A DNA stretch of 64,000 nucleotides from an uncultured Lentisphaerota bacterium (GTDB taxonomy: Bacteria > Verrucomicrobiota > Kiritimatiellia > CAIQIC01), in the NCBI GenBank assembly GCA_903889245.1, contig CAISWQ010000119.1, positions 1 to 64,000 on the forward strand, written 5' to 3'. The translations under genes and the position numbers were made by a program. The notes beneath the pieces are model-generated. The model saw only the letters and a list, made by a program, of their open reading frames with translations, did no database searches and was not told where the DNA came from. Below, piece by piece: positions 1-64,000 of the stretch (position 1 is its first letter; each line of letters starts with the position of its first letter).

Positions 1-16
1 ACACGAGCTCAAAATT

Positions 17-43
17 GTAGGCCGGGTCTCCGACCCGGCGAAC
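17..43. repeat. GTAG + GCCGGGTC-TCC-GACCCGGC hairpin, copy 1
   Basis: An 8-bp perfect inverted repeat (GCCGGGTC / GACCCGGC) with a TCC loop, preceded by GTAG. The same element recurs at 1653-1675 (opposite orientation), 1705-1727 and 50523-50549, so it is a dispersed hairpin family and not a gene-specific terminator. Confidence 0.8.
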
Positions 44-84
44 CTGAACTTGGCCGCACCTCCACAACCAGAACGGCTGTGTCC

Positions 85-166
85 TTTTCCAAGGCTTGGA
101 AAAATTTCCGCGCGCTTTTCCAAGGCTTGGAAAAACCACCGTGTTCCTTTTCCAATCCTTGGAAAA
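85..166. repeat. Phased palindrome array A (3 copies)
   Basis: Three copies of the 19-bp palindrome TTTTCCAAGGCTTGGAAAA start at 85, 116 and 148. The first two are perfect and the third has a changed centre. Start-to-start spacing is 31 and 32 bp with unrelated 12-13 bp spacers. The array lies directly upstream of the amidohydrolase gene and could be read as an N-terminal extension of it. Confidence 0.9.
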
Positions 167-177
167 CTCTGCTGCCT

Positions 178-1503
178 GTGAAAACGAAAGGCGCTTTCAT
201 AATCCACAATCCGCAATCCACAATCCGCAATTTATGTCTCATCGCTCTGACCTTTCTTTGCCTCCTTGGGGTGGCATCATCCTCGCATGCTGGATTGACC
301 GACTGGCTCGGCGGTGATTTCCGTGGCGGGCCGGCAGAGGCGTTGAGCCCGGCGGCGAGCGCGCTCGTGGCGCGCGCGTTCGCGGATCTGGGCGACGCGC
401 CGCTGGTGGACTATCACGCGCACCTCGTCGGCACCGGCGCGGATGGGACCGGCGCGGCGATCAACGGCGCGAAGACCAGTTGGTGGCATCCGATTGAAAG
501 CACCAAGGCGCGCGTCTTCCTCTCGGCCTCCGGTGTGCAAAAGGAGGACCACTTCGATGCCGACTACCTGGCGCGCTTCGTCCAGCTCGCGCGCGGCTTC
601 CCGCGTCCGCTCAAAATCCATCTGCTCGCGCTCGACCACAACTACAACGACGATGGCACGATCAACACGGAGAAGACCGATTTCTATATGCCGAACGAGC
701 GCGTGGTGGCGGTGGCGCGGCAGTATCCCGGGCTGTTCGTGCCGGTGATCTCCGTGCATCCACACCGGCCCGACGCGCTGGCGGAACTGGACAAGTGGGC
801 GGCGCAGGGCGTACGGAACATCAAGTGGCTGCCGAACGCGCAGAACATTGACCCGGCGAATCCGCGCCACGACGCGTTCTATCGCAAGCTGCGCGAGCGG
901 CAAATGGTGCTGCTGGCGCACGTCGGCGCGGAGGGCGCGGTGGAGGCCGCCGGCGCGCAGGAGCTGGGCAATCCGCTGCGGCTGCGGCGCGCGCTAGAGG
1001 CGGGTGTGACGGTGATCATGGCGCACTGCGCGAGCCGCGGCCAGAGTGCGGACCTCGACCGGCCCGGCGCGCAGGCCGACAACTTCGAGCTGTTCCTGCG
1101 GATGATGGATGAGCCGCGCTACCGTGGGCAGCTTTTCGCCGACATCTCCGCGATGGCGCAGTGGAACCGGCTGCCGAAGCCGCTGCTGACCGTGTTGCAA
1201 CGGCCGGACCTGCAGGCGCGGCTGGTCAATGGCAGCGATTATCCGATGCCGGCGATCAACTGCACGATTTCGCTGCGCGCGCTCACGAAGCTCGGCGTGC
1301 TCGACGCTGCCGACCGCGCGCCGCTCAAGGAAATTTATCAGCGCAATCCGCTGCTCTTCGATTTCGTGCTCAAGCGTGTGGTCCACGAACCCAAGACCGG
1401 CGCGCGGCTGGCGCGGGAAATTTTTCTGCAAAAGCCGCAGCTAGCGGGCGCGCCCACCAGCGCCACCACACCACCGCTGGAACGAAAAGGAGACGGATCA
1501 TGA
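178..1503 (+). CDS. Exported amidohydrolase (TIM-barrel, amidohydrolase_2-like)
   Basis: A 441-residue putative metal-dependent hydrolase; the substrate is unknown. A hydrophobic segment at about residues 19-33 followed by SSSHAG looks like a signal peptide, so the enzyme is probably periplasmic. VDYHAH (His80 and His82) fits the HxH metal site that ends strand 1 of the amidohydrolase barrel. AHCASRG supplies a later His, and NGSDYPMP supplies the Asp expected on strand 8. The GTG at 178 is chosen because it gives MKTKGAF and a normal signal peptide. A GTG at 79 in the same frame would add 33 residues encoded by palindrome array A. No strong ribosome site supports either start. Residues 9-19 are encoded by a mini-tandem repeat (199-233). 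The stop overlaps the next start as ATGA (1500-1503), so the two genes are probably translationally coupled. The family is clear; substrate and start are not. Confidence 0.8.
   Translation: MKTKGAFIIHNPQSTIRNLCLIALTFLCLLGVASSSHAGLTDWLGGDFRGGPAEALSPAASALVARAFADLGDAPLVDYHAHLVGTGADGTGAAINGAKTSWWHPIESTKARVFLSASGVQKEDHFDADYLARFVQLARGFPRPLKIHLLALDHNYNDDGTINTEKTDFYMPNERVVAVARQYPGLFVPVISVHPHRPDALAELDKWAAQGVRNIKWLPNAQNIDPANPRHDAFYRKLRERQMVLLAHVGAEGAVEAAGAQELGNPLRLRRALEAGVTVIMAHCASRGQSADLDRPGAQADNFELFLRMMDEPRYRGQLFADISAMAQWNRLPKPLLTVLQRPDLQARLVNGSDYPMPAINCTISLRALTKLGVLDAADRAPLKEIYQRNPLLFDFVLKRVVHEPKTGARLAREIFLQKPQLAGAPTSATTPPLERKGDGS
199..233. repeat. Mini-tandem repeat, AATCC(A/G)CAATCC type
   Basis: Short tandem units of the AATCCACAATCCGCAATCC kind, lying in frame in the signal-peptide region of the amidohydrolase gene. 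The reverse complement (GATTGCGGATTGCGG) occurs inside the methyltransferase gene at 13486-13520. Confidence 0.7.
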
Positions 1504-4500
1504 AGACGATTTTCCAAGCCTTGGAAAAAAACGGCGCAAGTTTTCCAGGCCTCGGAACATTTCACGGCGAAACTTTCCAACCCTTGGAAAAATCACACTC
1601 GCCTCTTTCCAATCCCTGGAAAACGCTGCGGACTGGTGTGGGGTTGTTGTGCGCCGGGTCGGAGACCCGGCCTACAGGAAGCGAACATCCAACCTCGAAG
1701 GGGTGTAGGCCGGGTCTCCGACCCGGCGCGAGCATTGTACCCTTTGATTGGAGGGCCACGCTCCGTCGTGGCCGCCGTGGGCTTCCCGTTCGCAGGGTCG
1801 AAGCCGTGCGCGCCGCGGCCGGACCAAGCGGTGAGGCTGGCAGGTGGGCGGCGTGGTTTGGCTTGCTGTTGATCGTGCTCGCCACCGGCTGCGCGACGCC
1901 GGAGATGAAGGGCACGCCGTTCTACACCGGCGAATATGCCAGGCGCGTCGGGCCGGCGGAAGAGCGCGTGAACGCCTGGCCGCTGTTCTACTACCGCAAC
2001 CCGGCGCTCTCCGTGCTGTGGCCGATCTTCGAGCACACCGACACGCACCTGGCCGTGCGCCCCATTTACTCGGTCTATGGCACCGACCGCTCGAACCAGC
2101 AGTACAACGTACTCTGGCCGCTCGCGCAGTTTGACCGGCAGACGAAGGACTACCGCATCTTCCCGGTCTTCTGGGGCGGCGGCTTGCGGCCGACCGAAGA
2201 TTATCGCGCGGTCTTCCCACTCTACTGGCATCGCGGCCATCCGCTGGCGGACGAGGTGGGCGGACTTGATGCGCTGTTTCCATTCTGGAGCTTGAGCCGA
2301 TACGGCACGAACTCGTCGAGCTTCTATTGCCCGTGGCCGTTGGTGCGCGTGATGCACGAGGGCCAGAAGTCGGGCTGGCATGTCTTCCCGGTCGCCGGCA
2401 GTTATGGCGACGGCAACAAGTACTTCCGCTTTCAGGCGGCGTTCCTCGCTGACCAATGGGGCAATGAGCGGCAGGATCGGCACGGTTCGCTGGTGCTGCC
2501 GCTCTATTTTTTCGAGCGGCAGCAGGACGCTTGGAGTTTTTATTCCCTGCCGTGGTCGGGCGGACAGGCCGGCGACACGCGCTGGCAGTTCATCCTGCCG
2601 CTGCTGGGCTATCACCGCACCAACACAACGGGTTCGCTGACGCTCTCGCCGCTCTGGCTGCAAAGCCAGGCGGCCAATCCGGCGGAGGGCGGCTGGGCGG
2701 CGCTGCTGCCGCTGCTGTATTACGGCCACGGGGCGGAAGGCAGCACGACCCTCTCGCCGCTCTGGCTGGCGCATTCGGCCGCCGATCCACAGCAGAAATC
2801 ATGGCAGGCGTTGTTGCCGGTGTTCTTCCACAGTAGCAGCACGAATGCGGACCTGTTGCTCACGCCCTTGTGGTCGCAAGGTGCCAGCAGCAACGCCACC
2901 TGGCAGTGCCTGCTGCCGCTCTATTACGCGCGGCAGGAGGGCGCGGACAAATTCTGGGCGACGCCGCTGGGCGGAATGCGCACCGCCGACGGCCAGCAGT
3001 CATGGATGATCTACCCGCTCTTGAGCTGGGGCACGCCGCGCGCCGATGGCGGCGAGTTCTGGGCGCTCGCCCCGCTGATCCACGCCGACTGGAACGCGAG
3101 CAACGCGGTCAGCCACGCGTTCCCGTTCTACTACCATAACAGCGCCACGCGCACGTTCCTTTCGCCCGCTTGGGCGCGATGGACTGGCGAGGGCTGCACG
3201 AACTCAGTGGTACCCCCGTTGTTGTCATGGCTCTCGACGGACGCCGGGAGCAGCGACCTCTTCGTCGCGCTCGGCCTGGGCAAGTTCTGTTGGGGCCCGC
3301 AGTCCGGTTCGCAATGGCTGCTGCCGGTCTTTTTCCATGATCGGAAACAGCAGACGTTCCTTTCGCCGGTGTTCGCGCAATGGGGTGGCGACAGCAGCCG
3401 CAAGACCGTCATCCCGCCCTTACTCTCCTGGATGGATACGCAGCCGGAGCGCAGCGATTTCCACTTGGGCCTCTGCCTCGGTAATTTCAGTTCGGGGGCG
3501 CGGCCCGGCGCGCAGTGGCTCATCCCGTTCTTCTACCATGATCGCGCGGACCAGACGTTTCTCTCGCCGCTCTGGGCGCGGTGGCCGGCCTCCGGCGGCG
3601 GCACGAACACCTGCCTGCCGTTCACGCTCTCGTGGATGACCGAGGCGGAAAAGCGCAACGACTTCTGGCTGCTGTTCGGCCTCGGCAAGTTCAGTTGGGG
3701 CGAGCAGCCCGGCGCGTCGCACCTGCTTCCGTTCTACTATCACGATCCGCAGACGCGCGCGTTCTATTCCCTGATCTATGGCCGCAAGCCGGACGACTTC
3801 ACCTACTTTGCCACGCCGCTGGTGGGCCAGCGCGAGGGCCAGCAGGCCGGGAGCTGGTGCTTCCCGCTCTACTCGCACAAGCGCGACACGCGAACCGACG
3901 AGGTGGACGACTGGTATCTCTGGGCCAACCACTGGGAGCGCAACGGCGTCAGCCGCTCGGTGATGTTCCCGCTCTTCGGCTATCACAACTTCGGCCCGCG
4001 CGACGGCGCGCCCAAGGCGCATCAGCGGTGGGCGCATTTCGGCAAGGATTTCTTCTGCCTGCCGATCTGCTGGTATAAGAACGAAACCTTTGTGCGCCCG
4101 TCGCAGGAGGAAATCCGGCAGACCTATGCCGCGCGCAAGAACAAAACCCCACCGCCGCAGTTGCCGCTGGTGCGAGAGAACAAATACAGCCACGGTTGCT
4201 TCCCGCTGTGGAGCTATTCGAGTATGGAGCAGGAGGGCGCGCACCGCGCGAACGTGGATGGCTCCCTCCTGCTCTGGCTCTATGACTATACCCGCGCAGT
4301 GCAACCGCCCGCCCAGGCTGCGGCCGGCGCCAACGACTACACCCGCGCCCGCGTCCTCTGGCGGCTCTGGCACTATGAGCGGCTCAACGGCGAGGTCAGC
4401 GTGGATGTCTTCCCCGGCTTCACCTTTGACCGCAAGAACGATGGCTTCAAGAAGTTCTCCTGGCTCTGGCGGTTCTTCCGCTACGAGCGCGACAAGGATG

Positions 4501-4562
4501 GCGGCAAGAAGCTGGACTTGCTCTTCATTCCCTTGCTGCGGAGCGGGGGAAAAAGCAACTAA
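1500..4562 (+). CDS. Large repeat-built lipoprotein with a repeat-invaded N-terminus
   Basis: A 1020-residue protein of unknown function. The ATG at 1500 has a strong AAGGAG site and overlaps the previous stop, so it is probably the ancestral start. However, about 120 residues encoded by palindromes and hairpin repeats separate it from a normal lipoprotein signal (GLLLIVLATGC, Cys codon 1890-1892). A GTG at 1806 would place this Cys at residue 29 and may be the working start. The mature part is rich in Trp, Pro, Leu and Tyr. It repeats modules of about 35-40 residues ending in TLSPLW and three longer modules carrying G-K-F-x-W-G (nucleotides 3279, 3480 and 3684; period 67-68 residues), each followed by a WLLPFFYHD-type segment. 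This suggests a solenoid or propeller anchored in an outer or inner membrane. I do not recognise a named family. Confidence 0.72.
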   Translation: MKTIFQALEKNGASFPGLGTFHGETFQPLEKSHSPLSNPWKTLRTGVGLLCAGSETRPTGSEHPTSKGCRPGLRPGASIVPFDWRATLRRGRRGLPVRRVEAVRAAAGPSGEAGRWAAWFGLLLIVLATGCATPEMKGTPFYTGEYARRVGPAEERVNAWPLFYYRNPALSVLWPIFEHTDTHLAVRPIYSVYGTDRSNQQYNVLWPLAQFDRQTKDYRIFPVFWGGGLRPTEDYRAVFPLYWHRGHPLADEVGGLDALFPFWSLSRYGTNSSSFYCPWPLVRVMHEGQKSGWHVFPVAGSYGDGNKYFRFQAAFLADQWGNERQDRHGSLVLPLYFFERQQDAWSFYSLPWSGGQAGDTRWQFILPLLGYHRTNTTGSLTLSPLWLQSQAANPAEGGWAALLPLLYYGHGAEGSTTLSPLWLAHSAADPQQKSWQALLPVFFHSSSTNADLLLTPLWSQGASSNATWQCLLPLYYARQEGADKFWATPLGGMRTADGQQSWMIYPLLSWGTPRADGGEFWALAPLIHADWNASNAVSHAFPFYYHNSATRTFLSPAWARWTGEGCTNSVVPPLLSWLSTDAGSSDLFVALGLGKFCWGPQSGSQWLLPVFFHDRKQQTFLSPVFAQWGGDSSRKTVIPPLLSWMDTQPERSDFHLGLCLGNFSSGARPGAQWLIPFFYHDRADQTFLSPLWARWPASGGGTNTCLPFTLSWMTEAEKRNDFWLLFGLGKFSWGEQPGASHLLPFYYHDPQTRAFYSLIYGRKPDDFTYFATPLVGQREGQQAGSWCFPLYSHKRDTRTDEVDDWYLWANHWERNGVSRSVMFPLFGYHNFGPRDGAPKAHQRWAHFGKDFFCLPICWYKNETFVRPSQEEIRQTYAARKNKTPPPQLPLVRENKYSHGCFPLWSYSSMEQEGAHRANVDGSLLLWLYDYTRAVQPPAQAAAGANDYTRARVLWRLWHYERLNGEVSVDVFPGFTFDRKNDGFKKFSWLWRFFRYERDKDGGKKLDLLFIPLLRSGGKSN
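1510..1773. repeat. Palindrome array B plus two other hairpin families in the lipoprotein leader
   Basis: Four palindrome copies start at 1510, 1541, 1573 and 1605 (steps 31, 32, 32). They are followed by two GCCGGGTC hairpins in opposite orientation (1653-1675 and 1705-1727) and one GGAGGGCCACGCTCCGTCGTGG element (1750-1773). The whole block is open in the lipoprotein frame and lies between its SD/ATG and its signal peptide. Confidence 0.88.
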
Positions 4563-4618
4563 CGGACTGGTTATGAGCAGGAGTACGATTACGATTAGGA
4601 ACAAGCACGGAGGCAGAT

Positions 4619-5947
4619 ATGAGCAAAAAAGCAATCCAATGGCTCTACGGTGAGCTGCCGAGGCTGGTGGCGCAGGGGATCCTGACGCCCGACACCGACG
4701 CCAAACTGCGCGCGCACTACGGCCCGATGGAACCGGCGCGACCGGCGCGGCTGGCGGTGATCATCTTCGGTGTGCTGGGCGCGCTGCTGATCGGCGCGGG
4801 CCTCATCCTGGTGCTGGCGCACAACTGGGACGAGCTCTCGCGGCCGGTGCGCGCGGGGCTCTCGTTCCTGCCGTTGGTGCTGGCGCAGGGGCTGGCGGCG
4901 TGGGTCATGTTCAACCGCCCACAGAGTCTGGCGTGGCGCGAGGGCGTCGGCGGCCTGCTCTTCCTGATGATCGGCGCGAGCATCTCGCTGGTCGCGCAGA
5001 CCTACAACATCTCCGGCGACCTGCCGCGCTTCATCCTCACGTGGTCGCTGCTGGGGCTGCCGCTGATCTACCTGCTCAACGCGGTCGTCCCGGCGCTGCT
5101 CTACCTCTGGGGCATCACTGAATGGGCGTGCCACATCCGCTGGGACGATGGCTGGGCGGGTGCCTACTGGCTGCTGGCCGCGCTGCTGCTGCCGCTGATC
5201 GTCAGTTGGCTGCGCGCCGACCGGTTCCAGCCGCGGCTGACGCTGCTGTTCTGGGCGCTGTGCGTCAGCGTCACGGTCGCCGCGGGCGTGACGATCGAGC
5301 GCGTGCTGCCCGGCCTGTGGATCATGCTCTACGCCGGCCTGTTCGCGCTGATGTTCCTCGCCGGCGAGTTCTGGTTCAGCGCGGCCGAAGGTTTCTGGTC
5401 GCGTCCGCTCCGGCACTTCGGCGCGGCTGGCGTCTTGGTGCTGACGTTCCTGTTCACCTTCGAGTGGCCGTGGAAGGAAATCGGCTGGCACTACTGGTAT
5501 TGGGACCGTTTCCAGAAGGCCGGCTGGCACGCCATCACCGATGGCGTGCTCGGCAGCGTCGTGCCCATCGCCGCGCTGCTGCTGCTCGTCATGACCATCC
5601 GCCGCAAGACGCCGCTTGGCCTGCTCTTTGGGCTTGCGCCGATTCTCGCCACCGCCGGTTACAGCCTGTGCAGTCTCTCCGAAACCTACGCGCCTGCCGC
5701 CGGCCTGTTCGACCTCTATCTGCTGGTCATGGGCCTCTGGCTGCTGGTCACCGGCATCAGGCTTGGCAGGCAGGGCCAGATGAACGTCGGCCTGCTGGCG
5801 ATCACCGCACTGATCATCGCGCGCTTTTTCGACACCGACTTGAGCTTCCTGCTGCGCGGCTTGATTTTCATCGCGCTCGGTGTCGCCTTCCTGGTGGCGA
5901 ATATTGTCATGCTACGCCGGAAAGGAGCGAAACATGAACAAGCGTAA
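4619..5947 (+). CDS. DUF2157 domain integral membrane protein
   Basis: A 442-residue polytopic membrane protein. The soluble N-terminus (about residues 1-40, SKKAIQWLYGELPRLVAQG) followed by PARLAVIIFGVLGALLIGAG matches the layout of DUF2157 proteins. About eleven or twelve hydrophobic segments follow to the C-terminus. The ATG at 4619 has an upstream GGAGG. The gene overlaps the next by 14 nt (5934-5947). In many bacteria DUF2157 proteins are encoded beside DUF4401 and GDYXXLXY proteins. Here the GDYXXLXY partner follows directly and no separate DUF4401 gene is seen; the C-terminal half of this protein may cover that role. The molecular function of the pair is unknown. Confidence 0.82.
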   Translation: MSKKAIQWLYGELPRLVAQGILTPDTDAKLRAHYGPMEPARPARLAVIIFGVLGALLIGAGLILVLAHNWDELSRPVRAGLSFLPLVLAQGLAAWVMFNRPQSLAWREGVGGLLFLMIGASISLVAQTYNISGDLPRFILTWSLLGLPLIYLLNAVVPALLYLWGITEWACHIRWDDGWAGAYWLLAALLLPLIVSWLRADRFQPRLTLLFWALCVSVTVAAGVTIERVLPGLWIMLYAGLFALMFLAGEFWFSAAEGFWSRPLRHFGAAGVLVLTFLFTFEWPWKEIGWHYWYWDRFQKAGWHAITDGVLGSVVPIAALLLLVMTIRRKTPLGLLFGLAPILATAGYSLCSLSETYAPAAGLFDLYLLVMGLWLLVTGIRLGRQGQMNVGLLAITALIIARFFDTDLSFLLRGLIFIALGVAFLVANIVMLRRKGAKHEQA

Positions 5948-6497
5948 TTTCCTGCTGCTCGGCTTCGCGGTCGTCGTCGCCGCCCAGCTCGCCGTGCCCG
6001 CGTGGCTGATCATCGAGCGCGAGTGGACGTTGCGCGAGGGCCAGGTCTTCAAGTTCAAGACGCGACCGATTGATCCCGCCGACGCCTTCCGTGGCCGCTA
6101 CGTCTGGCTCGGCCTCGAACCGGACAAGGTCAAGATGCCGAACGCCCAGCAGTGGCTCTATAACCAGAAAGCCTTCGCCGTGCTCGGCACCGACAGCAAC
6201 GGCTTTGCGGTGGCGACGCGACTCGAGCGCGAGCGGCCGCGGGGCGAAGCCGCCGTGCCGGTGCGCACGCGCTGGTCCGATACGAATGGCCATGTGCATA
6301 TCAGTTGGCCGGGCCTCGATCGCTATTACATGACCGAAAAGAAGGCCCCCGCCGCCGAAACCGCGTACCGCGAGCACAACCGCGGCACGAACCGGAGCTG
6401 CCACGTCACCGTCCGCGTGCTGGGCGCGCGCGCCGTGCTGGAAAACCTGTTCATCGAGGAGCAGCCGATCCTCGACTGGCTCAAGGCCGGCCAATAA
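5934..6497 (+). CDS. GDYXXLXY domain protein
   Basis: A 187-residue protein with one N-terminal membrane segment (LLLGFAVVVAAQLAVPAWLI), probably leaving the rest outside the cytoplasm. The segment TRPIDPADAFRGRYVWLGLE corresponds to the family hallmark (usually G-D-Y-x-x-L-x-Y), here read R-G-R-Y-V-W-L. The ATG at 5934 is preceded by AAAGGAG and lies inside the end of the DUF2157 gene, so the two are coupled. The family is recognised mainly by its genomic pairing with DUF2157 and DUF4401 membrane proteins. A biochemical role is not known to me. No clear terminator follows, but a 10-bp-arm repeat (6536-6600) starts 38 nt downstream. Confidence 0.75.
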   Translation: MNKRNFLLLGFAVVVAAQLAVPAWLIIEREWTLREGQVFKFKTRPIDPADAFRGRYVWLGLEPDKVKMPNAQQWLYNQKAFAVLGTDSNGFAVATRLERERPRGEAAVPVRTRWSDTNGHVHISWPGLDRYYMTEKKAPAAETAYREHNRGTNRSCHVTVRVLGARAVLENLFIEEQPILDWLKAGQ

Positions 6498-6535
6498 CGC
6501 CGGACGCGACAGAGCTCGTCCCTGCTGCACGTTCA

Positions 6536-6661
6536 CTGTAGCGGCGCGCTATGCGCGCCGATTCTGGCTTTCTTTCGGCGGCCATAGGCCGCCGCTACAG
6601 CGCGGAAAGAAACAACCCTTGGCATTATTCGAGACGTGGAGGGCCACGCTCCGTCGTGGCC
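6536..6661. repeat. CTGTAGCGGC long-arm hairpin and GGAGGGCC element
   Basis: CTGTAGCGGC (6536-6545) is perfectly complementary to GCCGCTACAG (6591-6600), with an inner GGCGCGC hairpin. Related elements lie at 33766-33816 and 44446-44496. A GGAGGGCCACGCTCCGTCGTGG element follows at 6638-6661; other copies are at 1750-1773 and, inverted, at 59775-59798. Confidence 0.8.
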
Positions 6662-6728
6662 GCTTGAAATCAGGTCCGCACGGGCGGAAATTTTCTTGCC
6701 GGCCGGGGTTGGCCGGCAAGGAGCGATC

Positions 6729-6926
6729 ATGAAAACCTTGCTCGGGCATCTCGCGGGGCCGGGCGGTCCCAGGGTTGGAAAAGCGAACCCGCATTTTTTC
6801 CAAGGATTGGAAAAAACAAGCCTGCATGTTTCCAAGCCTTGGAAAACCACCGCGCCGTTCACGCCGCTGCGCCAGCCGGTCGGCGGCCACGGCAACTTCC
6901 GCAAGGATCATCGCAGCGAAGTGTAG
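6729..6926 (+). other. Orphan start with ribosome site leading into repeats (65-codon ORF)
   Basis: An AAGGAG-like site and ATGAAAACC begin an open frame of 65 codons, most of which is palindrome array C. The opening resembles the real start at 1500 (AAGGAG, then ATGAAGACG). I see no recognisable protein. It may be the relic of a gene whose body was lost, or a chance ORF. The 558 bp between 6498 and 7055 contain no other gene candidate. Confidence 0.25.
6764..6846. repeat. Phased palindrome array C (3 copies, first degenerate)
   Basis: Copies start at 6764 (degenerate left arm), 6796 and 6828, spaced 32 and 32 bp. The array lies in the intergenic space upstream of the acyl-CoA dehydrogenase gene. 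Confidence 0.85.
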
Positions 6927-7055
6927 GGTGGTTTGCTGACCGGGTGCCGCCGTTTCACCCGCACCAGCCGCCCCCGAAAATCCTGCGCTGGACGCTTGAC
7001 GCGGGGTAGGGCGGTCGCTATTGTCCGCGCCGCCAAAACCACAGGAGAATCCATC

Positions 7056-8219
7056 ATGGCCGTGAATTATGGTTTGACCGAACAACAGATCGAGATCCAG
7101 AACGCGATGCGGGAATTTGCGAAGGAACGCGTGATTCCGGTCCGCGCCGAACTCGATGAGAAGGAAGAGTTTCCGCACGCGCTGTTGCAGGAACTCGGCA
7201 AGATGGACCTGATGGGCCTTTACATCCCCTCGGAGTTGAGCGGTTTCGGCGGCGGCTCGCTGGACTTCTGCCTCGCCATCGAGGAGTTGAGCCGCATCTG
7301 CATCGGCGTCAGCGTCTCCTACGCCGCGAACGCGCTCGGTAGCTACCCGATCCTCCTGTTTGGCAACGACGCCCAGCTCAAGAAGTACATGCCCCCGATC
7401 GCGAAGGGCGAGAAGTATTGCGCGTTCGGCCTGACCGAGGCCAACGCCGGCTCCGACGCGGGCGGCATCCAGACCACCGCCGTGCTCAAGGGCGATAAGT
7501 ACATCCTCAACGGCACCAAGCAGTGGATCACCAACGGCGGCGAGGCCGATACCTACACCGTCATCGCCATCACCGACCGGAACAAGGGCGCGCGCGGCGC
7601 CTCCGCGTTCATCGTCGAGAAGGGCATGCCCGGCTTTAGCTTCGGCAAGAAGGAAAAGAAGCTCGGCATCCGCTGCAGCGCGACGCGCGAACTCGTCTTC
7701 CAGGACTGCGAAGTGCCGAAGGAGAACATCCTCGCCCGCGAGGGCATGGGCTTCATCGTCGCGATGAAGACGCTCGATACCTCGCGCCCCGGCATCGCCG
7801 CGCAGGGCGTCGGCCTCGCGCAGGGCGCCGTGGATGAGGCCGTCACCTACGCCCGCACCCGCGAGCAGTTCGGCAAGCCGATCATCGCGAACCAGGCCGT
7901 CCAGCACATGCTCGCCAACATGGCCACGCAGACCGAGGCCGCGCGCGCGATCACCTACGCCGCCGCCCGCACGATTGACGCCGGCGAGAAGGACGTCTCC
8001 AAGATTTCCGCCATGAGCAAGCTCTTCGCGACCGATGTCTCCATGGCCGTGACCACCGACGCCGTCCAGATTCTCGGCGGTTACGGCTACATGCGCGAAT
8101 ATCCCGTCGAGAAGATGATGCGCGACGCCAAGATTCTCCAGATCTACGAGGGCACGAACCAGATTCAGCGCAACGTCATCGGCGCCGCGCTGATCAAGGA
8201 ATATGCCTCGATGAAATGA
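7056..8219 (+). CDS. Acyl-CoA dehydrogenase (short-chain/butyryl type)
   Basis: A 387-residue FAD enzyme that introduces the alpha-beta double bond into acyl-CoA and passes electrons to ETF. AFGLTEANAGSDAGG matches the first family signature contacting FAD and substrate. The C-terminal YEGTNQIQRNVIG contains the catalytic Glu in the position used by short-chain and butyryl-CoA dehydrogenases. Length is normal for the family. The ATG at 7056 is preceded by CAGGAG. The etfB and etfA genes follow on the same strand at 103- and 75-bp gaps, both partly filled by mini-tandem repeats. The three genes thus make a dehydrogenase and its electron acceptor, working either in beta-oxidation or in butyrate-type fermentation with bifurcation. 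Sequence alone does not settle which. Confidence 0.93.
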   Translation: MAVNYGLTEQQIEIQNAMREFAKERVIPVRAELDEKEEFPHALLQELGKMDLMGLYIPSELSGFGGGSLDFCLAIEELSRICIGVSVSYAANALGSYPILLFGNDAQLKKYMPPIAKGEKYCAFGLTEANAGSDAGGIQTTAVLKGDKYILNGTKQWITNGGEADTYTVIAITDRNKGARGASAFIVEKGMPGFSFGKKEKKLGIRCSATRELVFQDCEVPKENILAREGMGFIVAMKTLDTSRPGIAAQGVGLAQGAVDEAVTYARTREQFGKPIIANQAVQHMLANMATQTEAARAITYAAARTIDAGEKDVSKISAMSKLFATDVSMAVTTDAVQILGGYGYMREYPVEKMMRDAKILQIYEGTNQIQRNVIGAALIKEYASMK

Positions 8220-8255
8220 GGAAGGGCGCATGGTTGAGGGTGGCTGTTCCGACTC

Positions 8256-8310
8256 CGCCCTCCACCATCAGCCATGAACCATCTGCCATCCGCCATCAAC
8301 CATTTCCCAT
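8256..8310. repeat. Mini-tandem repeat, CCATC(A/C/T)GCCAT type
   Basis: Units such as CCATCAGCCAT, CCATCTGCCAT and CCATCAACCAT run through the acd-etfB gap. The block CCCTCCACCATCAGCCAT also occurs, in frame, inside the hemC-cobA-hemD gene (about 26502-26540). Confidence 0.7.
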
Positions 8311-8322
8311 AAAGAGGTGACC

Positions 8323-9108
8323 ATGCACATCGTTGTCTGCATCAAACAGGTCCCGAGCGCCATCGCCGTCAAGGTGGACGCCGCGACCCAGGCGCTGACC
8401 TGTACCGGCAGCGATTATCTGATCAATCCCTTCGACGAGAACGCGCTCGAAGCCGCGCTCGCGCTCAAGGACAGCCTCAAGGCAAAGGTGACCGTCCTGA
8501 CGGTCGGCTCCGCCCAGACGGCCGAGGTCCTGCGCGAAGCGCTCGGCCGCGGCGCCGATGCCGCGCAGCTCTTGAGCGATGCTGCCTTCGAGGGTTCCGA
8601 CGCGTGGGCCACGAGCAAGATTCTCGCCGCCGCCGTCCAGAAGCTCGGTGATGTCAACCTTGTCATTTGCGGCAAGCAGACCTTCGATGGCGATACCGCG
8701 CAGGTCGGTCCCGGCATTGCCGAATTCCTCGGCTGGCCGTGCGTCGCCTTCGTCCGCAAGATCGAGTCCGATGGCGCGAGCCTGAAACTCGAGCGCATCT
8801 ACGAGGAAGGTTTCGAAAAGCTCACGCTTGCGCTGCCCGCCGTCCTGACGGTCGGCAAGGAAATCAACACACCGCGCATGGCCTCGCTCAAGGGCCGCAT
8901 GGCCGCGAAGAAGGCGCAGCTCGCGCCTGTCACCGCCGCCGCACTCGGCCTCGCGCCGGAAACCGTCGGCGCCAAGGGCAGCCGCACGCGCCTCGCCAGG
9001 ATGGCGCCTGTCCCCCGCAAGTCCGGCGGCATCAAGGTGGATGGCAGCGATCCCGCCGTCGCCGCGAAGCTGGTCGTGGACAAACTGCGCGAGATGAAGC
9101 TGGTTTGA
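8323..9108 (+). CDS. etfB: Electron transfer flavoprotein beta subunit
   Basis: A 261-residue ETF beta subunit. It opens with MHIVVCIKQVP, the usual start of the family, and has the typical INPFDENALEAAL segment. The region after about residue 60 (VTVLTVGSAQTAEVLREAL) and the HCGKQ-equivalent VICGKQTFDGDTAQVGP are also typical. The ATG at 8323 sits six bases after an AGAGG site; a GTG two codons upstream is less likely. It forms a heterodimer with the product of the next gene, carrying AMP or a second FAD. It accepts electrons from the adjacent acyl-CoA dehydrogenase. Whether it bifurcates electrons cannot be read from this sequence by eye. Confidence 0.93.
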   Translation: MHIVVCIKQVPSAIAVKVDAATQALTCTGSDYLINPFDENALEAALALKDSLKAKVTVLTVGSAQTAEVLREALGRGADAAQLLSDAAFEGSDAWATSKILAAAVQKLGDVNLVICGKQTFDGDTAQVGPGIAEFLGWPCVAFVRKIESDGASLKLERIYEEGFEKLTLALPAVLTVGKEINTPRMASLKGRMAAKKAQLAPVTAAALGLAPETVGAKGSRTRLARMAPVPRKSGGIKVDGSDPAVAAKLVVDKLREMKLV

Positions 9109-9123
9109 TGAAATGCTAAAGTT

Positions 9124-9164
9124 CATCCAATCATAAATCGTAAATCGAAAATCATAAATTGAAC
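9124..9164. repeat. Mini-tandem repeat, ATCATAAATCGTAAATCG type
   Basis: AT-rich units (AATCATAAATCG, TAAATCGAAAATCATAAATT) fill the etfB-etfA gap. They belong to the same class of short word-like repeats as the blocks at 199-233 and 8256-8310. Confidence 0.6.
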
Positions 9165-9183
9165 CCATCAGTGCGAGGCAACC

Positions 9184-10176
9184 ATGATAGATAAAGCACA
9201 ATGTTCCGGCGTCTGGGTGGTGGCCGAGTTCCGCAACGGCGCGCTTCAGGATGTGACCTTCGAGCTGTTGGCCAAGGGCCGCGAGCTCGCCGACAAGCGC
9301 GGCGCCAAGCTCGCCGCCGTCCTCTTCGGCCAGGGCCTCAAGGACAAGACCGCCGACCTCTTCGCGCACGGCGCCGACATCGTTTACTACGCCGACGCCC
9401 CCGCGCTCGCCACCTTCAACAGCGATGCCTATACCGCGCAGCTTGCCGCGCTCGTGCAGCAGCACAAGCCGGAGATTCTGCTCGGCGCCAGCACGATCGC
9501 CGGCCGCTCGTTCCTGCCGCGCGTCGCCATCCGCGTGGATACCGGCCTCGCCTCCGACTGCACCGGCCTCGAACTGGATGCCAACGGCCTCCTGCAGGCG
9601 CAGCGCCCGGCCTACGCCGGCAACGTCATCGCCACCATCGAGTGCCCCGAACACCGCCCGCAGATGGCCAGCGTCCGCCCGAAGGCGTTCAAGAAGGGCG
9701 CGCCCGTCGCCGGCCGCACCGGCCAGCTCGTCGAGGTGCCCGCCGCCACCGGCGACGTGAAGACGCAGATCATCGAGACCGTCCGCGACACCGGCAACGT
9801 CGTCAACCTCGCCGACGCCGATATCATCGTCTCCGGCGGCCGCGGCATCGGCGGCCCGGACAAGTTCGGCTTCATTCAGGATTTGGCCAGCGAGCTCAAG
9901 GGCGCGGTCGGCGCCTCGCGCGCCGCCGTGGATGCCGGCTGGATTTCCTCCGTGCACCAGGTCGGCCAGACCGGCAAGACCGTGAAGCCGAAGCTCTACA
10001 TCGCCTGCGGCATCAGCGGCGCGATCCAGCACCTTGCCGGCATGGGCGCGAGCGATTTCATCATCGCGATCAACAAGGACGCCGCCGCGCCGATCTTCGA
10101 GATCGCCGATATCGGCATCGTCGGCGATCTGTTCACGATCGTCCCCGCGCTGACGCAGGCCCTCAAGAGCCGCTAA
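9184..10176 (+). CDS. etfA: Electron transfer flavoprotein alpha subunit
   Basis: A 330-residue ETF alpha subunit. The C-terminal FAD domain is clear: SGGRGIGG at about residues 219-226, then GQTGKTVKPKLYIACGISGA and the closing ISGAIQHLAGM and IVGDLFTIVPAL segments that bind FAD. The N-terminal half (VWVVAEFRNGALQDVTFELL) is the usual ETF fold. There is no N-terminal ferredoxin extension of the kind seen in some bifurcating ETFs. It is the last gene of the acd-etfB-etfA unit and is followed after 20 nt by a strong intrinsic terminator. Confidence 0.95.
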   Translation: MIDKAQCSGVWVVAEFRNGALQDVTFELLAKGRELADKRGAKLAAVLFGQGLKDKTADLFAHGADIVYYADAPALATFNSDAYTAQLAALVQQHKPEILLGASTIAGRSFLPRVAIRVDTGLASDCTGLELDANGLLQAQRPAYAGNVIATIECPEHRPQMASVRPKAFKKGAPVAGRTGQLVEVPAATGDVKTQIIETVRDTGNVVNLADADIIVSGGRGIGGPDKFGFIQDLASELKGAVGASRAAVDAGWISSVHQVGQTGKTVKPKLYIACGISGAIQHLAGMGASDFIIAINKDAAAPIFEIADIGIVGDLFTIVPALTQALKSR

Positions 10177-10196
10177 GTCAACACCGGGTTCGGCAC

Positions 10197-10230
10197 AAGG
10201 CGCAGAGTCCCCTCTGCGCCTTCTTTTTTC
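10197..10230 (+). terminator. Rho-independent terminator of the acd-etf unit
   Basis: A perfect 10-bp stem (AAGGCGCAGA / TCTGCGCCTT) with a six-base loop (GTCCCC), followed by CTTTTTTC. It lies 20 nt after the etfA stop codon. Confidence 0.92.
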
Positions 10231-10369
10231 TGCGTCTGGGAAGCAACCGGGTTTACGGCTGGGCCATGGCTCATCTTCCACATGGCGGCGCCGTGTTGCG
10301 TGTTGACAAGGAATTGGCTTGAACAGGGTGGGGGTGGTCTTTAGCCTGCGCGCGTTCGCCAGCCCGCAG

Positions 10370-10459
10370 GGAAGGGTGGCAGAGTGGTTTATTGCACCGG
10401 TCTTGAAAACCGGAGAGGGCGCAAGTCCTCCGTGGGTTCGAATCCCACCCCTTCCGCCA
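10370..10459 (+). tRNA. tRNA-Ser (anticodon TGA)
   Basis: A 90-nt class II tRNA including the encoded CCA. The acceptor stem is GGAAGGG / CCCTTCC with discriminator G. The anticodon stem is CCGGT / ACCGG with TGA at 10404-10406. A long variable arm (GAGGGCGCAAGTCCTC) and a T arm with GGTTCGAATCC are present. The long variable arm and anticodon agree on serine (reads UCA and related codons). The gene sits just left of the defence-type operon, a common position for genomic islands. Confidence 0.96.
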
Positions 10460-10691
10460 AGGCAACGCCGGTACCTCGCGGCGCTCACACTCCGCCCGGT
10501 TCTTGCTTGCCCGCTTCTGGCGGGCCGCCCGTCTTCTCGTCTGCGTTTTCGGGGGCGCGCGCAGAACCTATCACCACAAGCGGCGTAGCCGCTTGTCCGC
10601 CTTCAGACTTCCCATTCACGCCAGACCTTTCTCCGCTTTGGCGAGGAGGTCGAGGGCCTTCCAGACCACGTGCTCATGGAACGTGTCGCGT
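10460..10691. other. Gap between tRNA-Ser and the defence-type operon
   Basis: No gene is supported here. I see one short hairpin (AAGCGGC-GTA-GCCGCTT, about 10579-10596) and no integrase remnant. I see no direct repeat of the tRNA 3' end in this stretch. Confidence 0.5.
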
Positions 10692-11564
10692 TCATCGTTT
10701 CACGGATTGGCGTTTCTGATAAGTCGTGTGCGATGTGAGGCCTAGCAGTGTCTCGATCTGTCCGGCGGCGCGCATGATTTGGTAGAGGTCGAAATTCCCG
10801 ATGGTCGTATTTGCCTTCACAAAATCGGTCAGGTAGGTCTTTGATTTGGATTCGACGCCGTTACGGGCGCACACGAGATACGCGACAGACTCGGCTTCCA
10901 GTTCCTCCTGCGCGTGGTCAGGGCGCGGACGCGCGGGGATGTTCAGCATTTTGTCCGGCCCGAGATGGCCGAGGAAAAGGTGAGCGAGCTCGTGGGCGAT
11001 CGTGACGAACTGGACCGCTGCGCCGTGGTTTCGGTTCACCTGCATCGAATAGCAGCCACCCTCCTTTGGCGTAGCCGCTTTCACCACACAGATGGAGCCG
11101 GCCTTCGCGACGCCGCCATCGAAGTTTGCGCAGGTAATATTCCGGCGCTGCATCTTTTCGATAAACCCGGGGATCTGTTCAGCCGTGATGGCTCCACGGG
11201 CAAAGAAGGTGTCCACGTCCTGCGGCAGTTCTTTCCCCTCGGTATCTTGCACGTCATAAACGAGCGCAACCGGACCGAACGGCCAGAGTATCAGCAAGGG
11301 GCGGGCATTTTCCTTCGGTTTGCGACCGAACCGGACCAGCCAGTCGTGGGCTGAAGCCGCGTAGGTGAGTCCGGGCTTCTGCACGTGCAGCAGCATGGCG
11401 TTAAAGGGCGCGAAATTACGAAGCCGCTTCGTGAACTCCAGCAGCTCGAAGTAATCCTTGCTCGTCTTGTAAAGCTTCGAGTCTTCCAGCAGTTGATCGA
11501 GTAACGAGCGGGCGGCTTGCTCATCCTCGTCACCAAAGAGATCGGTCTGGTGACCGGAACTCAT
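10692..11564 (-). CDS. ImmA/IrrE-type zinc metallopeptidase
   Basis: A 290-residue protein with the zinc motif HELAH at about residue 188 and a downstream EELEAESVAYLV that supplies the third ligand Glu. This is the gluzincin pattern of the ImmA/IrrE family, which cleaves repressors in phage, mobile element and damage responses. The N-terminal 130 residues (LLEFTKRLRNFAPFNAMLLH) resemble the leading domain of ArdC-like proteins, which binds single-stranded DNA; that assignment is tentative. The start overlaps the methyltransferase stop as ATGA (11561-11564), so it is the last gene of the five-gene operon. It may activate the operon by cleaving the HTH protein or act as an effector. I infer this from context only. 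Confidence 0.85.
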   Translation of the reverse strand: MSSGHQTDLFGDEDEQAARSLLDQLLEDSKLYKTSKDYFELLEFTKRLRNFAPFNAMLLHVQKPGLTYAASAHDWLVRFGRKPKENARPLLILWPFGPVALVYDVQDTEGKELPQDVDTFFARGAITAEQIPGFIEKMQRRNITCANFDGGVAKAGSICVVKAATPKEGGCYSMQVNRNHGAAVQFVTIAHELAHLFLGHLGPDKMLNIPARPRPDHAQEELEAESVAYLVCARNGVESKSKTYLTDFVKANTTIGNFDLYQIMRAAGQIETLLGLTSHTTYQKRQSVKR

Positions 11565-14500
11565 GCTTTGCCTTCGATGATGCGGACGGTGTCGAGGGTT
11601 TGGAGTTTCTCGAGGGCGATGCGGAGGGGGTGGGCGCCGTCGTGGAGTTCCTCGAACTTCTGGCGCAGGCGCGGGAGGCGGTCCGCTTCGGGCAGGGCGG
11701 TCACGTCGGGGAGCCGGGCGGCCTCCACCAGGTCGAAGAGGCGCAGGCCCGCCCCATGCACTTCCTCCGGGAAATACAGCTCATACACCAGCCCGTTCAA
11801 CACCCGCTCCCAATACGCCACCATCAACGGGTCCCGCGTGCTCGCCGTGTCGGGGTGGTCGGCGAGGTGGCGGGTAACGAAGGTTAGCACATCGACCAAT
11901 CTGTCGAGCACAGCACGCTGTGCCTTAGTCGCCTCTGGGATTGGAATCTGACGAACGTAGTCCGTGAAAGCGCGAAGGTAACCGCCGCGGACGGAGTTCG
12001 AGATATGCGAATAAAACCACTCGACAACCGAACTATTCAGAACCGCGCATAGCCACTTGTCGGCGACGGGAAGGAAATAGCAGGTGTTCGCAAGGTAGGA
12101 CCCGGTGAGGTCGAGGGCGAAGGACTGATGTTCGTAGATGTCAGGGTAGATGATTTTTGGCGACTCGAACGCGGATGAGTAGGCGTATTGCGGCTGCTGG
12201 AGTTCATACCACTCCTGTTTCGTCACACGTTCCTCCAGCGCTTTCTTGAATGGCCGCATGTAGGCGGCGACTGACGGATAACGCGCGATGTCGATTCCCT
12301 TCCGGGTGTAAATCAACCATTGTTCGTTCGACTCGGCTGACCAGCGCTTCAGGTCCCGGCCTCGTAGGAAGGGTTTGATGATCTCCGCTGCTCGTTTGTC
12401 CTCGGAGACAAGACGCCTGCGGGTTGCAGAATCGATGATAAACGCGTCGTTCAGTCCAGTAACCACACCGCGGTAGATTCGGTCATTGGAGACTTCTCGC
12501 AGGGCTGTGCCGACGTTGCGGATTCGCTCAATCAGAGATGAGACTGCTCCGTCGGTGATTCGCCAAGCATCGCTTACCAATCCGGACTGCGGCAGCCGGA
12601 TGCTCTTGGAGGCAAGGATTTCAGCGAATCGTTCGACATCGGGTCCTGGCTCCCAGAGCAGCGCACGAACGGTGGCGGAGCTGTCGGGCTTTCTCCCTTC
12701 TGGAAGCTTCTGAGCGATGATGATGCTGGGGTAGGCGATCGCGGTGAAGACGGATGCATCGCCAAAGTCGATAAGATGCTGGATGTGCGTGGTGGTGGCG
12801 AGCAGTCGCCTGAGCGTGTCGCCATACGCGGCGCGGAAATATTTGTTGGACGTGATGAAGGAGATGACGCCTCCGCTGCGGAGCAATCGAAGCGCACTTT
12901 CATAGAAATAGACGAAGAGATCAGCCCGTCCGGTGAAGCAGACGTAGTGATCGCGGAATATATCTTTGTAGTGCTTGATCTCCTCCATCCGCACATAGGG
13001 CGGGTTGCCGATGACAATGTCGAAGCCGCTTTCGATTTCCTGCGATGATGACGCGGAGAGTTCGGTCTGACCACCGGCTTCGTTGATGAGGGCAAGGTTG
13101 CCAAGAAGGGTCGCGGGGGTGCGGCCTTGCAGGCGGACCTTTCCCACCGGTAGGCCGAACATCCACTCGGAGTCGAAGAAAGGCGCGAATGCGTTCTGGT
13201 CGTAAGGATCCCAGGCGGCGAGCTTGCGGGCGGTTTCCTTCGATAGGGCATGGCTCTTTTCCAGCGCGGCGGCGAGGTCGGCGCGCTTGGCTTCGTCGGC
13301 TTCGCGCCATTTGCGTTTGGCGGCGGGGCTGCGGGCGTTGAAGTGCTGGTGGCGGATGTCGGCCAGCTCGGCGCGGAGCCGGTCGAGGTCGCCAGAGAAG
13401 AGGTCGCTCTCGGTCTTCTCGATGGGGATGAGCGTGTCGGCGGCGACGAGGCGGGTCTCGAGGTTGGGCAGCGGGCGGACCCCACGATTGTAGATTGCGG
13501 ATTGCGGATTGCGGACTGAGTCGGCCTCGCCATCCCGTGCCCGTTGCTCGACGATCAGGGAGATGAAGAAGCGGAGCTTGGCGATCTGGGTGGCGATGGG
13601 CTGGATGTCCACGCCGTAGATGCAGTTCTCGATGAGGTAGAGTTTTCGGGCAAAATCGAGGGCGTGGTAGCGCGTGTCGAAGGATTTTCCAATGTCTGCC
13701 ATCCGCGTGTCGCAGGCGGCGAGTTCGTCCTTGGCCGCGCCGGCTTCCCGGAGCAGCTCGCGGTAGCGGCGGGCCTCGGCGAGGCGGTCGCGTTTCCAGG
13801 ATTCGTTGTTGGGGTCGAGCTTCTGGAGCAGGTCCACGAGGCGGTGGAGCGCGCCCATGGGGAAGGCGCCGGAGCCACAGGCGGGGTCGAGGATCTTCAC
13901 CCGGCCGATGGCGGCGATGAGGGCGTCGCGGGTGTCGGGCTTGATTTCCTTGAGCGTGGCCTTGTTGGAGAACAAGTCTTCCAGTGCGCCCTTGCAACGG
14001 GGCACCTGGGTGGACAGGTACGATTTGAGGGCCTCGTCCACCATGTATCGGACAATTTCGCGCGGGGTGTAGAAAGCGCCGAGGGCTTTGCGGGCGGTCG
14101 TGCGGGTGTCCTCGTTGTAGGAGGCGAGCAGGTTTTCAAAGACCTTGCCCAGCAGCTCGGGGTCGAGGGCGATTTCCTCCTCGAGCGGGGTGTTCTCCTC
14201 GATGGTGAACTTGTAGCGGGAGAGGATTTCAATCAGTCCGCGCACTTTGGCTTTTTTCGAGCGGGCGGTGCGTTTGTCCTCCTCGCCGTAGTCGTGGGAG
14301 AGGTCCACGGTGCGCTCGGGGCCGAAGAAGAGGTCGTTGGGCAGGTGGCAGCCGAAGTCCTCGCGGTCGGAAAAGCCGTCGAGGATGAAGTTGTCCTTCT
14401 TCTTGCCGGACTTGTCGTCGAGGCAGTCAAAGAGGCCGCCGTTCAGGAAGGGGATGCGGGCGGCGAGGGCTTCCCAGTCGGCGCGGTCGCGGAAGGTGGT

Positions 14501-15574
14501 CGCGTAGCGCCAGAGGTTGGTGATGCCGTAGTTCTGGTCGTAGCGCTGCCCCTCTTTCTTTTTCTCGCGGAAGGCGCGGTTTTCCGGCGGCATGTTGAGG
14601 GTGCCGAAAAAGAGATTCTGGAGCACGGCGCGGTAGTAGGCCGGCGAGGTGTCGGGCTGGCGCGGGTCGCGGGAAGGTGAGAAATCCTTTAGCAGCGCTT
14701 TCAGGCGATGCTCGCGAAAGAGGTCGTTGGGGATGAGGCGTTTCTCGACGAGGAACCAGCAGAAGATGACGCGGGTGAGCAGGCGGATGAGGAAGAGGGA
14801 TTTCTCTTGTTCCGTGTCGCAGTGTTGCGGCAGGCGGATGGTGCCGTCGTCCACCTGGTGGTGGGCCCAGAAATACCAGTCGGCAATCTCGCGGTAGAAT
14901 TGATTGGACAGGGCATAGGAATCGAGGCGCTTCCGCCATGCCTCGTGGAGGGAAACGAAGCTGTGGACGCCATAGTCGCTGGTGAGATTGGCGAGTGCAA
15001 AGTCGTTGAGGATCTCGACGTGAGCGCGAATGGGGTCGGCGCAGGCGATGTCCTTGATGAGGGTGACCTTTTCGAGGACGTCCTTCGCCTGGTCGCGCTT
15101 GTGGAGGCGGCGATGGATGATGCCGAGGGAGATGGCTTCGCCATGCCGGAACAGGACGAGGGCCGGCATGGGCAACGGCTTATTGATCGCGCGGACAAGG
15201 GTGGAAAGCGCCGTGCGGGTGTAGTGGCCCGGCGGGAGCTCGGCGGCGAAAAAGAGGTAGGATTCGATCTTGGTGGTCTGGACGGCGCCGGGGTCGTCCA
15301 GCAGCTCGCGCTGCAATATCAACTCCGCGTCGGTGAGTTGGAAAAGCAGGCGGAGTTCCGAGATCGCGGAAAGCGCCTCGCGATCTTTGTCGGTGGTTTT
15401 CTTCTCCTGATCAAGGAGCGACAGAAACTCGGCGGGCGTGGAAAGATTGACCGTGCGCTCCGAGCGATAACCGAGTGTTGCGAGCAAGTCCAAGGCGGCT
15501 TCGGGCAACGGTTTTGCTCCGAACCCGGCAAGGGCATTTACGATGGCGTGCCTGGTGTCGAGGGCGTCGGGCAT
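11561..15574 (-). CDS. Eco57I-type class I DNA methyltransferase (large, PglX-like)
   Basis: A 1337-residue adenine-type DNA methyltransferase. A long N-terminal region (about 1-530) ends in GAFYTPREIVRYMVDEAL, the usual entry to the catalytic domain. Motif I is DPACGSGAF (about residue 561) and motif IV is NPPY (about 855), both intact. The C-terminal part (about 980-1290) resembles the target-recognition module of Eco57I and PglX proteins. I cannot find a PD-(D/E)xK or HNH nuclease motif, so cleavage may depend on a partner. The ATG at 15574 (MPDALDTRHAIVNAL) lies 2 nt after the DinD/BRO stop and avoids a long out-of-context extension. A host-type mini-tandem repeat is embedded in frame at residues of about 685-696 (VRNPQSAIYN). 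Confidence 0.9.
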   Translation of the reverse strand: MPDALDTRHAIVNALAGFGAKPLPEAALDLLATLGYRSERTVNLSTPAEFLSLLDQEKKTTDKDREALSAISELRLLFQLTDAELILQRELLDDPGAVQTTKIESYLFFAAELPPGHYTRTALSTLVRAINKPLPMPALVLFRHGEAISLGIIHRRLHKRDQAKDVLEKVTLIKDIACADPIRAHVEILNDFALANLTSDYGVHSFVSLHEAWRKRLDSYALSNQFYREIADWYFWAHHQVDDGTIRLPQHCDTEQEKSLFLIRLLTRVIFCWFLVEKRLIPNDLFREHRLKALLKDFSPSRDPRQPDTSPAYYRAVLQNLFFGTLNMPPENRAFREKKKEGQRYDQNYGITNLWRYATTFRDRADWEALAARIPFLNGGLFDCLDDKSGKKKDNFILDGFSDREDFGCHLPNDLFFGPERTVDLSHDYGEEDKRTARSKKAKVRGLIEILSRYKFTIEENTPLEEEIALDPELLGKVFENLLASYNEDTRTTARKALGAFYTPREIVRYMVDEALKSYLSTQVPRCKGALEDLFSNKATLKEIKPDTRDALIAAIGRVKILDPACGSGAFPMGALHRLVDLLQKLDPNNESWKRDRLAEARRYRELLREAGAAKDELAACDTRMADIGKSFDTRYHALDFARKLYLIENCIYGVDIQPIATQIAKLRFFISLIVEQRARDGEADSVRNPQSAIYNRGVRPLPNLETRLVAADTLIPIEKTESDLFSGDLDRLRAELADIRHQHFNARSPAAKRKWREADEAKRADLAAALEKSHALSKETARKLAAWDPYDQNAFAPFFDSEWMFGLPVGKVRLQGRTPATLLGNLALINEAGGQTELSASSSQEIESGFDIVIGNPPYVRMEEIKHYKDIFRDHYVCFTGRADLFVYFYESALRLLRSGGVISFITSNKYFRAAYGDTLRRLLATTTHIQHLIDFGDASVFTAIAYPSIIIAQKLPEGRKPDSSATVRALLWEPGPDVERFAEILASKSIRLPQSGLVSDAWRITDGAVSSLIERIRNVGTALREVSNDRIYRGVVTGLNDAFIIDSATRRRLVSEDKRAAEIIKPFLRGRDLKRWSAESNEQWLIYTRKGIDIARYPSVAAYMRPFKKALEERVTKQEWYELQQPQYAYSSAFESPKIIYPDIYEHQSFALDLTGSYLANTCYFLPVADKWLCAVLNSSVVEWFYSHISNSVRGGYLRAFTDYVRQIPIPEATKAQRAVLDRLVDVLTFVTRHLADHPDTASTRDPLMVAYWERVLNGLVYELYFPEEVHGAGLRLFDLVEAARLPDVTALPEADRLPRLRQKFEELHDGAHPLRIALEKLQTLDTVRIIEGKA
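13486..13520. repeat. Mini-tandem repeat inside the methyltransferase gene
   Basis: GATTGTAGATTGCGGATTG and further GCGGATT units lie in frame in the methyltransferase. They match, inverted, the repeat at 199-233 upstream of an unrelated gene. The insert sits between the catalytic motif I and NPPY regions and leaves the frame open. Confidence 0.75.
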
Positions 15575-15576
15575 GG

Positions 15577-16467
15577 TCAGAGCTTCTTTTTCCGTGGGGA
15601 TTTTCCGATCAACTGCCGCGCCTTCTTTGTGCTTTGCGAGAGGGCCAGATAGTTTTCCGAGGTGATGACCTTGCGGCCGCTTTTCTTTTCCAATTCGCGG
15701 CGGGCGTTGCCGGCGACCGTGCCGCCATCGCGCGCGGCGGTCTCGCTCTCCGGGAAACCCTGGGCGTCGCGGGTGCGGGTAATTTCGGTGGTGGCGGCTT
15801 CGCCGAGCATGGAGAAGATCAGCTCCAGATCGGTCATGTGGTCGCGGAGGTTCTGGCGGGTCAGCCCCTTGAGTTCGGCGTATTCGGATGGCGTGAGGCC
15901 GAAGGCGGCTTTCGAGATTTCGGCGGTGAGGATGGCATATTCGAGGCGTTCCTTGACGCCGCGTTTTTTCCATTCGTCCGTGAGTTCGTCGCGGATCGCG
16001 ATGGAGCGCATCCGCTTCTCGATCCAGTCATCGGAGTAGCCCTTGGCCTTATAGAGGGCGCGGGTGCGCTTGGTGGCGAGTTCGGGGTCTTCGATTTCCT
16101 GGATGCGCTCATACCCGACCTTGGCGAGCCACCGCTTGAACGGCTCGGCCTTGGGGCTGGGGATGGACTGGATCAGTCGAAAAATGCCTTCGGTGTTCCA
16201 GCATTGAATCTTCTGAGGGCCGCCGGCCGTGGCAAACGCCAGGGCAAGGGGGGGTACAATTTGTACCCCCCCCTTGAAGGCCTCGTCCAACGACGGATCG
16301 CGCTGACGGATCCGCTTGAGGTACTGCGACGGATCAACCGAGTCGGTCAAGGCGGCCACCACATCGGTGATGACGAACCACCATTCTTTGTTATGGATGG
16401 CGCGGCGGATTTCTTTGCGGTGGAACAGCGCAATGCGTGTTTCAGGGCTGGGTGTGATTTCGGGCAT
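15577..16467 (-). CDS. DinD-like protein with BRO N-terminal domain
   Basis: A 296-residue protein similar to DNA-damage-inducible protein D. The N-terminal 120 residues (HNKEWWFVITDVVAALTDS and QCWNTEGIFRLIQSIPSP) are a BRO-N type domain. The C-terminal segment GNARRELEKKSGRKVITSEN is the DinD signature. In E. coli DinD, a LexA target, inhibits RecA filament activity; BRO domains otherwise occur in phage antirepressors. It lies 2 nt from the helicase gene and 2 nt from the methyltransferase gene, so all three are probably made in fixed ratio. Its role here is inferred: sensor of damage or phage replication, or a regulator of the helicase. An inverted G/C run lies at 16246-16273. Confidence 0.85.
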   Translation of the reverse strand: MPEITPSPETRIALFHRKEIRRAIHNKEWWFVITDVVAALTDSVDPSQYLKRIRQRDPSLDEAFKGGVQIVPPLALAFATAGGPQKIQCWNTEGIFRLIQSIPSPKAEPFKRWLAKVGYERIQEIEDPELATKRTRALYKAKGYSDDWIEKRMRSIAIRDELTDEWKKRGVKERLEYAILTAEISKAAFGLTPSEYAELKGLTRQNLRDHMTDLELIFSMLGEAATTEITRTRDAQGFPESETAARDGGTVAGNARRELEKKSGRKVITSENYLALSQSTKKARQLIGKSPRKKKL

Positions 16468-16469
16468 GG

Positions 16470-19400
16470 TCAGGATTTCTCCGGGGCTTTGATGACGAGC
16501 CAGGTGACAAGATCAAAGTCGTCGCCGGCGGATGTGGGTGTTTCGGCAGCGGTCGGAAGGACGGCATGGCGACCCGCCTGGAGTGCAGACGCGGCGCGTT
16601 TTCGGAAGGTATGCTCGATGGAGGCCAGCGCCCTCTTGAGCAGACCATCGTAGTGGCTCATGTCTGTGCCGTCTTTTGTGTGCTTGTCGAACAGGTTGCA
16701 GAGTTCCTCGAATGCTGCCGGTTCGCCAGCCGCCAGATCACGAAGCAGGAGCATGGATTCCTTCGGTTGGGCAAAACTGAATCGCACCGTGCCGTCGTCG
16801 TGGACGTAAACGAGGTAGTAAGGGATGAGTGGATTCAGCTTGGTCGTGTCGGCCGGTTTGTCCGCGTCCTTTGTCTTGGCGGCTTCCCGATGGCGTAGGC
16901 AGAATAACACGCCCGGCTGGGCCGCCGGCAGGTCAGCCCTGGGTGGCACGACGGCATACAGACCTTCACCAGCTTCTTCGAGCGCGGCGCGGTTGGCTTC
17001 CAAGTAGCGCAGTAGGTCGAGGCGGAACTCGTCCAACGAAAAGTCGGTGAGCGAGACCGCATCATCGAGGTCTTCGAGGTCCAGAATCTCGTCTTTGAGC
17101 CGTTTGAGTTGCCGGTCGCGGAACAAAAGGTCTTCCTTGATCAGGTCTTCGAGTTGGCCGGGATCGAGTAGGTTGTCGGTCTGGGTCGCCGCCAAATCCA
17201 CCAATGCCATGCGCGCTTCGACGCGGAGTTTGACTCCGAGGTAGTGGTCCAGATCGGCCACAGGCCAGAAATTGACGAGTTGGACGGAATCGTTGCGCGA
17301 TCCGATGCGGTCTATGCGGCCAAATCGCTGGATGATACGGACGGGGTTCCAGTGGATGTCGTAGTTGATGAGCAGGTCGCAATCCTGAAGGTTCTGTCCC
17401 TCGGAAATGCAGTCCGTGGCGATGAGCAGGTCAATTTCCTCGCGCTGGTTCGGGAACCGCGGCGCCTGGTCGGCGCGGCGCTTGGCACGGGGTGAAAAAT
17501 TGGTGAGGATGTCGTCATAATCCGTGCGCCCCAGCGAAGCAGCGTTGCCGCCATCCCCGCATACCAGCCCGACGTGGATCTTGAGTTCCTTGCGTGCCCA
17601 CGGTTCGAGGTTCTCGTGGAGATACCGGGCGGTGTCGGCAAAGGCCGTAAAGACGAGGACCTTTCGGTTGGGCTGGCCGTCGCGGTTGACGCTGGGTTTG
17701 TGAACCTTCGACTCGATAAACTCCTTTAGTTCGGCGAGTTTTCCATCGCGTTTGGCCGTGACAGCCTGCGTCTTTTCGAGCAGGAATTGGAGTTGCGTGC
17801 GGTCGTTGCGAACGGCCTTGAGCCATTCCGGCAACTTCAGGTGTGCGAGGTGAATGCGCCGCCGACCGCCGATGGTGAACTCGTCTTCGTCGAAATCGGG
17901 GTCTTCGAGCTGGTCCGGGGTCAGTGAGTCGTAGTCCACGTCGGGGTTGTCATCAAGATGCTTCTCGAAAACGGTGATCCGTTCTTCGAGTTGGTCAATC
18001 TTGGCGACGGTTCGTTGCAGCGTCAGCCGAAAGGAGTCCACGGAACTTTCGAGGCGCTTGAGGAAGTTGACCTTCATCATCGCAATCAGGATGCGTTCGC
18101 GGCCTTCCTGCGTAAACCCGCCGAGAATCTTGTCTTCGTAGCCGGCTCGGACGTTCGCGGGCAGGTCGTCGCGGAGGAAACTGGTGGGATGATACAGCGC
18201 GAGCCGGAGAGCGCTGATTTCCTTGTCCAGTTGCTCGAAAGAAAGGAAGCGTTGCTGGAGGTCTATCTGGGCGTGAATGGCTTTGGGAGGCGGGCGCCGC
18301 GGGAAGCCGCCGAGATGCTCCATCTCCTTGGCGTAGTACGCGGCGACCTGCCGGCGTGAGCGGGCGATGCTGAGGCCGTCGAGCAACTTGAAGAAGTCCC
18401 CGCCAATGGCAGCGAGAAGATCGCGGGTCTTGCGCTTGCCGGGGGGCATCTTCGCCCAGGTGGTGAATTGAGCCTGCGCCTGCCGGGATGTTTCCTTCAC
18501 CGATTCGATATTGAGTTTCTCGACAAAGGCCGCATCTGCCTTGCCGTCACGCGCCACGTCGCCTCCGGCGATAAACGAAATCTGGTTGCGGAGATCGGCC
18601 AATTGATTGTTCACCGGTGTCGCGGACAACAACAAAACCTTCGTCCGGACGCCGGAAGAGATGATGTCTTCAATCAGGCGCTGATATCGGCTACGGCGCG
18701 CTGTCGTGTCGCCGGGACGCTGGGTCGCGAGCTTGTTGTTGCGGAAGTTGTGGGACTCATCAATCACGACCAGGTCGTACGCGCCCCAGTTGAGAGCTTC
18801 GAGGTGTACCCCGTTGACTGTGCCGGATTCCCGGGAGAGGTCGGTATGGTGGAGCACATCGTAACGGAACTTATCGTCCGAAAAGGGATTGAGGGAACCC
18901 GGATAGCGGAAGATGGTCCAGTTGCGGCTGAGTTTCTTCGGGCAGAGCACCAAGACTCGTTCGTTGCGCAACTCGAAATACTTAATCACGGCCAAAGCGG
19001 TGTAGGTCTTACCCAGCCCCACGCTGTCGGCCAGGATACAGCCGTTGTAACCGAGAATTTTGTTGATGGCCGCTTTCGCACCGTCCTTCTGGAAGGAGAA
19101 CAGCGTTCGCCAAATCCGGGTATCTGGGAGAGCAACTTGCCGGAGGTTCTCGTCGAGATCGCGAGTGCCGTCGAGGTAATCGCGAAACAGGTGAAACAGC
19201 GTCAGGTAGTAGATGAACTGCGGCGGCTGGTTTGCGTAGAGTTGGTCGAGGTACTGCAGAACTTCCTGTCTCACATCCTCGACGAGCGCGGGATCGTTCC
19301 AAAGTTCGTCAAACCACTGTTTCAAGTCCTGACGATCGCGGTTGCTGTCAACCACCAGATTCAACTCGATGTTGCTGTTGCCTGTGGCGAGACCCAGGCC

Positions 19401-19841
19401 GTGCATGGTGAAATTTGAACTGCCAAGGATGGCCTCCTCTACGCCGGCATTGGCGATATGGTACATCTTCCCGTGCAGGAGTTGGGCGTGGCGCACAGAG
19501 CGGATGTCCACTTTCTGCCGAATCCAATCGGCACAATCGCGAGCCACCCGTTTCTGCTCCAACTTGTTTGTCAGTTGCAGGCCATGGCTATCGAGAACGA
19601 ACGCCTTCGTTGCGGTCTTGTCGGGATCGAGAGACTTGATGAAGCGCGGCTCACCAAACAGGAAATCGAGATGGTCAACCTGGTCGAGATGCTCACGAAG
19701 AGCGTCGTAAGCGTAAATCGTGAAGTAAGCCGAAACCACCGAGAGCCGCGAGCCTGATTGGATCTTCTCCCGCAGAAATTCCGCAACGATGCCGCGATGG
19801 TGATTGTCGCGGATGCCAGACGTGGAAAGTGGTGGTGTCAT
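16470..19841 (-). CDS. SNF2-family helicase with N-terminal PLD-like domain
   Basis: A 1123-residue protein. The N-terminal 200 residues are phospholipase D-like, with HGK at about residue 123 and GSSNFT 20 residues later; the usual Asp of HxKxxxxD is not where expected, so nuclease activity is uncertain. A superfamily 2 motor follows: DSVGLGKT (about 270), VVIDESHNF (about 358), LLLSATPVNN, KVLVFTAFADTARYL, and QRFGRIDRIGS (about 837). This is a SNF2/HepA-like translocase, not a simple DEAD-box enzyme. The start is 20 nt after the HTH gene and the stop is 2 nt before the DinD/BRO gene. Helicase-PLD proteins beside a methyltransferase occur in DISARM-like, Mokosh-like and several unnamed defence loci. 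This gene order does not match any that I know. Confidence 0.9.
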   Translation of the reverse strand: MTPPLSTSGIRDNHHRGIVAEFLREKIQSGSRLSVVSAYFTIYAYDALREHLDQVDHLDFLFGEPRFIKSLDPDKTATKAFVLDSHGLQLTNKLEQKRVARDCADWIRQKVDIRSVRHAQLLHGKMYHIANAGVEEAILGSSNFTMHGLGLATGNSNIELNLVVDSNRDRQDLKQWFDELWNDPALVEDVRQEVLQYLDQLYANQPPQFIYYLTLFHLFRDYLDGTRDLDENLRQVALPDTRIWRTLFSFQKDGAKAAINKILGYNGCILADSVGLGKTYTALAVIKYFELRNERVLVLCPKKLSRNWTIFRYPGSLNPFSDDKFRYDVLHHTDLSRESGTVNGVHLEALNWGAYDLVVIDESHNFRNNKLATQRPGDTTARRSRYQRLIEDIISSGVRTKVLLLSATPVNNQLADLRNQISFIAGGDVARDGKADAAFVEKLNIESVKETSRQAQAQFTTWAKMPPGKRKTRDLLAAIGGDFFKLLDGLSIARSRRQVAAYYAKEMEHLGGFPRRPPPKAIHAQIDLQQRFLSFEQLDKEISALRLALYHPTSFLRDDLPANVRAGYEDKILGGFTQEGRERILIAMMKVNFLKRLESSVDSFRLTLQRTVAKIDQLEERITVFEKHLDDNPDVDYDSLTPDQLEDPDFDEDEFTIGGRRRIHLAHLKLPEWLKAVRNDRTQLQFLLEKTQAVTAKRDGKLAELKEFIESKVHKPSVNRDGQPNRKVLVFTAFADTARYLHENLEPWARKELKIHVGLVCGDGGNAASLGRTDYDDILTNFSPRAKRRADQAPRFPNQREEIDLLIATDCISEGQNLQDCDLLINYDIHWNPVRIIQRFGRIDRIGSRNDSVQLVNFWPVADLDHYLGVKLRVEARMALVDLAATQTDNLLDPGQLEDLIKEDLLFRDRQLKRLKDEILDLEDLDDAVSLTDFSLDEFRLDLLRYLEANRAALEEAGEGLYAVVPPRADLPAAQPGVLFCLRHREAAKTKDADKPADTTKLNPLIPYYLVYVHDDGTVRFSFAQPKESMLLLRDLAAGEPAAFEELCNLFDKHTKDGTDMSHYDGLLKRALASIEHTFRKRAASALQAGRHAVLPTAAETPTSAGDDFDLVTWLVIKAPEKS

Positions 19842-19861
19842 TTAGCCCTTGAAAGTCGTCG

Positions 19862-20056
19862 CTATCCAGCATCCTCCGCCGCTTTGCCAGCCTGAACCCA
19901 CGCGTCAACCTCGGTGGCCTTGAATTTCCAGAGACGGCCGACCTTGTGAGCAGGAAGTTTTTTGCGTTCGATCCACTTGTAGACCGTGTCTGGGTTCACG
20001 CCGAGATGTGCGGCGATCTCCTCAACTGATAGCCAGCGTTCTTGTTGCATCGTCAT
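19862..20056 (-). CDS. Excisionase-family helix-turn-helix protein
   Basis: A 64-residue protein with the HTH_17/excisionase pattern: WLSVEEIAAHLGVNPDTVYK, then WIERKKLPAHKVGRLWKF ending in VDAWV. Such proteins bind DNA as winged-helix MerR-like domains and act as excisionases or small regulators. The ATG at 20056 (MTMQQERW) is chosen, with a second ATG two codons later also possible. It is the first gene of the five-gene operon and could be its autoregulator. No integrase lies nearby, so a role in excision is not supported by context. Confidence 0.85.
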   Translation of the reverse strand: MTMQQERWLSVEEIAAHLGVNPDTVYKWIERKKLPAHKVGRLWKFKATEVDAWVQAGKAAEDAG

Positions 20057-20710
20057 TTCCGTTTCTGACTCCGCGCCGGATTCGCCCAGCACATGGGTTG
20101 AAAACGGGATGCACCGTAGCAGACGATGTCCAAGGAAGCCAGTGGAAATCGGTCAAAACTGGCCTAAATGGAAACCGAAGCATGCTCGCCAGCGCCCCAC
20201 TTCCTTTCCGGCGCTTGCGGGCATGTTTCTACCTCATCCCGTGAACGGAGCGCACAGCAACCGGCATGACATCCCGATGCTTCATCGGGATGGCGTGACG
20301 GGTGCGCGCGGAGTGAACCCGGCGTAGCCGGACCGCGAATGGCTAGCGGCCCGACCCCAGCGACGGTCAGCTTGCGCCAGCCGAAGCGGTGAGGCCCGAC
20401 GCGCCTGCGCGGTCGGGATTTGGTTCACTCTGGCCCCAGTACGGCGGTTCGCACGGGATTCAAGAGACACCGCCAGTTCCCGGCTCAATGGCCGCCATCC
20501 TCTCGTCTTATTCACGCATGTTCTCTTTAGCGCGGCCACTATTTCGGATCAATCAGACGTTATCGCTTAAACTGGCAAAAATATTTTCAACACAACGCTT
20601 GTGTTTAGCGAATAATCGTATAGTATCCGCCCGCTCGTTGCGTTATGGAGCAGCAATGCCAGACAAATGACGGTTGATAGCGTTGAAAGCGGAAAGAATA
20701 AAGCAGGTGC
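20057..20710. other. Non-coding gap with a bipartite inverted repeat
   Basis: About 650 bp without a supported gene. GAGTGAACC (20311-20319) is complementary to GGTTCACTC (20422-20430), and inside these GACCGCG (20331-20337) pairs with CGCGGTC (20408-20414). This gives a two-box stem around about 70 nt of GC-rich sequence. A small hairpin CATCCCGATG-CTT-CATCGGGATG lies at about 20271-20293. The right end (20540-20640) is noticeably AT-rich and holds the ilvB promoter candidate. Confidence 0.55.
20599..20626 (+). promoter_or_regulatory. Candidate sigma70 promoter for ilvBN
   Basis: TTGTGT (20599-20604), a 16-bp spacer, then TAGTAT (20621-20626), in the only AT-rich stretch of this neighbourhood, 85 bp upstream of the ilvB start. 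An overlapping TATAGT at 20619-20624 is an alternative -10. No leader peptide or T-box fold was recognised. Confidence 0.4.
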
Positions 20711-22444
20711 ATGATGACAAAGACAAGCAGTAACTGGGATGGCGCGCAGATGCTGGTCAAAAGCCTCGAAAAGGAAGGCGTCGAATGCATGTTCGGCATT
20801 CCGGGCGGGGCGACGATCCCCATCTTCGATGCGCTGGTGACGACAGGGACGAAGATCAAGTTCGTGCTGACGCGGCATGAGCAAGCGGCGACGCACATGG
20901 CCGATGGCTATGCCCGCGCGACCGGCAAGCCGGCGGTGGTGCTCGTCACCAGCGGGCCGGGCGCCACCAACACGGTAACCGGCATCCTGACCGCGCACAT
21001 GGATTCGGTCCCGATGATCGTGCTCTCCGGCCAGGCGGCGGCGCACATGCTGGGCAAGGACGCCTTTCAGGAGGCCGACATCTACGGCATGACGATGCCG
21101 ATCATCAAGCACAGCTACCTGATTCACGACACGAATCACATCCCGCGGATCGTGCGCGAGGCCTACCACATCGCCACGACCGGGCGGCCAGGGCCGGTCC
21201 TGATTGATGTCCCGAAGAATGTCAGCGTCGCGCCGTTTGCCGGCGACCCGGAGGCCGCGATGGATCTGCCGGGCTACGATCCCACGCCGGCCGCGCCCGA
21301 TCCGCGCCTGATCCAGGCGATCGCCGGCGCGCTCCAGAAGGCGCGCAAGCCGCTCCTCCTGCTCGGTCACGGCGCGATCATCGCCGATGCCTGCGCCGCC
21401 ATCCGCGCGCTGGCGGAAAAGCTGCATGCGCCGGTGACGAACACGCTGCTGGGCAAGGGCAGTTTCCCGGAGACGCATCCGCTCTCGCTGGGCATGCTGG
21501 GCATGCACGGCACGGCTTACGCCAACAAGGCGATGGTCGAGGCCGATCTCATCCTGAACTTCGGCTCGCGTTTCGACGACCGCATCCTAGGCATCCCGGC
21601 GCGGTTCGGGCGCGACGCCGTGAAGATCCATGTGGATATTGACCCGGCCGAGATCGGGAAGATGATCCAGCCCGACATCGCCTGCGTCGGTGATGCGCGC
21701 ATGGTGGCGGAGGCGCTGCTCAAGGCCGTCGGCAAGGGCGACACGGCCGACTGGCTCAAGCGGATCAACGCCTATAAGAAGGAATTCCCGCTGCACTACC
21801 GCCGGACCGGCGGGCTGAAGATGCAGCACGTGATCGAGGAGTTGTTCACGCTGACCGGCGGCAAGGCCATCGTCGCGACGGACGTGGGCCAGCATCAGAT
21901 GTGGACGGCGCAATATTGGAAGGTGGATCAGCGGAACAACTGGTTGAGCTCCGGCGGCGCGGGCACGATGGGCTTCGGCCTGCCGGCGGCCATCGGCGCG
22001 CAATTCGGGCGGCCGAAGGACCTGGTCATTTCGTTCTCCGGCGACGGCGGCTTCCAGATGACGATGGCGGACCTCGCCACCGCGTGCAACCACAAGCTGC
22101 CGATCAAGGCGATCGTGCTCAACAACAGCTACCTGGGGATGGTGCGCCAGTGGCAGGAACTGTTCTATGACGACCGCAAGAGCGGCGTGGACCTGCTGGG
22201 CAACCCCGACTTCGCGAAGTTCGCCGAGTCCTACGGCGCGCTCGGCCTGCGCATCAAGCGCGCCGCCGACGTGCGCAAGGTGCTGACCCGCGCGCTCGAA
22301 TATGACAAGGGCCCGTGCGTCGTGGATGTCCACGTCCACAAGGAACAGAACGTGTTCCCGATGGTGCCCGCGGGCAAGGCGCTCGAAGACATGATCATCG
22401 AGCCGCGTCCGCGCCGCGGGCGGCCGCCGGCGCGCAAGAAATAA
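20711..22444 (+). CDS. ilvB: Acetolactate synthase large subunit
   Basis: A 577-residue thiamine-diphosphate enzyme making acetolactate or acetohydroxybutyrate, the first common step to valine, leucine and isoleucine. The N-terminal domain shows [15 protein letters not shown] and the catalytic Glu in the [20 protein letters not shown] block. The C-terminal domain shows [15 protein letters not shown] and later [12 protein letters not shown], the thiamine-diphosphate motif with bound metal. Tandem ATGs at 20711 and 20714 both follow GCAGG. ilvN starts 33 nt downstream, as expected for the holoenzyme. Confidence 0.95.
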
Positions 22445-22477
22445 CGGCCACCCGGACAACATCAAAAGGAAACTGCC

Positions 22478-22981
22478 ATGCAAACTAGTGCCATTGCCAG
22501 CCATACCTTGAGCGTCGTCGTCGCCAACAAACCCGGCGTGCTGGCGCGGATCGCGCACGTTTTCGCGCGGCGCGGCTTCAACATTGATTCGCTCGTCGTC
22601 TCCTCCTCGATGGAGGGGAACGTCTCGCGCATGACCATCACCGCGCTCGGCGATCCCGCCAACCTCCAGCAGATCATCGAGCAGGTGAAGAAGCTCGTGG
22701 ACGTGATCCATTGCACCGACCACACCGGCGAGGACGTGGTCGTCAAGGAGATGGCGCTGGTCAAGGTCCACGCCGGCGTCGCCGCGCGCACCGAGGTGCT
22801 CCAGATCGCCGACCACTTCAAGGCCGAGAGCGTGGATATGACCGAGACCTCGATGATCATCATGGCCGTCGGCGATAGCGAGAAGATCGAGGCCATGCTC
22901 AAGCTGCTGAAAAAATTCAAGGTCGTCGAGCTGTGCCGCACCGGCAAGGTCGTCATGGCGCGCGGCGAAGAGCCGACCTGA
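22478..22981 (+). CDS. ilvN: Acetolactate synthase small (regulatory) subunit
   Basis: A 167-residue subunit with an N-terminal ACT domain (HTLSVVVANKPGVLARIAHV, then FARRGFNIDSL) that binds valine in the family and confers feedback control. A second domain (about 85-160) completes the usual IlvN/IlvH length. The ATG is preceded by AAAAGGA. It is encoded directly after ilvB and 2 nt before the cysteine-cluster gene. Confidence 0.95.
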   Translation: MQTSAIASHTLSVVVANKPGVLARIAHVFARRGFNIDSLVVSSSMEGNVSRMTITALGDPANLQQIIEQVKKLVDVIHCTDHTGEDVVVKEMALVKVHAGVAARTEVLQIADHFKAESVDMTETSMIIMAVGDSEKIEAMLKLLKKFKVVELCRTGKVVMARGEEPT

Positions 22982-22983
22982 CC

Positions 22984-23286
22984 GTGGAAACATTCGCGTG
23001 CCAGGCGTGCGGGACGTGCTGCCGCTGGAGCGGGCACGTCCTGCTGACGGAAGCGGACCTCACCGCTCTAGCGCGGCATCTCGGCCTGACCGAGGACGAG
23101 TTCATCCAGCGCCATACGACCCTGGCGGCGAACCGCGCGCAGCTCACCTTGCTGGACCAACCCGGCGGCGCGTGCTGTTTTCTGGAGGCGGACAACCGGT
23201 GCCGCGTCTATTCCGCGCGCCCGCGGCAGTGCCGCGACTTTCCGCACGCCTGGCGCGTCAGCGGCTGCCCCGCTTTGTCGCGCTGA
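22984..23286 (+). CDS. YkgJ-family cysteine-cluster protein
   Basis: A 100-residue protein with FACQACGTCCRWSGH near the start, CCFLEADNRCRVYSARPRQC further on, and CRDFPHAW. This is the Cys-rich pattern of YkgJ (UPF0153) proteins, thought to bind zinc or an iron-sulfur cluster; their function is not settled. The GTG at 22984, 2 nt after the ilvN stop, is the only start close to the conserved region. Translation is probably coupled to ilvN. A functional link to acetolactate synthase is not known. Confidence 0.85.
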   Translation: METFACQACGTCCRWSGHVLLTEADLTALARHLGLTEDEFIQRHTTLAANRAQLTLLDQPGGACCFLEADNRCRVYSARPRQCRDFPHAWRVSGCPALSR

Positions 23287-23287
23287 A

Positions 23288-23433
23288 GCTTCCAGGGGTT
23301 GGAAAAGCTGGGGGCGATTTTTCCCGACATTGGAAACTTGCGCCACGAGTTTTTCCAGGCCTTGGAAAAACCAGACAAATCTTTTCCGGGCCTTGGAAGA
23401 AAAACATGCCGCTGTGTTCCAGCTTGGACAGCA
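23288..23433. repeat. Phased palindrome array D (5 copies) between convergent genes
   Basis: Copies start at 23288, 23319, 23351 and 23382, with a degenerate fifth at about 23415 (steps 31, 32, 31, 33). It fills the space between the convergent YkgJ-type gene and hemL. It could act as a two-way terminator, though the flanking T/A runs are short. Confidence 0.88.
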
Positions 23434-23434
23434 G

Positions 23435-24709
23435 TCAGCGGGTAGCAAGGGCGCGGGCGGCGGCGGCGCTGAAGGCTTTGATGTCGGCGGTGGTGTGGGC
23501 GGCGGAGATGAACGCGGCCTCGAACTGCGCCGGCGGCAGATAAATTCCATGGTCCAGCATCGCGTGGAAAAACTTCGCAAAGGCGGCGGTGTCGCAGCGC
23601 TTGGCGTCGCTCATGTTGCAAATCGGCGCGGTGGTGAAGAAGGGCGTGAACAGGCTGCCGAGCTGTGCGCAGTGCGCCTTGATGCCGTGCTGCTTCGCGG
23701 CGGCATTGAAACCGGCGGCGAGCTGCGCGGCGAGCTTCTCGATTTTCGGATACGGATTTTCGCTCCGCAAAATCTGCAACGTGGTCAGGCCGGCGGCGAC
23801 GGCGACCGGGTTGCCGGAGAGCGTGCCGGCCTGATAGACGCGACCGAGCGGCGCGAGCAGGTCCATGATCCCGGCGCGGCCGCCGAACGCGCCCATCGGC
23901 AACCCGCCGCCGATGATCTTGCCGAGGCAGGTGAGGTCGGGCGTGACGCCGCAGATTTTGCCGTAGGTGGTCGGGCCAAGGCGGAAACCGGTGATGACTT
24001 CGTCGAAGATCAGCACCGCGCCGCACGCGGTTGCGAATTCGCGCAGGCCGGCGAGGTAGCCCGGCAGCGGCGGAACCAAGCCCATGTTGCCGGCGACCGG
24101 CTCGACGAGAATCGCCGCGAGTTCGCCGCCGGACTTGGCGACGAGCGCGCGGACGGCCTCGAGATCGTTGTAAGGCAGGACGAACGTATCCGCCGCCGCG
24201 CCCGGCGTGACGCCGGCCGAGGAGGCAACGCCACCCGTCAGCAGGCCGCTGCCGGCGGCGACGAGCAGGCAGTCGCTGTGGCCGTGATAGCAGCCCTCGA
24301 ATTTGAGGACCTTGTTACGGCCGGTGTAGCCGCGCGCCACGCGCAGCGCCGACATCACGGCCTCGGTGCCGGAGCTGACCAGGCGGACTTTCCCGAGATA
24401 GGGCACACATTGCTGCAGCAACTCGGCAAATTCGACCTCGCGTTCCGTGCATGCACCGAACGTCATGCCATCGGCCGCCGCCTGCTGAACCGCAGCGACG
24501 ACTTCGGCCCGTGCGTGACCAAGAATCAACGGCCCCCAAGAGCCGCAGTAATCGGTCAGCTCCCGGCCCTCGGCTGTAAGCGCTTTACAGCCCATACCAC
24601 GCCCAAAAAACACAGGTTCGCCTCCCACAGAACGGAATGCGCGAACGGGGCTATTCACTCCACCAGGGATCATTTTTTGTGCGCGAGCGAATAACTCTCT
24701 TGAGGTCAT
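23435..24709 (-). CDS. hemL: Glutamate-1-semialdehyde 2,1-aminomutase
   Basis: A 424-residue PLP enzyme converting glutamate-1-semialdehyde to 5-aminolevulinate. The opening (SRELFARAQKMIPGGVNSPV and VRAFRSVGG) is diagnostic. The PLP lysine lies in CLGKIIGGGLPMGAFGG. GSWGPLILGH and TLSGNPVAVAAG are other family blocks, and length is normal. The start overlaps the hemB stop as ATGA. It is the last gene of the seven-gene heme operon. It supplies aminolevulinate from the product of the glutamyl-tRNA reductase encoded upstream, so the organism uses the C5 route. Confidence 0.96.
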   Translation of the reverse strand: MTSRELFARAQKMIPGGVNSPVRAFRSVGGEPVFFGRGMGCKALTAEGRELTDYCGSWGPLILGHARAEVVAAVQQAAADGMTFGACTEREVEFAELLQQCVPYLGKVRLVSSGTEAVMSALRVARGYTGRNKVLKFEGCYHGHSDCLLVAAGSGLLTGGVASSAGVTPGAAADTFVLPYNDLEAVRALVAKSGGELAAILVEPVAGNMGLVPPLPGYLAGLREFATACGAVLIFDEVITGFRLGPTTYGKICGVTPDLTCLGKIIGGGLPMGAFGGRAGIMDLLAPLGRVYQAGTLSGNPVAVAAGLTTLQILRSENPYPKIEKLAAQLAAGFNAAAKQHGIKAHCAQLGSLFTPFFTTAPICNMSDAKRCDTAAFAKFFHAMLDHGIYLPPAQFEAAFISAAHTTADIKAFSAAAARALATR

Positions 24710-25689
24710 GGTTTCAGTAGTTCCTCGTATCGATTAGCCCAATACGAAATGAAGATGTCGGTTCCGGCGCGGGCGAGGGCGAGGGTGGCTTCGCGGACCA
24801 TGGCGCTGAGGTCGCCCCAGCCGCGCGCGGCGGTGGCGTGGAGCATGGCGTATTCGCCGCTGACGTTGTAGGCGGCGATGGGCAGCTTGGTCTGCTGGCG
24901 CAGGCGCGTGATGACGTCGAGGTAGAAGAGGGCGGGCTTGACCATCAGGATGTCGGCGCCCTCGGCTTCGTCGAGCGCGGACTCGCGCAGGGCGGTGCGC
25001 AGGTCGGCGGCGGAGGCCTGGTAGCCGCGACGGTCGCCGGACTTGGGCGCGGATTGTTCGGCCTCGCGGAACGGGCCGTACATGGCGGAGGCGAACTTGG
25101 TCGAGTAGCTCATCAGTCCGGTCGCGGTGAATCCGGCACCGTCGAGCGCGCCGCGGATGGCGGCGACCTGTCCATCCATCATCGCGCTGGGGGCGACGAT
25201 GTGCGCGCCGGCCTCGGCGTGCGAGAGCGCGGTCTTGGCGAGCAGCTTCAGGGTGGCGTCGTTATCCACCTCGCCGGCCTTGGTCAGTACACCGCAGTGG
25301 CCGTGATTCGTATAGGCGCAGAGACAGACATCGCTGATGACGACAAGCTCGGGGAACTCGCGACGGATGCTGCGGAGGGCCTGCTGCACGGCGGCTTTCG
25401 GATGGAAGGCGGCGCTGCCGCGCGCGTCCTTACCGCCATCGGGCACGCCGAAGAGGAGAACGCCGCCGATGCCTTGCTTCACGACCGGGGCGAGTTCGCG
25501 GAGGAGTTCATCGCCGCTCAAGCGGTACTGGCCGGGCATGGCGGAAATTTCCTCGCGCCGTTTCCGGCCGGAAACGACGAAAACCGGCCACACGAATTTT
25601 TCCGGGCCGGGCAAGGCGAGACCGGTCATCCGGCGCAGCGCTTCCGTTGCGCGCAGGCGCCGCAGGCGTACCGCTGGAAATCCGTTCAT
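24706..25689 (-). CDS. hemB: Delta-aminolevulinic acid dehydratase (porphobilinogen synthase)
   Basis: A 327-residue enzyme joining two aminolevulinates into porphobilinogen. The active-site zinc cysteines are present in DVCLCAYTNHGHCG. The two Schiff-base lysines are in SYSTKFASA and in ILMVKPALF. The opening RLRRLRATEALRRM and ISAMPGQYRLS fit the family start, so the ATG at 25689 is accepted. Both ends overlap neighbours by 4 nt (24706-24709 and 25686-25689), marking tight coupling with hemL and the hemC-cobA-hemD fusion. Confidence 0.96.
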   Translation of the reverse strand: MNGFPAVRLRRLRATEALRRMTGLALPGPEKFVWPVFVVSGRKRREEISAMPGQYRLSGDELLRELAPVVKQGIGGVLLFGVPDGGKDARGSAAFHPKAAVQQALRSIRREFPELVVISDVCLCAYTNHGHCGVLTKAGEVDNDATLKLLAKTALSHAEAGAHIVAPSAMMDGQVAAIRGALDGAGFTATGLMSYSTKFASAMYGPFREAEQSAPKSGDRRGYQASAADLRTALRESALDEAEGADILMVKPALFYLDVITRLRQQTKLPIAAYNVSGEYAMLHATAARGWGDLSAMVREATLALARAGTDIFISYWANRYEELLKP

Positions 25690-27845
25690 GTCTGTCGCTC
25701 CATGATGTGTTCCCGCAAAACCGCATTCACGTTATGGGCCGCCAGCGCCGTGAGCGCGCCCTCGACTGTGGCCGTGAAGCCCAGCACGTCGGCGCGCAAG
25801 CCGGCCTGCTGCAGTGCGACCTCGGTCGGTTTCCCGATGGCCACGATGGTACGGCCGGCCAGCGCTCCAACGCCCCACTGCGCCACAAAAGCCTCGACGG
25901 CCGATGCGCTGGCGAAGAACACGGCGTCGAAGACCGGCAGCGCAGGATAGCGGATGAACTCGTTTTTGTAGATCAGCAAGTCGTGAACATCCAACCCCAG
26001 CTTCTTCAGGGTATCGGTCAGGTCGGTGCCGGCTTTGTCGGAACGGATGCGCAAAATGGGTTTGCCGGTGCCGGTCAGCGCAGAGGCGAACTGCTCGACG
26101 CCGGCCGCGCCAAAATCCGCCGGTGGTTGCAAATCGGGAATGATACCCAGCTCTTGCGCGACGGCCGCCGCCGTGCCGGGGCCGCTGACCATGAGTTTGG
26201 GCAATTGCCGCAGATCGTGCCGCATGGCGCGCAGCAGGTCGGCGAGGCAGCGGACCGATGAGGGCGAGGTGACCACGAGCCAGCCGTACCGCGACAGTTG
26301 GCGCAATTCTTTTTCCGCCGCCGGGTCGGGCACGAGCCGGATCAACGGGCGCTGGACCGGCCGGCCGCCGAAGTCGCGCACGAGGGCGGCGGACTTCTCC
26401 TGCAAGGCCTCGCTGCAGGTGAGCAGCACACGCTGGCCTTGCAAGGCGCCGTGCGAAAAGTCGTAGCCGTGGCGCGTGACCTCGCCGACGATGAACAGGC
26501 CGGGCGATGAGGAGGAATGGCTGATGGTGGAGGGCGTTTGATCAGAGTCCGCAAATTCCTGCAACGATTGACGGATGATCCTCTCGTCTTCGCCGCCAGC
26601 ATCGAAAACCAGTGCCGCCGCTGTTTCCGGGGACGTGCCGTCGGCGAGCAGTTCGCGCGCGGTCTGCGCGACGATCTCCGCGCCCATAAAGAAGACCATT
26701 GGCAATTCCGCGCGCGCCTGGCGGTTGATCGGCCCGGTCGCGCCGCCCTTGGCGCGCGGCGTCATGACGCAGAAGCCACGTGACACGCCGCGCCGGGTCA
26801 GCAACAGGCCAGTGCCGGTGGTCGCGGCTTGCAGGCTGCTGATGCCGGGCAGCACGCGGTAGGGAAGGTGGAGCGCGTCGAGCGTTTCGATTTCCTCGGC
26901 GAGCCGTCCGAAGATGCCGGGGTCGCCGCCCTTGAGACGGACTACGCGCAGGCCCTGGCGCGCGTAGCGGGCGAGCAGCGCATTGATCTGTCCCTGCTCG
27001 GCGCGGTGCTGGCCGCAGCGTTTGCCAACATCAACGCAGCGTGCGGTCGGCGGCAGCTCGGCCAGAATCTGCTGATCCATCAGCAGGTCAAAGAGGCAGA
27101 CCTCGGCTTGTCGCAGAGCCCGCAGGCCGGCGAGCGTGAGGGTCTCGGGGCCGGCGCCGCCGCCGACGAAAATCACCGACTTCACGAACAGACTGCGCAG
27201 TCGCAGGAAGAGCGGATCGCCCGCGCGGAATGTCATGGCAAGCGAGCCCTGGCCTTCCGGCGTTTCGAGAGCGTCCAGCGGTAGCCATTCGCTGATGCGT
27301 TTTTCCAGACCCAGCCGGAGCAGGGCCGCGCCAGCCATCAGCAGCAGATCGTATTTTCCGTCGTCGAGCTGCGCGAGCCGCTCCTCGATGTTGCCGCGGA
27401 TCGGCAACAGCCTGGCGCTGGGGAAGCGCTGGAGGCAATAGGTCTCGCGGCGCGCGCTGCTGATGCCGATGCGCGGGTCGGCGGGCAGCGCCTCCCAATT
27501 TCGGCCGGTGGGCAGGATCAGCGCATCGCGCGCGTCCTCGCGCCACGGCAGCCAGCACCAGTCGAGGCCCTCGGGCACGGGATCGGGCAGGTCCTTGGCG
27601 CTGTGGATGGCGCAGTCGAGCCGGCCGGAGCGGAGGCCCTCATCGAGATCGCGCGTGAAGAAATCCGGCGGGCTGTCGCGCAGGTCGGTGGCGCGGTCGC
27701 GGTCGCCGAGCGTCTGCATCGGCACGGCCTCCCAGCGCCAGCCCGGCAGCCACGCTGCAAGGCGGTCGAGCACGGAACGGGTTTGCAGTTGGGCGAGCCG
27801 GCTATTCCGCGTTCCCACCCTGAAGGTCGCCAACGAGTTTGTCAT
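25686..27845 (-). CDS. hemCD: Tripartite HemC-CobA-HemD fusion lacking HemC domain 3
   Basis: A 719-residue fusion. Residues 1-220 are hydroxymethylbilane synthase domains 1 and 2: FRVGTRNSRLA, LDCAIHSAKDLPDPVP with the catalytic Asp, ISSARRETYCLQ, LLPIRGNIEERL, and GQGSLAM. The third domain, which carries the Cys that holds the dipyrromethane cofactor, is absent. From about 223 a uroporphyrinogen-III methyltransferase follows (VIFVGGGAGPETLTLAG, LKGGDPGIFGR, PGISS). It ends at about 450, and HemD uroporphyrinogen-III synthase follows (about 470-719: VVTSPSSVRCLADLL, FFASASAVEAFV). Together these would make precorrin-2 from porphobilinogen. A mini-tandem repeat encodes TPSTISHSSSS at about 436-448 near the CobA-HemD boundary. 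The start overlaps the hemA end by 44 nt. How the bilane is primed without domain 3 is the open question. Confidence 0.9.
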   Translation of the reverse strand: MTNSLATFRVGTRNSRLAQLQTRSVLDRLAAWLPGWRWEAVPMQTLGDRDRATDLRDSPPDFFTRDLDEGLRSGRLDCAIHSAKDLPDPVPEGLDWCWLPWREDARDALILPTGRNWEALPADPRIGISSARRETYCLQRFPSARLLPIRGNIEERLAQLDDGKYDLLLMAGAALLRLGLEKRISEWLPLDALETPEGQGSLAMTFRAGDPLFLRLRSLFVKSVIFVGGGAGPETLTLAGLRALRQAEVCLFDLLMDQQILAELPPTARCVDVGKRCGQHRAEQGQINALLARYARQGLRVVRLKGGDPGIFGRLAEEIETLDALHLPYRVLPGISSLQAATTGTGLLLTRRGVSRGFCVMTPRAKGGATGPINRQARAELPMVFFMGAEIVAQTARELLADGTSPETAAALVFDAGGEDERIIRQSLQEFADSDQTPSTISHSSSSPGLFIVGEVTRHGYDFSHGALQGQRVLLTCSEALQEKSAALVRDFGGRPVQRPLIRLVPDPAAEKELRQLSRYGWLVVTSPSSVRCLADLLRAMRHDLRQLPKLMVSGPGTAAAVAQELGIIPDLQPPADFGAAGVEQFASALTGTGKPILRIRSDKAGTDLTDTLKKLGLDVHDLLIYKNEFIRYPALPVFDAVFFASASAVEAFVAQWGVGALAGRTIVAIGKPTEVALQQAGLRADVLGFTATVEGALTALAAHNVNAVLREHIMERQT

Positions 27846-29298
27846 ACATTTCCCGGTGATCGGCCACGCTGGCGCGGCCGGTTTCCTGCAGGCGGGCCAG
27901 CTCGCCGTTGCCGTGCCGCTGCCACGCCTTGAGGCCGTCGAGGTCCACGACGCGCACGTTGTCGTTCAGACCCTGCAACTCCGGCGCGACGTTGCGCGGC
28001 ACGCCGAGGTCGAGCACCAGCACCGGCTGCTCCTGGTTGAAGAACGGCGCGTGGCCCTGGTGCAGCACGTGCGCGTTACTGGAGAGCGCGCAGAGAATCA
28101 CGTCGGCCTCGCCGAGCGCGTCGCGCAAGCCGTTGAACGAGATCAAACGCACCTGCTTTTCCAGGCCGGCGGGCACGGCCGGCTTATTGACGTGATAGCA
28201 CCAGGTGCAGGCCAAGCCGGCGGCGGCGCAGCGGCGGATCAGGCCCTCGCCGATCTTGCCGCCGCCGAGGATGAGCAGGCGTTTGCCGCGCAGCCTGGGC
28301 AGTTCGGCCAGCAGAAATTGCAGCGCGAGGTCCTCGATCTCCACGCCGCCGAGCTGCGGCCCGCCAGCCTCGCGGATATGCTTGGAGATGTGCAGCGCGG
28401 CGCTCAACCAACTCTCCATGAAACTGCCGGCCCAGCCGGCCTCGGTCGCCACGCGCAGCGCTTCCTTGAGCTGCGCCACAATGTGATTCTCGCCGGGTGA
28501 CTGCGAGAGCAGACCGGCGGTGAGCAGGCCCAGATGCTCGAAGGCGGCCCAGCCGGTCTTGCAATAGTGCGCGTGCGCCGGCAGCAGATCGAAGCGCAGC
28601 ACGCGGCGCAGCAGTTCCTGCAGGCCCGGCTGGTTGGCGGCCAGCGCGATCAATTCCACGCGGTTGCAGGTGTTGAGCAGGATGAACTCGTTCAGCCCCC
28701 AGACCTGCCGCAGCATCGCGCCGGTCCCGGCGAAGGCGCCGCCGACCAGATGGTAGCGCTCGCGCTCGGTGACGCTCAACTGCTCGTGACTGGTGCCGAG
28801 CACGAGCAACTGCGCCGACTCCACCAGGTCCATGTGCCGCGCGAGGTTGTCCTTGATGATGCGCGCCTGCCGGCAGGAGCGGCCGCCGGTGGTCACGGAG
28901 ACCGCGACGCTGCGATTGCGGAACGTCGCCGGCGTCAGGAAGCGGCCGTGCCGCCAGCTCGCGTCCACCGAGCAGGCCAGCACATTGTGATGCATGCATT
29001 CCTCGAGCACCCGCCGGTTGACCGGCTCGAAGCTCGTGGCGGCGAAGACAAGGAATTGCCCGGTCACGTCGGCGGGCGCGAAGTCGCGGACGTAATGCGT
29101 GATCTTTCCGCTCGCGGCCAGTTCGGCCAGCTCGGTCTGGACCTCCGGGCTGACCACGGTGACGCGCGCGCCGGCATCGAGCAGGGCGCGCACCTTGCGC
29201 GTGGCGATCTTGCCGCCGCCGACGACAAGGCAGGAGCGCCCATCCAGCAACAGGCCGACGGGGAAAACCGCTTCCGGCGTTGGATCGCGCTTCGTCAT
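27802..29298 (-). CDS. hemA: Met8-like precorrin-2 dehydrogenase fused to glutamyl-tRNA reductase
   Basis: A 498-residue fusion. Residues 1-150 are a CysG/Met8-type module (PVGLLLDGRSCLVVGGGKIA and later SVTTGGRSCRQARIIKDNLA) that oxidises precorrin-2 to sirohydrochlorin and, in Met8, inserts iron. From about 165 the protein is glutamyl-tRNA reductase: LVLGTSHEQLSVTERE, the catalytic Cys in LNTCNRVELIA, SWLSAALHISKHIREAG, and the NADPH loop LILGGGKIGEG. The ATG at 29298 overlaps the ahbAB stop as ATGA and starts exactly at the Met8 domain. One chain thus carries the first committed step and the branch to siroheme. Met8-HemA unions are known in some anaerobes; the family call is firm. Confidence 0.92.
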   Translation of the reverse strand: MTKRDPTPEAVFPVGLLLDGRSCLVVGGGKIATRKVRALLDAGARVTVVSPEVQTELAELAASGKITHYVRDFAPADVTGQFLVFAATSFEPVNRRVLEECMHHNVLACSVDASWRHGRFLTPATFRNRSVAVSVTTGGRSCRQARIIKDNLARHMDLVESAQLLVLGTSHEQLSVTERERYHLVGGAFAGTGAMLRQVWGLNEFILLNTCNRVELIALAANQPGLQELLRRVLRFDLLPAHAHYCKTGWAAFEHLGLLTAGLLSQSPGENHIVAQLKEALRVATEAGWAGSFMESWLSAALHISKHIREAGGPQLGGVEIEDLALQFLLAELPRLRGKRLLILGGGKIGEGLIRRCAAAGLACTWCYHVNKPAVPAGLEKQVRLISFNGLRDALGEADVILCALSSNAHVLHQGHAPFFNQEQPVLVLDLGVPRNVAPELQGLNDNVRVVDLDGLKAWQRHGNGELARLQETGRASVADHREMYDKLVGDLQGGNAE

Positions 29299-30335
29299 GT
29301 GCTTTCCGCAAAATACTTCATGCTCGTCTTCTTGAATTCGCGCAGCGAACAGAGCAGCCGGCCTCTGGTCAACCCGCCGACCGCGCTCAAGCGCTCGAAC
29401 TCGGCGAGCACGTCCGGCCACTGTCGCGCGTGCGTCATGGCGTAAAGATTATAGGGAAATCCGTCAAAGGCAATCCGCTCGTAGCAATGGGTGACGCTCG
29501 GCTGTTCGGCCAGCCGGCGGCCGGCGGTGGCGACAACCTCGGACGTGGCGTGCCAGACGCACATCGCGTTCGCGCGCAAGCCCACCTCGCGATGGCGCAG
29601 GATGATCGCGATACGCCGCAAGACTCCGCCGCCCTGCCATACCCGCAGTTGCTCCAGCAGGGACGCCGTGCTCAAACCGAGTGCCGAGGCAGGCGCGGCG
29701 AAAAAATCAGCGGCGGGCTCAAGCTGGCCTTCGAGCCGCTGGACGATCTGGCGTTGGCGCGCGTCCAGCGGCGGGGGCGGTGGCAGTTCAGGGCGTACGG
29801 CCGCGTCGGGAAATTTCTCGACGTGCGCGGAGAAGCGCGCGGTGTCGAAGACCACCTCGATCTTGAAACGCGTCTTTGCCGGCAGTACGCGGAGCACGGC
29901 TGGAGCGAGCGCGCGGCGAATCTGGCCGACCTGTGCCTCGAAGCGGTCGGTCAACTCTGCCAGCGTGAACCAGAGATTGGGCCACTGCTCATCAGGTGGC
30001 GGCGCGGCGGGGTGTGTAGCAGGCAAGTCCTGTGGCCAGCCGCGCTCATAGCAGTGCGTCACGCCGGTCAGCGGCGCGATGGCGCGCGCGGCGGCTTCCA
30101 ACGCGGTGTGGTCCGGGATGTATGCCGCGCAGAGCGCGCTGCGGTAGCCGAGGTAGCGCGAGTCGAACACCGCGCCCAGCCGTCGCGCGACGCCGTCGCG
30201 GAACAAGCCGCGCACGAAGGCCAGCACCTGTTCCTCGGTCAGGCCGACCGCCGCGCCGAGTTCGGCAAACGGGCGCGGGACAAGCGGCAGGCCCTTTTGC
30301 AGCAGGAAGAGCAGTTGTTTCTCGGCGGTGGTCAT
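29295..30335 (-). CDS. ahbAB: Siroheme decarboxylase, AhbA-AhbB fusion
   Basis: A 346-residue protein made of two Lrp/AsnC-like halves. The first half has an N-terminal HTH-like fold, VTHCYERGWPQDLP at about residue 95, and WPNLWFTL. The second half, from about 175, repeats the fold and carries VTHCYERIAFDGFPYNLYAM. CYER and the following N-[LM]-[YW] are the AhbA and AhbB signatures. In the alternative heme pathway separate AhbA and AhbB form a heterodimer that removes two carboxyls from siroheme; here they are one chain. DNA-binding regulation is unlikely given the operon. Both ends overlap neighbours by 4 nt. Confidence 0.92.
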   Translation of the reverse strand: MTTAEKQLLFLLQKGLPLVPRPFAELGAAVGLTEEQVLAFVRGLFRDGVARRLGAVFDSRYLGYRSALCAAYIPDHTALEAAARAIAPLTGVTHCYERGWPQDLPATHPAAPPPDEQWPNLWFTLAELTDRFEAQVGQIRRALAPAVLRVLPAKTRFKIEVVFDTARFSAHVEKFPDAAVRPELPPPPPLDARQRQIVQRLEGQLEPAADFFAAPASALGLSTASLLEQLRVWQGGGVLRRIAIILRHREVGLRANAMCVWHATSEVVATAGRRLAEQPSVTHCYERIAFDGFPYNLYAMTHARQWPDVLAEFERLSAVGGLTRGRLLCSLREFKKTSMKYFAEST

Positions 30336-31447
30336 GGGTGCGGTCGAGTGTGGGGATGACCCGCCGCGGGTTTCGGCATCGGCGGGTCCTGGCCCGGCAC
30401 ATAGGCGCAACCGGGTTCGGGGTCAAGGTAGTCGCCGGTCTCCGCCAGCGCGCGGGCGCGGCAACCGCCGCAGGAGAAGCGATATTCGCACGCGCCGCAC
30501 TTGCCGTGATAGTCGTCCGGCTCGCGCAGGTCGCTGAAGATGGGCGAGGTGTCGTAGATTTTCCAGAAGTCCAGGCCGTGGTCGCGCAGGTTGCCGCAGG
30601 GCCGGTCGAAGAAACCGCACGGCTGGAGTTCGCCGACGTGCGAGACGAAAACGAACCCGCGCGCGGCCATGCAGCCGTTGGCCGGCGGCGGCATCCCCGG
30701 CCGCGTCGGCGGCGCGCCGGTCTCTTTCCAGACGCGGCGCGCGACGCGGACATAGTGCGGCGCACAGGTCGTCTTGATGCGCATCGGCGACTTGGCCGCG
30801 GCGCGCGCGATCCACTCCAGCGCGGCCTCATATTCCTGCGGCGAAATTTCCACGCTGCGCAATTCCGAGCCGCGGCCGGTGGGCACGAGGAAGAAAAAGT
30901 CCAGCGCCGCCGCGCCGAGCTGCTTCGCCAACTCGGCGATCTGCGGCAGCTCGCCGACGTTGAGCTTGGTCACGGTGCAGTTGATCTGGAATTCCAGCCC
31001 GCCGGCGATCGCATGGCCCAGCCCGCGCAACGCGTCATCGAAAATCCCCGGCACGCCGCGGAAGGCGTCGTGCGTCTGGGCCGTCGCGCCGTCGAGGCTG
31101 ATGCTGATGCGCTTGATGCCGGACTCACGCAACCGCTGGACCGTCTCCGGCGTCAGCAGCGGGCCGCAGGGCGACATCACGGCGCGCAGACCCAGGTCCG
31201 TCGCGGTGCGGGCGAGTTCATAGATGTCCTCGCGCGCCATCGGCTCGCCGCCGGTGAAAATCAAAATGGGTTTGGCGCGCGTGGCAATTGAGGCGAGCAG
31301 GCGCTTGCCTTCGTCGGTGGAGAGCTCGCCGGAGTAGGGGACATTGCGCGCCGCGCCGCGGCAGTGCTGGCATTTCAACGGGCAGCGGCGGGTGGTCTCC
31401 CACGCCAGCACGCTCAAGGGTTGCTCATGCAAGGCCGATCTCCTCAT
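30332..31447 (-). CDS. ahbD: Radical SAM heme synthase (AhbD)
   Basis: A 371-residue radical SAM protein with SPASM-like tail. The cluster motif is CPLKCQHC at about residues 22-29. FTGGEPMAREDIYE and ISISLDGATAQTHD are standard radical SAM segments. CGACEYRFSCGGCRA and a late Cys bind an auxiliary cluster. Beside AhbC and AhbAB it is assigned as AhbD, which oxidatively decarboxylates two propionates of Fe-coproporphyrin III to give heme b. The AhbC/AhbD split rests on the neighbour having the AhbC-type N-terminus. The start lies inside the end of ahbC (23-nt overlap). Confidence 0.88.
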   Translation of the reverse strand: MRRSALHEQPLSVLAWETTRRCPLKCQHCRGAARNVPYSGELSTDEGKRLLASIATRAKPILIFTGGEPMAREDIYELARTATDLGLRAVMSPCGPLLTPETVQRLRESGIKRISISLDGATAQTHDAFRGVPGIFDDALRGLGHAIAGGLEFQINCTVTKLNVGELPQIAELAKQLGAAALDFFFLVPTGRGSELRSVEISPQEYEAALEWIARAAAKSPMRIKTTCAPHYVRVARRVWKETGAPPTRPGMPPPANGCMAARGFVFVSHVGELQPCGFFDRPCGNLRDHGLDFWKIYDTSPIFSDLREPDDYHGKCGACEYRFSCGGCRARALAETGDYLDPEPGCAYVPGQDPPMPKPAAGHPHTRPHP

Positions 31448-32606
31448 CGGTCAGGTAGCACGCCGGGTCCGGCGCCCAGAGGTCGCCGGTCGCGGCCTCG
31501 GCGCGCGCCCGGAAATTTCCGCCGCAAACGTCGAGGAATTTGCACTGCGCGCAACGGCCGGTGACGTATTTCTTCTTCTCCTTCAGCTTGCCGAGCAGCG
31601 GATGCGTGCGGTCGCTCCAGATCTGGCTGAACGGTTTTTCGCGGACGTTGCCCAGCGGTTGGTTGCGCCAGAACTGGTCGGGATAGACGGTGCCATCCCA
31701 ACTGATGCAGCCGATGCCGACGCCCGTGCTGTTGCCGCCGTTCATCTTGAGCAGTTTCATCACGTCCGCGGCGCGCGGATTATTTTCGCGCAACATCCGC
31801 AGGTAGAGGTAGGGACCGTCGCAGTGGTTGTCCACGGTCAGCACCTCGGCGGGCAGGCCCTGCCGGTGCAGTTCCACCGCGCCCTCGATGATCTGGTCCA
31901 CCACGGCGCGCGTCTGCGCGTGGTCGAGGTCCTCGCTCGCCAGCTCCGAGCCGCGCCCGCTATACACCAGATGATAGAAGCAAATCCGCGGCACGCCCTC
32001 GTCGCGCATCAACTGGAAGATGCCGGGGATGTCCGGCGCGTTTTCCTTGAAGATGGTGAAGCGCAACCCGACCTTCAGCCCGATGCTGCGGCAGAGCCGC
32101 ACCGCCGCGAGGGCTTCGTCGAACGCGCCGCGCTGGCGGCGGAAACGGTCGTGCGTCGCGCGCAGGCCGTCGAGGCTGATGCCCACGTAGGAGAGGCCGA
32201 GTTCCTTGCAGCGCTGCGCCAGTTCCGGCGTCAGCAGCATCCCGTTGGTGGAAATCACCGCGCGCATCTGGCGGCTGACCGCGTGCGTGATCAGGGCAGG
32301 CAGGTCGGGCCGCAGCAGCGGCTCGCCGCCGGAGAACAGCAGCACCGGGCAGCCGAAGTCGGCGAGGTCATCAATCAGCCGCAGCCCGGCCGCGTGGTCG
32401 AGCGCGCCGCTCGCGGCGTTGTCGGTCGCGGCGTAGCAGTGCCGGCACGAGAGGTTGCAGGCCGGCGTCACGTTCCAGACCACGACCGGCTTCTTGTCGG
32501 CGGAGAACTGGAGCAGGTGGCTCGGCAGGCGTTTTGCCTGTCGCCCGTAGCGCAGCGGGTCCGACGCCTCCACCGTGCCCAGATAGAGTTTTGAGATGCC
32601 AATCAT
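31425..32606 (-). CDS. ahbC: Radical SAM 12,18-didecarboxysiroheme deacetylase (AhbC)
   Basis: A 393-residue radical SAM protein. The opening MIGISKLYLGTVEASDPLRY is the typical AhbC start and fixes the ATG at 32606. The cluster motif is CNLSCRHC (about residues 49-56). FSGGEPLLRPDL and YSGRGSELA follow. The C-terminal segment CAQCKFLDVCGGNFRARAEA carries auxiliary-cluster Cys residues. AhbC removes acetate side chains from 12,18-didecarboxysiroheme to give Fe-coproporphyrin III. It is the first gene of the heme operon; palindrome array E lies about 60 nt upstream, in the likely promoter region shared with the divergent methyltransferase gene. Confidence 0.92.
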   Translation of the reverse strand: MIGISKLYLGTVEASDPLRYGRQAKRLPSHLLQFSADKKPVVVWNVTPACNLSCRHCYAATDNAASGALDHAAGLRLIDDLADFGCPVLLFSGGEPLLRPDLPALITHAVSRQMRAVISTNGMLLTPELAQRCKELGLSYVGISLDGLRATHDRFRRQRGAFDEALAAVRLCRSIGLKVGLRFTIFKENAPDIPGIFQLMRDEGVPRICFYHLVYSGRGSELASEDLDHAQTRAVVDQIIEGAVELHRQGLPAEVLTVDNHCDGPYLYLRMLRENNPRAADVMKLLKMNGGNSTGVGIGCISWDGTVYPDQFWRNQPLGNVREKPFSQIWSDRTHPLLGKLKEKKKYVTGRCAQCKFLDVCGGNFRARAEAATGDLWAPDPACYLTDEEIGLA

Positions 32607-32665
32607 GTTCGCCCGGAAAACGCGGCGCGAATATACACTGCTTTGCGCACCCCGCCAGCAGATGA

Positions 32666-32746
32666 TTTTCCAGGCCTTGGAAACGTGGAGCGTGAAATTT
32701 TCCAAGCCTTGAAAAAATCTGTGCGAAATTTCCAAGCCTTGGAAAG
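32666..32746. repeat. Phased palindrome array E (3 copies) between divergent genes
   Basis: Copies start at 32666, 32698 and 32728 (steps 32 and 30; the second copy has lost one G, which explains the short step). It lies between divergently read ahbC and the methyltransferase gene, so it occupies a probable regulatory region. Confidence 0.88.
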
Positions 32747-32867
32747 TGCAGGGTGGAGCGTGACCGCCGGGTACGCTGTGAACGCGCCCGGAGGTCGCGT
32801 TCCACCTTTTCGGAGACGCGCTGCGCCGGCTTGCGCGGCGCAGGCAAAGCGGGTTAAATGCGCCGCG

Positions 32868-33755
32868 ATGAACGCGCCCGTTCCATCCCAGGCCGAGTGG
32901 CCGCTGCGGCTCTTCAAGCTCTCGCTCCTGAAGCAGGAGAAATTCCGCGTGCTCTGCGAGCTGCTCGGCCCGACCGCAGGGCTGACCTGCCTCGACATCG
33001 GCGGCGATAACGGCGTCATCAGCCTGCTGCTGCGGCAGCGCGGCGGCACGTGGACCAGCGCCGACGGCAGCGCGGCGGCGGTGGACGCCATCCGGCAGCT
33101 GGTGGGCGGGCCGGTCTGTATGCTCGAGGGCGCGCGCCTGCCGCTGCCCGATGGCCAGTTCGATCGCGTGGTAGTGATTGACTACCTCGAACACGTGATC
33201 GCCGACGACACCTTCATTGCCGAGTGCCACCGCGTGCTCAAGCCCGAGGGCGTGCTCATCCTCAACACGCCGCACGTCAAACGCTCGCTGATTTTTGGCC
33301 TGCGGCGGCTGCTCGGGTTGAGCGATGCGCGCCACGGCCACGTGCGGCCCGGCTACACCGAGGGCCAGCTCTTTGGCGTGCTGAAGAATGGGTTCGATGT
33401 CGAACAGGCGCGAACCTACTCGCGGTTCTTCATCCAGTTACTGGACACGGCCATCCGGTTCGTCAGCGAGCGCAAGGGCGCGAGTCACGATGCGGTCAAG
33501 GGGACGCTGCTGACCGCAGCGGATTTCCAGCGGATGGAAAAGTCCCTGAAGCTCTACCGCCTGCTGTTCCCGTTCTTCTGGCTCGCGGTCCAGCTTGACC
33601 GGCTGCTGTGCTGCACGCGCGGCTTCATGCTGATCGCGCGCGCGCGCCGCCGCCAGTGGCTTACGCGGCCCGCCACGCCCGCGCTTTCCAACGGTCGCTC
33701 GCTGGCCGAGGCCACGCTCGGCGGAACCATCGGCAGCGCGGCGAAGCTGGGGTGA
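32868..33755 (+). CDS. SAM-dependent class I methyltransferase
   Basis: A 295-residue protein with CLDIGGDNGVISLLL (motif I, SAM binding), VVVIDYLEHVIADDTF (motif II region) and LKPEGVLILNTPH, the pattern of Methyltransf_11 enzymes. The C-terminal 100 residues hold a hydrophobic stretch (LYRLLFPFFWLAVQLDRLL), suggesting membrane contact or a lipid-linked substrate. It could modify a quinone, sugar or lipid, and I cannot choose. The ATG at 32868 is preferred to an out-of-frame ATG ten bases upstream. It stands alone, divergent from the heme operon. Confidence 0.8.
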   Translation: MNAPVPSQAEWPLRLFKLSLLKQEKFRVLCELLGPTAGLTCLDIGGDNGVISLLLRQRGGTWTSADGSAAAVDAIRQLVGGPVCMLEGARLPLPDGQFDRVVVIDYLEHVIADDTFIAECHRVLKPEGVLILNTPHVKRSLIFGLRRLLGLSDARHGHVRPGYTEGQLFGVLKNGFDVEQARTYSRFFIQLLDTAIRFVSERKGASHDAVKGTLLTAADFQRMEKSLKLYRLLFPFFWLAVQLDRLLCCTRGFMLIARARRRQWLTRPATPALSNGRSLAEATLGGTIGSAAKLG

Positions 33756-33765
33756 GGTGGGCCGG

Positions 33766-33967
33766 CTGTAGCGGCGACCTGTGGTCGCCGTCGGCGACCA
33801 TAGGCCGCCGCTACAGAAATCCTCGGAGCATCCACAGTAAAGGCGCAGCGACGCTGCGCCCTCCATCTTCCGTTTGGCTGGCGAGAGCTGGAGGGCGGCG
33901 CGTCGCGCCGCCGTTGCGGGAGAGTTTGCGGTTTGGGTATTGCGGGCCGCGTTCTGACGAACGCGGC
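33766..33967. repeat. Cluster of four different hairpin elements between convergent genes
   Basis: CTGTAGCGGC...GCCGCTACAG (33766-33816) is followed by GGCGCAGC-GAC-GCTGCGCC (33842-33860), GGCGGCGC-GTC-GCGCCGCC (about 33894-33913) and GCCGCGTTC-TGAC-GAACGCGGC (33946-33967). The gap between the convergent methyltransferase and esterase genes is almost entirely hairpins, with no ORF of interest. Confidence 0.8.
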
Positions 33968-33977
33968 TACGACCGGA

Positions 33978-34895
33978 TCACTTCGCGATGAAGCCGTGCT
34001 GGCGCAGCCACGCTTCGAGCAGCGTGGGCCAGTGATCGGTGACCGGCAGCTTGCGATCCTTCATGCCGAAACCGTGCGGGCCGTCCTCGAAGATATGCAA
34101 CTCCGCCGGCACGCCGGCTTTCTTCAGCGCCAGGTACATCCGCACGCTGTTCTCGGCCTTCACGGTCTTGTCGTTGGCGCCGGTGACGAGGAAGGTCGGG
34201 GGCGCGTTCGTCGGCACCTGCAATTCGCAGGAATAGTAGGCGGCCAGCTTGGGGTCCACGGGATCGCCGATCAGGTTTCTCTGCGAACCGCCGTGGCACA
34301 GATTGGTGTCGTTCATGTTGATCACGGCATAGACCGGCACGGAGAAATCCGGGCGCGAGCTCTGGCGCGCGATGGGATCGGCGGCGTCGGGCTGGCCGGC
34401 ATCGAAGTGTACGGTCATGGTCGCGGCGAGGTGGCCGCCGGCGGAGAAGCCGATGATGCCGAGCTTCTGTGGATTGACGCCCCACTCGCCGGCGCGCGCG
34501 CGGATCAGGCGCAGCGCGCGGCTGGCATCGGCCGAGGGCGCGGTGTGGTCATAGAGGCGTTGCTGGCCCATGACCGGCCGGCGGTAGCGCAGCACGAACG
34601 CGGCGACGCCGCGCGCGTTGAACCAGCGCGCGATGTCATAGCCCTCGTAGGTGTACATGCAGTTCAGGTAGCCGCCGCCGGGGCAGACGAGCACGCCGCT
34701 GCCGTTGGCCTGCTCCTTCGGCGGCAGGAACAGCGTCAGGGTGGGGCGGATGAGCGTTTCATCGGTGACCTTCAGTTGCTGCCATTTTTCCGCGCCGGGC
34801 GCGAGGCCGGGCCAGAGCTGAAGGACATCGTTCGTCTCCGCGCGCGCGAGCATCGCGCCGAGCGCCAACAGCACCAGCCCAAGTTTTAGTTTCAT
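33978..34895 (-). CDS. Exported alpha/beta-hydrolase (esterase, BD-FAE/acetylxylan-esterase like)
   Basis: A 305-residue serine hydrolase with a clear signal peptide (KLKLGLVLLALGAMLARAE). The oxyanion-hole region is LVCPGGGYLNC, the nucleophile elbow is IIGFSAGGHLA, and the late Asp (VTGANDKTV) and His (DGPHGFGMKD) complete the triad. Proteins of this layout are common in Planctomycetes and Verrucomicrobia and act on acetylated or feruloylated sugars. The substrate is unknown. It lies 33 nt downstream of the RidA-like gene on the same strand. Confidence 0.87.
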   Translation of the reverse strand: MKLKLGLVLLALGAMLARAETNDVLQLWPGLAPGAEKWQQLKVTDETLIRPTLTLFLPPKEQANGSGVLVCPGGGYLNCMYTYEGYDIARWFNARGVAAFVLRYRRPVMGQQRLYDHTAPSADASRALRLIRARAGEWGVNPQKLGIIGFSAGGHLAATMTVHFDAGQPDAADPIARQSSRPDFSVPVYAVINMNDTNLCHGGSQRNLIGDPVDPKLAAYYSCELQVPTNAPPTFLVTGANDKTVKAENSVRMYLALKKAGVPAELHIFEDGPHGFGMKDRKLPVTDHWPTLLEAWLRQHGFIAK

Positions 34896-34909
34896 ATGCG
34901 CTCCATCGG

Positions 34910-34926
34910 TTTTCCAAGCCTTGGAA
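34910..34926. repeat. Single palindrome copy in a 33-nt gap
   Basis: GTTTTCCAAGCCTTGGAAC occupies most of the gap between the RidA-like gene stop and the esterase start. It is the only clearly solitary intergenic copy in the window. Confidence 0.8.
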
Positions 34927-34928
34927 CA

Positions 34929-36008
34929 TCAGGCGGGGACGATGGCGTCGAGCTCGAGCTCGAAGAGCAGGTCGTCGCGGCAGACGGTGGCGTGCGCCGG
35001 GGCCATCGGGAACTCGGCGATGCCGCGGGCGCGCAGGCAGGCGTTGAACTGCGGCAGATCGGCGATGTTGTGGAAGTAGCCGACGGCGCGGACGGTGTCG
35101 GCCCAGCCCATGCCGCGCGATTTGAGGATGGCCTCGACCACGTCGAGCGTGAGGTGGATCTGCTTGATCACGTCGTCTTGATAAAGGGTCTGGCCGCCGG
35201 GCTCAATGCTGGCGGTGCCGGAGATGATGAGGTCGCGGCGGTCGGGGAAGCCGAGTTCCACCGCGCGGGCGAAGGAACTGCGATAGTTGGTCGCGGGGCA
35301 CTGCAAGGGCGATTGGACCTCTTGGATGCTCACCTGGTTGTGCCGCGGTTTGATCGCCAGCGCGCCGGCGGCGAGCGCCGCGCCCGCCGGGTTGCTCGCG
35401 CCGATGCCGGTACTCGCAGGCACGAGGTGCTCAAAGACGCCGCGCTCGTTGAAGAAGTCGGTGCGGCCCTTGTTGAACACGTCGTACCAGTCCAGCAGCT
35501 TGTCGAGGAAGAACCAGGTGCGGACGACGTGCAGGAAATTCATGCCGGCCTTCTGCACGCCGGCCTCGAGGCGCTCGAAGCAGGAGCGGGTCTGCGCGTA
35601 GCGGTCGGCCTTGAGATCGAGCGGCAGGATGCCGGCGAGCAGGCAGTAGTCGGCGTCGGCATCGGACCAGGTGCTGCCGACGACGCCGTTTTCCAGGTGG
35701 ATGCGCTTGACGGGCACGCCATCGAGCAGGAAGGCTTGGATGCCGGCGACGTGGCTCCCGGAGCAGACATCGCCCTGGACCCAGAGCAGCGGCCAACCCG
35801 CGGCCATCTTGGCCCTGGCGGCGTCGTGGAAGCCGCAGCCGCCGAAGACGAGCTGCGCGGCGACGTTGCCGGAGGCGGGCGGGAAATCGTCGAAGATGGA
35901 AAGCGGATCGGTGCCATCATGGCGGCCGGTGATATAGCGTACCAGTCCCCCGCCGCGTTCGAGGGTCACAACATCGCCATCGGGGGCGTGCTGCCGGATG
36001 ATCTTCAT
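34929..36008 (-). CDS. RidA/YjgF-superfamily protein, chorismatase-like
   Basis: A 359-residue protein with a YjgF-type C-terminal half. TRSCFERLEAGVQKAGMNFL and VVRTWFFLDKLLDWYDVFNK resemble the chorismatase/FkbO branch of the RidA superfamily more than small RidA enamine deaminases. ISGTASIEPGG in the C-terminal part is another RidA-like block. A cytoplasmic enzyme is likely; there is no signal peptide. The start overlaps the cytochrome gene stop as ATGA. Its substrate is unknown and chorismate is only a possibility suggested by similarity. Confidence 0.7.
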   Translation of the reverse strand: MKIIRQHAPDGDVVTLERGGGLVRYITGRHDGTDPLSIFDDFPPASGNVAAQLVFGGCGFHDAARAKMAAGWPLLWVQGDVCSGSHVAGIQAFLLDGVPVKRIHLENGVVGSTWSDADADYCLLAGILPLDLKADRYAQTRSCFERLEAGVQKAGMNFLHVVRTWFFLDKLLDWYDVFNKGRTDFFNERGVFEHLVPASTGIGASNPAGAALAAGALAIKPRHNQVSIQEVQSPLQCPATNYRSSFARAVELGFPDRRDLIISGTASIEPGGQTLYQDDVIKQIHLTLDVVEAILKSRGMGWADTVRAVGYFHNIADLPQFNACLRARGIAEFPMAPAHATVCRDDLLFELELDAIVPA

Positions 36009-37852
36009 AGGGAGAGGATGTAGGCGATCAGGTCGTCCAGTTCGGCGGGCGTCAGTTTGGAGGTGACGCCGTGCTTGTCCTGCGGATTGCAGGTGGTCAG
36101 CACGTCCTTCATGGTGTAGGCGCGGCCGTCAAAGAGATAGGGCGCGGTGCGCCAGCACTCGATGAGCGAGGGCGTGTCGAACGGCTTGCCCGCGTCGAGG
36201 CCCTTGGCGAGGCCGAGGTCATATTCCTGCAAGTCGGTGAACAGCGGGCCGGGATGGCACTTGGCGCAGCCGGCGCTCTTGAAAATTTTCTCGCCGCGTT
36301 TCGCCGCCGGGCCGAGCTTGCCGTTGACGAGGAAGGGGCTGGGGACCGGCTTCATCGTCTTGAGATAGTCGTCAATCGCCTGCGCGTCCTCGTCCGGGCG
36401 CACGGCGAACTGGATGAACTTGAGGCCGGCGCGCACCGCGGCCTCCGCGCCCTCGCGCACGCCGAGGCTCATCGAGGGCGGCGTGGCGTGGGTCAGCAGC
36501 ATGTTCTTGGTGTTCTTCGGGTTCCCGATGCCGTCGTTGAGCAGGTCCCAATTGAGCGCGTCGGCGCGGTCATCGGGATGGCACGTGGTGCAGCTTTGCC
36601 ACTGCTGGAAGCAGAAGTGCGCGTCGTTGAAATGCATCTCGCCCTTGCGCGCCTTGGTCTGCGCCGCGCGCGCGCCAAGTTCCACGACGCGCGCCGGGTG
36701 CGCCACCGCCGGGTCCAGCTTCACCACGGCGAGATCGTCGGTGAAATATTGCGCGACCACCGCCTCGTTGCCCACGACCGCCAGCCCGCGCGGGCCGTTG
36801 CCGCCGAGCTTGATGCGCCGCCGCAGGTCCACGAGGAAGCTCAAGTCGTTCGGGATATCGTCGAGCGTGGACGAAACGTTCGAGACCTTCTTGCCGGCGG
36901 CGATGGCCTCGATCTTCGCGTGCACGCCGGCGCGGTCGAGCACGCTGACCTCGTGCGTGCCGGCGTGCGCCACGCACAGCCAGCGGCCGTCGGCGGTGAG
37001 GGCGATGCCCCACGGATTCGCCGCGCCGAGGTCCACGTCGTCGAGCAGCACCGTGGTCAGGAATTTCTTCGCCGTCAGGTCAATGATCGAGAGGCCGGAG
37101 GTGTTCATCCAGCCGCGTTCGAGCTGGGTGGTCGGCAGTTGATAGCGGGAGAGGTTGTGCGTTACGTAGGCGAACCGGCCGTCGGGCGAGATACAAACGC
37201 CGCGCAAGCTGGCCGAGCCGTTGGGCAACGTGATGTTCGCGACGACTTTGCGGGCGGCGGGATCAAGCAGGCTGACTTGCGCGGCCACATAATCGCCACT
37301 GGCCGCCATCGCCGGCAGATGATTGGCGACCACGAGCAGGCGGCCGTCGGGCGTCAGCGCGGCGGCGACCGGTTCGCGCGGGACGGCGATACGGGCGACT
37401 TCCTTCTTGGCGGCGAGGTCGAAGGCCACGACGGCATTGTTGAAGCGGTAGCAGACGAACAGCGTCTGGCCGTCGGAGGTGAGCACCGGCGCCATCGGCG
37501 TGTGACCGGCGGGCAGTTCGAAGGCCTGGCGGCCGCTGGTGAGGTTGAAGGCCAGCACCTGGGCGTCGGGCCCATCGGTGGTGACGAAGAGGAGATTGTT
37601 CTTGGCGTCGCGCGCCAGGCCGGTCGGCGCGACGGGCGTTTTGAACGTGCGCAGCACTTTGCCGGCGGCAAGATCCACCTCGACGACGCGGTTGGCGGTG
37701 AACTCGGTGACGAACACGGCGTTCGGCGCACCGGCGGGCAGCACGAGGGTGGGGGAGAGATATTGGGGCGCGCCCAAACCGAACCAACCCGCGCCCACCG
37801 GGAGGCCCGCCAAGGCCATTGCCGCCGCCGCACACGCCAGAGTCTGTTTCAT
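36005..37852 (-). CDS. Beta-propeller protein fused to diheme cytochrome c peroxidase-like domain
   Basis: A 615-residue exported protein. The signal peptide (KQTLACAAAAMALAGLPVGAG) fixes the ATG at 37852, preceded by AAGGA. Residues of about 40-400 are a YVTN-type propeller (repeated NRVVEVDLAAGKV, LRGVCISPDGRFAYV and similar blades). Two heme c motifs follow: CTTCH (about 425) and CAKCH (about 527), in a layout like MauG and bacterial cytochrome c peroxidase. It should be periplasmic and move electrons. The partner and substrate are unknown; it is coupled by overlap to the RidA-like gene. Confidence 0.87.
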   Translation of the reverse strand: MKQTLACAAAAMALAGLPVGAGWFGLGAPQYLSPTLVLPAGAPNAVFVTEFTANRVVEVDLAAGKVLRTFKTPVAPTGLARDAKNNLLFVTTDGPDAQVLAFNLTSGRQAFELPAGHTPMAPVLTSDGQTLFVCYRFNNAVVAFDLAAKKEVARIAVPREPVAAALTPDGRLLVVANHLPAMAASGDYVAAQVSLLDPAARKVVANITLPNGSASLRGVCISPDGRFAYVTHNLSRYQLPTTQLERGWMNTSGLSIIDLTAKKFLTTVLLDDVDLGAANPWGIALTADGRWLCVAHAGTHEVSVLDRAGVHAKIEAIAAGKKVSNVSSTLDDIPNDLSFLVDLRRRIKLGGNGPRGLAVVGNEAVVAQYFTDDLAVVKLDPAVAHPARVVELGARAAQTKARKGEMHFNDAHFCFQQWQSCTTCHPDDRADALNWDLLNDGIGNPKNTKNMLLTHATPPSMSLGVREGAEAAVRAGLKFIQFAVRPDEDAQAIDDYLKTMKPVPSPFLVNGKLGPAAKRGEKIFKSAGCAKCHPGPLFTDLQEYDLGLAKGLDAGKPFDTPSLIECWRTAPYLFDGRAYTMKDVLTTCNPQDKHGVTSKLTPAELDDLIAYILSL

Positions 37853-37987
37853 CTCGATTTTCCTTGCCTGTGAGAACGCCGCGCCGCTGGTTTTATTTTT
37901 CTGGCACGCAGAAATATTCATGCTGGCTCTCCTGTTATCGCGATCTTACGCATTGAAGCCGTGTTGGGCGTCATGTGGCGTCTCTTA

Positions 37988-38037
37988 TTTTCCAAACCTT
38001 GGAAAAAAGCAACGCCGATTTTCCAAGTCCCTCGTCC
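37988..38037. repeat. Palindrome copy plus a half-copy (array G)
   Basis: One copy starts at 37988. A second starts 31 bp later at 38019 but only its left arm (TTTTCCAAG) survives, directly before the stop of the terpene-cyclase-fold gene. The right arm may have been lost or never formed. Confidence 0.75.
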
Positions 38038-38038
38038 C

Positions 38039-39115
38039 TCACCGCTGATAGATCGGCATGAAGTGGTAGCGGACCGAGAGCGAGAGGAGCGCGAGCGAGG
38101 TGCTGTAAACCTTGGAGACGGTTTCCTGGTCGCGGCCGACCCACGAGCCGTCGTCCTGCTGCATTTCGAGCATGATCTTCTCGACGGCCTCGCGTGCCTT
38201 CTCTGCGTCCTCGCCGCCGCGTTGGTACATGCCCTGCGCATAATAGTAGGTCCCGTAGAAGAAGAAGCGCGTCTCGCGCTTGAGCGGTTGCTCGTGCAGC
38301 CACGCGACCGTGCCAGTGAGTTCCTCGGCGCTATAGTCGCCGCAGACTTGCAGCGCGAGCAGGCCTTCCGACGCGGTGGAGAAGGTCGGGCCGTGGTCGG
38401 GTTCGTAGGCGAAGGCGCTCTTGAGGTTGGTGAGGCGGCCGCTCCTGCGGTTGCCGCCGTGGTAGCTGCGCTTGATGTAAGCGATCGCGGCGTCAATCGT
38501 GTCCTTCGGCACGTTCAGCCCGGAATTTTTGGCCGCGCGCAGCGCCATCACCTGCCAGACGGTGACGGAGAGGTCGGCGTCGTTCGCGTCGGGCGTATAG
38601 CGCCAGCCGCCCTCGTACTTCGGATTGTGCTTGCGGACCTTTTGCGAGCGCACGATCAGGTCAATCGCCTTCTGGCAGCGGTCGCGGATCAGCGCGTCCT
38701 GCCGGCTATCCACGCCCATGCCGAGCAATTCCGCGAGCATGAGCGTGACGATGCCGTGGCCGTACATGCGCGAGCCGTCATATTTCCCGAAGTAGCCGGT
38801 CGCGTCCTGCCGCTCCGGCGCGAGGATGTAGTCCAAGCCCTTGCGCAGCGCGCGGCCTTCCGCGGTGTCGTCGGTCGCCTGATGCCCGACCGAGGCCAGT
38901 GCGAGCAGCGCCAGGCCGGTCATCACGGTCGCGTTGTCCTTGCTCTTCCGGTCTATCTTGCCGATCGCGCCATCGTCATCCTGTCGCGTCAACAGAAAGT
39001 TGATGCCACGCGCCACGGCGCGGTCCACCGCCGAGGTCGCGTTGAGGCCCGGCCCCGCGGCGCGGGCGGAAAGCAGGCACACTGTCAAAAAAACAAAGGC
39101 GACGGCTTTGAACAT
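38039..39115 (-). CDS. Exported prenyltransferase/squalene-cyclase repeat protein
   Basis: A 358-residue protein with signal peptide (FKAVAFVFLTVCLLSARA) and the alpha/alpha-barrel repeats of the terpene-cyclase fold (GINFLLTRQDDDGAIG, YEGGWRYTPDANDADLSVT, MQQDDGSWVGRDQETVSKVY). The Asp-rich cyclase motif is not complete, so it may be a scaffold, not a cyclase. Such proteins are very common in PVC bacteria beside MoxR and VWA genes, as here. The ATG at 39115 is chosen for the signal peptide; an ATG at 39148 would lengthen the N-terminus by 11 residues. Confidence 0.82.
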   Translation of the reverse strand: MFKAVAFVFLTVCLLSARAAGPGLNATSAVDRAVARGINFLLTRQDDDGAIGKIDRKSKDNATVMTGLALLALASVGHQATDDTAEGRALRKGLDYILAPERQDATGYFGKYDGSRMYGHGIVTLMLAELLGMGVDSRQDALIRDRCQKAIDLIVRSQKVRKHNPKYEGGWRYTPDANDADLSVTVWQVMALRAAKNSGLNVPKDTIDAAIAYIKRSYHGGNRRSGRLTNLKSAFAYEPDHGPTFSTASEGLLALQVCGDYSAEELTGTVAWLHEQPLKRETRFFFYGTYYYAQGMYQRGGEDAEKAREAVEKIMLEMQQDDGSWVGRDQETVSKVYSTSLALLSLSVRYHFMPIYQR

Positions 39116-39159
39116 CGAACGCCGACCCCCCGGCCGTTGATCTCCCATGCGCGCCGGAA

Positions 39160-39393
39160 TCTTCCAAGGATGGGAAACCGGCACCGCTGTTTTTTCCAAG
39201 CCTTGGAAAAATCCCGTGGAAATTTTCCAAGGCTTGGAAACGCGCCACGGGAGGGCGAGCGTACTCGCGAGCCGGAAACCGAGCGGACGGCTCGCCGGTA
39301 GGCTCGCCCTCCCCAAGGAGCCTATGAACATCGCACGCCGCACCACACTCCTTCGATGTTGGATGTTGGCTGTTGGGTGTTCGATGTTTCCGG
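39160..39393. repeat. Composite repeat H: palindrome array, long hairpin, mini-tandem
   Basis: Palindromes start at 39160, 39192 and 39223 (steps 32 and 31). GGGAGGGCGAGCG...CGCTCGCCCTCCC-type arms follow at 39249-39313 with a few mismatches. The end is a GATGTTGGATGTTGG-type mini-tandem (about 39353-39393). The first two parts match the block at 44585-44738 in the same order and orientation. Confidence 0.85.
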
Positions 39394-39399
39394 CCTGCT

Positions 39400-42300
39400 T
39401 CATGGCTGCTTCTCCCGCGCTTTATCCGCGACGGCGCGGAAATAGACCTCGACCATCTCGCGGTACTCGCCGCCCGCGCCCTCGCGCCGCGCCTCGAGCA
39501 GGTCGCGCGCGAGCTTCGGCGGCAGCTTGCCCCAGACGCCGTTGAGCCGCGTCGCCGCATCCGGCAGCTTACCGGCCTCGAGGTTGCCGCCGACCAGCGC
39601 CGCGCCGCCACCCTTGCTCTCGGCCTGCGAAAGCGGCTGCTGGCCCGGCGTCAGGTTCTCGCTGCGCGCGCTGGCCATGCTTTGCGCTTGCGCCTGCGCG
39701 GCCGCGGCCATCGCCTGCGCGGCGGCGCTCTGCGCGGGCGTGGGCTGACCGGGCTGACCTTGCGCGGCCTCGCCGGGGCTGGGCTGCGCGCTGCCGGGCG
39801 GTGGGTGCAGCGCGGCATCGAGGCTATCGAGCGTTCGCGCCATCCACTGCGCCGTCTCCGGCGAGGCACCCGCCAGCGGACTGGGCGCGGCCGGCGCGGC
39901 GGGACTCGCCGGCGCGGGGGGCTGCTGCATCATCGCGTTGAGTTTATCGAGCGGCTGCTGGATCGCGTCGTGCGCGCCCTGCGCCGCCGCGGCGGACTGC
40001 GCCGGCGCGGGCGATTGGGCCATCGCCTGCTGCGCCTGCCCGATTTGCGCCGCGGTCTGCTGCTCCAGTTGCTGGCCAAGCTGTTGCATCTGCTGGCCGG
40101 CATCGTTCTGGCCAAGCCGTTCCTCGTGGCGGCCGGCGCGCTCCAACTCGTTACCGGTCTGCTGCACCGACTGTTGGATTTCCGGTTGCTGCGCCGCGGC
40201 GTTCTGCGTCTGTGCGCGCGCCTGCATCAACTGCTGCGCGAGGCTGCCCGCCTGCTGCGCCAGTTGTTGCGCCTGCTGGCCGGCCTGGTTGGCGTGCTGC
40301 TGCGCGGCCTTCGGGTCGCCGTTCTGCTGCGGCTGCTGCCCCAGCTTTTGCCCCGCCTCCTGCAACGCCTTCGCCGCCTGCTGTAATGGCGCGACCTGGT
40401 CGGCCATCTGCTGCGCGAGCTGCTCCGGTGGCTTGGAGAAATCCTGCGGGACGTTTTGCGCCACCGCGTTCAGCTTCTGCCCGGCGTTGTCGAGGTCGGG
40501 CTTACTGGGCGCGGCTTGCTGGCCTGCCTGCTGCGCAATCGCCGGCACTTCCTGCTGTGCGATCCGTTTGGCCTCGGCGGCGATCCGCTGCGCCTGCTCG
40601 GCGGGCGAGCCGAGCTGCTGCGCCATCTGCTGCTCGCGCGCGGCGTTCTTCTGCAGGTTGGCGGCGGCCTCGCTCATCGTGTCCTTGGCGATGTCGCTCA
40701 ACTCGTGCTGCATCGGCTTGCTCTCCGGCAGCGCCTGCTCCAGCGCCTTGAGCTGCTGCTCCGGCGACATCTGACCGAGGGCCGCGAGCGTCTGCGCCTT
40801 CTGGTATTCGCCGTCGAGGGTCGCCTTCAGCCCGGCGTCCTTCTCCATGGCGCGCAGCGCCTCGCGCGTTTTATCGGGCTGGCCGTCTTCGAGATTCTTG
40901 TAGTGCTCGGCGAGCGCGGCGAGCGTGTTGGCCAGCTTGTGCTGCTGCTCCTCCGCACCCTTGAGCGCGTCCTTTTGCCCCTGCGGCTGCATCGTGTTCG
41001 CCGCCTTCTGGAGCAGGTCGTTCGCGCTGGGCGTCGGCTGGCGCAGCATCGCGCTGGCGTCATCGGCGTCGCGCGCCCGCTCGCGGCCCTCCTCCTTGGC
41101 GAGGTCCTGCTTGTTCGCGTCGCGCCGCAGCGCCGCGCGCACGTCGTCCACGCGCTGGTCGAGCTGCTGCTGGCCGTTGGCCAGTTGCGCGGCCTCGTCG
41201 CGGACCTTCGCGGCGTTATCCGGCTGCGCCGCCTCCTTGGCCTGCGCGCCGGTCGCGTCCTTCATCTGCTTGGCGTGCTTTGCCGCCGCGGCGAGTTGCG
41301 CGCTGATCGGCGGCGCGAGCTTCTCGAGCTCGGCCCGCGCAGCCTCCATCTCCGGCTTGAGCTGCTGCTTGATCTGCGCGACATCGTTGGCCAGCCGGTT
41401 CAGCGGCTCGGCCGCGTTCCGCGTACTCGCCGGATTGTTCACCCGGTCGTGCAGCGCATCATTGACCTTGTGGGCCGGATCACTGTGCGGCAGCTTCTGC
41501 ACCTCCTGCGTTAGCGGCGGCGGCAGTTGCGCGCCCACCATTTTCTCCGGCAGCGCCTCCATCTGCTGTTTGGTCCACTTCCATTCCTGCTCGCGCTGCT
41601 GGCTGGCGGCGGGCGTCTTCGCCTTGTCCCAGCGCTCCTGCGCGGAGAGCTCGCGCAACGCCGGCTCGGTCTGCGCCACCTTGTGGCCGGTATCGAGTTT
41701 GCGGAGGGCCTTTTCCAGTCCGCGCACCGCGTCGAGCGCGTTTGTCGGCTGCTGGTCGTGCACGGCGCGCAGCGCGTCGAGCGCGTCGGCCGCGCGCGCG
41801 GCGTCGCTGGCGAACTGCGCGTCGGCCTGCGGCTTGTGTTCCTCGATCGCGGCGCGGTCCTTGAGCTCGTTGACCGCCGCCTTCCACGCCTCCGGTTGCG
41901 TCGGCTGGTCGCGGCGCTCGATCTGCCGCTTGAGCATGGCGACCGCCTCGGCGGCCTGATCGCCGGTGCTCTGGAGCCACTTGCGCGCGTTCTCCGCGCG
42001 CTGCTCCAGCTCGCGCGCCGCGTTGTGCATCGCGCTGGCGGTACGCGCCACCTGCTCCTGCAACCGGTCGGCCTGGGGCTTGAGCGTCTCGAGATTCGGC
42101 GTGGCGGCGAGCGCGTTCTCCAGGTTCTCGCGGTTGCGCTTCAGCTCGCGCTCCTGCGCCTTGGCCGACTCCGCCGGCCAGCCCCACGTATCCTCGCCCA
42201 ACTGCTTCATCTGTTTCTCGACCTGCTTGAGCTCGTCGGCCGCGACGCTCAACCGCCGCGTGGTCCGCTCGGCCTGCAGCGGGTCGTTGGGCAGCGCGCG

Positions 42301-44361
42301 CAGTTGCTCGGCCATATGCTTCTGCTCGGCCCGCACCTGCTCGAGGTCGCGCGCGATCATCCGGCTCTCCTCGGCGGCGAGCATCTGGTGATGCGCATCG
42401 TTCGCCATCCGCGCGTTGTTGACCGCCTGCCCGACCGGCTCGTGCAGCCGCTGCAGTTCGTTCTTCACCGCCTGCGTATCGCCGCGCTGCGCCTGTTCCG
42501 TCGCGCGTTGCAGCGCGGCCTGAATCTGCTCGGTGCCGGCGCGCTGCGAGCGGCTGACCGCGCCGCCGAGGTTCGCCAGGTCGCTGGCCTCGCGCGCGCT
42601 GGCGGCGTGGCGCAGCGCCTCCTGGATTTCGCGCTGCGCGTCGGCGGCCTTCTGGGCCGCGGCCTCCGCCGCCGTCCGCGCCGCCAGCAGCGCCTGTTTT
42701 TTCTGGAGCGCGTCGGCGTCCGGCTTGTGCTGCGCGTCGCGCGCCTCGTTGACCTTGCGCTCAAGCTGGTCGGCCTGCTCGCGGAATTGCTGCATGGTCT
42801 TATCGAGCGCCTGCCGCCGCTGGATGCGCTGCAACCGCTGCGGCTCGAAGCCGACCGCGGCGATCATGATGCGCAACGGCGCCGACTCGCCGCGCTGGCC
42901 CTTGAGGTCGGTCGCGACCAGCTTCGTCGTCACGCGGTCGCCCGGATGGACGCCGAGCGCGAACAGGTCCCACGCGCGCTCCAGCCGCGCCGTCGCGCCG
43001 GTCGCCGCGAGTTGCACGCCGGAAAGCCACGGCCCGCGGTTGATCTGGACCTGCTGCCCCAGCGACACCAGCGCAAGATCATCCGCCGCGCTGCCGACGA
43101 GCTGGAGGAGCGCGTCCGGCGGCAGTGTCTGCTGCTCCACCTCCGGCTTCTCGAACTTGGCCGAGGGCCGCAGGTCGGGCTTCACGCGAATCTCGTACTG
43201 CGGCGCATACTTGTTCTCGAAGCCGGTCTCCGCCGCGACGAGCCGCACGCGGTACACGCCCGACTGCGTCAGCGGCAGCCGCGTGGCGAACTTGCGCGCA
43301 CCCGCGGCCTGCAGCGGCAGCGTCTGCTTCTGGTTGCCGAACTCCAGCAGCAGCGCGGCCTCCTTGATCGGCTGGTTGGCGTGGATTTCGAGGTCCACCG
43401 CCGAGCCTTCCAGCGCCTCGAGGTCGCCGTTTTCCTCCGTCACCGTGCGCGTCGCCTGGTGCGTGTAGGCGGGCGGCTGGTAGCTCTTGCGGAACTGGAC
43501 CGCCTGCGGGCGCGCCTGCGGGCGCAGCAGGAATTTTTCCGTCAGCGCGTCGCCGGCGCGGATGCGGTAATGGACCGGCAGGCGGTCCACCTGCACCGCC
43601 GCCGCGTACTCGCGGCGCGTGCCCAGCGTCATCGCCGTCCGCTCGCGCGCCGCGCGCATCGGGAACGTCTCCAGCACGACCTGCCCGACCTCGCCGCCGC
43701 CGATGGTGACGGCGACCGGGATGCTCTCGCCCTCCGGCACGACCTGGTCGGGCGGCGTGGGCGCGACGATGCTGATCTGGATGTGCGAGGGCCGCGCGAG
43801 GTTCGCCGTCGGCAGCGCGGCGCGCGCGAAGAACTGCGAAAAGCGCAGGCCCGGCAGCGCCACCAGCAGCGCGAAGAACACGAACACCGCGCCGGCGCCC
43901 GCCAGCACCCGCCGGATCAGCTTCGGCGAAAGCAGCGCCGCCACGTGGACGTCCTTCATGCGCGAGGCGACCGCGTGCTGGAGCGCGGTGCGGAACTCGG
44001 CGCTGTCCCACGTCGCCTCCGCCTTCTGGTCGGCCAACTCGATTGCGGAGAGCAGTTCCTCGCGCAGGCTCGGCTGCGCCAGCTCGATCAGGCGCGCGAG
44101 GTCGCGCGGGCCGGGCAGGTGGGCGAGGTGGCGCACGCACGCGCGCCAGAAGGTGAACCCGGTGATCGCGTAGGCAAGCGCGCTCATCGCCCAGCGCCAG
44201 CCGTCCTCGATCAGCAGCGCGCGGTCGCAGAGCGCGACGGCCGTCATTGTCAGCAGCCAGACCGCGAGCGTCGCCGCGCCGCCGCGCGCCACGATCAGCC
44301 GCTTCCGCCGCCGGGCGAATTGCTCCAGCTTTTCCAGGATGATCGGATCAAGCGTTATCAT
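39400..44361 (-). CDS. DUF4175-like giant membrane protein with Gln/Ala coiled coil
   Basis: A 1653-residue protein. Two or three N-terminal membrane segments (ARGGAATLAVWLLTMTAVAL, WRWAMSALAYAITGFTF, VLAGAGAVFVFFALLVALPG) are followed by beta-rich, Ig-like segments (about 200-480). From about 500 to 1450 the chain is Gln, Ala, Glu and Lys rich with heptad-like spacing and long QQAQQLAQQ stretches, probably coiled coil. The end (LPPKLARDLLEARREGAGGE, then YREMVEVYFRAVAD) is typical of proteins that follow VWA-MoxR clusters in planctomycetes and verrucomicrobia. The function is unknown; it should span from membrane to periplasm. It is the largest gene of the cluster and is flanked by matching composite repeats. 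Confidence 0.82.
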   Translation of the reverse strand: MITLDPIILEKLEQFARRRKRLIVARGGAATLAVWLLTMTAVALCDRALLIEDGWRWAMSALAYAITGFTFWRACVRHLAHLPGPRDLARLIELAQPSLREELLSAIELADQKAEATWDSAEFRTALQHAVASRMKDVHVAALLSPKLIRRVLAGAGAVFVFFALLVALPGLRFSQFFARAALPTANLARPSHIQISIVAPTPPDQVVPEGESIPVAVTIGGGEVGQVVLETFPMRAARERTAMTLGTRREYAAAVQVDRLPVHYRIRAGDALTEKFLLRPQARPQAVQFRKSYQPPAYTHQATRTVTEENGDLEALEGSAVDLEIHANQPIKEAALLLEFGNQKQTLPLQAAGARKFATRLPLTQSGVYRVRLVAAETGFENKYAPQYEIRVKPDLRPSAKFEKPEVEQQTLPPDALLQLVGSAADDLALVSLGQQVQINRGPWLSGVQLAATGATARLERAWDLFALGVHPGDRVTTKLVATDLKGQRGESAPLRIMIAAVGFEPQRLQRIQRRQALDKTMQQFREQADQLERKVNEARDAQHKPDADALQKKQALLAARTAAEAAAQKAADAQREIQEALRHAASAREASDLANLGGAVSRSQRAGTEQIQAALQRATEQAQRGDTQAVKNELQRLHEPVGQAVNNARMANDAHHQMLAAEESRMIARDLEQVRAEQKHMAEQLRALPNDPLQAERTTRRLSVAADELKQVEKQMKQLGEDTWGWPAESAKAQERELKRNRENLENALAATPNLETLKPQADRLQEQVARTASAMHNAARELEQRAENARKWLQSTGDQAAEAVAMLKRQIERRDQPTQPEAWKAAVNELKDRAAIEEHKPQADAQFASDAARAADALDALRAVHDQQPTNALDAVRGLEKALRKLDTGHKVAQTEPALRELSAQERWDKAKTPAASQQREQEWKWTKQQMEALPEKMVGAQLPPPLTQEVQKLPHSDPAHKVNDALHDRVNNPASTRNAAEPLNRLANDVAQIKQQLKPEMEAARAELEKLAPPISAQLAAAAKHAKQMKDATGAQAKEAAQPDNAAKVRDEAAQLANGQQQLDQRVDDVRAALRRDANKQDLAKEEGRERARDADDASAMLRQPTPSANDLLQKAANTMQPQGQKDALKGAEEQQHKLANTLAALAEHYKNLEDGQPDKTREALRAMEKDAGLKATLDGEYQKAQTLAALGQMSPEQQLKALEQALPESKPMQHELSDIAKDTMSEAAANLQKNAAREQQMAQQLGSPAEQAQRIAAEAKRIAQQEVPAIAQQAGQQAAPSKPDLDNAGQKLNAVAQNVPQDFSKPPEQLAQQMADQVAPLQQAAKALQEAGQKLGQQPQQNGDPKAAQQHANQAGQQAQQLAQQAGSLAQQLMQARAQTQNAAAQQPEIQQSVQQTGNELERAGRHEERLGQNDAGQQMQQLGQQLEQQTAAQIGQAQQAMAQSPAPAQSAAAAQGAHDAIQQPLDKLNAMMQQPPAPASPAAPAAPSPLAGASPETAQWMARTLDSLDAALHPPPGSAQPSPGEAAQGQPGQPTPAQSAAAQAMAAAAQAQAQSMASARSENLTPGQQPLSQAESKGGGAALVGGNLEAGKLPDAATRLNGVWGKLPPKLARDLLEARREGAGGEYREMVEVYFRAVADKAREKQP

Positions 44362-44445
44362 GGCTGTACTTCTCCTGTGCCAAAGCCCAACGGAGTGAAC
44401 CGCAGACTAGCGTATATCGAATGTCGAAGGCAGAAAGGTGTCCGA

Positions 44446-44738
44446 CTGTAGCGGCGGGCTGTGCCCGCCGTCGGCGGCCATAGGCCGCCGCTACAGCAGC
44501 CAGATCGAACAGCGAACACCGAACACCCCACATCGAACATCGAAGGCCGGAGAGCTGTGCTTCGCTGTTCGGCGTTCCCAAGTGTTTTCCAAGGCTTGGA
44601 AGCCGGAACCGGTGTTTTTTCCGAGGCTTGGAAAAATCCCGTGGAAATTTTCCAAGGCTTGGAAACGCGGCAGGGGAGGGCGAGCGTACCCGCGAGCCGC
44701 ATCGCGGGGAAACGGCTCGCGGGTACGCTCGCCCTCCC
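44446..44738. repeat. Composite repeat I: hairpin, mini-tandem, palindrome array, 26-bp stem
   Basis: CTGTAGCGGC/GCCGCTACAG hairpin (44446-44496), a GAACA(C/T)CGAA mini-tandem (about 44508-44543), palindromes at 44585, 44617 and 44648 (steps 32 and 31), then a perfect 26-bp inverted repeat (44674-44699 with 44713-44738). A CTCCAGCGCTCCACCACTCC mini-tandem follows at about 44770-44810. No gene is seen between 44362 and 44824. Confidence 0.87.
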
Positions 44739-44824
44739 GGAAAGGGTTTCGAGGACGAGAGGCGAGCCGGAGGCTGTGCTCCAGCGCTCCACCACTCCAG
44801 CACTCCCTGTCTTCCTCTTCTTCA

Positions 44825-47245
44825 TCAGATCAACCCCGCGCGCTTGCGCAGCAGCCACTCGGCCGTCAGCAGGAGGAGGACCGCGCCGAACCACCACCAG
44901 CTCTGCCAGAGCACGGTCTCCGATTCCTCGATCCGGCCCTTGCTCAACGGCTCCAGCTTGTCGCGCAGTTGCGCGGCGGTTTCCTCGCGGAAATACTCGC
45001 CGCCACTGGCGCGCGCGATCTGCTGGAGCAGTTCCTCGTGGCAGTTGAGCTCGGCGAGTTCGAGCACCGAGGTCTGGCCGCGGCCCTGCACGAAAAATTC
45101 CTCGCTCAACTCGGCGGCCGCCGTGATCACGCCCTGCGGATCGAGTCGCACCTCGTAGCGGCCCGGCGTCAGCGGCGGCGTCTTGCCGCGGAAGACGCCG
45201 CTGTTCTGCTCGTCGGCGGCCAGCGGGATGGCGGCGACCTTCTGGCCATCGCGGTAGAGCAGGGCGAGTGGATGGCCGGTGGTGATGGCGCGGCCGAGCA
45301 CGTCGCGGAAGCGGGCGCGGATGAGGGCGGCGTCGCCGTCGCGGTAGTTGGCGGCGCCGGCGTCGAGCGCGGCCTGCTTATCGAGCACGGCGTAGGGCGG
45401 CTCCATGATCGCGTTGGCGACCTGGTGCCAGAACGGCTCGTGATATTTATCGGCGACGTTGAAGCGCCAGCGCCACGCCTCGTCGAGGCCAAGGTAGAGC
45501 ACCTTGCCCGCGCCGAACTGCCGCAGCACGAGCGCGGGCAGCTTCTGCTCGCCGGCCAGCGCCTCCAGCAGCGTCTCGGCGCCGGGCAGGGCGCGCGTGG
45601 CGGCGACCCAGTGCGGCGGCGGCAGGCCGCGCCAGAGCGCGGTGTTGGCGGCGGCGTCGGCGGTCAGGCGCAACGGCGCGAAGGTTGCGCCGCGGTCGGT
45701 CAGTTGCAGCGCGGCGGGTTGCGTCCTGGCGCCGCCGAGCCACTCGACGGGGAACAGCGGGCCGAGCGGGGTCTTCGCGTATTCGCGGAGGAGGTCGCGC
45801 TGGCCGTCAATGAAGACCAGGCCGCCGCCGCGCGTGCCGACGAACTCGGTCAGCAGTTCAAGGTCGTGATCGTTGAACAATTTCTGCGGCACCTCGCCGA
45901 AGACGATCAGGTCGTAGGCGAAGAGACCCTCGCGGTCGGCGGGGAATTTGCCCGCGCCGGTGCCGCGCTGCCAGAGGTCGGTGACCTCGGTGCCGGCGAT
46001 GAGCGTGTTGACCTCCCACTGCGGGTCGCGCTCGAAGGTGTTGCGGAGGTAGCGGCATTCCCAGCGCGGGCGGCCCTCGAGCAGGAGCAGCTTGCGGCGC
46101 TGCGTGACGGCGCGCGTGCGCAGCACCGTCTCGTTGTTGCCCTTGTCCTTCTCGCCCTCGAGCGCGGGCACGGCAACGCGCATCGTCAGCGGCAGGCTGA
46201 TGTGCTCGAAACCCTGCGCATCGGTCTTGCGCGCCTCGACGAGTTCCTTGACCGGGAAATCATATTCGACGCTGCGGCGGTGATTACGCTCGGTGACGAG
46301 CGTCTGCTCGAAGAGCGTCTTGCCGCCCTCCTCGATGCGGACGGTGAACGGCTGGCCGGGCGGCATATCGTCCTTCAGCAGAATCTCGCCCTTGATGCGG
46401 TCCTCGAAGAAGACGGAGTCCGGCGCGGTGATGCCGAGCACGGCGAGATCGCCGGGCCGCTCGGCCGCGCCGATGCCGAGCGTGAAGAGCGGGATGTTGC
46501 GGCCGCCGGCGATCTTCGCGACCTCGATCGGCGAGCCGCCGCTGTTGTGCTGGCCATCGCTGATGAGCACGATGGCACAGCGCGCGTCCTGCTTCTGCGC
46601 GATGCGCGCGCCGGGCGCCGCGCCGAGGTCGGTGATCTGTCCTTCCGGCTTGCCCGGCAGCGCGGTCGGCAGCGGCAGCGCCTGCTCCGCGAGCCAGAGC
46701 CGCTGCGGGTCGCCATCGCCGAGCGTCCAGAGTTCCACGTTGTGCTTGCCGGTCAACTGCGGCAGCAGGCCCTCCTTCTGGTCGAGCAGCAGGCTCTCGA
46801 CGCGCTGCCAGCGCGTATGGCCATCGAAGCGGTCCACCGCGGCGCGCACGGTCGCGTTGCTCATCAGCTCGGCGGGCGGGCGGTTGGTGGGCGCATCGCC
46901 CGCGGCGAGCCAGCCGTAGGTGCGCGCCAGCGCGAGCTTGCGCGGCAGGTCCATGAAGTCATCGTTGACACCCATGCTCTTGGTGTTATCCACGAAGACG
47001 AGGATGCGCGCGAGTTCGCCGATGGTGCGGCGGTGGTGGAGCACCGGGCCGGCGAGCATCAGCACGAGCAGGCCGACCGCGGCCGAGCGCAGGCCCGGCA
47101 GCAGCCAGCGGTTCCGGTCGCTGCGCTCGCGGACCTCGCGGCGGTAATAGAGCCACGTCACGAACGCCAGCGCGAGCGCCAGCAGCAGCGCGAGCCACAG
47201 GCCCGTGTCGCCGAGGAACAATAGATTGGTCGTGCTCTGGTTCAT
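44825..47245 (-). CDS. VWA-like and glutamine-amidotransferase-fold membrane protein
   Basis: An 806-residue protein with two N-terminal membrane segments (LWLALLLALALAFVTWLYY and SAAVGLLVLMLAGPVLH) and one near the C-terminus. Between them lie a VWA-type domain (LVFVDNTKSMGVNDD, a metal-site variant) and from about residue 500 a GATase1-like fold (LLTEFVGTRGGGLVFIDGQR) that lacks an evident catalytic Cys. This architecture is standard in PVC cell-envelope clusters next to BatA-like and MoxR proteins. Its role is probably structural or chaperone-like in the periplasm. The start overlaps the CPBP stop as ATGA. Confidence 0.82.
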   Translation of the reverse strand: MNQSTTNLLFLGDTGLWLALLLALALAFVTWLYYRREVRERSDRNRWLLPGLRSAAVGLLVLMLAGPVLHHRRTIGELARILVFVDNTKSMGVNDDFMDLPRKLALARTYGWLAAGDAPTNRPPAELMSNATVRAAVDRFDGHTRWQRVESLLLDQKEGLLPQLTGKHNVELWTLGDGDPQRLWLAEQALPLPTALPGKPEGQITDLGAAPGARIAQKQDARCAIVLISDGQHNSGGSPIEVAKIAGGRNIPLFTLGIGAAERPGDLAVLGITAPDSVFFEDRIKGEILLKDDMPPGQPFTVRIEEGGKTLFEQTLVTERNHRRSVEYDFPVKELVEARKTDAQGFEHISLPLTMRVAVPALEGEKDKGNNETVLRTRAVTQRRKLLLLEGRPRWECRYLRNTFERDPQWEVNTLIAGTEVTDLWQRGTGAGKFPADREGLFAYDLIVFGEVPQKLFNDHDLELLTEFVGTRGGGLVFIDGQRDLLREYAKTPLGPLFPVEWLGGARTQPAALQLTDRGATFAPLRLTADAAANTALWRGLPPPHWVAATRALPGAETLLEALAGEQKLPALVLRQFGAGKVLYLGLDEAWRWRFNVADKYHEPFWHQVANAIMEPPYAVLDKQAALDAGAANYRDGDAALIRARFRDVLGRAITTGHPLALLYRDGQKVAAIPLAADEQNSGVFRGKTPPLTPGRYEVRLDPQGVITAAAELSEEFFVQGRGQTSVLELAELNCHEELLQQIARASGGEYFREETAAQLRDKLEPLSKGRIEESETVLWQSWWWFGAVLLLLTAEWLLRKRAGLI

Positions 47246-48126
47246 GCGGTGGAACTGGTGTTGACCGGCGGCAGCCGGACGCGCAGATAGGAAATCGCCA
47301 GCGGCAGGATGACCACGCCGCAGAACAGCATCGCCAGGTTGGCGGCGCGGTCCGTGAGGTCGCCGGCGGTGACGGCGATCAGGCCGGAGGCGAGGTTGTT
47401 GACCGCGTGGCAGATCATCGCCGGGATGATGCTGCCGGAGCGATAGGCGACAAAACCGAGGATGCAGCCGACGATGACGGCGAACAGGCCCTGCATCGGA
47501 TCGAGATGCGAGATGCCGAACAGCAGCGCGGTCCAGAAGATGCCCCACGTGGCGCCCCAGCGCGCGACGAGGCGCGTCTGGATATAACCGCGGAACAGCA
47601 GCTCCTCGACCAGCCCCGGCAGCAGGCCGAGCAGCGTGACCGCCACGATCGCGCCGCCGGGCGAGAGGCTCTTCATCATGCGGTCGAGCACGTCGAGCGC
47701 GTGCGAGCGCGGCAGCCAGTGCAGTTCCATGCACGAGGAGAGGATCATGCCGACGCTCATCACGCCAAGCGTGCCCATCAGCAGGATACCGCCCTTGAGC
47801 GGGACCCGGCGCAGGCGCAGGCGATCGCGCCAGAATTGCGGCGAGAGCCAGCCGCCGACGAGCGCGAGGCCGGCGGCCAGCGCCATCGTGAAGACGAAGC
47901 TGATGAGCAGGCCGGGCGCCGACTCCGCGATGGCGAGCACCTTGGCGGCGTTGACCTGCGGCCCGTACTGGATCACGGCCAGCGCGATCACGACCACCGC
48001 CGCCGCGATGACCTCCAGGAACAGCAGCGCGACAAACGCGACGAACGCCGGCCAGACGCGCGGCTTCGCCGGCGCGCTAGCAACAGCAGGCAGCGGCGGC
48101 GGCAAAATGGGAGTGAGTTCGCTCAT
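47242..48126 (-). CDS. CPBP-family intramembrane metalloprotease
   Basis: A 294-residue, eight-segment membrane protein. The catalytic motifs are present: EELLFRGYIQ (the E-E-x-x-x-R box), FGISHLDPMQG and an MICHAVNN box that supply the His ligands. Family members (CAAX prenyl-protease-like and bacteriocin immunity types) cleave within membranes. A specific substrate is not known. Both ends overlap neighbours by 4 nt (47242-47245 and 48123-48126), so the protease is an integral part of the VWA gene cluster. Confidence 0.9.
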   Translation of the reverse strand: MSELTPILPPPLPAVASAPAKPRVWPAFVAFVALLFLEVIAAAVVVIALAVIQYGPQVNAAKVLAIAESAPGLLISFVFTMALAAGLALVGGWLSPQFWRDRLRLRRVPLKGGILLMGTLGVMSVGMILSSCMELHWLPRSHALDVLDRMMKSLSPGGAIVAVTLLGLLPGLVEELLFRGYIQTRLVARWGATWGIFWTALLFGISHLDPMQGLFAVIVGCILGFVAYRSGSIIPAMICHAVNNLASGLIAVTAGDLTDRAANLAMLFCGVVILPLAISYLRVRLPPVNTSSTA

Positions 48127-50339
48127 CGCTTGATCCTCCCGATGCGCTGCTGGAGCCAGAGCTCGGCGAAGATCAGGCCGAGCAGCGTCCAGAGCAGCGG
48201 GCGCCAGAAGTCGCGGCCGTAGCGGCGGCGCTGCTCCAGTTGGCGGTACTCGTCCCACGACCTGACTACCGTGGCGTCAAACGGTTTGGCGACGCCGGCA
48301 ATTTCGTCGCTAGAGAGCTGCGCGAGGTCGGATTCGGCGCGCGCGGCGTTGACGACGAAGTGCAGCAGCGTCTGGTCTGGCAGGGCGAGGATATAGAGGC
48401 CGGGCCGGCGCGTGTCCGCGAAGTGGGCGAGCGCGCGGCCGCCGCCGGCGGTCACGTCGAGCTTCACCTTGCGGCCGGCGGGGTCGCTCAACTCGACCTG
48501 CTTGCCGCCGAGCGCGGCGGGCAACACGGCGACCAGTGGGCGGCCGATCTCGACGTTGCGCGGCGGGTCGAACTTGGCGGCGAGGTAGGTGACGAGCTGC
48601 TGCAGCAACGGCAGGTAGCACGGGCGCATCGGCAGGTTCGACCACTCGGCGGAGCAGGGAACGCCGCAGAGGACCACACTGCCCTCGCCGTAGCCGCGCT
48701 CGACGAGGAACGGATCGCCGGTGCTCAAGCGCGCGAGGACGAACGGCACGGCGTTGGAGGCGGAGTTTTTCCAGGCATTGGAAATGGAACCGGTCTGTTT
48801 TTCCAAGGCTTGGAAAGCGGCGGTGTTCAGCTTGTACCAGAGGCGGATGTTGGCGGTGGAGAGGTCGCCGTTGCGCGGGTCGTTGAAGATTTGCAGCGCG
48901 GGATGCTCGAAGTGCTGCATCAGGACCGTGCTGTGCGCGGCGTTGTCCTCGAGGCCGCCCTCGAGCGCGGCGAGCGGGCAGGGGAGCAGGCCGCGGCCCT
49001 CGGCGGCGAACGCGCGGTTCCACCACGCCGTGTCCACGCGGCTGCCGGGGAAGATCAGCAGACCACCGCCGGCCTTGACGAACGCCTCCAGTGCCTTGAG
49101 CTGGTGCTCCTGCAACTGCGCGACGTTGGCGAGCACGGCGACGCGCACGTCCTTGAATACGCTGGCGTCCATCTGGTGCGGCTCGATGACGCGCGTGGTG
49201 ATCAGGTCGGTCAGGTTGCCCTTGGCGTTCTGGAACGGGCGCAGCGCGATTTCCAGGAAGTCGGTCTCGCCCTCGAGCGGTTCGCGGCCGGGCTTGCCGT
49301 TGATGATGAGCACGGGCAGCTTCTCCAGCACGGGCACGCTGGCGAGCAGGCTGTTGTCGCTCTTGAGCGCGTCGGGCGCGTCGGCGTTGACCTCGATGAC
49401 GTGCGAGCCGGCGGTCTCGAACGTGTGGGTAAAGAGCACCTGCCCGGCCTCGTTCGGGCCGAGCGCGAGCTGGGCGGCGGCGCGCTCGGTGCCGTCCACG
49501 CGGAAGTAGACGCGCAGGTCGCCATAGGCGGCGTCGCCGTGGTTCTTGAGGTTGGCGCGCACCTGGAATTTCTGGCCGACGCCGAGCAGCATCCGCGAGA
49601 AATCGAGCGACTGGACGCTGACGTTGTTGCGGTCCTCGCGGCCGACGTGCATGAACGTGACCGTGGGATTGATCGGCAGCTTCTTGAGCAGGCCGGCGAG
49701 CCGGGCGCGTTCGACATCATCGCGTTCGCGCCAACTGATCTTCTGGAAATCGGAGACGAGGATGAGTTCGCGCTGCACCTCGTGCATTTTGCCGAGGATG
49801 CCGAGGCCGAGGTCGAGCGCGGCGGGCACGTTGGCGGAGCCATAGCCGGTCTGGAGCGCCGCCAGCTCGCGCGCGGCGCGGTCGGTGTTGAACGTCGGCT
49901 CATCGAGCAGCGGCGCGGGCACGCCGCCCATGAGCACGACGGACACCTCCGAGCCGCGGCCGAGGTGGCGGATGAGCTGCCCCGCGGCGTCGCGCGCCTC
50001 GGTGAAGGTGTTGCGGTTCTTGGTGCCGATGTCCATCGAGTAGCTGTTATCGAGCAGCACGACGGTCGAGGTCTTGGCGGCGCCGAGCAGCGCGCGCAGG
50101 CCGGTGAGGACTGGCCGCGCCATCAGCAGCGCGAGCACGGCGGGGATCAGGCAGCGGATGAGCAGCAGCAGCAACTGCTCGATGCGGATACGGCGGCGCT
50201 GCGTGCGCTGGTGGATTTCCAGGAATTGCATCGCCGCCCATTTGACCACGCGGAACCGGCTGCGGTGCAGCAGGTGAATGATCAGCGGGATTGCCGCCGC
50301 CGCGAGGCCGAAGAGCAGTATGGCATTGAGGAAGGTCAT
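48123..50339 (-). CDS. BatA-like VWA membrane protein with an in-frame palindrome insert
   Basis: A 738-residue protein with a BatA N-terminal domain (LNAILLFGLAAAAIPLIIHL and LHRSRFRVVKWAAMQFL), a second membrane segment, and a VWA domain with metal site LLDNSYSMDIG at about residue 95. A C-terminal membrane segment (WRPLLWTLLGLIFAELWL) closes it. BatA-type proteins work with MoxR and DUF58 proteins in envelope or metal-insertion roles. Two palindromes 32 bp apart (48767-48817) encode FQALEK and SNAWK within residues of about 507-524. The frame is kept, so the gene appears functional. Confidence 0.87.
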   Translation of the reverse strand: MTFLNAILLFGLAAAAIPLIIHLLHRSRFRVVKWAAMQFLEIHQRTQRRRIRIEQLLLLLIRCLIPAVLALLMARPVLTGLRALLGAAKTSTVVLLDNSYSMDIGTKNRNTFTEARDAAGQLIRHLGRGSEVSVVLMGGVPAPLLDEPTFNTDRAARELAALQTGYGSANVPAALDLGLGILGKMHEVQRELILVSDFQKISWRERDDVERARLAGLLKKLPINPTVTFMHVGREDRNNVSVQSLDFSRMLLGVGQKFQVRANLKNHGDAAYGDLRVYFRVDGTERAAAQLALGPNEAGQVLFTHTFETAGSHVIEVNADAPDALKSDNSLLASVPVLEKLPVLIINGKPGREPLEGETDFLEIALRPFQNAKGNLTDLITTRVIEPHQMDASVFKDVRVAVLANVAQLQEHQLKALEAFVKAGGGLLIFPGSRVDTAWWNRAFAAEGRGLLPCPLAALEGGLEDNAAHSTVLMQHFEHPALQIFNDPRNGDLSTANIRLWYKLNTAAFQALEKQTGSISNAWKNSASNAVPFVLARLSTGDPFLVERGYGEGSVVLCGVPCSAEWSNLPMRPCYLPLLQQLVTYLAAKFDPPRNVEIGRPLVAVLPAALGGKQVELSDPAGRKVKLDVTAGGGRALAHFADTRRPGLYILALPDQTLLHFVVNAARAESDLAQLSSDEIAGVAKPFDATVVRSWDEYRQLEQRRRYGRDFWRPLLWTLLGLIFAELWLQQRIGRIKR
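48767..48817. repeat. Intragenic palindrome pair (array J)
   Basis: Copies start at 48767 and 48799, 32 bp apart, inside the BatA-like coding region. The two copies with their spacer are 51 bp (17 codons), which leaves the frame unchanged. Confidence 0.9.
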
Positions 50340-50343
50340 GCGG

Positions 50344-50610
50344 GGGAGAAGAAATGGAGTGGTGGAGTACTGAAGAAATGGAGTGAGGGAAGATCAGTGG
50401 TAGGGGCGCAGTCTGGCTGCGCCCACTGCCGGATGAAATACGTGCTGTTCGGGTGCGCGGCTGCGGCTCGCGCTGGGGTGGGGTTCGCGGGGTTGGAAAC
50501 CCCGCCCACAAAGAAAGCGGATGTAGGCCGGGTCTCCGACCCGGCGAACCATGTCGCCGTCGCCGGTTTACTCCAGCACCCCAATACTCCATCACTCCAT
50601 GATCTGCTCT
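50344..50610. repeat. Mini-tandems and three hairpin families in the BatA-DUF58 gap
   Basis: GGAGTGGTGGAGTACTG-type mini-tandem (about 50351-50393), GGGCGCAG-TCTGG-CTGCGCCC hairpin (about 50404-50424), GCGGGGTTGGAAACCCCGC with CCAC (50487-50509), the GCCGGGTC hairpin (50523-50549), and an ACTCCATCACTCCATG mini-tandem (about 50569-50602) that mirrors the first. No gene is supported in this 274-bp gap. Confidence 0.75.
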
Positions 50611-50613
50611 TCT

Positions 50614-51510
50614 TCATACCGTCTTCGTCCGGCGGGCGAGGTAATAGGCCAGCGCCTCGGCGTAAGGCTGGTTGGTCAGCATCGGCACCAGGTCAATGCG
50701 GTGGCGATGGCAGCCGTCCTTCAGTTCCTTGCGGAAGCGGGCGAGGTTTTCCATGTAGATCGAGCGCAACTGCACCGGGTCAATCAGGCGCTGCTGCGTC
50801 TCGTGCTCCAGCGAATCGAAGCGCGTCCACTGCTGGAAGGGGAACTCCAGTTCGTCGGGGTCCCAGATCTGGAAGATGATGATCTCGTGGTGCGCGTGGC
50901 GGAAGTGCGCCAGCGCGGTGAGCAGTTCGGAGACATCGCCGAAGCAGTCGGAAAAGATGATGAGCAGGCCGCGCCGGTGAATCTTCGGGACCAACTGGTG
51001 GAACACACTCGCGATCTCGGTCTCGCCGCCGGGCTGCGTGCCTTGGAGCGCATCCAGCAGCACTTGCAGGTGGCTCGGCCGTGAGCGCGGCGGGATATGC
51101 TGGCGCAGCTTCTGGTCAAAGGTCACGAGGCCCACGCTGTCCTGCTGGCGCAGCATCAGGTAGGCGAGGCAGGCGGCGAGGTGGATTGCATAGGTGTACT
51201 TGCTGACGCCGCTGCCGGCGTAGTTCATCGAGCCGCTGACATCCACGAGCAGCGTCGCGCGCAGGTTCGTCTCCTCCTCGTACTCGCGGATGTAGAGGCG
51301 GTCGGTCTTGCCGAACACCTTCCAGTCGAGCCGGCGGATTTCGTCGCCTTGCACGTACTGGCGGTGCTCGCGGAACTCGACGCTGAAGCCCTTGTGTGGC
51401 GAGGTGTGCAGGCCGGAGCAAAAGCCCTCGACCACGAGGCGCGCGAGCACCTGGAGATTGGCGATCTTCCGCAGATCGGCGGGCGTCAGCATCTGGGCCA
51501 CGTCGGCCAT
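50614..51510 (-). CDS. DUF58 domain protein
   Basis: A 298-residue protein. The DUF58 core is seen in [20 protein letters not shown] (about residues 48-67) followed by [11 protein letters not shown], a VWA-like metal site. The length and lack of membrane segments fit the short cytoplasmic DUF58 type that partners MoxR ATPases. It lies 8 nt downstream of moxR. A role in assembling or activating the membrane VWA proteins encoded downstream is the usual inference. Confidence 0.93.
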
Positions 51511-51518
51511 CGCGTTCC

Positions 51519-52556
<1,038 letters not shown>

Positions 52557-52729
52557 GCGTCTGGTCCTTTATTCTGGTCTCGCATCACACACAAACCACA
52601 TGCGCCGGCGGCACAAGGGCCACGCGCAAACGCCGCCTCTTGTAACGCAAGCCGCGCCAGCGCGCGAGCAGATTTCTTGATGGGTTTTTGCGGCAAGAGC
52701 AGAAGGGCTGGCAAGGTTTTGTGAAAAGC

Positions 52730-53866
52730 TCAAGCGTCCAGTTCACCGAGCAGCCGTTCAGCGGCGCGGCTGGCGGCGCCGGGCGTACCGAGCTGGGCGG
52801 CGGCCTCGGCGAGGCCGGCGAGCTGCGCGGCGCGTTCGGGAGTGTCGCCGAGCAGCGGCAGCAGACCGGTGGCAAGCTTTTCTGGTGTCGCGTCGTGCTG
52901 GATGAATTCCGGGCAGACGGTGCGGCCGGCGATCAGGTTGACCATGCCGATGTGGCTGACGCGGATGAGCTGGCGGCCGAGCAGGTAGGTCGGCAGCGAG
53001 GTTTTATAGACGACGAGCATCGGGCAGTGCATCAGCGCGGTTTCGAGCGTTGCCGTGCCGGAGGCGACGAGCGCGGCGCGCGCCTGCCGCAGCACCTCGC
53101 GGGTTTGATCCACGACGAGTTCGCACTGTTGCGGGCCGCCGTCGAGTCCGGCGAGCTTGTGTCGAATCAAATGGGCGACGGATTCCGACGGCGCGGCAAG
53201 GATGAAACCCGCACCAGGGATTTTTTGCTGGATGAGCCCGGCGGCCTGCCAGAGCGGCGGCAGGATGCGCTCGATTTCCTGGCGGCGGCTGCCGGGCAGC
53301 AGCGCGATGCGCGGCTCGCCGCGCCACGGCAGCGTTTGCGGCGGCGCGTTGCGCGCGGCTTGCGCCACGTCCACCAGCGGATGACCGACGAAGTCCACCT
53401 TGAGCGGCGTGCCTTCAAACACCTTGGGCTCGAACGGGAAGATGGCGAGCAGGCGGTCCACGATCTGCGCCATCTGCGGGATGCGCGAGCGGTGCCACGC
53501 CCAAACCTGCGGGCAAATGTAATAGATGACTTTGACCCCGCGCTTTTTCATGGCGGCGGCGAAGCGCAGATTGAAGCCGGGATAATCCACGAGCAGCACG
53601 GCGTCCGGCTTGCGGACGGCGGCGGCGGCGAGCATCCCGTCGAAGACGCGGCGGAAAAAAAAGTAGCGGCGCAACACCTCAACGAGGCCCATGACGGCCA
53701 TCTCGCGGATGTCGTGGAGCGTTTCGACGCCGGCGGCGCGCATCTCCGGGCCGCCGATGCCCCAGAAGGTCACCTCGGGCCGGCGGGCGCGGACGGCGCG
53801 GATCACCTCGGCGGCGCGCTGGTCGCCGGAAACTTCGCCGGCTATCACCAGCACGGTGCGGCTCAC
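52730..53866 (-). CDS. lpxB: Lipid-A-disaccharide synthase
   Basis: A 378-residue glycosyltransferase that condenses UDP-2,3-diacylglucosamine with lipid X. The opening VLVIAGEVSGDQRAAEVI is the family's A-G-E-x-S-G-D motif. YYICPQVWAWHRSRIP, LLPGSRRQEIERI and VASGTATLETALM are further LpxB blocks. Length is normal. It starts with GTG at 53866, overlapping the previous stop as GTGA. It lies with lpxI in one transcript, so the substrate-forming and substrate-using steps are co-made on the inner face of the inner membrane. Confidence 0.95.
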   Translation of the reverse strand: MSRTVLVIAGEVSGDQRAAEVIRAVRARRPEVTFWGIGGPEMRAAGVETLHDIREMAVMGLVEVLRRYFFFRRVFDGMLAAAAVRKPDAVLLVDYPGFNLRFAAAMKKRGVKVIYYICPQVWAWHRSRIPQMAQIVDRLLAIFPFEPKVFEGTPLKVDFVGHPLVDVAQAARNAPPQTLPWRGEPRIALLPGSRRQEIERILPPLWQAAGLIQQKIPGAGFILAAPSESVAHLIRHKLAGLDGGPQQCELVVDQTREVLRQARAALVASGTATLETALMHCPMLVVYKTSLPTYLLGRQLIRVSHIGMVNLIAGRTVCPEFIQHDATPEKLATGLLPLLGDTPERAAQLAGLAEAAAQLGTPGAASRAAERLLGELDA

Positions 53867-54849
53867 GACGCGCCCTCGCGAATGCGGTGGACGATGGCGA
53901 CCGCGAGCTTGAGCGCCTCGGCCGCCCGCGCGCCACTGACCTTCGGCTGGTCGCGATGCAGCACGCAGCGCAAAAACGCGCGCAGTTCGTTGGTGAGCGC
54001 ATCGCCGCGCTCGATCGCGATCTGCTCGCGCGTGATGACGGGGCCATCCTTGCGGTAGATTTCGCCGCTCTGGTCCTGGTAGTCGAGCGAGACGTAGCAA
54101 TCGGGAAAGAACGTGCGGATTTTGCGCAGCCGCTCCGGGCTGATGCGGCTGGCGGTGACGTTCGCGACACAGCCATTCTCGAAAACAAGCCGGACGTTCG
54201 CGATGTCCTCGGTCGGGCTCAAGACCGGGATGCCGACCGCGTGGATCGCCTTCACCGGCGAGCGAACAAGGTGCAGGATCACTTCAAGGTCGTGGATCAT
54301 CAGGTCGAGCACGACGCTGACCTCGGTGCCACGCGGGTGGAGCCCTTCGCGCTGCGGGGGATAGGGGGCCAGCCGGTGCGCCTCGATGAAGCGCGGCGGC
54401 TTTTGGAGGCCATCCAGAAAACCCAGCACCGGATTGAAGCGCTCGACGTGACCCACTTGCAGGATCAGATTTTTTTCACCGGCCAGTTCCACGAGCTGCT
54501 CGGCCTCGGTCGTTGTGGCGGCGATCGGCTTCTCCACAAGCAAGTGCAGCCCGTGCTTGAGCAGGAGGCCCGCGACCTCGCGATGGCGGTCGGTGGGTAC
54601 GACGACGCTGGCGGCCTCGCACTGGCCGACGAGGCTTTCCAAGGTTGGGAAAACCGCGACCCCGTGTTTTTTGGCGATGCCCGCCGCGCGGGCGGCATCC
54701 ACGTCGTAGACGCCCATCAACTGCGCCTCTGGCAGTTCGGAATAGATACGTGCGTGATGCTGGCCGAGCGCACCGACGCCAATGACGCCGACCTTGACGC
54801 GGTTGGCTGGTGGTGTGGTGGGAACAGTTTTGGCACTTCCGAAGAGCAC
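53863..54849 (-). CDS. Gfo/Idh/MocA oxidoreductase in the lipid A operon
   Basis: A 328-residue NAD(P)-dependent sugar oxidoreductase. The Rossmann loop is VGVIGVGALGQHHARIY near the start, and HLLVEKPIAATTTEAEQL is the E-K-P family motif. The C-terminal part (HDLEVILHLVRSPV) is the usual substrate domain. A GTG at 54849, 2 nt after the lpxI stop, is the best start. GnnA, which oxidises UDP-GlcNAc at C3 for amide-linked lipid A, belongs to this family, so that role is attractive. The aminotransferase GnnB is not in this window, so the assignment is inference. A palindrome-like match (54635-54653) falls at VAVFPTLES. Confidence 0.87.
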   Translation of the reverse strand: MLFGSAKTVPTTPPANRVKVGVIGVGALGQHHARIYSELPEAQLMGVYDVDAARAAGIAKKHGVAVFPTLESLVGQCEAASVVVPTDRHREVAGLLLKHGLHLLVEKPIAATTTEAEQLVELAGEKNLILQVGHVERFNPVLGFLDGLQKPPRFIEAHRLAPYPPQREGLHPRGTEVSVVLDLMIHDLEVILHLVRSPVKAIHAVGIPVLSPTEDIANVRLVFENGCVANVTASRISPERLRKIRTFFPDCYVSLDYQDQSGEIYRKDGPVITREQIAIERGDALTNELRAFLRCVLHRDQPKVSGARAAEALKLAVAIVHRIREGAS

Positions 54850-54851
54850 GT

Positions 54852-55682
54852 TCAGTTCTCCATGGTTTCGATGGCGACGATACAAAGTTCCTGGCGGTCA
54901 GCCTGTGCCATGACGGTGGCGCGGTCGAGCAGGATGGTGCGGCGCGCCTCAACCGCGAGCACGGCGGCCTTGGCTTTGCGCAACGACTTGAGCGTGCGCT
55001 CGCCGATCACCGGCAGATCGAAGCGCACGTCGTGGCCGCGCTTGGAAACCTTGACGACGACCGCGCCCGGTCCGCCGAGTTCGCCAGCGCGCAGGATGGT
55101 GGCATCGGTGCCCTCAAACGCCTCGACGGCGAGGATCGTCCCGTTTTTCAACACGACCGTCTGGCCGATCTCCAGGCCGCTGGTGGTCTTCGCAACCTGC
55201 AAGCCTAGTTCAATATCGGTCTGCTGTTCCGGTGTCGGTTGGCGCGAAGTGAGCACACCGGGCTCGGCCATGTGGGCTTCCATGAACCGGCTGGCGGGCA
55301 GCATGGTGATGCCGCGCTGACCGAGTTCATCGGTCAACGCGCCAAAGATGGAGTGCGCGTTACGTTCGCGCAGGCGGCCCAGCAGCGCGAGCAACTCGCC
55401 ATCCATGCGCATGTGGAAGAGCGAGGTCGGCGTGATCTGGCCCGCCATGACGAACTGCGGCACGCCGCTGGCCTGCAGCGCGGCGTAGGCCGCACCGAGC
55501 TGGCCGAGGTGGATCCACGTGACGCGGTCGGCGAGCTTCTCGATCTGCCGCTCGGTCTCGCCGCGAAACGCGAGCGCGAAGATTTCGCGCACGCCCTGCC
55601 GGCGTGCCGACTCCGCCAGCAGCAGCGGATAACTACCTTTGCCGGCGATGATGCCGAGTTTCTCTGGAACATCCGATTTCAT
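54852..55682 (-). CDS. lpxI: UDP-2,3-diacylglucosamine diphosphatase LpxI
   Basis: A 276-residue LpxI (formerly DUF1009) enzyme, which makes lipid X and UMP in bacteria that lack LpxH. The opening LGIIAGKGSYPLLLAESAR, the middle GQITPTSLFHMRMDGEL, and the C-terminal FDLPVIGERTLKSL are all characteristic. No membrane segment is present. It begins 2 nt after the metal-hydrolase gene and ends 2 nt before the Gfo/Idh/MocA gene, which is followed by lpxB, supporting an lpxI-oxidoreductase-lpxB unit. Confidence 0.94.
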   Translation of the reverse strand: MKSDVPEKLGIIAGKGSYPLLLAESARRQGVREIFALAFRGETERQIEKLADRVTWIHLGQLGAAYAALQASGVPQFVMAGQITPTSLFHMRMDGELLALLGRLRERNAHSIFGALTDELGQRGITMLPASRFMEAHMAEPGVLTSRQPTPEQQTDIELGLQVAKTTSGLEIGQTVVLKNGTILAVEAFEGTDATILRAGELGGPGAVVVKVSKRGHDVRFDLPVIGERTLKSLRKAKAAVLAVEARRTILLDRATVMAQADRQELCIVAIETMEN

Positions 55683-55684
55683 GA

Positions 55685-56266
55685 TCAGTTTGTCGGGGCG
55701 GCATCATGCCGCATCGGGCGCAGTTTGTAAAACAGAACGGCGAGGAAGGGCGGCAGGGTCAGCAGTATCTCATGGGCCACGGTGCGGATATTGTGCCAGG
55801 AAAAAACCGCGGCAAGAGAGGACTTGTCCAAACTCCAGAAGAGCGGCTGCGCCGATACCATGAACTCGTTGGAAAAGGGCCAGAGCGCGAGGATGCCAAA
55901 CGGCGCGCGCGTGTCCTCGTCGGAATAGTCGGCCAGGATATGGCTCACGGCGGCGGCCAGCAGCACCGGCAGCGCCCAGCGCGGCAACCGGCCCGCGCTA
56001 CGCCGCCAGAGCAGCCAGACGACAAATCCCGCCAGCGCTGCCCAGAGTACCGTGTGACCGAGCCAGCGATGCAGATAATTCGGTGCGCCGATCAGCAACC
56101 CCGGCACATAATCAAGGTCGCACGCATTCGCGGCAATGAACGTGGCCAGTAGCGTGCCACGGTTGGCGCGCAGCCAGTCGCGCCAGTGCGTCGGCAGGCC
56201 GCGCGGAACGAGGCACGCGACGCCAAGCGTCAGGCCAATCAGGCTGTGTCCCACGGTTGAGGGCAT
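55685..56266 (-). CDS. YdjM/DUF457-type membrane metal-dependent hydrolase
   Basis: A 193-residue protein with about four membrane segments. The metal residues fit the YdjM family (PF04307): TVGHSLIGLTLG at the start, NACDLDYVPG, YLHRWLGHTVLW and AVSHILADYSDED. The family is predicted to be membrane-bound hydrolases; substrates are mostly unknown. It lies immediately upstream of lpxI with a 2-nt gap, so it is likely co-transcribed with the lipid A genes. Whether it acts on envelope lipids is not shown by sequence. Confidence 0.8.
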   Translation of the reverse strand: MPSTVGHSLIGLTLGVACLVPRGLPTHWRDWLRANRGTLLATFIAANACDLDYVPGLLIGAPNYLHRWLGHTVLWAALAGFVVWLLWRRSAGRLPRWALPVLLAAAVSHILADYSDEDTRAPFGILALWPFSNEFMVSAQPLFWSLDKSSLAAVFSWHNIRTVAHEILLTLPPFLAVLFYKLRPMRHDAAPTN

Positions 56267-56306
56267 GGCGGAAGATAGGGGCTGACGGCTGAAAAGAAAG
56301 TGAAAA

Positions 56307-56666
56307 CTAGTTCTTCAGTTTGCGGCGCACTTGCCACCAGGCGTCGAGGAGGTTCCAGCCGTACAGCAGGCAGGTGCAAGCCAGACTGATCAGGATCCAT
56401 TTCCATTGGAATGGCAGGGTTGCCGATGGGGCTGCGCCGGTGATCAACTCCTCCAGCCAGGCCCGCGCGCGTGTCAGCGGCGGCCATATCAACAAGATGA
56501 TGAATGCGCAGAACGAGGAGACGAAGCCGATGGCGAAGGCCAGACCGAGCAGCCAACGCCCGGCCAAGCACTGGCCCGCGCCGGGACAGACGAAGGCGGA
56601 AACCGTGAGCGCGATGATGCGCTTATCCTCCGGCTGCAGCCGCTTCGGTACGAGCTTCTCGATCAT
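56307..56666 (-). CDS. Small three-segment membrane protein
   Basis: A 119-residue protein with three hydrophobic segments: RIIALTVSAFVCPGAGQCLA, LLGLAFAIGFVSSFCAFIILL, and WILISLACTCLLYGWNLL. The CPGAGQ turn after the first segment recalls short TM2-like families, but I cannot assign one firmly. The start overlaps the miaB stop as ATGA (56663-56666), so translation is coupled. A function is not inferred. Confidence 0.7.
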   Translation of the reverse strand: MIEKLVPKRLQPEDKRIIALTVSAFVCPGAGQCLAGRWLLGLAFAIGFVSSFCAFIILLIWPPLTRARAWLEELITGAAPSATLPFQWKWILISLACTCLLYGWNLLDAWWQVRRKLKN

Positions 56667-57994
56667 ATCGTCTCCGCCGGTTTGCCGATGAGCGTGAACG
56701 GGCCGGTCCACTCAACCGCCACTTTGACGAGCTGTCCCAACTGGTCGCGCGGACTGGAGAAATAGACGAGTTTGTTTTCCGGCGTGCGCCCAAACCAGCG
56801 GTCGCGTTTGGCGTCGCGGCCCTCGACGAGCACTTCGACCACCTGGCCGCGCAGTGCGGCGTGCTTTTCGGCAAGGATGCGTTTGCCGAGCGCCTCAATC
56901 AGTTGCCAGCGCCGCTCCTTCTCGGCAGCGGGCACGTCGTCGGGCAGCTTGCGCGCCGCGGGCGTGCCGGGCCGCTCGGAATATTGCGCATTATGTATTG
57001 CGTCCAGGCGCAGCTCCTCCAGCAGGCGGTAGGTGTCCAGAAACTGCGCCTCGGTCTCGCCGGGAAAACCGACGATGACATCGGTGTTGATCCCCGCACC
57101 CGGCAGTCGTGCGCGGATGCGGCCGACCAGCTCGCGATATTGCTGTGCCGTGTAACCGCGCCGCATGCGCCCCAGCACCTCGTCGTTGCCCGCCTGCACC
57201 GGCAGCTCGAAATAGGGGCAAATCTTCTGGCTGGCGGCGACGTTGTCGAGCAACCGGTCGCTGACCCAGTTCGGATGACTCGTCAGGAACCTGACGCGCA
57301 GCAAGGCGGGGAGCGCGGCGACCTCGGTCAGCAGGCCCGCAAGGTCAGAGCCGTCGTCGAGGTCGAGGCCGTAGCGATCCACGATCTGGCCGAGCAGCGT
57401 AATCTCGCGGACACCCTCGGCCGCGAGGCGGCGAGTCTCGGTCAGGATGGCCGCGCGCGGGCGGCTGCGTTCGCCGCCGCGACGCGACGGGATGACGCAG
57501 TAACTACAGGCGTGCGAACAGCCGAGCACGACTGGCACGTGTGCGGTGACAGCGCGGCCGAGCGCGGAGGCCGGCAGTACCGGCCACTCATCGTCGGCCG
57601 TGCGCAGCTTGGTGGCCGCACCGGCGGCGGCATCGAGCTCGCGGCGCTGGAGCAGTTCGAGGAGCGCGTCCGGTTCCGAGGGCGGCAGGAACAGGTCCAC
57701 GAACGGATACGTTGTTTGCAGTTGCGCCCGTTCGCGCTTGCCGACCATGCAACCCATCACCGCGAGCGTCACCTCCGGACGCCGCTGCCTATGCGGCGCC
57801 ATCCGGATGAGCTGGCTGTGGATTTTGTCCTCGGCCTGCTGGCGGATGACGCAGGTGTTGAGCACGAGCACGTCGGCCTGGTCCGGTTTTTGGCACGGCG
57901 TGTAGCCGAGTGCTTCCAGCCGCGCGGCGAGTGTGCGCGCGTCGGCCGCGTTCATCTGACAGCCGATGCTCCAGAGATGGTAATGCCGGCTCAT
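56663..57994 (-). CDS. miaB: tRNA methylthiotransferase MiaB
   Basis: A 443-residue radical SAM enzyme that adds a methylthio group to i6A37 of tRNA. The UPF0004 domain supplies three cluster cysteines (WSIGCQMNAADA, LNTCVIRQQAEDK, VMGCMVGKRE). The SAM cluster motif is CSHACSYC at about residue 155. A C-terminal TRAM domain (about 375-440, RGQVVEVLVEGRD) completes the normal architecture. The ATG at 57994 (MSRHYHLWSIGC) is favoured over longer forms that would read through palindrome array L. MiaB, not MtaB or RimO, is preferred from the N-A-A-D/E-like opening and the CSHACSYCVIP motif. Confidence 0.9.
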   Translation of the reverse strand: MSRHYHLWSIGCQMNAADARTLAARLEALGYTPCQKPDQADVLVLNTCVIRQQAEDKIHSQLIRMAPHRQRRPEVTLAVMGCMVGKRERAQLQTTYPFVDLFLPPSEPDALLELLQRRELDAAAGAATKLRTADDEWPVLPASALGRAVTAHVPVVLGCSHACSYCVIPSRRGGERSRPRAAILTETRRLAAEGVREITLLGQIVDRYGLDLDDGSDLAGLLTEVAALPALLRVRFLTSHPNWVSDRLLDNVAASQKICPYFELPVQAGNDEVLGRMRRGYTAQQYRELVGRIRARLPGAGINTDVIVGFPGETEAQFLDTYRLLEELRLDAIHNAQYSERPGTPAARKLPDDVPAAEKERRWQLIEALGKRILAEKHAALRGQVVEVLVEGRDAKRDRWFGRTPENKLVYFSSPRDQLGQLVKVAVEWTGPFTLIGKPAETI

Positions 57995-58026
57995 GTGCGG
58001 CGCGGATAGTAGTCGGCGCGTCGGAG

Positions 58027-58107
58027 TTTTCCAAGGTTGGGAACGGCGGCCCTCCGTTTTTCCAAGCCTTGGGAAAACCACCCCCGCGCTTTCCAAGCCT
58101 TGGAAAA
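58027..58107. repeat. Phased palindrome array L (3 copies)
   Basis: Copies start at 58027, 58058 and 58089 (steps 31 and 31). The array fills the gap between the PIG-L gene stop (58110) and the miaB start (57994). Confidence 0.9.
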
Positions 58108-58109
58108 CA

Positions 58110-58901
58110 TTAATCGGCTGGACGACTTCCCGGTTTGCCGCGAGCAATGGCGGCGCCGAAGCTTTCCAGTTCAAAGGACTCGGCGAACTCCGCGCCGCAG
58201 CGCAGTACGGCGGCGAACCTGCGGTTGACGTTCAGGATGCGGTCATCGAAGCCGTGGCCGCGCGTGTGCAGGTTACGCTGGTGCTGCGACTGGTGGCAGA
58301 GGAGCAGCCTGGCTTTCCAAGCGGCGTCGGCGGTGCCAAACGGCGTGATGAGATCGTCGCGCATCGCGATGGTCTTCGGATCGCGGTTCAGGCAGGCGAC
58401 GAGCGTCAATTTCTCCTCGAACGTCGTGCGACGGAAGAGGTCGTAGCAGCGCCGGTGGTCGGCATTGGTATCGTTGCCGTGCGGCAGGAAGACGAGATCG
58501 GGTTGCTGGGCCACGAGCCACGCGCGCACGGCCTGGAAATTTTCCTCGTTCACCAGCGTATGGCCGTCGGTGCCCTCGGCCAGCCGGAGAAAGACCAGCC
58601 GCTCATCCGGCAGACCAAACAGCCGGCAACTCGCCCGCTGTTCTTCTTCGCGCAACGCGACCTTGGCGGCGTCGGTGGTCGCGCCACGGAAACCATCCTC
58701 GACGCCGCTCGCGCCGCCGGTCGCGACGGCCACGTCAATCCGGTTGCCGTTGTCGTGCAGGAACCGCAACGTCACGGCGATGGCATCGAAGTCATCGGGG
58801 TGCGGTGCCAGCACGGCGACGCGCAACTCCGGCGGAATGTGAAGTTTCTGAAACCGTAATGGCCGCGGTCCGCGGAAGAGGTTATGCAACTCCGCGCGCA
58901 T
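58110..58901 (-). CDS. PIG-L/LmbE-family deacetylase
   Basis: A 263-residue putative zinc-dependent N-acetyl-glucosaminyl deacetylase. The zinc motif VLAPHPDDFD is at about residues 32-41, and the distal His lies in LPHGNDTNADHRRC. Family members act on GlcNAc-phosphatidylinositol, bacillithiol or mycothiol precursors, or antibiotics; the substrate here is not evident. The ATG at 58901 is chosen, with a GTG two codons upstream possible. It lies 6 nt from the large cytochrome gene on the same strand. Confidence 0.88.
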   Translation of the reverse strand: MRAELHNLFRGPRPLRFQKLHIPPELRVAVLAPHPDDFDAIAVTLRFLHDNGNRIDVAVATGGASGVEDGFRGATTDAAKVALREEEQRASCRLFGLPDERLVFLRLAEGTDGHTLVNEENFQAVRAWLVAQQPDLVFLPHGNDTNADHRRCYDLFRRTTFEEKLTLVACLNRDPKTIAMRDDLITPFGTADAAWKARLLLCHQSQHQRNLHTRGHGFDDRILNVNRRFAAVLRCGAEFAESFELESFGAAIARGKPGSRPAD

Positions 58902-58907
58902 ACTCAC

Positions 58908-61900
58908 TCACGGCGCGGCGGCACCGGCGGGGATGGGCAGCGGGTCGCGACCCCACGCTTCAAATTCGGTGATCGCGCACCATCCGGGCGGATCGTCCTG
59001 TTTGAGTTTTTCCAGGCGGATGCTGTCGGTCTTCACGTGTCGCGGCAGATGGAAGGTCTGGGGTTCGGCGGTATGCTGGAAGTCCACGCGCACTTTGTGG
59101 CCGTCACTAAAGACGAGTTCGCCCTTGGTCCAGACGTGGTCGTGCGGGAAGTCCGCGCGCAGGGTGATGACAACTTTATCCAACTGCACCACGCGGCCGA
59201 AGTCCAGCCGCCAGGTCATGTCGCCGGTCTTCTCCGGCCCCCACGATTGGAAGGGCCACAGCCCATGTTTGCGGTTGTCGCAGAAGCCATCAATCGCGCA
59301 GCGCGCCTCGAATTGGGCCATGTGGTGATATTCGTTCGTCGAGGTCGCGTGCGGGAAGGCGGCGGTTGCGTCATGCAGGTCATAGGGGTTGCGCGCGAGG
59401 TTGCGATAGCCATCAAGCTCGGCCGGCGCGAGTGGACGCACGGAGAATTTGCGCGCGCTGCCGGTGAAGGCCGCGGGCGGATAGACACGGCGCTTCGGGT
59501 CAGGGATGGCGAATTCAAAGACGCCGTTGGTGATGCAGAGGATGGCCTCGCCGAGCGCGGGATCGAGATTGACCGCGAACAGGGGGGGGGGGGTGCCGGC
59601 GGTGATGCGGATGCGATCACCCGGTTGAAACTCGCGTTTCACCTCGAGCGTGAGCGGTTGCGAAGCGGTTGCAGCGCCGGTTTGCGCAGCGAGTTTTTTG
59701 CCACCGGCGTCGAGCAACACAATGGAAATGGTGGGCGGGGTTTCCAACCCCGCGTTTCCGCCAGCGGGTGAAGCGGCCACGACGGAGCGTGGCCCTCCAA
59801 CGAGGCTAGGCGCAGGATCGGGAAGTCCCACACGCAACGGAGTTTTTTTTGCGGCGAGGAAGGCGCCGATGTTGCGGGCATCCACGGCGGCGAGCGCGCT
59901 TCGCTTGGCCATGAAGTGGGCGTAACGCGCCTGCTCGGCCTCGGTCCAAGCATGAGCCTCGGTGTAGTCGCCACAGAATGGCACGGCGAGGTCCATCCAG
60001 CAGGCGAGGCGGTCAAGCTCGGCGCGGCTCAACTTGGTCTGACCGTGGCCGCGTTCGAGTAGGCCGAGCAGGCCGCTTTGCGCGGAGCCGCACGCATACG
60101 GCGGCAGCATCGGCGGCGCCGACTGCGCGTGGACCCAGTTGACCAGCGCATTGGTGTAGCCGCGGTAGGGCGGGCCCGGTTGCTTGTTGCGCTCTTCCAG
60201 CTTGGCGTGGGTCAGCGTGATATAGGAGGCCGTCCACGTGCGCTTGGCGAAGGTGTCCACGACCGGCTGGCCAGTGAGGTCGGGCAGCTTTTCCCCGCGC
60301 CCGGTCGCGCCGCCATCGTGGCACTTGATGCAGTGCGCGTCGAGGATCGGCTGCACGTCCTTGGGGAAACTGAAGCCGCGCGTTTCCAAGCCTTGGAAAC
60401 TCTGGAGCGGCTGCGCGCCGGCGGCGTAGGCGGCGGACTTGTTCCAGCCGGCGGGCGGCGCGGCGTTCTTGTTCTCGTGGCAGCCGACGCACGCAAAGGT
60501 TTCGCCCGGCTGCAGCGTGGACCACGAGCGCATGGTCTGGATGACATGGTTGCTGGCGTCGAGCACTTGAAAATAAACCGGCGTGCGTGCGGGCACGGCG
60601 AACATCGCGGAGCCGTCGGGATGGATCGGCGCGGTGCCCAGCACGCGCTTGGGATCCCACGCGCCGTTGCCGATGGAAGGCGGCGTGGAAATCAGCGCGC
60701 CGCCGGCCTCGCCGCCGTTGTGATTTTCGCCGATGATCGCGGCGCGGAAGTCAATCGCGACAACGCGCAGCGCCTTGGCCGCGCCCGGCGGCACGCCCGC
60801 GAGACCGGGGCCTTCATAGACGTTCTGCATGTAATAGGTGCCGGTGGCTTTCCGATAATCCACCATGCTCGGCCGCAGGCGCGGCGGCGTACGCGCGATG
60901 AGCGGCACCGCTTGCGAGCACGAGATGCCGGGATCATCGGCCAGCAATTCGCGGCGGCCGTCGGCGTCCATCCAGAAGATGCCAAAGTGGCCCGTAAAGC
61001 GGTCGTGCGGCTGGGCGCGGCCCTGCGGCGCATACGTGACGAGAAATTCCTGCTCGTTCAGCGGATAGGGATACATCCACAGCGGCCCGCTTTGGCCGTA
61101 GGCATCCACCTTGACGGCGGCGGTCTCGCGCACCGGCGCGATCAGTTGCACGCCGGAATTTTCCTGCCGCCCCTTGTCCGGGTCCACGATCACCAGCTTG
61201 CCCGCCTGCGAACTGTGATGGCCCGACGCGATCGCGGCGACCTTGCGCGTGCCGGGGATACCGCGCGCGTGGAGCAGGCTCGTCGGGAACCATGAGTTGT
61301 TGCCGTAGAATTCCGTCTGCCCGGTGCCGTCGGGATTCATCTGGAACAGGCTCTGCACGAACACCTGGCCGCGGTCCTGATATTCCCAGCGCGTGTAGGT
61401 CACGCGGCCATCGTCGAGCACCTGCGGATAGTTCACGTGAACCTGGTCGAAGCAGAGCCGCCGCAGATAGCGGCCGAGCGGGTCGCAGGTGTAGAGGTTG
61501 CTGACCTCGGTGTTGAAGCAGTCCACCGTCTGCACCGGGCGCGTCGAGGTGAAGACGATATCGCCGTCCGGCAGATACGCGCCCTCGTAATCCGCGCAAC
61601 CCAGCCCAAACGTGAGCTGCCGCACCGCGCGCGTCGCCACGTCCATTTCGTAGAGGTGGTAGTCGTCGAGCCAGTTCGATTTCTTCCAGGCGAACAGAAT
61701 CCTCTGGCCATCCCACGAGACGTTCGGATCGCGGATGACGCCGTCATCATCCTCGATCAAGGTTGTCACCACAGCGCGGCCGCCCTTGCACTCCAGCAGG
61801 CACAGCTCGGCGCCGGGGAAAAAGTTGCGCTCGTGTTGCGCGTCGCTTTGGCCCTCGGTGTAGGCATAGTGCGAACCGCCCATGTTGAAGTGCTTGGTGA

Positions 61901-62489
61901 AGACGATGCGCGGCGCCTGCCGGAGCACCGTCTTGATACGCGCCGCGCGACGCTGCTCGCAGACCTTGATATAGAGTTCCAGCCACTGCGGGTCGTTGCG
62001 CGGCGGATTCTTCGTGAACAGCGCCTCGACCTCCTTGCGTAGCGGCGACGAGTTCCCTAGTTCCTCCAGCGCCTCTTTGAACAGTTCCTGCTCGACGATG
62101 CGTGCACCCTCAAGGTTGAACCATTCCACGCGATTGGTACTCAAGTCCTGCAGCATCCAGTCGCTTTCCAGCGGGAAGTCGCGCTCCAGTTTTTCCCAGA
62201 CCTTGGCGGCGGCGTCGCGCCCGGCGTTGGCCTTGAGCAGCGCCTCGCGCGTGGCGAGCATCGTCGCGGCCCATGTCTCGCGCTTCTCGTAGTTCGCCGG
62301 GGCCTCCACATAGCTGTAGGCCGAGGAACCCGCGCGTGGTTTGACGGGTTTTTCCTTCGCCCCCGTCAGGCCGGCCATCAGCAACACGGCCGCCAGCAGA
62401 AGTTTTCCAAGGATTGGAAAAGCAGGGCGGTGTTTTTTCCAAGGCTTGGAAAAGTTGATGGCAAGGGTGGGGGACAGTGATTTTTTCAT
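58908..62489 (-). CDS. Giant diheme cytochrome c protein, hydrazine-synthase-alpha-like, with F5/8-type tail
   Basis: A 1193-residue exported protein. The signal peptide hydrophobic core (LLLAAVLLMAGLTG) follows an N-region encoded by two palindromes. Residues of about 200-560 form propeller-like repeats (DDDGVIRDPNVSWDGQRILF, YLPDGDIVFTSTRP). CVGCH (about 668) and CIKCH (about 713) bind two c-type hemes. The C-terminal 150 residues resemble an F5/8 type C (discoidin) carbohydrate-binding domain. This layout matches the PVC family resembling hydrazine synthase alpha; nothing else suggests hydrazine chemistry. Palindrome, GGAGGGCC and GTGGGCGGGG elements lie in frame at 60382, 59775 and 59731. 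A C12 tract (59582-59593) could cause slippage. Confidence 0.82.
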   Translation of the reverse strand: MKKSLSPTLAINFSKPWKKHRPAFPILGKLLLAAVLLMAGLTGAKEKPVKPRAGSSAYSYVEAPANYEKRETWAATMLATREALLKANAGRDAAAKVWEKLERDFPLESDWMLQDLSTNRVEWFNLEGARIVEQELFKEALEELGNSSPLRKEVEALFTKNPPRNDPQWLELYIKVCEQRRAARIKTVLRQAPRIVFTKHFNMGGSHYAYTEGQSDAQHERNFFPGAELCLLECKGGRAVVTTLIEDDDGVIRDPNVSWDGQRILFAWKKSNWLDDYHLYEMDVATRAVRQLTFGLGCADYEGAYLPDGDIVFTSTRPVQTVDCFNTEVSNLYTCDPLGRYLRRLCFDQVHVNYPQVLDDGRVTYTRWEYQDRGQVFVQSLFQMNPDGTGQTEFYGNNSWFPTSLLHARGIPGTRKVAAIASGHHSSQAGKLVIVDPDKGRQENSGVQLIAPVRETAAVKVDAYGQSGPLWMYPYPLNEQEFLVTYAPQGRAQPHDRFTGHFGIFWMDADGRRELLADDPGISCSQAVPLIARTPPRLRPSMVDYRKATGTYYMQNVYEGPGLAGVPPGAAKALRVVAIDFRAAIIGENHNGGEAGGALISTPPSIGNGAWDPKRVLGTAPIHPDGSAMFAVPARTPVYFQVLDASNHVIQTMRSWSTLQPGETFACVGCHENKNAAPPAGWNKSAAYAAGAQPLQSFQGLETRGFSFPKDVQPILDAHCIKCHDGGATGRGEKLPDLTGQPVVDTFAKRTWTASYITLTHAKLEERNKQPGPPYRGYTNALVNWVHAQSAPPMLPPYACGSAQSGLLGLLERGHGQTKLSRAELDRLACWMDLAVPFCGDYTEAHAWTEAEQARYAHFMAKRSALAAVDARNIGAFLAAKKTPLRVGLPDPAPSLVGGPRSVVAASPAGGNAGLETPPTISIVLLDAGGKKLAAQTGAATASQPLTLEVKREFQPGDRIRITAGTPPPLFAVNLDPALGEAILCITNGVFEFAIPDPKRRVYPPAAFTGSARKFSVRPLAPAELDGYRNLARNPYDLHDATAAFPHATSTNEYHHMAQFEARCAIDGFCDNRKHGLWPFQSWGPEKTGDMTWRLDFGRVVQLDKVVITLRADFPHDHVWTKGELVFSDGHKVRVDFQHTAEPQTFHLPRHVKTDSIRLEKLKQDDPPGWCAITEFEAWGRDPLPIPAGAAAP
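59582..59593. repeat. 12-base G/C homopolymer inside a coding region
   Basis: Twelve G on the plus strand, read as C12 (T-P-P-P-L) in the large cytochrome gene. The frame is open at 12; a change of one base would shift the last 220 codons or so. Confidence 0.9.
59731..59798. repeat. Two hairpin-family elements inside the large cytochrome gene
   Basis: GTGGGCGGGGTTTCCAACCC (59731-59753) and the inverted GGAGGGCCACGCTCC element (59775-59798) lie in frame, encoding VGGPRSVVAAS and GLETPPTI. Other copies of both elements are intergenic. Confidence 0.85.
60382..60400. repeat. Single in-frame palindrome in the large cytochrome gene
   Basis: GTTTCCAAGCCTTGGAAAC is a perfect palindrome encoding SFQGLET between the two heme motifs. 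Confidence 0.85.
62403..62453. repeat. Palindrome pair encoding a signal-peptide N-region (array N)
   Basis: Copies start at 62403 and 62435 (32 bp apart) and encode FSKPWKK and FPILGK just before the hydrophobic core of the signal peptide of the large cytochrome protein. Confidence 0.9.
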
Positions 62490-62538
62490 CGGGTTGATAA
62501 CGGCGGTGCGTGGTGCGTATTGTCGCCGGTGCGATGGT

Positions 62539-63432
62539 TCAGTGCAACACCTCGCCCTTGAGCGGGTCGGCGGGCCGGTCGAGGATGATGACCGAGGCGA
62601 TGGTCTTCATGTCCGTGTGGTTGGCGTAGATCCAGACGACTTTTTTCTCCGGCGTGACTTCGAGCAGGTGCGGCGCCTTGCCGAGCTGTCCGTGACCGAG
62701 CCAGTTGCACAGCACCGTGTTGCCGTTGGCGAGGCGATGCACACCGGCGACGAACTTCAGCGGCGCGCCTTGCAGGTCCTGGTTGGCAAGCTGCCAGACC
62801 ACCTTGCCGGCGGCGTCATATTCGATCAGGCCCGGCTGCTTGAGCCGGTCGGCCAGCGTGATCAGCGTGTTGCCATTCGGCAGCCGCACCGCGCTGTGCG
62901 GCGCACTCGGCGCCTTGAACTCGCGCACCGTCTTGCCGCGCGGGTCATATTCCCGCACCACCTGTTCGCCGTAGTGCGTCACCAGAAAGTTGCCGTTATC
63001 GAGCTGGCGGGCGTTGCGCATGTAGGAGTGCCCGCCATCCTTGCCCTCCGGCAGCAGGCGGATTTCGCGCACCACCTTGCCGGCGGGATTCACTTCCAAC
63101 AGGCGACCGGCGTTGCACTCGCCAACGAACGTGTTGCCGCCCGGCAGCCGCTGACAGGCGTAGATTTCGCTCTTCGATTCATACTTGAACACGACCTTCT
63201 TCTCGCGCGTCACTTCCAGCACGCCGTGGCCGGTGGTGAACAGCAGGTTGCCGTTGGCCAGCACCCAGAAGTCGTTGCAGTGGCTCGCCGGATGTTCCCA
63301 CGTCACCTTGCCCGCCGCGTCCACGAGGAAAATTTTTCCGCCCGTGTAATCCGCGCAGGCCAAGGTGTGCCCCTCTGCCGCGCGCAGCGGCAGCGCAAGC
63401 AATAGCGAGGCCAGAGTCAGATGTAGTTTCAT
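62539..63432 (-). CDS. Exported beta-propeller (PQQ-like/NHL-like) protein
   Basis: A 297-residue protein with a signal peptide (MKLHLTLASLLLALPLRAAE). The ATG at 63432 is supported by AAGGGG upstream. Blade-like repeats of about 40 residues follow (GKVTWEHPASHCNDFWVLAN, GNLLFTTGHGVLEV, NARQLDNGNFLVTHYGEQVV, VHRLANGNTVLCNWLGHG). The repeated L-x-N-G-N-x-L pattern fits seven- or eight-bladed PQQ-like or NHL-like propellers. No heme or catalytic motif is seen. It is probably a periplasmic binding or scaffold protein, possibly working with the large cytochrome encoded downstream. Confidence 0.8.
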   Translation of the reverse strand: MKLHLTLASLLLALPLRAAEGHTLACADYTGGKIFLVDAAGKVTWEHPASHCNDFWVLANGNLLFTTGHGVLEVTREKKVVFKYESKSEIYACQRLPGGNTFVGECNAGRLLEVNPAGKVVREIRLLPEGKDGGHSYMRNARQLDNGNFLVTHYGEQVVREYDPRGKTVREFKAPSAPHSAVRLPNGNTLITLADRLKQPGLIEYDAAGKVVWQLANQDLQGAPLKFVAGVHRLANGNTVLCNWLGHGQLGKAPHLLEVTPEKKVVWIYANHTDMKTIASVIILDRPADPLKGEVLH

Positions 63433-63753
63433 GATTTCCCCTTCAATCAGCCACGACACAACATGGCCTTTCCACTTCGATGTTCGATGTTGGATGTTCG
63501 GTATTCGTTCTGTTTGCGCCCCGTCAGAGCCCCGGCCATCTACAACGCAGCCATGTTTTTCTTTTGTGGGCGGGGTTTTCAACCCCGCGAAACCAACCCA
63601 ACAGAAACTCGCTCGCGGGGTTGAAAACCCCGCCCACCAAGCCTGCTTCATTGCTTGGAAACGCTGCCTGAAGGTGGCACAGGCCTCCGGCCTGTGCTGC
63701 ACAGCCGGGACGGCTGTGCCACGTTTCCAACCATGCCATTTCCAAGAACGTCT
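63433..63753. repeat. Repeat-filled gap: mini-tandem, inverted GTGGGCGGGG pair, two Gly-loop hairpins
   Basis: A TTCGATGTTCGATGTTGG mini-tandem (about 63475-63510), then GTGGGCGGGGTTTTCAACCC (63566-63588) and its inverted partner (63615-63637), then CACAGGCC-TCC-GGCCTGTG and CACAGCCG-GGA-CGGCTGTG (63678-63719). Half-copies of the palindrome lie near 63650 and 63723. No gene is supported. Confidence 0.75.
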
Positions 63754-64000
63754 TCACCACGCCGGGCCCTTGATCGCCGCGCCGGTCGCCGGCACGGGCG
63801 AGGTGTCGTAGCGGCGCGCGCCGGAGCGGATGGCCTCGCGGTTGGCGGCCTCAATCGCTTCGCGCTGCGCGAACTTCGCCTCGCGCCGCAGATCGGTTTC
63901 GCACGCGACGAAATTCGGCGCATCAGGATTCGGCTGCCTCGCGAAGCGCGCCGCGCCGTTGCGCAAAATCTCCAGCGCTTCCTTCCGCTCGGCAGCGCCG
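63754..64000 (-). CDS. 3' end of an unidentified gene (continues past the window)
   Basis: The last 82 codons of a gene read from beyond base 64000. An ATG at 63966 is inside the frame, but the frame is open to the window edge, so the start is unknown. The visible part is charged and Arg/Glu/Ala rich (CETDLRREAKFAQREAIEAA), ending in TSPVPATGAAIKGPAW. No domain is recognised. Confidence 0.5.
   Translation of the reverse strand, partial: GAAERKEALEILRNGAARFARQPNPDAPNFVACETDLRREAKFAQREAIEAANREAIRSGARRYDTSPVPATGAAIKGPAW

Follow-up and report, generated by a model that had tools for sequence, protein, structure and literature searches.

A lipoprotein gene in the analysed window (the whole 64,000-nucleotide stretch of the genome G000) has its start codon and its signal peptide held apart by a block of palindromic repeats. 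The two were separated by these repeats in a stepwise manner, and the frame stayed open. From comparison of the related sequences, we consider it likely that the block has two layers, an ancestral array of helically phased palindromes and REP hairpins that came later, with translation most likely initiated at the original ATG at position 1500. The array belongs to a genome-wide palindrome family, which is apparently undescribed in the open-access literature.

On the forward strand, a Shine-Dalgarno (SD) sequence AAGGAG, read from the sequence at 1487-1492, precedes the ATG at 1500-1502. This ATG overlaps, as ATGA, the TGA stop (1501-1503) of the coupled upstream gene (295-1503, forward strand), which is putatively amidohydrolase-like by reading alone. 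The lipoprotein ORF (1500-4562, forward strand) gives 1020 aa from ATG1500 and 918 aa from an alternative in-frame GTG at 1806-1808, which has only a weak AGGG upstream. The array of four helically phased palindromes, a feature without strand, lies at 1511-1527, 1542-1558, 1574-1590, and 1606-1622, with 0, 3, 0, and 1 mismatches to TTTCCAANNNTTGGAAA, respectively, and a spacing of 31, 32, and 32. It is followed by two copies of the GTAG-tagged REP hairpin GCCGGGTC...GACCCGGC in opposite orientation, reverse at 1651-1676 and forward at 1704-1729, which are complementary at 26 of 26 positions and fold as a pair to about −68 kcal/mol. A REP-like GGAGGGCC hairpin element (1750-1773, forward strand, sequence GGAGGGCCACGCTCCGTCGTGGCC) comes next, and further copies of it were observed at 6638 and 59775. 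The hydrophobic core of the signal peptide and the lipobox LATGC, which is kept in the orthologs, occupy 1845-1892 on the forward strand. The lipobox Cys (1890-1892) is codon 131, located 130 codons past ATG1500 and 28 codons from GTG1806, and no stop codon occurs between ATG1500 and the Cys. The sequence-only reading had described an ATG with a strong AAGGAG coupled to the upstream stop, a Cys 130 codons later, and an open frame over four phased palindromes, two opposed hairpins, and one GGAGGGCC element; this anatomy was confirmed base by base.

An open frame of such length has a probability of about 0.02 from base composition alone. One of the remaining two frames over the block has only one stop, so frame openness by itself is weak evidence. 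Between 1500 and about 1860 the coding score was below zero, and beyond that it was strongly positive. Pfam and NCBIfam gave no matches for the lipoprotein or for its upstream partner, and the Rfam scan of the window detected tRNA only.

The same gene pair was found in G002 and G003 of the same genus and in G004 of a sister genus. In all four species, which represent two genera, the ATGA overlap is kept and the first palindrome starts 11-12 nt past the A of the ATG. An SD-like site is also kept, as AAGGAG in G004, GGGGAGG in G003, and a weaker AAGG/AGG in G002. One to four palindrome units follow in these species and then differing REPs, namely the opposed GTAG pair and GGAGGGCC in G000, a GGCGGGG...CCCCGC pair in G003, and GTAG-type and GGAGCGCGGGC elements in G004. 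Because the relatives carry palindromes and different REPs between the ATGA start and the signal peptide, the leader length differs in steps, and the in-frame leader up to the Cys is 56 codons in G002, 70 codons in G003, and 130 codons in G000. G004 is the exception: its ATG does not share the reading frame of the lipobox, no good alternative start exists, and the break may reflect decay or an error in the MAG. The orthologs of the outgroups G030, G044, G049, and G052 showed a short n-region without palindromes and an ordinary signal peptide right behind the start, which was the arrangement proposed earlier as a check. The 300-bp block itself is not conserved as protein sequence in the orthologs and differs between species. 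The earlier proposal of serial insertion exactly behind a start codon is supported by the stepwise leaders and by the outgroups without the block, but it does not hold for the array, which is no recent chance insertion. The palindrome array is a genus-wide element with a favoured site directly behind the stop codon, and the start here overlaps that stop.

ATG1500 is the likely start on these comparisons, with GTG1806 as the main alternative, and the array and the REP block are probably translated. G000, G002, and G003 all retain an open frame from the ATG to the lipobox, and the ATGA, the SD-like site, and the offset of the first unit are kept in four species. Ribosomes would most likely still start at the coupled SD-ATG1500 and translate the entire block, the 130-residue leader would be cleaved off together with the signal peptide, and GTG1806 may contribute as a secondary start. 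Against ATG1500 stand the export and translation burden of a 130-residue leader and of a hairpin pair near −68 kcal/mol, the broken frame of G004, the weak SD-like site of G002, and the negative coding score of the block. Every frame-keeping species also has an in-frame GTG or TTG about 30 codons ahead of the Cys, which is near the chance level.

Alternatively, the array and the REPs may have cut off the old ATG, so that GTG1806 now serves as the working start and the frame that remains open from ATG1500 onward is a relic. GTG1806 gives a normal 29-residue signal peptide of the same length as in the outgroups, and the coding score turns positive only at about 1860. A lost start agrees with the old ATG frame being broken in G004, and the genes downstream of other arrays usually begin past the array. 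However, the ATG and the SD-like site are kept in four species though the upstream gene has no need of them, and this makes a takeover by GTG1806 possible but rather unlikely. The later in-frame GTG/TTG of G002 and G003 have no SD. Between the two possibilities that the sequence-only reading had left side by side, a long odd N-terminus and a GTG takeover, the long N-terminus is favoured.

A second junction in the window also argues against the takeover, as it keeps its array in frame without a plausible later start. This second case of a start, an array, and a signal peptide lies at 62404-62489 on the reverse strand, with the ATG at 62489 and in-frame units at offsets 37 and 69. The N-terminus of the encoded protein is MKKSLSPTLAINFSKPWKKHRPAFPILGKLLLAAVLLMAGLTGA, and its n-region is encoded by the two palindromes. 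G000, G002, and G003 have their units at identical offsets (37 and 69), without gaps and in frame, and a search for a later plausible start in this gene found none. The ortholog of the sister genus G005 showed the hydrophobic core right after MKQNPPG. This second case makes it generally credible that such blocks are translated in signal-peptide genes. A strong in-frame SD start ahead of the array was found in 1 of 61 genes, which is the present lipoprotein gene. General translation of the arrays from upstream starts was rejected, as the three frames were open equally often (28, 36, and 32 of 61).

The palindromes form a very abundant family. Within the window, 32 matches with at most two mismatches were observed, compared with 0.06 expected. 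Genome-wide, G000 (a draft genome of 5.26 Mb) contains 1,010 exact TTTCCAANNNTTGGAAA units, compared with 0 for the reversed control pattern. Exact units numbered 712 in G001 (a genome of the same genus), 507 in G002, and 162 in G003, and the sister genus showed 5 in G004 and 1 in G005, both of which are incomplete assemblies. At least one exact unit was present in 56 of 146 genomes of the class, with a maximum of 1,108. Among named genomes that carry these arrays, most bear the label Kiritimatiellae and some Lentisphaerae, Verrucomicrobia, or Spartobacteria. An exact-sequence search of the available open-access papers found no published description of the palindrome, and a search of them for Kiritimatiella palindromes found nothing relevant.

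The array statistics were obtained from 460 kb of G000 and 279 kb of G001, all genomes being drafts. In the G000 sample, neighbouring units were spaced mainly by 31 bp (82) or 32 bp (56), with minor classes of 42 bp (6), 20, 52, and 63 bp; most of the 42-bp class came from one array with six successive 42-bp steps. The helical phase resultant at 10.5 bp was 0.94 (n = 154), and with the 30-33 class removed it was still 0.85 (n = 14). The same phasing recurred across the class, where further genomes showed a spacing of 31-32 bp, in some cases 22 or 20 bp, with different palindrome centres. The spacers between units have a composition near background, and the units keep a spacing of whole helical turns irrespective of the spacer sequence, as in a helically phased protein-binding array. 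Helical spacing with background-like spacers indicates that the sites lie on one helix face and are not copied repeats. Tandem duplication as the source of the array was rejected, because the spacers are not conserved.

Several arrays lie inside genes, and these show how the sites arise. The arrays of the amidohydrolase (amh) and prmC genes of G000 aligned without gaps to relatives that have no arrays, and the same gap-free pattern was found for a thiD-like gene across G000, G001, and G002. An insertion was sought in the amh and prmC alignments and none was detected, and a 150-bp unit was absent. The second unit of prmC, GTTCCAGACCTTGGAAC in G000 and G001, encodes VPDLGT where relatives have VSDLGT or VADLGA, and in pabB the units are placed at a variable loop. 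It follows from the gap-free alignments that the sites arise by substitution and are kept. With background spacers and a substitution origin in genes, the TTTCCAANNNTTGGAAA units differ from REPs and MITEs, which are insertions of a sequence-conserved unit. The TTTCCAA palindromes also lack the REP tag, showed no mobility, and are helically spaced. Rickettsia palindromic elements (PMC10969869) are likewise palindromic repeats read in frame within proteins, but they are mobile insertions of about 150 bp with a conserved peptide, whereas the in-gene palindromes here are gap-free and arose by substitution.

Outside genes, the arrays are placed selectively. About four fifths of them lie in intergenic gaps, which make up 9% of the DNA. 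In G000, 32 of 74 arrays had an edge no more than 10 nt from a stop codon, and in G001 41 of 72 did; placing the arrays at random within the same gaps would give 16.3 and 25.6, respectively. An excess of this kind was absent at start codons in both genomes. Convergent gaps carried arrays more often than divergent gaps, with 12 of 25 against 7 of 35 in G000 and 8 of 13 against 7 of 28 in G001. The distances between arrays were also over-even; their CV was 0.63 in G000 (mean 5.3 kb) and 0.61 in G001 (mean 3.2 kb), compared with 0.84 and 0.87 for random gap choice (P of 0.001 and below 1 in 2000, respectively). G007 and G009 carried too few arrays for this comparison. These placement figures come from a simple custom gene finder, with firm stops and less firm starts, and the outcome was unchanged when the array definition was slightly varied (88 compared with 86 arrays). 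Small samples from genomes outside the genus did not reproduce the preference for stop codons, apart from one with a weak signal.

These results bear on how the lipoprotein block was built. Its array adjoins the start codon, inside the n-region of the signal peptide, because the start overlaps the upstream stop as ATGA. The array is native, probably protein-bound, and placed behind the upstream stop. The first layer, ancestral in the family, would be the phased palindromes, drawn from the protein-binding-like sites found throughout the genome, which prefer positions directly behind stops. In the second layer, lineage-specific REP hairpins of the RAYT type would have settled downstream of the array, making the leader longer; the REPs would have built up in the same tolerant stretch as the array. 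The case provides a clean test of the n-region length that a lipoprotein signal peptide tolerates.

The array pattern looks like that of protein-binding sites, and chromosome organisation and DNA uptake are the two ideas that fit best. Abundant, even, helix-phased palindromes born by substitution point to a putative, wide-reaching DNA-binding protein in a class that has received little study. More tentatively, and with somewhat less than an even chance in our judgement, the Kiritimatiellae may carry an undescribed genome-wide recognition system of evenly spaced, helically phased arrays, up to about 1,000 in number, with a putative protein partner, used for chromosome organisation or as a new kind of uptake sequence. 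Such a system would have reshaped coding sequences and signal peptides, and the lipoprotein leader would be a by-product. Our confidences for the start codon and for the array function answer separate questions and need not sum to one.

A possible reading, although on the unlikely side, is a nucleoid-organising protein with cooperative binding to one helix face every few kilobases. It would account for the strict helical phasing with free spacers, the even spacing, and the presence of arrays in genes as well as gaps, and the arrays appear restricted to chromosomes (an exact phased pair occurred in 2 of 2.9 million viral contigs). However, a search for an array-binding protein found no candidate. 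A ParB/Noc-like paralog as the binder was rejected, as the ParB copy number is not differential, and the array density varies widely between related genera, from one array in 3 kb down to one in 22-26 kb or none at all. ParB-parS, Noc-NBS, and MatP-matS also use palindromic sites across the chromosome, but those are tens of sites without helical phasing of neighbours, whereas here about a thousand phased sites were observed.

The USS and DUS of Pasteurellaceae and Neisseriaceae occur in high copy, with over-even spacing, substitution origin in genes, and lineage variants. About 1,000 copies, over-even spacing, substitution origin in genes, and lineage variants of the palindrome centre match these traits. 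An uptake receptor that prefers the arrays could drive copy number, even spacing, and in-gene substitution through transformation with DNA of relatives; we regard this reading, made by analogy, as doubtful. Within the family f1, ComEC was found in G000, G001, and G002 (1010, 712, and 507 palindrome units) and not in G003, G004, and G005 (162, 5, and 1 units). This link is only a lead, because it covers six genomes, of which two (G004 and G005) are incomplete assemblies. Class-wide, ComEC explains little, since it is present in 139 of 146 genomes, most of them without arrays. From PMC2346458 and general background, USS and DUS resemble the present sites in that their copies run into the hundreds or thousands, lie both in genes and in gaps, and show lineage variants, but they are single oriented motifs of about 9-12 bp, and the sites here are phased multi-unit palindrome arrays. 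If the arrays are uptake sequences, the evolution of uptake specificity would become testable beyond the two families known for such sequences.

A role as REP-like mRNA elements close to stops, in ribosome stalling or at transcript ends, is improbable. REPs of E. coli stall ribosomes when they lie within 15 nt of a stop (PMC12306157), and arrays within 15 nt of stops and the richer convergent gaps would agree with such a role. However, a single unit forms only a weak fold (−6 to −9 kcal/mol), helical phasing is meaningless for RNA, and arrays also lie deep inside genes. A promoter role is unlikely, as divergent gaps were the poorest class among gaps of at least 80 bp. The arrays were also dismissed as intrinsic terminators, since a terminator scan of the first 20 kb was not above shuffled sequences and the units fold weakly.

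The GTAG REPs, by comparison, are ordinary RAYT-associated elements. The hairpin is a palindrome in the 20-40 bp range with a terminal GTAG (GTAGGCCGGGTCTCCGACCCGGC). Eight exact full-length copies and about 13 hairpin cores were detected, dispersed over the 460 kb sample, and both the GTAG and the GGAGGGCC repeats are far commoner than chance. GTAG repeats lie on both sides of the RAYT gene L057 (NF047646, 89.2 bits, cut-off 80), and the REPs are putatively mobile. Known GTAG-tagged REPs and REPtrons with RAYT (PMC3733652) share the GTAG palindromes, the flanked RAYT, and an opposed pair like REP dimers; unlike those, the two copies here lie inside an ORF, past its start codon and ahead of its signal peptide. 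Near the beginning of the window, a further three-unit array (86-165, no strand) is located ahead of the signal peptide of the upstream gene.

The lipoprotein gene with its probable start at ATG1500 was not the only one to carry an array between its start and its signal peptide. A second gene of this layout was seen at 62404-62489 (-) of the window, where the array stayed in frame and its offsets were identical in three species. At 39115-39403 (-), ATG39403 overlapped the upstream stop (ATGA), and a different repeat family (NIEHPTANIQH) followed by a three-unit array lay between this start and the apparent gene body. The gene upstream of ATG1500 had a three-unit array and AATCCACAATCCGC repeats 5' of its own signal peptide (79-300, +); the relatives carried different repeats at the matching place.

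Palindromes were also found at other loci. A palindrome in the motif region of prmC (L055, 5393-6241) encoded VPDLGT in the source genome and in G001 of the same genus, and the relatives had VSDLGT or VADLGA. An eight-unit array (L053, 14647-14946) lay in a 1.2-kb divergent gap, with six steps of 42 bp, that is, four helical turns each.

ComEC was not detected in the whole genomes of G003 (same genus) and of G004 and G005 (both of the sister genus), the three family members whose palindromes were few or decayed. Two viral-collection contigs, possibly Kiritimatiellae viruses or else host stretches, contained an exact phased palindrome pair (L240, 3459-3506; L241, 10588-10635). Of two RAYT-like transposase genes, the first (L057, 1281-1778) was flanked by GTAG REPs and the second (L056, 1372-1872) by a different repeat, GGAACGCGACCTCCGGGCGCG.
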